From positions 1 through 23,941 of IMG/VR virus record IMGVR_UViG_3300034105_001835: a stretch of 23,941 bases of DNA. One strand, written 5' to 3'. Within the stretch, counting starts at the first letter, position 1; every line of letters starts with the position of its first letter. This stretch comes from a virus. This document shows positions 1-23,941 of the stretch, one piece after another. Position numbers and translations under genes: made by a program. Below the pieces are notes generated by a model. That model saw nothing but the letters and a program-made list of their open reading frames with translations, was not told the DNA's origin and searched no databases.

Positions 1-213
1 AATAACAAAGAAAACTCTGCTTCTCACAACTATAGTGCATCAGTTTTTAACACTGGTGGATTCTATGTTGGAATATCTTATAGAACAAGTGCTGTAAGTT
101 TAACCAGATCGTTAAAAGGTAGCATTTCTTCAATAGCAATTGCTAACAACAACACTTACACCAATGATGTATACAACATTGCAAATAGTCTGATTAAATA
201 TTGGAAAATATGA
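1..213 (+). CDS. C-terminal end of a probable tail/appendage protein (partial)
   Basis: Frame 1 is open from the first base to TGA at 211-213, giving the last 70 residues of a protein whose start lies before the window. The visible part is rich in Ser, Asn, Thr and aromatic residues, with alternating small and beta-branched residues (NTGGFYVGISYRT), ending in an Asn-rich turn region and a Trp near the C-terminus. This is what the end of a beta-rich, LamG-like or fibre-like domain looks like. With its rightward orientation, opposite to the replication block, and the small gene overlapping its stop, a structural or host-recognition protein is the best guess. No catalytic motif is visible, so the assignment is inference only. 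Confidence 0.55.
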   Translation, partial: NNKENSASHNYSASVFNTGGFYVGISYRTSAVSLTRSLKGSISSIAIANNNTYTNDVYNIANSLIKYWKI

Positions 214-419
214 TAGGATATAAATACACAGTAGAACAAGATGCTATTGATGCTGTTGCATTAGTAAATACGCATTATGGTTATCCAAGAGTAGATGATC
301 CAGTTACAATAACATGGACACAATTTTTTACAGATTCAGAAGATGAGAATAATATTTTCTTTTTTATTCCATTTGATGAGTCTTTAGAAGTTGTACTTGG
401 TGAACCTGAAGAATTTTAA
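210..419 (+). CDS. Small acidic protein following a tail gene
   Basis: This 69-aa protein starts at ATG 210, whose last two bases are the first two of the TGA that ends the upstream gene (ATGA overlap). A TTG at 201 is in frame but lies inside the upstream gene, so I prefer the ATG. The protein begins MIGYKYTVEQDAIDAVALVN and ends in an acidic LGEPEEF tail, with an aromatic FFFIPF stretch near residues 47-52. Small proteins of this shape, with a 'YKY..EQ.AIDA' start and a 'LGEP.EF' end, commonly sit directly behind tail-fibre genes in Bacteroidetes phages (from memory). A role as tail-fibre accessory or chaperone is plausible but unproven. It is the last rightward gene before the convergent junction. 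Confidence 0.75.
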   Translation: MIGYKYTVEQDAIDAVALVNTHYGYPRVDDPVTITWTQFFTDSEDENNIFFFIPFDESLEVVLGEPEEF

Positions 420-426
420 ACGCATT

Positions 427-448
427 TTGTCAATTTGAAGATTGACAA
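427..448. repeat. 8-bp hairpin after the rightward genes
   Basis: TTGTCAAT (427-434) and ATTGACAA (441-448) are perfect inverted repeats around a 6-nt loop, starting 8 nt after the stop of the rightward gene. No U-tract follows on either strand. It may stabilise a 3' end rather than terminate transcription. Confidence 0.5.
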
Positions 449-450
449 TA

Positions 451-490
451 AAGAGACAACTATGCTCAATGTTTAGTTGGTTTTTTCTTC
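451..490 (+). terminator. Intrinsic terminator of the rightward block
   Basis: CAACTA (457-462) pairs with TAGTTG (474-479) around an 11-nt loop. The purines at 451-455 can extend the stem against the following T-run. TTTTTT at 481-486 gives the U-tract for rightward transcripts. It lies 38 nt after the stop codon at 417-419. Confidence 0.6.
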
Positions 491-498
491 TTCTGTTG

Positions 499-530
499 GA
501 AAGTCCCCCAGTGATGGGGGATTTTCTTTT
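499..530. terminator. GC-rich 12-bp hairpin terminator at the convergent junction
   Basis: GAAAGTCCCCCA (499-510) pairs with TGGGGGATTTTC (515-526) around a GTGA loop: a 12-bp stem with one G-U pair, strikingly GC-rich in this AT-rich DNA. TTTT follows at 527-530, favouring rightward termination. On the leftward strand it begins 3 nt beyond the last stop codon (529-531) of the replication block and lacks a clear U-tract. It probably separates the two converging transcription units. Confidence 0.75.
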
Positions 531-1167
531 ACAGCTCATATTTAAGCACAAACTCTATCACTTCCTCTAAAAGCTTTTCAAGGTTGCCTTTGTTAGGAAT
601 AACATAATCAAACTCATAATCATCCAAAGCAGTTTCAGAAGGATGATCACCAGTAGATAAACCTCTGTCTACTCTTACTAGTATACCACCTTTGTTCTTA
701 ATTGCTTCAGCTTCATTAGGAAATCTAACATCTGTAATTAACCAGTTGCTTGAATCATCAAAATCAGAAAACAAAGCATTGATCCATACATCTTCATGTA
801 GTTGATCTCTTAATGCATTTGTTCCTAATGTTTGCAAGAACTCTCTTACAGTAATATCACCTCTTTCTGGATTACTCCATTCAGGTGACATTAATGTTTT
901 CTTAAATTCTTGTGACTCAAAATTTTCAATTGGAATACCACTAAGCAAACTTGCAATCTGTTTCAGCTTATAGGCATATTTAACAATTTGCCAGTTACAG
1001 TTTTGCAATGTAAACGCTTTTAGATCTGGATTGTCCAGCAATCTAGGAGCTATGTTTTTAATCTCACTAATATGATTTAAACCATATGTTGTCACAAGTT
1101 GGATTAGTTCTGCAGTAGTATCTTTACCAGAACCTATCTTGCCTGATATGCCAATTATTCTTGGCAT
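529..1167 (-). CDS. Deoxynucleoside monophosphate kinase
   Basis: Phage-type dNMP kinase, which phosphorylates dNMPs (classically dTMP, dGMP and hydroxymethyl-dCMP in T4) for the dNTP supply. The P-loop GKIGSGKDT comes right after the N-terminal strand PRIIGIS; the GSGKDT form is typical of T4 gp1-like kinases. Further family marks are the VREFLQTLGTNALRDQ helix, the WLITDVRFPNEAEAI segment (DVRFPNE is the conserved mid-protein motif) and a C-terminal HPSETALDDYEFDYVI stretch. I chose ATG 1167, which puts the P-loop at residue 9 as in relatives, giving 212 aa; an in-frame ATG at 1188 would add seven residues and enlarge the overlap with the small upstream gene. It is the last gene of the leftward block, against the junction hairpin. 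It complements ThyX and dUTPase elsewhere in the window. Confidence 0.88.
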   Translation of the reverse strand: MPRIIGISGKIGSGKDTTAELIQLVTTYGLNHISEIKNIAPRLLDNPDLKAFTLQNCNWQIVKYAYKLKQIASLLSGIPIENFESQEFKKTLMSPEWSNPERGDITVREFLQTLGTNALRDQLHEDVWINALFSDFDDSSNWLITDVRFPNEAEAIKNKGGILVRVDRGLSTGDHPSETALDDYEFDYVIPNKGNLEKLLEEVIEFVLKYEL

Positions 1168-1331
1168 TTGTTGTAGTCTTTTTTCCATTCTTTGTCTCTT
1201 GCTTCTATAGCTTCTTTGTTCATATTAATTCTGTATTTAAACTTGAGATACCTTCTAAGTAACTCAAGTTTATTAACAGTTGTGTTTTTCTTCATTATCA
1301 CGCAGTATGAAGATTTAATTACATCAATCAT
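1155..1331 (-). CDS. Small basic protein, 58 aa, unknown function
   Basis: ATG 1329-1331 overlaps the TGA of the upstream gene (ATGA), and the frame stays open to TAA at 1155-1157, overlapping the kinase start by 13 nt. This fills what would otherwise be a 140-nt hole in a gapless operon, which is the main reason to believe it. The protein is Lys-, Arg- and Asn-rich, beginning MIDVIKSSYCVIMKKN, with a basic central helix (KLELLRRYLKFKYRIN) and a charged C-terminal helix (KEAIEARDKEWKKDY). It has no membrane segment. The basic helices suggest nucleic-acid or protein binding, but no family is recognised. Confidence 0.65.
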   Translation of the reverse strand: MIDVIKSSYCVIMKKNTTVNKLELLRRYLKFKYRINMNKEAIEARDKEWKKDYNKCQE

Positions 1332-2191
1332 GGCAGTTCATCAATTATGTTAGTACTAGTTGCTTCTTCCCATTCTTCTTGGGTTGGTAATCTATAAGTA
1401 TCATCTTTTGCTTCAGATAATTCAGCTGTTTCTTCTTCAACTATTGATTCAACTGCATCTTCAAGTTCACATGGTCTAGCTTTTTCCATCAGATAAGAAT
1501 GCAATTTTGTTTGATGATCCAGCCATTCAGAAGGATGTGAATCTTGTAATGCTTGACCTATAATGTTATGAAAATCATAAAGATTTATGAATACCGTTTT
1601 ATCAGCATGAGCTTTGAACAAAGTTTTTATAGTGTTTAGTTGCATTGTGTTTAATATTGCATCATCTTTAAAGAACAACTCTGCAGCATATGAATATGCA
1701 CTTTTCAAACCTACAGAATATGCTGATAATAAATCTGCTGAATCTAAAAGTTCTTTCCAATATGCACCAGCACCATTGATAGTTTCTTGAATTTTACCTT
1801 CAGCTAGTAAGTCAGCTGCGCCTTTATGAACTCTTTTGTAAGAGCCATATGTGTTGTCATCTAAGATCATGTAGGAACCTGTTGTTTTATCAACACCTCC
1901 TAAGCTAAATCTAAAAGCAAACTGTTTGTTGTAAGAATTTACAAAGTTTGCTGCTAATACTAATTTAGGATCATCTTTGTAGTTTATCATCATAGACCCA
2001 AGGGCAACCATGCCATCTTGGGAACACTTGAATGATTCTGCCTCAATAGAAAATCCTGCATTTCTTATCTCACTTCTCACACGATTTACTATATGCATAT
2101 GTGCTATTGGTGTGTAGGTTTTTGTTTTTTCAGGTAATGGGATGCTGAGCATTTTAATAAATGCATCAGAACCTGTCAGGGTGCGTTTCAT
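1328..2191 (-). CDS. DUF932-like phage protein
   Basis: A 287-aa protein downstream of and overlapping the polymerase gene by 4 nt (ATGA), hence probably translationally coupled to it. The segment around residues 81-99 (ANFVNSYNKQFAFRFSLGG) resembles the conserved 'NSyDks.a.rfslGg' core of DUF932, a family common on plasmids and phages whose function is unknown. The middle is helical and Ala-rich. The C-terminal 45 residues are strongly acidic (DAVESIVEEETAELSEAKDD) and look disordered. Its place between PolB and dNMP kinase suggests a replication-linked role; the family match is by eye only. Confidence 0.6.
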   Translation of the reverse strand: MKRTLTGSDAFIKMLSIPLPEKTKTYTPIAHMHIVNRVRSEIRNAGFSIEAESFKCSQDGMVALGSMMINYKDDPKLVLAANFVNSYNKQFAFRFSLGGVDKTTGSYMILDDNTYGSYKRVHKGAADLLAEGKIQETINGAGAYWKELLDSADLLSAYSVGLKSAYSYAAELFFKDDAILNTMQLNTIKTLFKAHADKTVFINLYDFHNIIGQALQDSHPSEWLDHQTKLHSYLMEKARPCELEDAVESIVEEETAELSEAKDDTYRLPTQEEWEEATSTNIIDELP

Positions 2192-4179
2192 AAATCTAAT
2201 GTTAATTGTAATGACTTGTTGTTAGGAACCACCACTGCAGTTGTTTCAATCTTAAGAATCTCATCATAGATTTTGTCTAGATAATATTTCTCATTGATAT
2301 TATATTCTTCAAAAGGTGCATCATACGCCTTGTTGAATAATGTCTGCAAATGTGGACCACTTTCTAATTGTATTTCTCTTCCATCTGGATTACACTTGAT
2401 AATCTTTATGCCATTGTTAGTAACAAAGTATCTTACAAGTTTTTGTAGGTTTTTAGTATAATATTTACCCATCACAACTCCTCTTTCTTGAAAGAACCAA
2501 TCACCTTTGATTTTAGAGCCAATGCAATAATCAAAGATGTTTCTGTTGGTCTTGATATACTCTTTTGGATCTACTCCATTTACAAAGTATTCATACCAAG
2601 CTTTTGGAACAATAAGCATAGACTTGTTTTTGTGAAGAGGTAAATCATCAAACTCAAATCTACCTTTACATTTGGTCTTACCATCTGCATAAACTGCAAT
2701 ATAATTGTTTACATCACCAATAATCATTTTGGAATATTCAACTGACTCCAGCTGAAGTTGCGTCATGTCTTCCCATTCTTTGCATATTTCAAAGAATAGT
2801 TTTTCATCCTTCTTGTCAACAATAAATTCTAAACCATCTGTATTCTGCATCAAAGGTTGTGCTGATGGTATTTTAACAGCTATCATCTCATATAGCATTG
2901 CTAAAAGCAACTGGCCATTCACAGTAATTCTAAAGGTCAGTTCTGGATCATACAAAAATGAATACTTACTCTTACTTAAACCATAAGTAGCGTTCAACAC
3001 AATTTTAAATAGGTAGTTCAAAGGGTCTGACTTAGGATAAGTCTTTCTTTCTTCAAAGTACCATTCATACAATTCACAAAACTCTTTCTTTGGAATCTGA
3101 GCTGGAGACCATCTATTTCTAATAGCTAAATTAGGATAGTAACTAGTTACATCTACACTAAGAATCTTCTGATGAGACTCAGGTTTATATATACCAGATT
3201 TAATACAACCATGAATACCTCCTAACGCATAGTCAGTAGGTACACCTTTGTACATCATTCTGTATTTTGGACCTTTCTTTTTCTGTTGTTCTTCACTGGC
3301 GTCAAGTATGGTTGTATCTACAATCAGGTTTTTAAACCATGTATACATACCTTGAAACTCAGGTAAGTCAAACTTTACATAGGGTAACAATATATCGCGT
3401 ATGACAACATTCTTGCGATATGTCCTCATGTTGCGTATTGTTTTCTTGTCAAGATGTAGTTTTTCTGATAGAAAATGGAGAAATATCTCTTTGGATATTT
3501 TTGGTTCACTTGCAGAATACAAGTTAACATTATAGGTAGAACTTAACTTTGCTCTCAGATTAATCTGATTGCTCATCAGTTTGTCACCTTTCTTGCTTTT
3601 AAGATTGAATATAGCTTTTGTAGAAGCAACATCATTGATGCAGTATTCTATCACCAAATCTTGTGTCTCTTTATTAGGCACTTTTTCATAATGATGATGA
3701 GGCATCTCCTCTACATTTTGCCAATCCATACTAAACTGAGCATACTTCAAAGATGTACGCTTAGCGTTGCTGTCCCAGTGATTGAGTCTGTATATATCTA
3801 CACAGCGTATGGTCATCTTAAACTCTGGATAATCTAAAAATTCACCAGAGTCAGCTTTATTAATGACGTACTGAGCATAAGAATAGATCATAGCTGCAAT
3901 TCCTTCACCAGTTTCAAATGCATTGCGAGATAGATATTCTTCTTGATTAGCCAAGATATGTTCAGTAATTTGAGCATCAAAGTTTATATTGTTATAACCT
4001 AAATGCCAGTCTTTACATTCTCTTGATTCATTAAGAAATTCAATAAATCTCTCTGTATCATTTTGATATTCACTGATTACAAAAACCTTACGCTTAGAAC
4101 TACCATGTGCCTCAAAAACTGCAATAAAAGAATTGACAATGGTTTCATAATCCATCACCCAGAATTCGCGATGTCTCAT
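2188..4179 (-). CDS. Family B DNA polymerase with 3'-5' exonuclease
   Basis: The replicative polymerase, 663 aa. The exonuclease has Exo I D10-Y-E12, Exo II NNINFD (D68) and Exo III Y179-x3-D183. A YALGGIHG motif (317-324) links it to the polymerase domain, like the YxGG/A motif best known in protein-primed PolBs. Motif A is DVTSYYP (D343), motif B KIVLNATYG (392-400) and motif C QNTDG (445-449). Motif C has Asn446 where most PolBs have Asp (DTD); Asp448 is kept. At 663 residues it is shorter than cellular PolBs. It lies 1 nt beyond the upstream stop and overlaps the next gene by 4 nt. I saw no terminal-protein gene beside it, so the priming mode is open; a DnaG-like primase is encoded upstream. 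Confidence 0.93.
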   Translation of the reverse strand: MRHREFWVMDYETIVNSFIAVFEAHGSSKRKVFVISEYQNDTERFIEFLNESRECKDWHLGYNNINFDAQITEHILANQEEYLSRNAFETGEGIAAMIYSYAQYVINKADSGEFLDYPEFKMTIRCVDIYRLNHWDSNAKRTSLKYAQFSMDWQNVEEMPHHHYEKVPNKETQDLVIEYCINDVASTKAIFNLKSKKGDKLMSNQINLRAKLSSTYNVNLYSASEPKISKEIFLHFLSEKLHLDKKTIRNMRTYRKNVVIRDILLPYVKFDLPEFQGMYTWFKNLIVDTTILDASEEQQKKKGPKYRMMYKGVPTDYALGGIHGCIKSGIYKPESHQKILSVDVTSYYPNLAIRNRWSPAQIPKKEFCELYEWYFEERKTYPKSDPLNYLFKIVLNATYGLSKSKYSFLYDPELTFRITVNGQLLLAMLYEMIAVKIPSAQPLMQNTDGLEFIVDKKDEKLFFEICKEWEDMTQLQLESVEYSKMIIGDVNNYIAVYADGKTKCKGRFEFDDLPLHKNKSMLIVPKAWYEYFVNGVDPKEYIKTNRNIFDYCIGSKIKGDWFFQERGVVMGKYYTKNLQKLVRYFVTNNGIKIIKCNPDGREIQLESGPHLQTLFNKAYDAPFEEYNINEKYYLDKIYDEILKIETTAVVVPNNKSLQLTLDL

Positions 4180-4180
4180 G

Positions 4181-4540
4181 TTATTTTTCTTTTATGAATG
4201 CTTGAAAAGATTTGTGACTTGGGTTTACAGCAAATTTCTCTACAAACTCTCTAATATCAGCTTTCTCAGAAATGTAATACTCATAATAAGCATCAAGTAT
4301 TATTCTTTGCTCTTGTAAACCTAGTGTTCCATCAGCTTTTTTAACTGTCACAGGAAGACCTTTGTCAGATAACCTAGGCATCATCATAGGTTTTTCTTTT
4401 ACTTCTTTGCTAATAACAGCAAGAACTTTCTGAGTTGGATCATAAATTGCCTCTATGAAAGGGCATTCTTCTGAAGTTGGAATCATGCGAAATGTTTCAG
4501 TGTCATTCCACGTTGCTGCGTAAATCATCATGTTAGTCAT
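4181..4540 (-). CDS. Hypothetical protein, 119 aa, between PolB and nuclease genes
   Basis: I place the start at ATG 4538-4540, which overlaps the upstream stop by 8 nt; an earlier ATG at 4615 lies deep in the upstream gene. The protein begins MTNMMIYAATWNDTETFRMI, has a beta-rich first half, an odd EKPMMMPRLSDKGLP stretch and a helical C-terminal half (EQRIILDAYYEYYISEKADI) ending in FIKEK. No enzyme motif or membrane segment is present. Its stop is 1 nt from the PolB start, so it is co-translated with the polymerase and may assist it. No family is recognised. Confidence 0.72.
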   Translation of the reverse strand: MTNMMIYAATWNDTETFRMIPTSEECPFIEAIYDPTQKVLAVISKEVKEKPMMMPRLSDKGLPVTVKKADGTLGLQEQRIILDAYYEYYISEKADIREFVEKFAVNPSHKSFQAFIKEK

Positions 4541-5078
4541 TGGTATTGAATTTAAAGGTTTCTTTTTCTGGATCATATTTATTGCAAAGTTCACCAACTT
4601 TTTGCAAGGTATCAACAGGTATCAATAATATTTCTGCATATGCTTTAAAATATTTCTTAGGAAACAAAAATGATTCTACATATACCCATTCAGGAGTATG
4701 TATACCATAATAGTCAGAAATTGCTTTCTTGGCTTTTTCACTAAACTTTGAATATTTACCATTGATAAAGTTTGTGCAGTCTTTGCTAAACATATGCAGA
4801 TCAAATACATATGCCATTTTGCCATCTTCTGTTTTATTAACAAAGTCTAACATAGGATGACATAGTAAAACTTTTGTTTCAAAATCATGCCATGCTTGAC
4901 TATCATCTGGTTCGTAAACACAGATCAACTTGTTGTCAGTAACTGCTACTTCCTCATCTTGCCAGCTCACATAAGTTTGAACTGGCTTGAATGGAGTAGA
5001 GTTCTTCTTGAATCCTAATAAAGGATACAAAAAGGTATAAGACTTTTGAAAATAGTCTTTGTACAGAGTTTTTATCAT
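4533..5078 (-). CDS. Hypothetical protein, 181 aa
   Basis: Soluble, aromatic-rich protein starting MIKTLYKDYFQKSYTFLYPL, with ATG overlapping the upstream TGA by 4 nt. It contains Trp, Tyr and Phe-rich blocks (VSWQDEEVAV, YGIHTPEWVYVESFLFPKKY) and no obvious catalytic triad, Walker motif or zinc site. It sits between the RecE-like nuclease and the 119-aa gene, in the same translationally coupled run as the polymerase, so a role in replication or recombination is the contextual guess. No family is recognised. Confidence 0.75.
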   Translation of the reverse strand: MIKTLYKDYFQKSYTFLYPLLGFKKNSTPFKPVQTYVSWQDEEVAVTDNKLICVYEPDDSQAWHDFETKVLLCHPMLDFVNKTEDGKMAYVFDLHMFSKDCTNFINGKYSKFSEKAKKAISDYYGIHTPEWVYVESFLFPKKYFKAYAEILLIPVDTLQKVGELCNKYDPEKETFKFNTND

Positions 5079-6118
5079 AGTTCTATTTCATTGTTGTTAA
5101 TTAGAAACTCATATGGAAGATCAAAGTTTTTGTTATCAAAATGATAATCTGCTTTCTTGATTTCAATTTCTAATCTCTCTTCCCACTCTTTCATAGTCTC
5201 ATCAGTAACTTTGATAGGAGCAATTTGCATAAGTGAATCTACAACAACAAATCTGAATACTATATTATAATCTGCATATTTTGGCTGAGACAAGTACACA
5301 TGCTCTACAAGCTTTTTATACATGGCAGCTTGGAGATAATATCTATAGTACTCAATACTGTCTGTAAAACTTGTAACAGTTTTTGCAGTCTTCTTTAAGT
5401 CATTGATTCTTATCTCCTTTTTATCAGCATCAATAACCAAGTTATCAATGATACCTCTCAGACCAAAGTTAGGACTGTGACCAAACTTTACAAGTTGCAA
5501 CTCATTAAACTTTTCTGTTAAGCTAAAAGAGTCTGCAAAGAATCCCATGATGTCCATTACATATGGAGTACTTTTAATTTTAGATACCACTGAACTACAA
5601 AAGTTGTATGTGTCATCATCAATTATTATACGCCCTTCTGCTTTTTTCAAGTATTCAAAGTAAGCAATGTTTTTAGCTATTACCATTTTCTCCACGCGTT
5701 GTGAATCTGTTTTTAAAGATTGATATAAATTCACATCTTTTAAAACATCAAGAATAGCACCATTAAAATCAGCCAAGTTTTCTCTTGGATCACCATGTGC
5801 ATGCAGTTCTTTATAGTGATTGAAAATAATATTAATCACAGCACGTGCGTTGTCAGAAGGCAGATCAGCAGCACTGATTACAAAATCATCTTCAAACTTT
5901 TCAGGATTTAATAACAAACAATGTATAAGCGAACCTTCCATTGTTGTTTTGTCATAGCTGTCTTCTCTTTGGTTAAGCACATAGTGCATATAAAAGTTAA
6001 CAGGGCTATATGCTAACTTGCTCAAACCTGAGTAAGACATTAAGAAATCTTTTCCATAGAACTCTTGTTCTTTCTGGATTCTTTCTGAGATAGGAATTTC
6101 CACCAAATATTTTTTCAT
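5075..6118 (-). CDS. RecE-like PD-(D/E)XK exonuclease
   Basis: Predicted 5'-3' dsDNA exonuclease of the PDDEXK-like DUF3799/RecE-Cas4 type, used with an annealase or ATPase in phage recombination. From ATG 6118 (347 aa) the layout is: LSKLAYSPVNFYMHY helix, GSLIHCLLLNPEKF (His66, the usual GxxxH motif), Glu203, GIIDNL (Asp225), NDLKKT (Asp240-x-Lys242, the D/E-x-K pair) and YYLQAAMY (Gln263, the Q-motif helix). All expected catalytic positions are present. An upstream ATG at 6148 lies in the GIY-YIG gene; ATG 6118 is 1 nt beyond that gene's stop and is preferred. Pairing with the SSB-like protein and Sak4-like ATPase genes fits a complete recombination set. Confidence 0.83.
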   Translation of the reverse strand: MKKYLVEIPISERIQKEQEFYGKDFLMSYSGLSKLAYSPVNFYMHYVLNQREDSYDKTTMEGSLIHCLLLNPEKFEDDFVISAADLPSDNARAVINIIFNHYKELHAHGDPRENLADFNGAILDVLKDVNLYQSLKTDSQRVEKMVIAKNIAYFEYLKKAEGRIIIDDDTYNFCSSVVSKIKSTPYVMDIMGFFADSFSLTEKFNELQLVKFGHSPNFGLRGIIDNLVIDADKKEIRINDLKKTAKTVTSFTDSIEYYRYYLQAAMYKKLVEHVYLSQPKYADYNIVFRFVVVDSLMQIAPIKVTDETMKEWEERLEIEIKKADYHFDNKNFDLPYEFLINNNEIEL

Positions 6119-6119
6119 A

Positions 6120-6587
6120 TCAATCACAATTACAATTTTCCATATCACCAGGAAAGTATTTCCCCATTATATTACCATTGTAGCTATTAGCAGTAAGCAC
6201 ATCATTTTTAATCTGATGGATTACCTCACAAAAGCCAAGGTATTTTTTGGTACAACACACTTCAAGAATTTCTCTAGTGAAATTATCTACACCAAATATT
6301 TGTACACCTTCTTTAAGCTCAACACATGAGCCCCAGTACGTTTTCCAATCAGATTCTTTGACTACCTGCTTGAATTTCTTCCTGGTTGCAGTAGCCACTT
6401 TCTCTCTGGTGGAAATCTTTGTTTTTCTTTCAGAGTATAAACTCTTTTTACCTATGTAAAATGTACCAGTAACCTTGTTGGTTATTCTGTATACAAATCC
6501 TACAGCTTCTTTGCTATTAGGTAATTCGTCAATGTTTAGTATTTCACTTACTAAACCACTTTTTCCTTTGTAAGTCCAGTTACTCAT
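6120..6587 (-). CDS. SegE-like GIY-YIG endonuclease
   Basis: A 155-aa GIY-YIG nuclease. The signature appears as GFVYRIT (30-36) and FYIGKK (43-48); a DWKTYWGSC segment (80-88) and VDNFTREILEVC (100-111) follow, and the catalytic Glu is probably E121 in FCEVIHQ. This order matches the phage SegE-like GIY-YIG family. T4 Seg proteins are free-standing homing endonucleases, but here the gene is embedded in an operon with one-base and four-base overlaps (TAATG with the primase), unlike a recent homing insertion. A resident role in cutting branched or host DNA beside the RecE-like nuclease is possible. No extra DNA-binding domain is visible. Confidence 0.82.
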   Translation of the reverse strand: MSNWTYKGKSGLVSEILNIDELPNSKEAVGFVYRITNKVTGTFYIGKKSLYSERKTKISTREKVATATRKKFKQVVKESDWKTYWGSCVELKEGVQIFGVDNFTREILEVCCTKKYLGFCEVIHQIKNDVLTANSYNGNIMGKYFPGDMENCNCD

Positions 6588-7588
6588 TAGTCAAAATTTG
6601 GAGAATAAGCATCCATGCAAGCATGCAGTTTAGGATAAAAGTCTTCTAGTGCTATTTGTTTACCATGGTATCTAATTATATCACTGATATCTTTTTCCCT
6701 TGGTAAGTACATAAAGGGCAACTTGTAAGTTTCTTTGTAAAACTTCATTGCCTTGACACCTGCTTCATCACTATCCAAACATATTACTATGCGCTTATAT
6801 TGTTTTGCGTATTGTTTTAGCTGGTCTTTAGTAAACTTTGTAGACTCACTGTCTGGAGCTATACAATCTACTCTTAGACCTAAACTTTTTATTGCCATTA
6901 TATCTTTTAGAGAAGATGTTATCACAAGGGTTGTGTGCTTGTCAAGTTGTTCAGATCCTTGGATATAATCTAGAATCTTCAAAAACTTACGCTTTCTATT
7001 GTAAGGTTTGTAAATCTTGTAGAGCACGCCTTCTTTTGTGAAATAGCCATATGATACTTCATCAGAAGCAACTGTTCTAAGAGCTTCACCAGTATTAGCA
7101 TTGATTTCAGTCATTGTAAAATATTCTAAAGGTTTCACATTATACTTTGTAAGCATGCTGCTACCTATATTATATTTTAACCAGAAATCTGCGTCTTTCT
7201 TCATCCAGTTTCTGACAGTATGGCTTGTTACTTTCCAGTTGGTAAACTCTAGCTCTTCACCTCCCATGAAATTATCTTCACCATCATTCACAAATCTTGT
7301 GTAATCATTGATGATTCTTTTGCATGCAGCTATGAAGTCAAGATTTAAAATTGCACAAACCATATTTATACCATCACCATATCTTCCACTTGAATGACAC
7401 TTGAAAACATATTTCTTTTTAGTCTTGTGAACATACAATACCATTGAAGGGTTGGTATCTTTAGGGTTAAATAAACTCTTAATGCTCATTGACTGACCTG
7501 TCAATCTTACTGGTATATTCAAATAATAATTAAAGATCCATCCTGATGGAATGTCATCAATTTTTAAATGAGATTTACTATTAAACAT
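6587..7588 (-). CDS. DnaG-like Toprim primase
   Basis: A 333-aa primase. The N-terminal region (about 37-80) has the outline of a CHC2-type zinc domain (SLFNPKDTNPSMVLY, then FKCHSSGRYGDGINMV), but only one Cys-His pair remains where three or four ligands are expected. The Toprim domain spans about 220-305: LVITSSLKDIMAIKSLG, then LDSDEAG (D272, D274) and KDISDII (299-305). The usual Toprim glutamate of the first motif (E-G-x-x-D) is replaced by Ser. No helicase domain is fused. It is the first gene after the terminator at 7607-7645, with a possible -7 box immediately before its ATG. It supplies primers for PolB and the separate DnaB-type helicase. Confidence 0.85.
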   Translation of the reverse strand: MFNSKSHLKIDDIPSGWIFNYYLNIPVRLTGQSMSIKSLFNPKDTNPSMVLYVHKTKKKYVFKCHSSGRYGDGINMVCAILNLDFIAACKRIINDYTRFVNDGEDNFMGGEELEFTNWKVTSHTVRNWMKKDADFWLKYNIGSSMLTKYNVKPLEYFTMTEINANTGEALRTVASDEVSYGYFTKEGVLYKIYKPYNRKRKFLKILDYIQGSEQLDKHTTLVITSSLKDIMAIKSLGLRVDCIAPDSESTKFTKDQLKQYAKQYKRIVICLDSDEAGVKAMKFYKETYKLPFMYLPREKDISDIIRYHGKQIALEDFYPKLHACMDAYSPNFD

Positions 7589-7592
7589 GGCA

Positions 7593-7600
7593 CAAACTTA
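7593..7600 (-). promoter_or_regulatory. Candidate Bacteroidetes -7 box (TAAGTTTG) before the primase
   Basis: The leftward strand reads TAAGTTTG, matching TAnnTTTG, between the terminator at 7607-7645 and ATG 7588. The same octamer lies before ung. It is only 4 nt from the ATG, so transcripts would be nearly leaderless. No -33 TTTG is visible. Confidence 0.35.
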
Positions 7601-7606
7601 TAAAGG

Positions 7607-7645
7607 AAAAAAAAAGGGTAAGACATACATCTCACCCTCTTTCTA
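7607..7645 (-). terminator. Intrinsic terminator after the SSB-like gene
   Basis: On the leftward strand AGGGTGAGA (7638-7630) pairs with TCTTACCCT (7623-7615) around a 6-nt loop, a 9-bp stem with one G-U pair, followed by an unbroken run of T (7614-7607). The stem can extend with A-U and G-U pairs into the U-run. It begins about 20 nt after the stop of the SSB-like gene and separates it from the primase operon. Confidence 0.85.
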
Positions 7646-7657
7646 ACAATAAAAAAA

Positions 7658-8416
7658 TTATTCAAATGGTAAATCCAACTCACTGCCTATGCTTGGAGCA
7701 AATTCATCTGTAATGCTAGCTTCAGTTTGTGTACTAGGCTCAAAGCTATCAACAGTTGTGTTAGCTTCTTCTCTTGCTGCTTGTTCAACTTTTTCTTTGA
7801 TAATATGAACTTCTGAATCAAACATAATTAAGTTTGCAGGAGATTTATCTTCATTCTCAAGAGCAGAATAAGGAAAATCTAACTTGTCATTCTTAGGAAA
7901 GAATAGTCTGTAATTAGGATTACTGTATCCTTCATTGAAATATTCTTTACCTGCAATTGTAAAGTAACCCCATAGTTCAGGATTGATAAGATACTTACGT
8001 ACTTCCATTACATAATCCTCAATAGTATCTGCTTCAACCCCTTTAGCGTTCATAGCATCAAGAACTCCCATTTGTTTTGCAAGGTTGTTAACCCATCTGA
8101 AGATTTGTGGATCTCTAGGATTAACTTTTCCTTGATACTCATAATCACTGATAGGATATTGACCAGACTTTACATAAGCTATCTGACCTCTATATTTACC
8201 AAGACTTGGATTGCTCTTATCAATGTCAATACCTTGAAACTCATCTCCTCTATCTTCACCTTCCAACTTAACATTAACAAAGTAAGAACCTTTTTTGTAT
8301 GGTGGCTCATCTAATGTAATGTCAAGAATTCTACAATAATGTGTACCTGGATTTAATAGTTTAGGTATTCCTGCTCCTGTTGAAGGTTTGAAGTCTGCTG
8401 ATTTAAACATGCTCAT
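7658..8416 (-). CDS. Single-stranded DNA-binding-like protein with acidic tail
   Basis: A 252-aa protein whose first 190 residues are beta-rich with many aromatic and basic residues. The last 50 are acidic and low-complexity, ending SELDLPFE. This ends almost like the DDDIPF tip that bacterial SSBs use to bind replication partners, and phage SSBs such as T7 gp2.5 also end in acidic tails. The gene is immediately downstream of the Sak4-like ATPase, and Sak4 annealases work with an adjacent SSB. I therefore call it the phage SSB by tail and context; no OB-fold motif can be proven by eye. ATG 8416 is used, with another ATG two codons later. A strong terminator follows. Confidence 0.62.
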   Translation of the reverse strand: MSMFKSADFKPSTGAGIPKLLNPGTHYCRILDITLDEPPYKKGSYFVNVKLEGEDRGDEFQGIDIDKSNPSLGKYRGQIAYVKSGQYPISDYEYQGKVNPRDPQIFRWVNNLAKQMGVLDAMNAKGVEADTIEDYVMEVRKYLINPELWGYFTIAGKEYFNEGYSNPNYRLFFPKNDKLDFPYSALENEDKSPANLIMFDSEVHIIKEKVEQAAREEANTTVDSFEPSTQTEASITDEFAPSIGSELDLPFE

Positions 8417-8442
8417 AATTTTAAGTTTTAAAAAGTTATCAA

Positions 8443-9210
8443 TTAATCTATATAAATTTTGTCCCAGTGTGTCTTAACACTTCCATCTTCTGCTGGCTCA
8501 GAAATTACAAATTCTTGATTTCTCAAGTGCTCAGGTCTTGCACCACAAGCTATTTCGTCAGTTGTTGCAAAGCTTAATACATTAGTTTTACCTTTTCTGT
8601 AAATGTATCCTATTGCATCTGAGTTTGACGTAGTAATACGTTTTAGTTTACCTGTCAAATCTAAGTCAAGCGAGTTAAACTCTGCACCATTCTTTTCTAA
8701 CAATGTGTCTTTAATATGTCCTACAAAGATAACATGAGGAGCTAAAGTTTTCACATAGTTAAGAATTTTTTCAAAGGCTTGGCGTAACCAAGGGTATCCT
8801 GAACCATTAGGCATATTCAAAATGTTGCCATATTGAGCTTTATGTTTTGTATACCATTCTTTACCCATCAAGGTTTTAGAATATAATTCCTCAGCGTAAG
8901 GCACACACATTGATTCCAATGCTGTGATTGTGTCAACTGCCACATATTTGTAAGGTTTACCAGCAGCTTCAATAGCTCTACCAACCTTTACAATATCTGC
9001 AACAGTTTTTACTTTTACTTTTAAAGCTTCTACATAGTCAGAACCTTCTTCACAGTCAATGATAAGACAATTATCTAACTGAGATAGCAAAGTTGTTTTA
9101 CCAACTTTAGGTTTGCTAAAGATTACCATGTTTTTAGGACTTTTTACAGTTGCCTTTACTTTTTCAGTAGGAAGTACAAATTCAATTTCTACTTTTGATT
9201 CTCCAGCCAT
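8443..9210 (-). CDS. Sak4-like RecA-fold ATPase (AAA_24)
   Basis: A 255-aa single-domain ATPase. After a short N-terminal strand region comes Walker A SKPKVGKTT (32-40), then LIIDCEEGSDYVEAL (49-63, a switch typical of the phage AAA_24 family), Walker B YVAVDTITALES (89-100, Asp93) and VIFVGHIKDTLLE, a motif 3-like polar end. This is the outline of Sak4, the RecA-like phage annealase, which lacks the rest of the RecA core and acts with SSB. The neighbouring SSB-like gene supports that reading. The start overlaps the upstream TAG stop by 22 nt. Other AAA_24 ATPases with replication roles cannot be excluded. Confidence 0.82.
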   Translation of the reverse strand: MAGESKVEIEFVLPTEKVKATVKSPKNMVIFSKPKVGKTTLLSQLDNCLIIDCEEGSDYVEALKVKVKTVADIVKVGRAIEAAGKPYKYVAVDTITALESMCVPYAEELYSKTLMGKEWYTKHKAQYGNILNMPNGSGYPWLRQAFEKILNYVKTLAPHVIFVGHIKDTLLEKNGAEFNSLDLDLTGKLKRITTSNSDAIGYIYRKGKTNVLSFATTDEIACGARPEHLRNQEFVISEPAEDGSVKTHWDKIYID

Positions 9211-9803
9211 TTTCTAGAATTTAAAATTAATTGATTTAACCAAGGTTTATCAGACATTGGTACATTATGTGTAATGCAATAGTGATCTTTTAGAGTCATG
9301 TTATTCATATGCGCATCTGTTTCTGTAACATATGGATCATCAAAAATCATCTCAGGGACAGATGGAGTAGATGCTGTAGACACTTTAACTGTATAAAAGT
9401 CAGCAGTAGCATTTTTACTTGGCGTATTATTTACCACTTCTAAATCAGAAATTCTAATTGCGTAAGTTGGAGTAGACAAACTTGATGATTCTACTTTTGC
9501 AAACTTGCCAGACTTTTCCCAATTGGCATCAAAAGCTAATCTGTAAAGAATACGACCTGTTTTGCCATGATAATTTTGATTCCAGTCAAACAATTCTACA
9601 TAACAATCTTGACCAGAGTCTAACTCAGATGGCCAAAATCTTACACATTCTACTTTTGGAGTTCCAAATTCTGCACCATTGTATCCTAATTTTGCATAGA
9701 ACATAGGTTTAGAAACACCCATGTTTTCAAACAAAGGTTCCCAGAAGGGTAAGTATTCTGCAGTGATCTCCTTGATGTGCTTTTTTGCTGTTTCAGTTGC
9801 CAT
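9189..9803 (-). CDS. Hypothetical protein between helicase and Sak4-like ATPase
   Basis: A 204-aa soluble protein with a helical start (ATETAKKHIKEITAEYLPFW) and a beta-rich middle containing several Trp and Tyr residues (VRFWPSELDSGQDCYVELFDW). A Ser/Thr-rich linker (SSSLSTP, VSTASTPSVP) precedes the helical C-terminal segment DKPWLNQLILNSRKWLENQK. The architecture, a beta domain plus tail between the replicative helicase and the ATPase/SSB pair, suggests a replisome or recombination accessory protein. It ends in TAG inside the next gene, evidence that TAG is a true stop here. No family is recognised. Confidence 0.75.
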   Translation of the reverse strand: MATETAKKHIKEITAEYLPFWEPLFENMGVSKPMFYAKLGYNGAEFGTPKVECVRFWPSELDSGQDCYVELFDWNQNYHGKTGRILYRLAFDANWEKSGKFAKVESSSLSTPTYAIRISDLEVVNNTPSKNATADFYTVKVSTASTPSVPEMIFDDPYVTETDAHMNNMTLKDHYCITHNVPMSDKPWLNQLILNSRKWLENQK

Positions 9804-9817
9804 AGTTAATATTTTAG

Positions 9818-10834
9818 TTATTTAAATTTTGCCTCCGTATCAGGAGTGCTTGCTTCAACAACAGACATTGTTGCGTAATCTGCCTTATACCATTGTATGC
9901 TAGTTTCTCCAAACCTGTTTTTCAAAACATGCATCGCAAGTAAATATTTGTCAAGTGGTGTTAAGATGTATTTCATTGGCCCATACCTTGTAATATTATA
10001 TTTAGCTGGCCTATTATACGCGATCATAACATCTGCACATTGTAACAGGTAGTCACTACCAAAGACATCAGCTTCTGTAGGAAAGTTTTCTAACTTCCCT
10101 GGCTTCTGACGTTCAGCATTGTCTATTTCTCTGTTCAACTGCGTAAGTACGATGAAAGTAACAGGTAATCTGTTCTTCATCTCTGTCATCATTGTGGCAA
10201 GATTTTGCAGAGTTATCTGCTTGTTGTTTTCTGTTGATGCCATTCTCACTAATAGAGTATGGTCAAGGGTAATTACTACAGGAAGTTTAAACTTGTTATG
10301 AAAAGATACAATTGCTTTCTCCATTTGACCTACTGTCATTGCTTTGTCAATGACGTACTCATTGCGAGTTTTTTGTTTTTCTGCATAACTGGTGAGTTTT
10401 TCATAATCACCTTTAGACAAGGGAGGCATTCCATCATCCTGCGCTGATTGGATATACCTTATGTTAAGATTGGTTGCTGCTGATAGCTCACGCAAACCCA
10501 TATTTCTTCCTAACATTTCAAATTGAAAGTGAAGGACCATGAAATCTTGATCCTTATTCAGCTCTTGCAAAGATCTAGTAAGGGAACCTGCAATTAAGGT
10601 TTTACCTACGCCAGGTCTTGCTGCAAGAATATAAAGTGATTGCCATTCTATACCATTTAACCCTATGGTATTAAATCCTTTCCAGCAAGTTTTTAAAGAC
10701 TTAATGTTTTTGCGAGCTCTATGCTCTACATAAGTCAAACTTTCTTTTAGGATATCTCCATATTTTTTCCATGGTTCAGAACCAGAAAATGTGGCAGGAG
10801 TGTGTTCTGATCCTGATGGTGGTGCTTTGAACAT
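9818..10834 (-). CDS. DnaB-type replicative helicase
   Basis: A 338-aa RecA-fold hexameric helicase core that unwinds the fork 5'-3' ahead of PolB. Walker A is ARPGVGKT (72-79), Walker B VVITLDH (186-192, Asp191), motif H3 VLTQLNRE (229-236), then DVFGSDYLLQCADVM (257-270) and the C-terminal KNRFGE (305-310) with the arginine-finger region. The N-terminal primase-interaction domain of bacterial DnaB is absent; only about 60 residues precede the ATPase core, as in many phage helicases. A leftward -7 box (10853-10861) and an A-rich leader precede the ATG, so this gene probably heads its own transcription unit through the SSB-like gene. Confidence 0.9.
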   Translation of the reverse strand: MFKAPPSGSEHTPATFSGSEPWKKYGDILKESLTYVEHRARKNIKSLKTCWKGFNTIGLNGIEWQSLYILAARPGVGKTLIAGSLTRSLQELNKDQDFMVLHFQFEMLGRNMGLRELSAATNLNIRYIQSAQDDGMPPLSKGDYEKLTSYAEKQKTRNEYVIDKAMTVGQMEKAIVSFHNKFKLPVVITLDHTLLVRMASTENNKQITLQNLATMMTEMKNRLPVTFIVLTQLNREIDNAERQKPGKLENFPTEADVFGSDYLLQCADVMIAYNRPAKYNITRYGPMKYILTPLDKYLLAMHVLKNRFGETSIQWYKADYATMSVVEASTPDTEAKFK

Positions 10835-10852
10835 AAATTAAGTTTTGATGTT

Positions 10853-10861
10853 GCAAATATA
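10853..10861 (-). promoter_or_regulatory. Candidate Bacteroidetes -7 box (TATATTTGC) before the helicase
   Basis: Leftward TATATTTGC matches the Bacteroidetes consensus TAnnTTTG plus the favoured following C, in the 43-nt gap between ung and the helicase start at 10834. This would give a short 5' leader of about 10-15 nt. A clear -33 TTTG at normal spacing is not visible. Confidence 0.5.
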
Positions 10862-10877
10862 GACAAAACTTCACCTA

Positions 10878-11612
10878 TTACCATAAAATTTTTGGCTTGG
10901 AAAATTTCTCCAATTCTGTATTTACTCTGTTAAACAGATCATTACAGTCCCATTCTCTCTGTTTTGCATATGCAGCAGATGCAGGATGAGATGCTTTTAT
11001 GACAATTTGTGAAGGATTCAACAAGTCTTCAAATTCTTGTGCTTTTTTGCCAAGGAATACCCAAATGTAAGGGTTATTTTCAGATGAAATGTGATTCAAC
11101 ATGTCAATTAAATAATTCACAAATGGATTCCAAATGTGAAAGTGTTTGCCAATTTTTCCTACTTCTGTTGTAAGAGATGTGTTAAGCATTAAGACACCCT
11201 GATTGCTCCAACTTACTAGGTCAGGACTCATGTCTTTGCTTAAATCACTGTTGCCATAAACTGTTCTAGCAATTGCGTCATGAATGTATCTTAAAGATGC
11301 TTCTTTCTTCATGGTATTACCACAGCTAAAAGCAATGCCATCTGCTACGCCAAGTTGAGGGTAAGGATCTTGTCCTACCACAATAACTTTAAGTTTTGAT
11401 ATAGGACATTCTTCAAAAGCTCTAAACAAAGACTTAAGAGGTGGCGTAAACCTCACACCTTCTGCTACAAGCTGTTGAAGGGTAAGAATAACATTGTCAA
11501 AATCATCACTAAGCATGTAACCTTTTAAAAGATCAGTCCATTCACCAGTTGATTTTAGCTTATTATAAAGCTTAAGTGCAATTTGAGGTGCACTAGGAGT
11601 TGTTGGTTCCAT
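10878..11612 (-). CDS. ung: Uracil-DNA glycosylase, family 1
   Basis: A 244-aa UDG that excises uracil from DNA. The water-activating motif is GQDPYP (80-85, Asp82), followed by GVADGIAFSC (88-97). NQGVLMLNTSLTTEVG (138-152) carries the uracil-recognising Asn, WVFLGKKAQEF (184-194) the next strand, and HPASAA (209-214) replaces the leucine-loop motif HPSPLS; the catalytic His209 is kept. Length is normal for the family. With dUTPase and ThyX in the same block, the phage appears to keep uracil out of its DNA rather than to use it as a base. The gene starts 40 nt from the divergent rightward gene, behind a TAAGTTTG box, and may be transcribed separately from dnaB. Confidence 0.94.
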   Translation of the reverse strand: MEPTTPSAPQIALKLYNKLKSTGEWTDLLKGYMLSDDFDNVILTLQQLVAEGVRFTPPLKSLFRAFEECPISKLKVIVVGQDPYPQLGVADGIAFSCGNTMKKEASLRYIHDAIARTVYGNSDLSKDMSPDLVSWSNQGVLMLNTSLTTEVGKIGKHFHIWNPFVNYLIDMLNHISSENNPYIWVFLGKKAQEFEDLLNPSQIVIKASHPASAAYAKQREWDCNDLFNRVNTELEKFSKPKILW

Positions 11613-11622
11613 ATAAATTAAT

Positions 11623-11630
11623 TATTTTTG
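11623..11630 (+). promoter_or_regulatory. Candidate rightward -7 box (TATTTTTG) for the lone + gene
   Basis: TATTTTTG matches TAnnTTTG, 22 nt before ATG 11653, in the 40-nt divergent gap. TTGG at 11604-11607 is the nearest -33-like element, at slightly short spacing. It lies 3 nt from the leftward box at 11634-11641. Confidence 0.45.
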
Positions 11631-11633
11631 ACT

Positions 11634-11641
11634 CAAACTTA
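11634..11641 (-). promoter_or_regulatory. Candidate leftward -7 box (TAAGTTTG) for ung
   Basis: Leftward TAAGTTTG matches TAnnTTTG, 21 nt before the ung ATG (11612). Its -33 region would fall inside the start of the divergent gene; no TTTG is seen there. The bases also form the A-rich leader of the rightward gene, so one signal may have two uses. Confidence 0.45.
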
Positions 11642-11652
11642 AATTTTTAATC

Positions 11653-12024
11653 ATGTCAGAAGAAAAAAAATCAGAAGATGTTGTTGGTGTAATCAAAGAA
11701 GATGCTATTGTTAACATCCCAATGAGTACAGGTTACTACAAAAGAATCCAAGGATTGTTGAATGCACACTTAGAAGGAAGAACCAAAGAAGACTTTGAAA
11801 AAGCACACACTGCTATCAAAGAACAAAACATTACAGAAGGATGGGTATTTCATTATGAAACACTTTTAATCTTATGTAATGAGTTTGAAAAAACAGCAAG
11901 AGCTCACAACTTTATAGATGAGGTTCCTTTATCTGAGTATCAAAAAACTGTTGAAGAAAAGATGAAAGAAATTCAATCTAAAGAGGATGATGAAAATACT
12001 GCTCCTGAAGTGTCTCCTGCTTAA
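11653..12024 (+). CDS. Acidic helical protein, the only rightward gene in the replication block
   Basis: A 123-aa highly charged, mostly helical protein: a disordered N-terminus (SEEKKSEDVVG), a central helical domain (STGYYKRIQGLLNAHLEGRT; WVFHYETLLILCNEFEKTA) and an acidic tail (KMKEIQSKEDDENTAPEVSP). No helix-turn-helix or enzyme motif is evident. It starts 40 nt from ung, divergently, and its stop overlaps the stop of the leftward neighbour by 3-4 nt, so it is squeezed between opposed genes. Isolated reverse-oriented small genes in phage early regions are often regulators, but the acidic composition could equally suit a DNA mimic or binding partner. The function is unknown. Confidence 0.85.
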   Translation: MSEEKKSEDVVGVIKEDAIVNIPMSTGYYKRIQGLLNAHLEGRTKEDFEKAHTAIKEQNITEGWVFHYETLLILCNEFEKTARAHNFIDEVPLSEYQKTVEEKMKEIQSKEDDENTAPEVSPA

Positions 12025-12404
12025 TACAGGTGGATTCCTAATTCTGCTCCTAAAGCAATACAATGCTCAATAACATTTGACATTTCTTGCTTGGTGCAAT
12101 CTGCAAAACTTTTAAAATCAGAGCTGGCTTCATCATATAGGCCAGCTCTTTCTTTTATTATATCCTTGATTTCAGTATTTGTATGACCTGTTGATGTAGC
12201 AATTTCTTTAATAAGAGCATGCGCTTTTGCTAATTGACCATTTGTCTTATCAGGATTAGATGCTAACTGTAAATAAGCTTCTAATTCAGTTCCTGGTTTA
12301 AGACTCATATGAAACAATTTCAACTTTGATAAATCTTCTGGTGTAGCTGGTCTTAATACTTCACCTTTCTCTGTGATAATTACTTTAATTGTTGTGTTAT
12401 GCAT
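12021..12404 (-). CDS. Hypothetical protein, possible NinB-like recombination protein
   Basis: A 127-aa protein from ATG 12404 (a second ATG two codons earlier is possible), overlapping the helicase stop by 8 nt. It has an N-terminal strand-loop-strand (HNTTIKVIITEKGEVLRPAT), a helical middle (KAHALIKEIATSTGHTNTEI) and a C-terminal helix (CTKQEMSNVIEHCIALGAEL) followed by GIHLY. The size, the 'rpls-like' strand and the last helix ending 'GaElGi' recall the end of lambda NinB (Orf), a recombination mediator that binds SSB and ssDNA. The neighbouring SF2 helicase and NinG/HNH-like genes make this attractive, but the match is weak and by eye. Its 3' end converges on the rightward gene without a visible terminator. 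Confidence 0.75.
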   Translation of the reverse strand: MHNTTIKVIITEKGEVLRPATPEDLSKLKLFHMSLKPGTELEAYLQLASNPDKTNGQLAKAHALIKEIATSTGHTNTEIKDIIKERAGLYDEASSDFKSFADCTKQEMSNVIEHCIALGAELGIHLY

Positions 12405-13509
12405 TTTCAAATACAGAATTAGTATAAGTAATCTTGTCTTGATCTACAGATTCTAATGCTTTTTGCACCCAAGTCATGTCAATTGAGTCTTTATAAGCAA
12501 GAATATGAATTGTAGATTTTTCATGTGGGTTAAGTCTTAATAACCTACCTATTCTTTGTGCACTTTGACGCTCATTACTGTAAGAATGTAAGATTATACC
12601 TGATTTTAAATTAGGAATATTTACACCTTCATTTAATTGCTGCACACATGATAGCAAATCAATCTTGCCTTCTTTAAATTCTTGCAAGTTTTGCTTGCTG
12701 TCAGGATTTTTAGAATGATAACTATGTTTACATACAGCATCTGCTTGGTCAGTAGTATTGCAGAACACAATACACTTGTCAGACATCATCTTGGACAAAT
12801 CTTTTGCATAAGATTCTTTAGTTTTGAAACTCATGATAGATTTCATGCGCAAAATTCTAAGCATTTGTAAATCCTTTTGTGAGAAGGTTTGATCAATCTT
12901 CTTGCACCAGTAATCATACATTGCTTTTTCACTTGAATAAAAAACTTTACCAGTCTTCATTTTTACAGGCATGTCCTTCTCATCACCCATGTCTAAAAGA
13001 TGTACAACAATGCTATAATCATTGAGTATTGCATCTTCTACAGCATCATCAGTAATATATTCATAAACAATAGGACAATGTGTATTGACCATTTTGCCTT
13101 TTTCAGAATTAATATACTTAGGAGGCGTACCTGTAAGACCTAGTTTATATCCAGTGTAGCATGTTAACCAGTAATCATGTGAATATGTTAAGTTGTGACA
13201 CTCATCAAGCACCACAGCATCATAATTATATTCTAATTTGTCAAGAGATCTATATGTAGAAAAGTTTAAAAATGGAAGTAAATGTTTAAATCCATGTTTA
13301 ATACATTCTTGTTTCCATGTTTCAAAAATGCTAAGCTTTGGTGCTACAATTAAGTATTGACCAAAGATTTTTTTCTCTTTATACATTTTATCCAGGTAAG
13401 TAAGACCTATAAAAGTCTTACCTACACCCATGGATATTCCTAAACCTGATTGACGCTTTCCAAAACTAGCTTCTATCGCTTTCTTCTGAACTTCTTCCCT
13501 TATGCTCAT
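12397..13509 (-). CDS. Superfamily 2 DNA helicase
   Basis: A 370-aa SF2 helicase, near the minimum size for two RecA domains. Motif I is MGVGKT (27-32), Ia APKLSIFETW (56-65), II DECH (102-105), III LTGTP (125-129), V QLNEGVNIPN (291-300) and VI QRIGRLLRLN (318-327). The DECH box and QxxGRxxR motif place it with the phage UvsW/DEAD-like and SNF2-like enzymes, which remodel forks or branch-migrate recombination intermediates; the exact subfamily is uncertain. No accessory domain is attached. The ATG at 13509 overlaps the upstream gene by 44 nt, one of the longer overlaps here, but no later Met precedes motif I except within it. Confidence 0.9.
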   Translation of the reverse strand: MSIREEVQKKAIEASFGKRQSGLGISMGVGKTFIGLTYLDKMYKEKKIFGQYLIVAPKLSIFETWKQECIKHGFKHLLPFLNFSTYRSLDKLEYNYDAVVLDECHNLTYSHDYWLTCYTGYKLGLTGTPPKYINSEKGKMVNTHCPIVYEYITDDAVEDAILNDYSIVVHLLDMGDEKDMPVKMKTGKVFYSSEKAMYDYWCKKIDQTFSQKDLQMLRILRMKSIMSFKTKESYAKDLSKMMSDKCIVFCNTTDQADAVCKHSYHSKNPDSKQNLQEFKEGKIDLLSCVQQLNEGVNIPNLKSGIILHSYSNERQSAQRIGRLLRLNPHEKSTIHILAYKDSIDMTWVQKALESVDQDKITYTNSVFENA

Positions 13510-13753
13510 TGTTTCTAAATCTTTTAGGTTGAGAATACTTGTTAAAACTAGTATTATGCTGAGGTCTTTCTTTCATACCTACATGTTCTAGTTCTTTTAT
13601 TCTATCCACCCAGTAAATCTTAAGCAATAACTTTAACAGTATTCTTTTCAACATACTTGGTTTTTCTGTCATCCATACTTGGAGACCTAATTGTTCTTTT
13701 GCTTCTTTCTCATTGGAAGCACCTAAGATTGCATACCCTACAAATTTCTTCAT
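13466..13753 (-). CDS. Small basic protein upstream of the SF2 helicase
   Basis: A 95-aa protein with an ordered first half (MKKFVGYAILGASNEKEAKE, then a Leu-rich basic helix KRILLKLLLKIYWVDRIKEL) and a polar C-terminal tail rich in Arg, Lys, Asn and Ser (QPKRFRNNEHKGRSSEESDR) that is probably disordered. The end overlaps the helicase start by 44 nt, suggesting coupling. The Leu-rich helix is amphipathic and basic rather than a clean transmembrane segment. A nucleic-acid-binding partner of the helicase is possible. No family is recognised. Confidence 0.7.
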   Translation of the reverse strand: MKKFVGYAILGASNEKEAKEQLGLQVWMTEKPSMLKRILLKLLLKIYWVDRIKELEHVGMKERPQHNTSFNKYSQPKRFRNNEHKGRSSEESDRS

Positions 13754-13761
13754 TTTCTTTT

Positions 13762-14178
13762 TTACGTTAATTTACTATCTGATAATCCCATTTCTCTTGC
13801 CTCTTTTGGATGTTCTTCCACCCATTGATGACAAGATAGACACAAAGGTATCCAAGTTGTAGCATCTAAATAGTAAAGTCCTCTACCTTTTGTATGATGA
13901 ATTGTAAGATTTTGCTTAAAAACACCCATGCAACCTTGCAATTTTGCTCTACAAGTAGAGTTTTCAGGGTTTTCTAAGAATTCTTTACGCATTCTGCTGT
14001 ATAATTCATCAAGAACATCTCTTTTGTCAGACTTAGGTTTTATGGGTCTTTTATTACTTGGATTTTTAACTAGTTCTTTGGAGTACCAGCAGTCTTTACA
14101 ATACTTATTACCTTCATGGTTTTTCCATATGACTTTATCAAGTTCACATGCACTACATTTCTTTAATTTTACTTGCAT
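13762..14178 (-). CDS. Zinc-ribbon plus HNH-type nuclease-like protein (NinG-like)
   Basis: A 138-aa protein with two metal sites. The N-terminal zinc ribbon uses C8-x2-C11 and C27-x2-C30. After a basic linker (RPIKPKSDKR), the second half has C76 and C83, TIHHTKGR (92-99, His94-His95), and LCLSCHQWVEEHP (112-124, C113-x2-C116, His117). This is an HNH/beta-beta-alpha metal fold like those in NinG/Rap-type and other phage HNH nucleases; NinG (Rap) of lambda cuts recombination intermediates. Whether the catalytic HNH set is complete is uncertain. Its position upstream of the SF2 helicase supports a recombination role. Confidence 0.75.
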   Translation of the reverse strand: MQVKLKKCSACELDKVIWKNHEGNKYCKDCWYSKELVKNPSNKRPIKPKSDKRDVLDELYSRMRKEFLENPENSTCRAKLQGCMGVFKQNLTIHHTKGRGLYYLDATTWIPLCLSCHQWVEEHPKEAREMGLSDSKLT

Positions 14179-14199
14179 TCTAAAAGCTTTAAAAGCTTC

Positions 14200-14478
14200 T
14201 TATTGTTCTATGTTATCTTTGTCTATATAATCATCATCAGTCAACTTATCTTCTTTGCTAACATTGGTTAAATCTTCTGTAGTATCAACAAAGTTAAAAT
14301 CATCAGGAAGTTCTTCTTGAACAGCAGGTCCATAATGAAGAACACTAATAGCAAAAGGATCATTGACCACTTCACCATAATGTGTAGACTCTAATGACTC
14401 TAGTTCTGCATCAGACATCCAAAGAAACTGCTCTACAGTAATCTCAAGAGTTCTCCCATTTCTAAGTTGATATAACAT
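14200..14478 (-). CDS. Conserved-looking small acidic protein, 92 aa
   Basis: The N-terminal half is structured: MLYQLRNGRTLEITVEQFLW, then MSDAELESLESTHYGE. The pattern 'LRNGR.lEit.EQfL.MsDaELe.L' is, from memory, shared by many small Bacteroidetes phage proteins of unknown function. The second half is acidic and low in complexity (TTEDLTNVSKEDKLTDDDYI), probably disordered. No catalytic motif is seen. It is the first gene of its run, directly behind the best promoter candidate in the window (14497-14524). Confidence 0.72.
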   Translation of the reverse strand: MLYQLRNGRTLEITVEQFLWMSDAELESLESTHYGEVVNDPFAISVLHYGPAVQEELPDDFNFVDTTEDLTNVSKEDKLTDDDYIDKDNIEQ

Positions 14479-14496
14479 GATTCATAAATAAGTATT

Positions 14497-14524
14497 CAAA
14501 AGTACTAAGAACATAAAAAGCAAA
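14497..14524 (-). promoter_or_regulatory. Leftward Bacteroidetes-type promoter, -33 TTTG and -7 TACTTTTG
   Basis: In the 55-nt gap before ATG 14478, the leftward strand has TTTG (14524-14521), a 16-nt spacer and TACTTTTG (14504-14497). Both elements of the Bacteroidetes sigma-ABfr consensus are present; the spacer is slightly short of the usual 17-23. It would drive the 14478-12021 run. Confidence 0.55.
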
Positions 14525-14533
14525 CAATAAAAT

Positions 14534-14902
14534 TTACAATTTTGCATCTTTTAAAAAGTCAACAATAAATTCTTCAAAACCCATAGAAAAGTTAGAAAAT
14601 TCATGTGAACCAGAACTTAATGTTATTTTTTGAGCTACAGTATTTAAAGATAATAATAACTCTACGTCAGCATACAACTGTGTGCCTATACCATAACCAG
14701 TATTTGAAGACCAAAACTGTTCTGGTATCATTTCACAAAACAACATTCTTGAAAGGTAATCAGGGTCATCCCATCTTACTTTAAGTGAAAGTGTGTTGTG
14801 TACTATTGTCAATAAACTTTTTGCATCATTGTGCGTGTATAAATACACTCTTCCATATGGACTTATAATTTCTATTTGTCCACTATCTTTGTTAATCTTC
14901 AT
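14534..14902 (-). CDS. Hypothetical protein, 122 aa
   Basis: Soluble alpha/beta protein starting MKINKDSGQIEIISPYGRVY. It contains a helix (HNDAKSLLTIVHNTLSLKVR), an aromatic stretch (FCEMIPEQFWSSNTGYGIGT) and ends FEEFIVDFLKDAKL. No metal-binding, nucleotide-binding or membrane motif is visible. Its ATG is 4 nt from the stop of the 55-aa gene and it follows dUTPase in the same run. It precedes a 55-nt promoter-bearing gap, so it is probably the last gene of the dUTPase transcript. No family is recognised. Confidence 0.72.
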   Translation of the reverse strand: MKINKDSGQIEIISPYGRVYLYTHNDAKSLLTIVHNTLSLKVRWDDPDYLSRMLFCEMIPEQFWSSNTGYGIGTQLYADVELLLSLNTVAQKITLSSGSHEFSNFSMGFEEFIVDFLKDAKL

Positions 14903-14906
14903 AGTG

Positions 14907-15074
14907 TTAAAATTTTGAAGTATGCTTTTTAAACATAAGCAATGAGATGTGAATCCAAAAAAGTTGAAAGTCTAGTCTATATCTAAAAGGATGTGACATC
15001 ATCATTTTTTCTATACATAAACTTATGCCAAAGCTCTTTGGATAAATTGAAATATGTGCTTTAAAGTGATTCAT
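14907..15074 (-). CDS. Small protein, 55 aa, coupled to dUTPase
   Basis: ATG 15072-15074 shares one base with the dUTPase TAA (TAATG), and the frame is open to TAA 14907-14909, 4 nt before the next ATG. This exactly fills the 171-nt hole between two genes. The protein begins MNHFKAHISIYPKSFGISLC, has a KMMMSHPF centre and a hydrophobic aromatic segment (FQLFWIHISLLMF) before a basic tail KKHTSKF. The hydrophobic segment is 13 residues, short for a membrane span. Function is unknown; perfect junctions at both ends are the evidence for the gene. Confidence 0.65.
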   Translation of the reverse strand: MNHFKAHISIYPKSFGISLCIEKMMMSHPFRYRLDFQLFWIHISLLMFKKHTSKF

Positions 15075-15541
15075 TATTTCCCTGTGCTACCATACCCTCC
15101 TTGACCACGCTCTGTTTCTGACAACACTGTTGTTTCAACAATGGTAATGTTAGGTATTTTCATTAATATCAATTGTGCTACTCTGTCTCCTACTTTATAT
15201 ATCAAAGGAAAGTCTCCTTCTAATCCTCTGTTATCACTAAAAGGTTTAGCAAATTTGAACTTAACCATTACTTCTCCTCTGTATCCAGAGTCAATAACTC
15301 CTACTGAGTTGCTTAAAAGCAAATCTTTTGATGCATTGCTGCTTCTAGGGAACAATAATCCTACGTACCCTTGTGGTATTTCAAATGCTAATCCAAATTT
15401 GTAGACAACATTTCCATAATCATCAGTGTCAAATTCAACAGCTGTTAAATCTAAACCTGCATCACCTGGTTTTGCAAAGGCAGGAATAACTGCATTAGGA
15501 TGCAATTTCTTAATTTTTAAGTCAATTTCTTCTTGAATCAT
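15074..15541 (-). CDS. dut: dUTP diphosphatase (trimeric dUTPase)
   Basis: Hydrolyses dUTP to dUMP and pyrophosphate, keeping uracil out of DNA and supplying dUMP to ThyX. All five motifs of the trimeric family are present in 155 aa: AGLDL (28-32), PRSS (65-68), GVIDSGYRGE (81-90) with the catalytic Asp, VGDRVAQLIL (117-126) and RGQGGYGSTG (145-154), where the usual phenylalanine of motif 5 is tyrosine, a common substitution. Length is standard. The start is preceded by a 174-nt regulatory gap after a terminator, so dut probably begins a transcript. Confidence 0.96.
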   Translation of the reverse strand: MIQEEIDLKIKKLHPNAVIPAFAKPGDAGLDLTAVEFDTDDYGNVVYKFGLAFEIPQGYVGLLFPRSSNASKDLLLSNSVGVIDSGYRGEVMVKFKFAKPFSDNRGLEGDFPLIYKVGDRVAQLILMKIPNITIVETTVLSETERGQGGYGSTGK

Positions 15542-15585
15542 TGTTGAGTATTTTAATTTTTTACTAAAAATAACACTTTTACAGC

Positions 15586-15602
15586 ATAACTAGTTATATT
15601 TG
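15586..15602. promoter_or_regulatory. 12-bp palindrome overlapping a rightward -7 box
   Basis: ATAACTAGTTAT (15586-15597) is a perfect palindrome. It overlaps TATATTTG (15595-15602) on the + strand, a full match to the Bacteroidetes -7 box, inside the 174-nt gap before dut. It could be an operator for a rightward antisense transcript or for leftward transcription of dut. No -33 TTTG is visible. The rest of the gap (15603-15685) holds a T-rich stretch and an 18-codon rightward ORF (15612-15668), but no leftward gene. Confidence 0.35.
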
Positions 15603-15685
15603 TAACAGGTAATGGTGGTAATTACTTATGTAGTTTTCTTTTTTTTGGCTTTGCCAGATTTTAAATGAGTTTTGATGAATAACGC

Positions 15686-15714
15686 AAGAAAGGGAGTTTT
15701 AAGCTCCCTTTTTT
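15686..15714. terminator. Bidirectional intrinsic terminator
   Basis: AAGAAAGGGAG (15686-15696) pairs with CTCCCTTTTTT (15704-15714) around a 7-nt loop, an 11-bp stem with one G-U pair. On the leftward strand it starts 1 nt after the stop of the 85-aa gene and is followed by TTTCTT; on the rightward strand it ends in TTTTTTG. It ends the leftward DUF cassette and could also end a rightward small transcript. Confidence 0.8.
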
Positions 15715-15715
15715 G

Positions 15716-15973
15716 TTAATCAAAAACATAAGCAACAGTGTTGTTAAAAGGATCAAACTCTACTTGATTAGTTTTCTCATAGATTCCTTCTTCCAACTTG
15801 ATAATTCCATGCTCATCATGAAAAATCAAAGCATCACTAAGCAATTCAAACTTTACTGTTTGTTTGTCAGTTGATGTTTCAACAACTTTTATGTTGTTTT
15901 TACCTGCAATCATCATGTGCTTTTGTTTTTCACCTTCAGGTGTCAAATGCAATTTGTTTACTAAAGTTTCCAT
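15716..15973 (-). CDS. Small beta-rich protein paired with a DUF6745-like gene
   Basis: An 85-aa protein with alternating beta-strand pattern: NIKVVETSTD, TVKFELLSDALIFHDEHGII, then KLEEGIYEKTNQVEFDP and a final VAYVFD. The line 'H.i.L..G.Ye...Q.E.dP......v.D' resembles, from memory, small proteins encoded beside DUF6745 genes in many bacteria ('H.l.LpaG.Y.v.rQrEy.p....rv.D'). Its ATG overlaps the TAA of the upstream DUF6745-like gene by one base (TAATG), so the two are co-translated. It is the last gene before the terminator at 15686-15714. The function of this family is not known to me. Confidence 0.75.
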   Translation of the reverse strand: METLVNKLHLTPEGEKQKHMMIAGKNNIKVVETSTDKQTVKFELLSDALIFHDEHGIIKLEEGIYEKTNQVEFDPFNNTVAYVFD

Positions 15974-16689
15974 TAACTTGCTGATTTTAATAAGTTTACA
16001 TATTCTTCTGCACTAAGATGACGTGGGCTACATGGCTCACTTTTGTCAGATAATTTTGTAACTATAACATCACCTTGTCTGTGCAAATACTGAGGATTAG
16101 TATGTTCTAATCGTATGGTCCAAGCAATTGCTTCTAAAGCATTGTTCTTTTCACCTACAATTCTTGGTACATAAATCCAGTATTCTCTTTTTGTGGTAGT
16201 ACACCAGCATCTTACAGCATAAATTGTAGCTCTATCTGTACGCCATTCTGAAGTTTCTTCTGGAAATAGTTTGTTACCATCAATTTTGTAAAGTTCATAC
16301 ACATCAACTGTTGCAATTTTTGTTTGAACTCCAATAGAATCTGTGATTATATTATCATAAAAAATTCTGTCTTTGTGAATCAATTCTGGATCTAATGCTT
16401 TGAATAACTCAATAACACCAATAGCTTTAAAGCACAGTCTTCTAATTTCCACATTCTTTTCAGAAAATGCTTCAGAAATTGTAATATCTGAAATATCATT
16501 CCATTCTTTAAGCATATCCTCACCAAACTCATCATAAGATGCTGTTCTTGCAGGTGCAATTATTGCTGCATGAAATTCTGGAAAATCTTTATAAGTCTTT
16601 TTCCATAATTTTGCAGCCCATGTAATATCTACTGCATAGTTTTCTACAGTAAAGTTCACATCCTTATATTTTTCAATCAACTGTTTCAT
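15973..16689 (-). CDS. DUF6745-like protein
   Basis: A 238-aa soluble protein. Features recalling DUF6745 are the helix NVEIRRLCFKAIGVIELFKA followed by LDPELIHKDRIFYDN, a strand region ending in TVDVYELYKIDGNKLFPEET, the tract AVRCWCTTTKREYWIYVP and NALEAIAWTIRLEHTNPQYL near the end. In DUF6745 proteins the order is 'evRR..ier.G...fl..l', 'g.LYr', 'y.lrVPp' and 'ai.AiAWtfg'; the order here is the same. The C-terminus reads SEPCSPRHLSAEEYVNLLKS. No activity is known for the family. The match is by eye. It overlaps the upstream gene by 17 nt and the downstream one by one base. Confidence 0.78.
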   Translation of the reverse strand: MKQLIEKYKDVNFTVENYAVDITWAAKLWKKTYKDFPEFHAAIIAPARTASYDEFGEDMLKEWNDISDITISEAFSEKNVEIRRLCFKAIGVIELFKALDPELIHKDRIFYDNIITDSIGVQTKIATVDVYELYKIDGNKLFPEETSEWRTDRATIYAVRCWCTTTKREYWIYVPRIVGEKNNALEAIAWTIRLEHTNPQYLHRQGDVIVTKLSDKSEPCSPRHLSAEEYVNLLKSAS

Positions 16690-17377
16690 CTTCTAAAAGA
16701 TCTAAAAGGTTAATATTAACTCCATTTGGTTCATTCTGGTAAGCTCTGTACTGATAATTGCTAAATACATGTACCAGGAAATCTCCTTCTTCTGTAAAAT
16801 CACTTTTGTCAAAATCATAATCTTGATATGCTGATGTTATTTCTTGATCATCTCCTATTTCTCTATTAATCTCAGCTAAAACATCTTCACTCCACGCATT
16901 TATTTCTGTTTCTATTTTGTCAAAATAGGCTTCTGATTCTTTTGAAAAGAATCCATTGGTTACTGATGCATTGATGTTAAAAGAATAATCTTCACCTTCA
17001 CATTCCATATGCAATGTGTCAAAATGTATTGTCTTAGGAATTTTGATAGTAAAAGGTTTTGAACATGTGTGTACAAATGTGTCTTCTGTGCTAAAGTAAT
17101 CTGTACCATCAAACTCTTTTGTTTCAGGATTGTACTCTGCTTCACCACTTGTAGAAAACTCACCAGCCCATGAACCATAGTCCAAGGTTGCATACATTTT
17201 TTCAATTAACCACTCAGCTTCTGGTTGAGAGCTTTTTTCACCATCAAGTTCAAACCAACACCATCCTGAATCTCCTCCACCTTCCCAGCAGAGTTTTAAT
17301 TCAAAACCTTGTTCAGTTTGTTCATCACACCATTTGATGATATCTTGTATGGTTAATTCTTTTGTTTTTTCACTCAT
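16673..17377 (-). CDS. Acidic protein with a DUF6878-like beta domain
   Basis: A 234-aa very acidic protein. The helix IQDIIKWCDEQTEQGFEL leads into WEGGGDSGWCWFELDGEK (about 31-48), then EAEWLIEKMYATLDYGSWAG and a Gly/Asp-rich strand region (EFSTSGEAEYNPETKEFDGT). The 'GGGDSG' turn followed by a helix, a W-x-G region and an acidic strand resembles DUF6878 ('Y.G.GDSG...'), from memory. The second half is beta-rich and acidic without a recognised domain. The gene overlaps the DUF6915-like gene by 4 nt and the DUF6745-like gene by 17 nt, so the three are tightly coupled. The function is unknown. Confidence 0.75.
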   Translation of the reverse strand: MSEKTKELTIQDIIKWCDEQTEQGFELKLCWEGGGDSGWCWFELDGEKSSQPEAEWLIEKMYATLDYGSWAGEFSTSGEAEYNPETKEFDGTDYFSTEDTFVHTCSKPFTIKIPKTIHFDTLHMECEGEDYSFNINASVTNGFFSKESEAYFDKIETEINAWSEDVLAEINREIGDDQEITSAYQDYDFDKSDFTEEGDFLVHVFSNYQYRAYQNEPNGVNINLLDLLEDETVD

Positions 17378-17772
17378 GGCAATTTAATTTTAGGTTGTTC
17401 AACATAATCTAACTTCTTTTCATTGATTTCTTTGAGAACTTTTCTTCCTTCTCCTGGTTTAAACATCCAACCAGCCATTGTCATGTTATCAAGATAATCC
17501 TTGATTGTAGGAATATATCCTATGTCTTCAATAATGTGCTGTTCACCAATAATTCTTGTAGGAACTTTTTTCCCATCAGAATTAATAATATAGACACCAA
17601 ACTCTCTCTCACACCAGAATATACCTTCTGTATGATGACGTAACGCTCTGTGACGCATATCTGGGTAGTGCATTTTTGTTTCATCAAACCAATTGTGAAT
17701 TGGCAAATAATCTTCTTCAATACCTCCATGCTTTCTTACGCTGGAAATACTGTGATGTAAAGGATGACTCAT
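17374..17772 (-). CDS. DUF6915-like protein
   Basis: A 132-aa protein from ATG 17772, 1 nt beyond the upstream stop; an earlier ATG at 17805 lies in the upstream gene. It starts MSHPLHHSISSVRKHGGIEE, then DYLPIHNWFDETKMHYPDMR and HRALRHHTEGIFWCEREFG, followed by IGEQHIIEDIGYIPTIKDYL and a final MAGWMFKP. This His-, Asp- and Trp-rich line is very characteristic of DUF6915, a family spread across bacteria and phages with unknown function. The many conserved His, Asp and Glu residues look like a metal site, suggesting a metal-dependent hydrolase; that is inference. The family assignment is one of the safer calls in this cassette. Confidence 0.82.
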   Translation of the reverse strand: MSHPLHHSISSVRKHGGIEEDYLPIHNWFDETKMHYPDMRHRALRHHTEGIFWCEREFGVYIINSDGKKVPTRIIGEQHIIEDIGYIPTIKDYLDNMTMAGWMFKPGEGRKVLKEINEKKLDYVEQPKIKLP

Positions 17773-17773
17773 G

Positions 17774-18208
17774 TTACTTTGTTTTTTCAATGATTTTAAT
17801 CTCATCTAGCTTACTCATCTCCATCTGCAATAATATTCTTAAATTATCTTTTGACAAAGTGATTTGTTCTTCTGGAATATTCATGTAATGAGATAAGAAC
17901 TCTTCGTGAGATGCAAACACCAACTCTTTGTCTTCAGGTAAGTTTAATATCATATCTGGCATTAATTCTGCACTACCTGTGTTTGCTCTGTAAATTGCAG
18001 CTCCTGCACACTGATCAACTGCTTTTGGATCAGAATTTTTGTCTTTATATTCCTTGTCCATATGGCAAGGTAGCCAGAATGGCCCTAGAGATTGTCCTAC
18101 ATATACAAAAGGGTGCGAACCACCTGGATTAGCACCCTTTAAATTGTTATCTCTTCTAAATGGACATCCTTTACATGGCTTTTTACGCTTCTGTAGAGAT
18201 TGGCTCAT
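17774..18208 (-). CDS. DUF6283-like cysteine motif protein
   Basis: A 144-aa protein from ATG 18208; ATGs at 18223 and 18256 would lengthen its overlap with the upstream gene. The N-terminal half matches DUF6283: KPCKGCPFRRDN (C12-x2-C15), KGANPGGSHPFVYVG, PFWLPCHMD (Cys48-His49) and DQCAGAAIYRAN (Cys67). Four spaced cysteines suggest a zinc site or iron-sulfur cluster. The second half is helical and acidic (PEDKELVFASHEEFLSHYMN; KDNLRILLQMEMSKLDEIKI), with a repeated 'PE.. L' helix start. The family is known mostly from phages and mobile elements; function is unknown. Confidence 0.8.
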   Translation of the reverse strand: MSQSLQKRKKPCKGCPFRRDNNLKGANPGGSHPFVYVGQSLGPFWLPCHMDKEYKDKNSDPKAVDQCAGAAIYRANTGSAELMPDMILNLPEDKELVFASHEEFLSHYMNIPEEQITLSKDNLRILLQMEMSKLDEIKIIEKTK

Positions 18209-18467
18209 CTTCTTTTTTGTCATTAAGTAGTGTTTCAATTGTACTAGTTGCAGCATACATTAACTTAGTGATAGTTTGCCATAACAACATCTTGTCAGCA
18301 TCCATTTTTACAGTTGTAAACATAAACTCTTTTCTGTATGTACTTGGACTCATAGATACACTGTTCTTGTTTACTGTAACAATGATTGATACTTCTTTTG
18401 TTGTACCATCAGATAATGTAATTTCTTCTGATAACTTGTACTCTTTTACTGTTTGTTCAATTTTCAT
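18183..18467 (-). CDS. Hypothetical protein, 94 aa
   Basis: A small protein with two beta hairpins (IEQTVKEYKLSEEITLSDGT, then TKEVSIIVTVNKNSVSMSPS), a basic segment (TYRKEFMFTTVKMDADKML) and a helix ending in the acidic tail KKEDEPISTEA. No motif or family is recognised. It lies in a run of small genes, its stop inside the DUF6283-like gene (26-nt overlap) and an 11-nt A-rich leader before it. A longer rightward frame across the same DNA is hydrophobic and reads against the operon, so I take the leftward frame. Confidence 0.68.
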   Translation of the reverse strand: MKIEQTVKEYKLSEEITLSDGTTKEVSIIVTVNKNSVSMSPSTYRKEFMFTTVKMDADKMLLWQTITKLMYAATSTIETLLNDKKEDEPISTEA

Positions 18468-18478
18468 GATTTTAGATT

Positions 18479-18727
18479 TTAATGCGTTCTTAACTTTGTG
18501 TCAAAGAAGTTGTCTTTGATCTTTTCTTCTGCTAAAAGCTCTACTGGAGGTATAGCTTCTTCCCATGTAATTTCACCTAGAGTGATGTCATCATGTGCAT
18601 GAGGAATTTTTATCACTTCAATAGTAAAAGGAAATGATTCTTCTGACTCAATGGGGTCAGGGTGATAAGTGCCTCTCATATATTCAATAATCTGAAAAGG
18701 CTTTTTGAAAATTTCTATTTTTTCCAT
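18479..18727 (-). CDS. Hypothetical protein, 82 aa
   Basis: A soluble protein starting MEKIEIFKKPFQIIEYMRGT, with an acidic centre (YHPDPIESEESFPFTIEVIK), a HAHDD motif near residue 43 and a helical C-terminus (PPVELLAEEKIKDNFFDTKL). The HAHDD residues could bind metal, but nothing else supports an enzyme. Its ATG shares one base with the upstream stop (TAATG), so it is co-translated with the cysteine-rich gene upstream. No family is recognised. Confidence 0.7.
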   Translation of the reverse strand: MEKIEIFKKPFQIIEYMRGTYHPDPIESEESFPFTIEVIKIPHAHDDITLGEITWEEAIPPVELLAEEKIKDNFFDTKLRTH

Positions 18728-19179
18728 TATTCAATATTGATTTTATTTTCAAATCTATATTGAATTTCTTTAGCAAGCAACTTTAAGTGCCACTCAGGAC
18801 CACCTTGAAGTAATGATAATTCTAAATTTTTATCAGATATTTTGTTCAATCTGACAAAGTATAACATATTATCTTCAGTATAAAATCCTCTACTTGCATA
18901 TTGTCTGACAAGATCAAAATCTTGATCATCAGTTATAATACCAACAAAAGTGTGCTTTATGTTTCTTGCATAAATTCTAGGATTTTCAAAACCACCCATT
19001 ATTCTAACCTCATTGCTGCATTTACATTTTTGAACAAGTTCAAATTTATGATTGGTTGATACTGTTACATTGCATAATCTACAAGCACAGCCTATAAACA
19101 CAGGATTTTTAGTTAAATCATATTCAATTACTTGTTTCTGATAGTTTTCTTCTAAAGTTGACTCTTTTAATGTTGCCAT
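18727..19179 (-). CDS. Cysteine-rich zinc-binding-like protein, 150 aa
   Basis: The N-terminal third has five closely spaced cysteines: C31, C33 and C36 (GCACRLCNV) and C52 and C54 (QKCKCSNEV). This is a zinc-ribbon or knuckle spacing, CxxC-x15-CxC. The rest looks globular, alpha/beta: TFVGIITDDQDFDLVRQYAS, then FYTEDNMLYFVRLNKIS and a final helix WHLKLLAKEIQYRFENKINI. Zinc ribbon plus a small domain is common in phage transcription or DNA-interacting proteins, but no family is recognised. TAATG junctions link it to both neighbours. Confidence 0.7.
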   Translation of the reverse strand: MATLKESTLEENYQKQVIEYDLTKNPVFIGCACRLCNVTVSTNHKFELVQKCKCSNEVRIMGGFENPRIYARNIKHTFVGIITDDQDFDLVRQYASRGFYTEDNMLYFVRLNKISDKNLELSLLQGGPEWHLKLLAKEIQYRFENKINIE

Positions 19180-19556
19180 TACAAAAATACTTTTTCATAG
19201 ATATCAATAGCTGTGTTCTCAGCCCATGTAATCATGTTTTCTTCATCAGAGTCCCAACAACCATTGTAAATATGATCTGACATGTGCATTGTCTCATGCA
19301 TGATAAGTGCCATTAACTTATAACATGGTACATCGCAAGAGTTTAAATTTAAAAAAATAAATGGTTTTGCATTTAGATCTGTAGGATGTTCATTGCATAA
19401 TCCATCTATATATGTGCCACCTTCGCTGATTCTTTTTACAGCATCTTGTTTTGATAAACCATGCATAATCCATACACCAAAATGGTCAAATATAGAGATA
19501 GCATTTTCACCTATGATAAGATCAAACTCATCATACTCAATAACTTTACAAGCCAT
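19179..19556 (-). CDS. Zincin-like metallopeptidase, 125 aa
   Basis: The core is LMALIMHETMHMSDHIY (81-97), containing HExxH (His87-Glu88-x2-His91) on a hydrophobic helix. The later helix ENMITWAENTAIDIYEKV carries Glu106 and Glu113 as candidate third ligand. The first half is beta-rich (KVIEYDEFDLIIGENAISIF; KPFIFLNLNSCDVPCYKLM). This is the minimal zincin (gluzincin) plan, without a signal peptide, so it should act in the cytoplasm. Phage-encoded cytoplasmic HExxH proteins include ImmA/IrrE types that cleave repressors; this protein does not clearly belong to that family. Substrate unknown. It lies next to a cysteine-rich protein in an operon of small genes. Confidence 0.75.
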   Translation of the reverse strand: MACKVIEYDEFDLIIGENAISIFDHFGVWIMHGLSKQDAVKRISEGGTYIDGLCNEHPTDLNAKPFIFLNLNSCDVPCYKLMALIMHETMHMSDHIYNGCWDSDEENMITWAENTAIDIYEKVFL

Positions 19557-19559
19557 AGT

Positions 19560-19745
19560 TTACTTTTTAAGTCTAGGGTTCTTTTGAAAGTTAATGTAGC
19601 ATTGAGCTGACCTTTTGTGGTCAAATATCAAGTCTGCATTAGTTTTGTAGTGCTTTGCTGTTATCCATTTTGTAAAAAACAAAAATGATTTAACTTTCAC
19701 AACCACGTGAAACTTACCTTCAATTTCTTTGATTTTTAATTCCAT
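19560..19745 (-). CDS. Small basic protein, 61 aa, first gene of its run
   Basis: I start at ATG 19743-19745; a longer frame from 19787 would run through the inverted repeat and -7 box and is unlikely. The protein begins MELKIKEIEGKFHVVVKVKS, has an aromatic FLFFTKWITAKHYK stretch and a basic C-terminus (DHKRSAQCYINFQKNPRLKK). It is beta-rich at the start and highly basic at the end, which suits nucleic-acid binding. No family is recognised. As first gene behind the candidate operator, it could be autoregulatory, but that is conjecture. Confidence 0.68.
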   Translation of the reverse strand: MELKIKEIEGKFHVVVKVKSFLFFTKWITAKHYKTNADLIFDHKRSAQCYINFQKNPRLKK

Positions 19746-19768
19746 GATTAAATGTTTTGTTTTGAAAA

Positions 19769-19801
19769 TTATACTACAAATATACAATACTTGTAGTATA
19801 A
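19769..19801. promoter_or_regulatory. 11-bp inverted repeat overlapping a leftward -7 box
   Basis: TTATACTACAA (19769-19779) and TTGTAGTATAA (19791-19801) are perfect inverted repeats around an 11-nt spacer. A leftward TATATTTG box (19784-19777) sits across the spacer and one arm. It may be an operator on the promoter of the 61-aa gene run. Alternatively, since TTTTC follows on the leftward strand, it could be an AT-rich terminator for the genes to the right; it begins 7 nt after their last stop codon. Both uses are possible. Confidence 0.6.
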
Positions 19802-19807
19802 ACTTTC

Positions 19808-20104
19808 TCAGAATCTTGATTTTGTTTTAGGAGCACATCCTAGATTAACTGCTTGACTAAAAGCCTTTCTTTCAAGAGCTGTCATCTTAAGTTTTTTGTC
19901 ACTTAAGAACTGATCCATGATTTTATCATACTCTTCTGACTCAATTTCATAGTCCATATATGGTATATCTTTTTGACCACGCTCATTGACAGGAGCTTTC
20001 TCCATTAACTCATCAAAATCTGCAGATGGTGTAGATGCAAGAAACATTTTTCTATAACAATCCATGATTGCATCTAACAATACTTGTTTTCTTTTACCAG
20101 TCAT
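19808..20104 (-). CDS. Hypothetical protein, 98 aa
   Basis: A helical protein starting MTGKRKQVLLDAIMDCYRKM, with an acidic middle (FDELMEKAPVNERGQKDIPY, then EIESEEYDKIMDQFLSDKKL) and a C-terminal helix TALERKAFSQAVNLGCAP. The repeated pattern of short amphipathic helices suggests a small helical bundle, possibly a protein-binding accessory factor. It has an A-rich leader (AAAACTTAGAAATC before ATG) like several other genes here. It is the last gene before the inverted repeat at 19769-19801. No family is recognised. Confidence 0.72.
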   Translation of the reverse strand: MTGKRKQVLLDAIMDCYRKMFLASTPSADFDELMEKAPVNERGQKDIPYMDYEIESEEYDKIMDQFLSDKKLKMTALERKAFSQAVNLGCAPKTKSRF

Positions 20105-20121
20105 GATTTCTAAGTTTTAGT

Positions 20122-20355
20122 TTATGCCATATGAGCTTCTTTCAAAGCTGTAAACATAGCTTGCATTTCTACATTAGCATCTTCTTCTTCCAATTCTGGT
20201 AATTCAAAAGCTAACTTACCAAACATACACATCATGCCTGAATAGAATGTTCTTTTCATTTCAGCATATTGTCCAGAATCTTTAGGCAATTCTTGCAAAC
20301 CAATTGCTTCCATGAATATGTCAAATTCTACTTGAGGGTTTAATAATTTACTCAT
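20122..20355 (-). CDS. Hypothetical protein, 77 aa
   Basis: A small acidic helical protein: MSKLLNPQVEFDIFMEAIGL, a QELPKDSGQYAEMKRTFYSG turn-helix, a Met-rich helix (MMCMFGKLAFELPELEEEDA) and the C-terminal helix VEMQAMFTALKEAH. The 'F..a.gl..lp.dS.QY.EmKRtFy.G' line recalls, from memory, a small family found widely in phages near nucleotide-metabolism genes, of unknown function. It lies 14 nt from the thyX stop and is probably co-transcribed with it. Confidence 0.72.
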   Translation of the reverse strand: MSKLLNPQVEFDIFMEAIGLQELPKDSGQYAEMKRTFYSGMMCMFGKLAFELPELEEEDANVEMQAMFTALKEAHMA

Positions 20356-20369
20356 CTTTCTTTAAATTT

Positions 20370-21242
20370 TTAATGTTTAATAATTCTGTTGTCTTTTCTG
20401 TTTTCTTCAACATACATTTTTCTGTATTGTGTCCAGCCTACAAAGTTACCAGAAATTGTATCTCCTGATGCAGCTTGTGCACAATGCTCAAATGGTGACA
20501 TATGCCCTGATTGCAAAAGCTGATCATGTAATGTTACATCAGCCTCATAATCATCTTTACCTTCAAAGTTAAGATAAGATACTCTTGCACATCTTGCAGT
20601 AGCAACTTCTACCATTGCACTTTGAAGTACAGCATAAGGAATGATATCACTTTCTGAAAGCATTTTGCGTATTCTTGTTTGATCAAGCGTATCACCAAAT
20701 GGAATATGCCATTCACCTATTTTAAGTAAACTAGGCGTAGAAGCATTTAAAGCTTCAAGTATTTTTACAGCTGCTGCCTGAATATGAATTTCTGCATCTT
20801 GATGATTTCTCAATGCCATGAAGTTTTCCCATTCAGTTGCAGTGATTAACACAGTATGATACATAAAAGGTTCTAATACTCTATTGCATAACTGTTTTGT
20901 CACACCTTTTTCATGTAAAGATTTTGCTCTATATAAAGCGTAGTCTCTAGCACCAAGCCATTCTTCCATGATACCATTCATTTTTACTTCTGCTTCAGTA
21001 AAATACTCAGTACCTTGCATTCCTTTGTGATCTTTTTGAAAAGCTATTGGAATAAAAGGGTTTTCTTCTACCATTTTTGCCATTTTCTTAGCTGGAATAG
21101 CTCTGCTACTAGCACTGTTTTTAGACAATGCTCTATGAGTATTTAACTCTGCCAATACAATTCTAGGTATAACAACAATCAATGATGTTATCCTATTTCC
21201 TGACTCATTAATTGAGTCTGCTACTACTTTTGCACTAATCAT
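20370..21242 (-). CDS. thyX: Flavin-dependent thymidylate synthase (divergent, long ThyX)
   Basis: Makes dTMP from dUMP with methylene-tetrahydrofolate, FAD and NADPH. The ThyX signature appears as THRALSKNSASSRA (35-48) where the classical form is RHRxxSxNexSxRY; the His-Arg, the first Ser and the SSR end are kept. ThyX-like residues follow at RVLEPFMYHTVLITATEWEN (with His and Glu of the flavin site region) and QDAEIHIQ. At 290 aa it is longer than the 220-250 of cellular ThyX; the long form with 'LNTHR..SKNSASSRAIP' is known from phages. Its ATG overlaps the small upstream gene by 4 nt. It works with dUTPase (dUMP supply) and dNMP kinase (dTMP to dTDP). Confidence 0.88.
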   Translation of the reverse strand: MISAKVVADSINESGNRITSLIVVIPRIVLAELNTHRALSKNSASSRAIPAKKMAKMVEENPFIPIAFQKDHKGMQGTEYFTEAEVKMNGIMEEWLGARDYALYRAKSLHEKGVTKQLCNRVLEPFMYHTVLITATEWENFMALRNHQDAEIHIQAAAVKILEALNASTPSLLKIGEWHIPFGDTLDQTRIRKMLSESDIIPYAVLQSAMVEVATARCARVSYLNFEGKDDYEADVTLHDQLLQSGHMSPFEHCAQAASGDTISGNFVGWTQYRKMYVEENRKDNRIIKH

Positions 21243-21415
21243 ACTACTCTAAAAATACAATATTCAACAATTTTGTCCCATCTACCATGTGGGTCACATT
21301 CCTCTTCATGACTATAGATTGCAATTACTCTTTGTATTTGCTCATCAGTCAATTTAATTTTAATCTTAGATGCTACTAACTGAACATCTAATTCTGATAC
21401 TGTACATACTGCCAT
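21239..21415 (-). CDS. Small protein, 58 aa, upstream of thyX
   Basis: ATG 21413-21415 shares one base with the upstream TAA (TAATG), and the TGA overlaps the thyX ATG (ATGA), so both ends lock into the operon. The protein begins MAVCTVSELDVQLVASKIKI, then KLTDEQIQRVIAIYSHEEEC and DPHGRWDKIVEYCIFRVV. The pattern 'lt..qi..v...Y...e..DP...W..IVE..I' is, from memory, common to small phage proteins of unknown function across many host groups. It is a two-helix protein with a short C-terminal strand. I am confident in the gene, not in any role. Confidence 0.78.
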   Translation of the reverse strand: MAVCTVSELDVQLVASKIKIKLTDEQIQRVIAIYSHEEECDPHGRWDKIVEYCIFRVV

Positions 21416-21510
21416 TACAATCTAGATATTACTAAATAATTTGCATACGCCTTTTCATATGATGTAGCCCATATTCTGTAGCCATCAATCTCAAATAATT
21501 GTTTCTTCAT
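21415..21510 (-). CDS. Very small protein, 31 aa
   Basis: ATG 21508-21510 lies inside the end of the upstream gene (20-nt overlap), and TAA 21415-21417 shares one base with the next ATG. The protein is MKKQLFEIDGYRIWATSYEK followed by AYANYLVISRL. It has a natural mix of residues, reading 'FeIdGyrIwA.SyekA...Y', which looks like the start of a widespread small phage motif in which a beta hairpin precedes a helix. Both neighbours' spacing supports translation. The function is unknown. Confidence 0.6.
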   Translation of the reverse strand: MKKQLFEIDGYRIWATSYEKAYANYLVISRL

Positions 21511-21883
21511 TTTCTTCTTCTTCAAGTGGAACTTCTACTTCTTCTATTGAAAATTCTATTTCTTCTATTGAAAAGTATTTCTTTTCATAATGAAAAATGT
21601 ATCCATCATTTTCAATAATCTTTAAATGTGTTTCTGTTTCCTCAACAATCTTGTAAGGTTGATTTTGAATCATTACACCTGTGATTGTCTTTTTTGGAAT
21701 AGCAACTCTCATTCTTACTGTTTTTGTAGGGATTGCTTTTTCTTCTACAAGCTGTTCTTCCTCTTCTATAGCTTTGTTTATAGCTTCAGTTGCAGCATTA
21801 CTTCCTTGTGGAACCTCTAAGACTCCCATTGCAGTCAATTCATCTACTAAATTCTCTACAATCTTTTTACTTTTCTTTGCCAT
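21491..21883 (-). CDS. Hypothetical acidic protein with a repeated SIEE motif
   Basis: A 130-aa protein: a basic start (MAKKSKKIVENLVDELTAMG), an acidic helix (ATEAINKAIEEEEQLVEE), a beta-rich core (TVRMRVAIPKKTITGVMI; KIVEETETHLKIIENDGYIF) and an acidic tail. The tail has a short tandem duplication, SIEEIEF then SIEEVEV, visible in the DNA as a repeated 'TTCTTCTATTGAAAA' on the + strand, and ends LEEEENEETII. No family is recognised. The long acidic tail could be a protein-interaction tail. The start overlaps the upstream gene end by 17 nt. Confidence 0.72.
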   Translation of the reverse strand: MAKKSKKIVENLVDELTAMGVLEVPQGSNAATEAINKAIEEEEQLVEEKAIPTKTVRMRVAIPKKTITGVMIQNQPYKIVEETETHLKIIENDGYIFHYEKKYFSIEEIEFSIEEVEVPLEEEENEETII

Positions 21884-22064
21884 GATTTTTAATGTTTAGA
21901 TAGTTATAGTTTCTAATATGTGTAACAGCTTGATGCTTTTCACATAATCCACATGTATCAAGAAAAAAAGTACATACTCTGTTTTCTTTCTTTTGCTCTT
22001 TAGTAAGGTACTTTACCCCACATTTTACACAGACATAGTCTGATTTTCTGTCTTCTTTATTCAT
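21867..22064 (-). CDS. Small zinc-finger-like protein, 65 aa
   Basis: I start at ATG 22062-22064, overlapping the upstream stop by 8 nt; an earlier ATG at 22106 lies inside the upstream gene. The protein has VCVKCGVKYL (C-x2-C), then RVCTFFLDTCGLCEKHQAVT (C, then C-x2-C and His), a rubredoxin- or zinc-ribbon-like layout in which two CxxC pairs are 20-25 residues apart. The C-terminus is basic (RNYNYLNIKNHGKEK). A mini zinc ribbon is likely; a DNA- or RNA-binding role is inference. Confidence 0.7.
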   Translation of the reverse strand: MNKEDRKSDYVCVKCGVKYLTKEQKKENRVCTFFLDTCGLCEKHQAVTHIRNYNYLNIKNHGKEK

Positions 22065-22425
22065 GGAAATAATTTTCAGGGTAAAATACTTCATCATCAT
22101 AGTCATAGAGTTTCTTTTCCTCTAGACTAAGTTCTGAGTAACTTGGTATCACATAACCTGTGATCATTTCTTCTTCTGTACAATACTCTTCATCTTTGGT
22201 TCCTAATTGTAATCTATGAAATTTCAGATCTTTCAATCTTTCTCTTTCCAATTGAATGATAGCTTCTTTACAATAATCATCTCTTTTAGGAGTTCTTTTT
22301 ACAAGAATGAGCATAATAAACAGATATAACTCAGAATTTTTGTCAAGCTTTGAAAGCATGTTTATCAAAGCATTAGTGCTGTATCTGCGATATTTAGTAT
22401 CATACACAGGTTGCTCTTCATTCAT
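22057..22425 (-). CDS. Hypothetical protein, 122 aa
   Basis: A charged protein starting MNEEQPVYDTKYRRYSTNAL, with a hydrophobic helix (SELYLFIMLILVKRT, about residues 32-46), a basic helix (KEAIIQLERERLKDLKFHRL) and an acidic end (LSLEEKKLYDYDDEVFYPEN). The hydrophobic helix is about 12 residues with flanking charges, too short and polar-edged to be called membrane. No family is recognised. Its ATG overlaps the stop of the small zinc-ribbon gene by 4 nt. Confidence 0.7.
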   Translation of the reverse strand: MNEEQPVYDTKYRRYSTNALINMLSKLDKNSELYLFIMLILVKRTPKRDDYCKEAIIQLERERLKDLKFHRLQLGTKDEEYCTEEEMITGYVIPSYSELSLEEKKLYDYDDEVFYPENYFHE

Positions 22426-22529
22426 GTCACCTTTTTAAGTTTACCACAATCTATACATATTTGATGACCAAGAGTTGTACTTGATATGTATGTATGTTTA
22501 CAAAACATTTGCTTAATCTTTTTCCACAT
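22422..22529 (-). CDS. Mini zinc-ribbon protein, 35 aa
   Basis: ATG 22527-22529 to TGA 22422-22424, the latter overlapping the next ATG by 4 nt (ATGA); the start overlaps the upstream stop by 17 nt. The protein, MWKKIKQMFCKHTYISSTTL then GHQICIDCGKLKKVT, has C10-x-H12 and C25-x2-C28, a two-knuckle metal site. Tiny 'CKH..........C..CGK' proteins of this type are frequent in phage genomes and easily missed. Function unknown; probably nucleic-acid or protein binding. Confidence 0.65.
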   Translation of the reverse strand: MWKKIKQMFCKHTYISSTTLGHQICIDCGKLKKVT

Positions 22530-22659
22530 TTTCTTTTAGTTTTAAGTTAATAGCTTTTTCTAAATCTTTGAAGCTAAATCTATGCTTTTCAGGATCATTG
22601 TTAGGTCTTGCAATGTAGTTGTTCCAAACTTCTACTGCTATTTCATGTGCTGTGTCCAT
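22513..22659 (-). CDS. Small protein, 48 aa
   Basis: ATG 22657-22659 is 2 nt from the upstream stop, and TAA 22513-22515 lies 17 nt inside the next gene. The protein begins MDTAHEIAVEVWNNYIARPN, has a turn NDPEKHRFSFKDLEKAINLK and ends LKENVEKD. It is a soluble helix-turn-helix-sized protein, mildly acidic at the start. Together with the 35-aa gene it fully occupies the 236 nt between two larger genes. No family is recognised. Confidence 0.62.
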   Translation of the reverse strand: MDTAHEIAVEVWNNYIARPNNDPEKHRFSFKDLEKAINLKLKENVEKD

Positions 22660-22661
22660 AA

Positions 22662-23012
22662 TTATGAAATTTTAAAATTTTCTTCTATTCTCTTGTAAAA
22701 CATTTGGTCAAAAGAGTCTAATTCACAAGCTATTTTACTTGGCATTGATATTTTTATCAAACCATTTTGGTGTCTTGCACTGTAATCTAGTTGTTTATAG
22801 GTCCATTTTGCTCCAAGCATTGCATCTATTGTATTCTTAAAAAATTTAAACAACGCTGTTCTAGGATGCATTTTCTTAGCATACTTCATTTTAAGATCAG
22901 ATACTTTAATCTTAAACTCTTTTGTCTCAGTATCAATCATAATCATTCCTACTGACATCATATCTTCAGGAAAGCTGTTGACTCTGTAACTGATAAATGA
23001 AAAGTAAACCAT
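22662..23012 (-). CDS. Hypothetical protein, 116 aa
   Basis: An alpha/beta protein starting MVYFSFISYRVNSFPEDMMS, with strands VGMIMIDTETKEFKIKVSDL, a basic helix (KMKYAKKMHPRTALFKFFKN) and a helical C-terminal half. The pattern of two strands with a D-T-E-T turn resembles DUF3037-like or other small phage proteins, but I cannot assign it. The start is 1 nt beyond the upstream stop. It is part of the run of small, early-type genes at the right end. Confidence 0.72.
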   Translation of the reverse strand: MVYFSFISYRVNSFPEDMMSVGMIMIDTETKEFKIKVSDLKMKYAKKMHPRTALFKFFKNTIDAMLGAKWTYKQLDYSARHQNGLIKISMPSKIACELDSFDQMFYKRIEENFKIS

Positions 23013-23013
23013 A

Positions 23014-23262
23014 CTACTTAATATTAGTTAAAGGATAACTGTTTAAGATTGAATCTTTGTTTACAGAATTACCAAAATTACCATAGGTTTCAAGTTCAAC
23101 ATCTTCACTTGCTTCTTTCAATGCAGCTTCTACATGAAGTTTAGCAAACTCTACCATTGCTCTTTGTATATCGCCTACATTTACCCAAGTGTCTTTGGAG
23201 TCTAAAACTATGTGATAATACTCTTTGTTTAAAAACTCATCTGCTGTTGGTATCTTTTCCAT
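23014..23262 (-). CDS. Small phage protein, 82 aa, of a repeated local family
   Basis: Starts MEKIPTADEFLNKEYYHIVL, then VNVGDIQRAMVEFAKLHVEA and ALKEASEDVELETYGNFGNS. The line 'iPtAdeFL.k......i..aMveFAkLHVeAALkeAse' is characteristic, from memory, of small proteins repeated in many Bacteroidetes phages; several copies usually stand side by side, as the two genes immediately upstream suggest. It lies 2 nt from its neighbour. The function is unknown; the acidic helices suggest a protein-binding role. Confidence 0.75.
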   Translation of the reverse strand: MEKIPTADEFLNKEYYHIVLDSKDTWVNVGDIQRAMVEFAKLHVEAALKEASEDVELETYGNFGNSVNKDSILNSYPLTNIK

Positions 23263-23264
23263 AA

Positions 23265-23474
23265 CTATTTTTTTTTAAATTGTTCAAACCATCTATCAAA
23301 GTCAGAATCAAAAGACCTGTTTAGTCCATTTTGAAAAGCTTTTTCCATGTCTTCTTTACTATAAACTTGTTGTTGCTTTTCCATTTCTTTGGCTTGTTCA
23401 AGAAGTTCAGGTAAATCTTCTCCTGAAGTTATCCATACTTGCTCAAATAACCATTCTACTGCTGTCTGTTGCAT
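23265..23474 (-). CDS. Small phage protein, 69 aa, of the same local family
   Basis: Starts MQQTAVEWLFEQVWITSGED, continues with LPELLEQAKEMEKQQQVYSK and EDMEKAFQNGLNRSFDSDFD and ends WFEQFKKK. The 'TAVEWL.eQ', 'l.eQAKeMEKqQ' and terminal EQFKKK segments are shared by Bacteroidetes phage small proteins that occur in clusters. The final EQFKKK is identical to the end of the next upstream gene, and the DNA around both stops is nearly the same, which points to local duplication. It has one-base spacing to its neighbour. The function is unknown. Confidence 0.78.
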   Translation of the reverse strand: MQQTAVEWLFEQVWITSGEDLPELLEQAKEMEKQQQVYSKEDMEKAFQNGLNRSFDSDFDRWFEQFKKK

Positions 23475-23475
23475 A

Positions 23476-23700
23476 CTATTTCTTTTTAAATTGTTCAGTT
23501 AAAAGTAAATATTCAGCAGTTAAACCTGTTTCTCTGCTTTTTTCTACTATTGCAATAACTTCTTCCTCACTATACATTCTTTCAGCTTGCCATTTAGCAC
23601 CTGCTAGAAAATCGCACCTTCTTGTTTCAGTTAACTCCCAAATATGAGTACCTGTTGGAATTCTTTTTTCAGCAGCTTCTTCTAATGTTTCTTGTTCCAT
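23476..23700 (-). CDS. Small phage protein, 74 aa, of the same local family
   Basis: Starts MEQETLEEAAEKRIPTGTHI, followed by WELTETRRCDFLAGAKWQAE, RMYSEEEVIAIVEKSRETG and LTAEYLLLTEQFKKK. The segments 'F..GAKWQAERMYSEEEV' and 'VEKSRETGLTAEYLLLTEQFKKK' belong to a family of short helical proteins encountered many times per genome in Bacteroidetes phages and prophages. It shares its last six residues with the gene downstream. Its ATG is 1 nt beyond the stop of the partial gene at the right edge. The function is unknown. Confidence 0.8.
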   Translation of the reverse strand: MEQETLEEAAEKRIPTGTHIWELTETRRCDFLAGAKWQAERMYSEEEVIAIVEKSRETGLTAEYLLLTEQFKKK

Positions 23701-23701
23701 G

Positions 23702-23941
23702 CTATTCTTCTTTAAGGTTTCTTACTTCTAAAACATCATAGTCTTTTACACCACATCTAATGCAATCAGTGAAGTGTGCATCATATTTTGACTGAGTGTA
23801 GTCTTTGTACAAACACCCATTGTTAAAATAAATAGTTGCTTCTTTGTCACCCATTTGATTGTGATAACCTTCTTCAGTACTTATGGTTACATCTTCAACA
23901 TTTCCATCTTGGTAGTAAATCCTGATGTCTTTTTCTTGATT
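23702..23941 (-). CDS. Partial protein with CxxC motif at the right edge
   Basis: The leftward frame is open from the last base of the window to TAG 23702-23704, giving the last 79 residues; the start is outside. Visible parts are a beta-rich domain (KDIRIYYQDGNVEDVTISTE; KEATIYFNNGCLYKDYTQSK) and HFTDCIRCGVKDYDVLEVRN, with a C-x2-C near the end plus an earlier Cys and His. A zinc-knuckle is possible. The TAG stop, 1 nt before the next ATG, is further evidence that TAG is a normal stop codon here. Confidence 0.7.
   Translation of the reverse strand, partial: NQEKDIRIYYQDGNVEDVTISTEEGYHNQMGDKEATIYFNNGCLYKDYTQSKYDAHFTDCIRCGVKDYDVLEVRNLKEE

Follow-up and report, generated by a model that had tools for sequence, protein, structure and literature searches.

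A four-gene phage cassette of uncharacterised protein families contains a split protein and may encode a two-pair accessory complex

Introduction

Do neighbouring phage genes whose products resemble only domains of unknown function act together, and in what process? The question is raised by a 23,941-base stretch of viral DNA (the window), which is AT-rich (32.9% GC) and is a piece of a phage of about 120 kb whose full-size relatives measure about 119-125 kb. An earlier note, made from the sequence alone, described in it a coupled cassette of five leftward genes encoding a small beta-rich protein and proteins resembling DUF6745, DUF6878, DUF6915 and DUF6283, and suggested that they form a conserved functional module. 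These families are already on record as domains of unknown function, and a literature search that reached a minority of the subscription papers found none that names DUF6915, DUF6745, DUF6878 or DUF6283. Here, we ask which of the genes belong together, how the proteins are related to families found elsewhere and what the cassette might do.

Results

The five open reading frames were all recovered on the minus strand at the coordinates previously given: g1 (15716..15973, 85 aa), g2 (15973..16689, 238 aa), g3 (16673..17377, 234 aa), g4 (17374..17772, 132 aa) and g5 (17774..18208, 144 aa). Their reported spacing was also exact, with overlaps of 1 nt between g1 and g2, 17 nt between g2 and g3 and 4 nt between g3 and g4, and a 1-nt gap between g4 and g5. 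Downstream of g1, the proposed terminator corresponds to a real hairpin (15689..15711; -14.3 kcal/mol, z -4.0), unequalled by any shuffled sequence; a consensus scan did not list it. This probable terminator may act in both directions, because its leftward tail is only TTTCTT and its rightward tail consists of six T. The top sigma-70-like site of the region, a promoter-like TTGACA-17-TAAAAT (18476..18504, minus strand) recognised by its match to the consensus at 11 of 12 positions, lies upstream of the gene at 18183-18467 and of the cassette.

The cassette was said to sit inside a replication block, and the genes around it agree with that description. The window encodes a DNA polymerase, an exonuclease, a primase, a DnaB-like helicase and a DNA helicase, together with a dNMP kinase, a thymidylate synthase and a dUTPase. 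A lone plus-strand gene (11653-12024, 123 aa) is the one exception to the leftward direction of the block, and many relatives keep it inverted. Such a setting is what would be expected if the module served phage DNA or nucleotide metabolism (base modification, or dUTP/uracil control) alongside the dUTPase, thymidylate synthase and polymerase. We consider this rather unlikely: in one relative (L014) g4-g3-g2-g1 remain contiguous without an adjacent dUTPase or the window's polymerase.

Conservation was analysed in 33 contigs carrying DUF6915 at 72-84% identity, plus one further contig (L036). Wherever these contigs were long enough, the order g4-g3-g2-g1 was kept on one strand. Among the related contigs, many of which are near-duplicates, the spacing between g4 and g3 ranged from -23 to +3 nt in 31 of 32 and that between g3 and g2 from -17 to +11 in all 32, and g2 and g1 overlapped or lay within 11 nt of each other in 20 of 31. 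The near-zero spacing often took the form of ATGA or TAATG overlaps, and, being conserved in relatives, this spacing is not due to chance. One contig (L027) lacks the adjacent dUTPase and has g1 2.1 kb from g2. The fifth gene behaved differently from the core: g5 recurred in only two of the 33 contigs (L001 and L018). The five-gene module was therefore rejected in favour of a four-gene core, g4-g3-g2-g1, next to which g5 is a variable neighbour. The four-Cys g5 protein scored 14.8 bits against DUF6283 (PF19800; cut-off 27) and its Brevundimonas phage homologue (L313) 21.3 bits (E 3e-4), both below the cut-off, so that DUF6283-like is a name based on weak scores. A tblastn search of named phages with g1, g2 and g3 returned no match.

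The name DUF6915 for g4 was confirmed outright by a match to the full Pfam profile (PF21866, E 4.6e-43, 146 bits against a cut-off of 27). With bacterial DUF6915 proteins, g4 shares 44-59% identity. Across 55 sequences, 21 positions are invariant, and these include ten His, Asp or Glu residues (H7, H26, D30, D38, H41, H46, H47, E77, H79 and D83). The AlphaFold2 (AF2) model is mostly helical (pLDDT 91.6) and found no fold match in the PDB (Foldseek best E 1.4, best Z 2.7), an absence that does not by itself denote a new fold.

For the weaker families, alignments were built from related phages and compared profile to profile with hhalign. On its own, g3 did not match DUF6878 (PF21798) in Pfam, and a Pfam scan of eight related-phage records, each about 120 kb long, detected no other DUF6878. 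The g3 family nevertheless aligned with bacterial DUF6878 (88.9%, 2.4e-6, 64 columns), against at most 2.5% for the other 22 window families used as controls. The homology is moderate and confined to the N-terminal domain, comprising the GGGDSG motif and the region that follows; the WEGGGDSGW motif of g3 (17261..17287, minus strand) aligned to the FDGxGDSGQI motif of DUF6878. The DUF6878-like label is thus justified by the family comparison but not by g3 itself, which is best described as a diverged DUF6878-like N-terminal domain followed by a C-terminal half of unknown affiliation.

The same approach placed the two remaining proteins. Against DUF6745 (PF20530), g2 scored 17.5 bits (cut-off 27) over the C-terminal 30 positions only, whereas hhalign matched it to bacterial DUF6745 at 97.7% (E 2e-12, 109 columns after realignment), the next-best window family reaching 0.6%; the DUF6745-like name holds at this level and stays under the Pfam cut-off. 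The small beta-rich protein g1 could be assigned to a defined family without a name, for which we coined the label HEEH from its pattern LAxGExTGHxH ... HEEHxxIxLPxGxY ... QREYxP, and which occurs as a pair with DUF6745 in phages as well as in bacteria. An intact phage HEEH member had no match in Pfam. The alignment of g1 with the bacterial family (97.2%, E 4.6e-11) covered HEEH columns 29-99 of 110, and g1 contains the core LAxGE...H...HxEH...GxY. In 101 near-full-length HEEH sequences the upstream His is invariant (1.00) and the H-x-E-H residues are conserved at 0.98, 0.96 and 0.98. The corresponding HDEH motif of g1 (15809..15820, minus strand), a putative metal site, is part of an H[DE]EH element present in 23 of 24 g1 relatives. 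Sequence searches against the PDB yielded nothing useful; in them the N-terminal repeats of the bacterial DUF6745 protein matched one NADase chain (E 5e-6).

The columns absent from g1 were located in g2. Intact HEEH proteins start with RQGDV, and the end of g2 aligned with HEEH columns 1-22 (80%, 1.4e-5); this first strand of the family, QYLHRQGDVIVTKLSDKSE (16036..16092, minus strand), is fused to the C-terminus of the DUF6745-like protein. A QGD[VI] element ends g2 in 25 of 25 window-clade relatives, is missing from g1 in 24 of 24 and is not found in any of 13 DUF6745 proteins taken from outside this clade. Judged from these alignments, the HEEH protein of the window clade is split, its first strand having moved onto the DUF6745 protein and g1 retaining the C-terminal three quarters. 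The description of five separate proteins had missed both the split and the partial fusion, and it is this split and fused form that is new. Since the cut protein is complete only if both chains meet, the arrangement argues for binding between DUF6745 and HEEH, and two of the four families probably share one fold. In one subclade (within the g2-g1 gap in L015-L030) a small Cys-containing ORF lies between the two HEEH halves; in L026 (6987-7238) it encodes TNCHNCVHSRSNSF.

The split was also modelled with AF2, using g2 and g1 of one relative (L015) joined by in-frame filler DNA read through the stops, with no intact HEEH protein in the alignment. Both parts were predicted confidently and the filler was disordered. 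The pTM of 0.68 over 398 aa exceeded the 0.585 (233/398) possible from g2 alone; the model therefore places g1 relative to g2. The tethered model found no fold match in the PDB (Foldseek best E 0.017, best Z 3.0), which again is not equivalent to a new fold. It matched a predicted structure from Acidianus rod-shaped virus 2 (BFVD A0A0N9P6K3; Foldseek probability 1.00, E 0.019), and by this model comparison an archaeal virus, too, may possess the fold of HEEH or of DUF6745.

Outside the clade, the families proved to travel as two pairs. Searching bacterial and archaeal genomes with the DUF6915 alignment gave 218 relatives, of which 80 were kept. A DUF6878-like gene was present in 77 of these 80 loci, nearly always directly upstream of DUF6915; some negative gaps between the two reflect over-long ORF starts. 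By record titles, the loci belong to Alpha- and Gammaproteobacteria, Acidobacteria, Planctomycetes, Abditibacteria, Neomarinimicrobiota and cyanobacteria. The pair (PF21798, PF21866) resembles the window in that both families are adjacent on the same strand. It differs in order, DUF6878 preceding DUF6915 in bacteria whereas g3 lies downstream of g4, and in the DUF6878-like protein of the window, which is longer and escapes detection by Pfam. Two gammaproteobacterial loci (L073 10237-11487; L092 516-1796) have a DUF6878-type match within a longer gene downstream of DUF6915. A second viral scan gave at least 574 contigs with DUF6915. Among 56 of these loci, mostly outside the window clade, DUF6878 was upstream in 45 and a window-type g3 downstream in two, one was cut off upstream and eight had neither.

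The recurrent neighbours of the bacterial pair were genes for ParB-like proteins (27 of 80), strawberry-notch helicases (12 of 80), Rad52-like proteins (10 of 80), Toprim proteins (Toprim/DUF7146, 8 of 80) and ArdC antirestriction proteins (7 of 80). Genes of these kinds on mobile elements have been discussed as early-phase conflict effectors (PMC5512222). Of the gene types of the polyvalent-protein/ArdC antirestriction regions of conjugative elements, ParB-like, strawberry-notch helicase and ArdC genes are those that surround bacterial DUF6878-DUF6915 pairs. The window cassette lacks the domains of these regions, so the likeness is one of context only. Nucleotide genes are not found near the bacterial pairs, which again speaks against a role in DNA metabolism.

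Directly downstream of DUF6915, phages of Streptomyces, Gordonia, Sinorhizobium and Synechococcus encode another conserved protein, with the motif WxQYTPYFNDGDxCEF (L039 6390-6920; L142 3395-3964; L143 3396-3893; L146 3372-3950; L038 5967-6599; L141 3362-3841). The idea that the actinophage version is a hidden DUF6878 was unsupported (0.2%); from the position of its gene, it looks as if DUF6915 were able to swap partners. Streptomyces phage Daubenski (L039) also encodes a TROVE and Ro60-vWA protein near DUF6915 (3907-5553), with many tRNA genes around them, and jumbo-phage TROVE proteins have been discussed as RNA-repair platforms (PMC7824862). A module handling RNA, for example by assembling RNPs or repairing RNA in infected cells, would fit this neighbourhood. 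However, a Ro gene was seen near DUF6915 only in the single phage lineage of this kind that was inspected, and neither the surroundings of the window cassette nor the recurrent neighbours in bacteria include an RNA gene, which makes this reading improbable.

Of the second pair, HEEH and DUF6745, neither member was present in the bacterial DUF6915 loci (none in 80, up to 10 kb on each side), and the two were found together in all eight plasmid-collection records. The HEEH gene immediately adjoins DUF6745 in Alienimonas, four Deinococcus, Methylobacterium, Streptomyces, Nonomuraea and Nocardia. At least 284 viral contigs contain HEEH; where at least 2.5 kb was available on both sides, 49 of 51 also had DUF6745 in that stretch, 36 of them within 100 nt. 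In Microcystis phage MaMV-CH01 the two genes lie about 0.75 kb apart, surrounded by polA pieces, dut and a UDG-superfamily gene, and an ERF recombinase gene is near some viral HEEH-DUF6745 pairs; both neighbourhoods favour the DNA-metabolism reading.

In five of six annotated plasmid-collection cases (three Deinococcus species, Methylobacterium and Streptomyces) the HEEH-DUF6745 pair adjoins STM4011-4015 genes. The same two families are side by side there as in the window, but in bacteria an intact HEEH gene precedes DUF6745, whereas the window HEEH is split with its first strand on DUF6745. The direct adjacency would be explained if the DUF6745/HEEH half were part of a pathway of the STM4011-4015 type that modifies proteins or peptides, and phages retained only that half. 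This too has a low probability: the pair is present in Deinococcus ficus and in many phages with no STM genes noted, no STM gene was found in the window, and the scanned window proteins, a part of its ORFs, include no radical SAM protein. A search of the same literature for STM4011-4015 function found nothing.

The two pairs meet again in a second phage group, the L194/L199 group. All four families are contiguous in five contigs (L188, L194, L197, L199 and L228), and two more (L182 and L219) have three of the four in loci that are cut off. As in the window, DUF6878, DUF6915, DUF6745 and HEEH lie together on one strand; unlike the window, HEEH is intact, DUF6878 comes first, a DUF3085 gene (Pfam match in L228) stands between DUF6915 and DUF6745, and the flanks are dissimilar. 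In L194, DUF6745 and DUF6878 exceed their Pfam cut-offs. The window's polymerase was missing from the three records of this group (145-205 kb) that were searched in full, and BLASTP of the seven loci against the window proteins matched DUF6915 alone. Recurrence outside close relatives, which the earlier note had itself set as its test, was thus observed in bacteria (77/80), in viruses (45/56) and in this second group.

Because an otherwise dissimilar phage group of 145-205 kb has all four families contiguous, a functional module of the four is well supported. Small early genes co-inherited by chance, with no joint function, could account for the gain and loss of neighbours such as g5, the separation of the two pairs in bacteria and the distance of g1 from g2 in L027. 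This was already unlikely, and we give it very little weight against the presence of all four families in two dissimilar groups, the near-universal pairing over several phyla, the start-stop overlaps kept in relatives and the splitting of HEEH.

Discussion

Our overall best explanation, which we hold tentatively, is that the core genes encode a metal-binding, four-protein accessory complex of two subunit pairs, DUF6915 with the DUF6878-like protein and the DUF6745-like protein with the split HEEH, which has an early counter-host or nucleic-acid-protecting role. The proteins would be made together through translational coupling, alongside the DNA replication genes, and the DUF6745 and HEEH chains would associate to complete the HEEH fold across the split. 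From gene order and the split, the four proteins likely form one complex. In bacteria the pairs mostly occur apart from each other, a counterpoint to a single complex, and so each can work alone. DUF6915 and HEEH probably bind metal, given the conserved His/Asp/Glu sets: ten residues in DUF6915, and three near-invariant His and one Glu in HEEH. Of the subunits, we regard DUF6915 as the most likely to be catalytic or to bind a ligand.

The complex would act early in infection, countering a host function or protecting phage nucleic acid, in parallel with the genes that neighbour the bacterial DUF6878-DUF6915 pair on mobile elements. We infer a counter-defence role by analogy: the antirestriction and recombination genes around the bacterial pair and the location in the phage make a counter-host role the likeliest single reading, with modest confidence. 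The radical-SAM cluster (STM4011-4015) adjoining bacterial HEEH-DUF6745 is a counterpoint to counter-defence. PADLOC models did not match the four core proteins and gave one weak hit to g5 (E 0.0037).

It is possible, if somewhat doubtful, that the cassette represents an undescribed four-subunit phage system in which two independent bacterial pairs are joined and locked by a split subunit, with a new metal-dependent activity and unsolved folds. With at least 574 viral contigs carrying DUF6915 and at least 284 carrying HEEH, a common phage component has apparently gone undescribed. Linking the four families turns four separate unknowns into a single testable complex.
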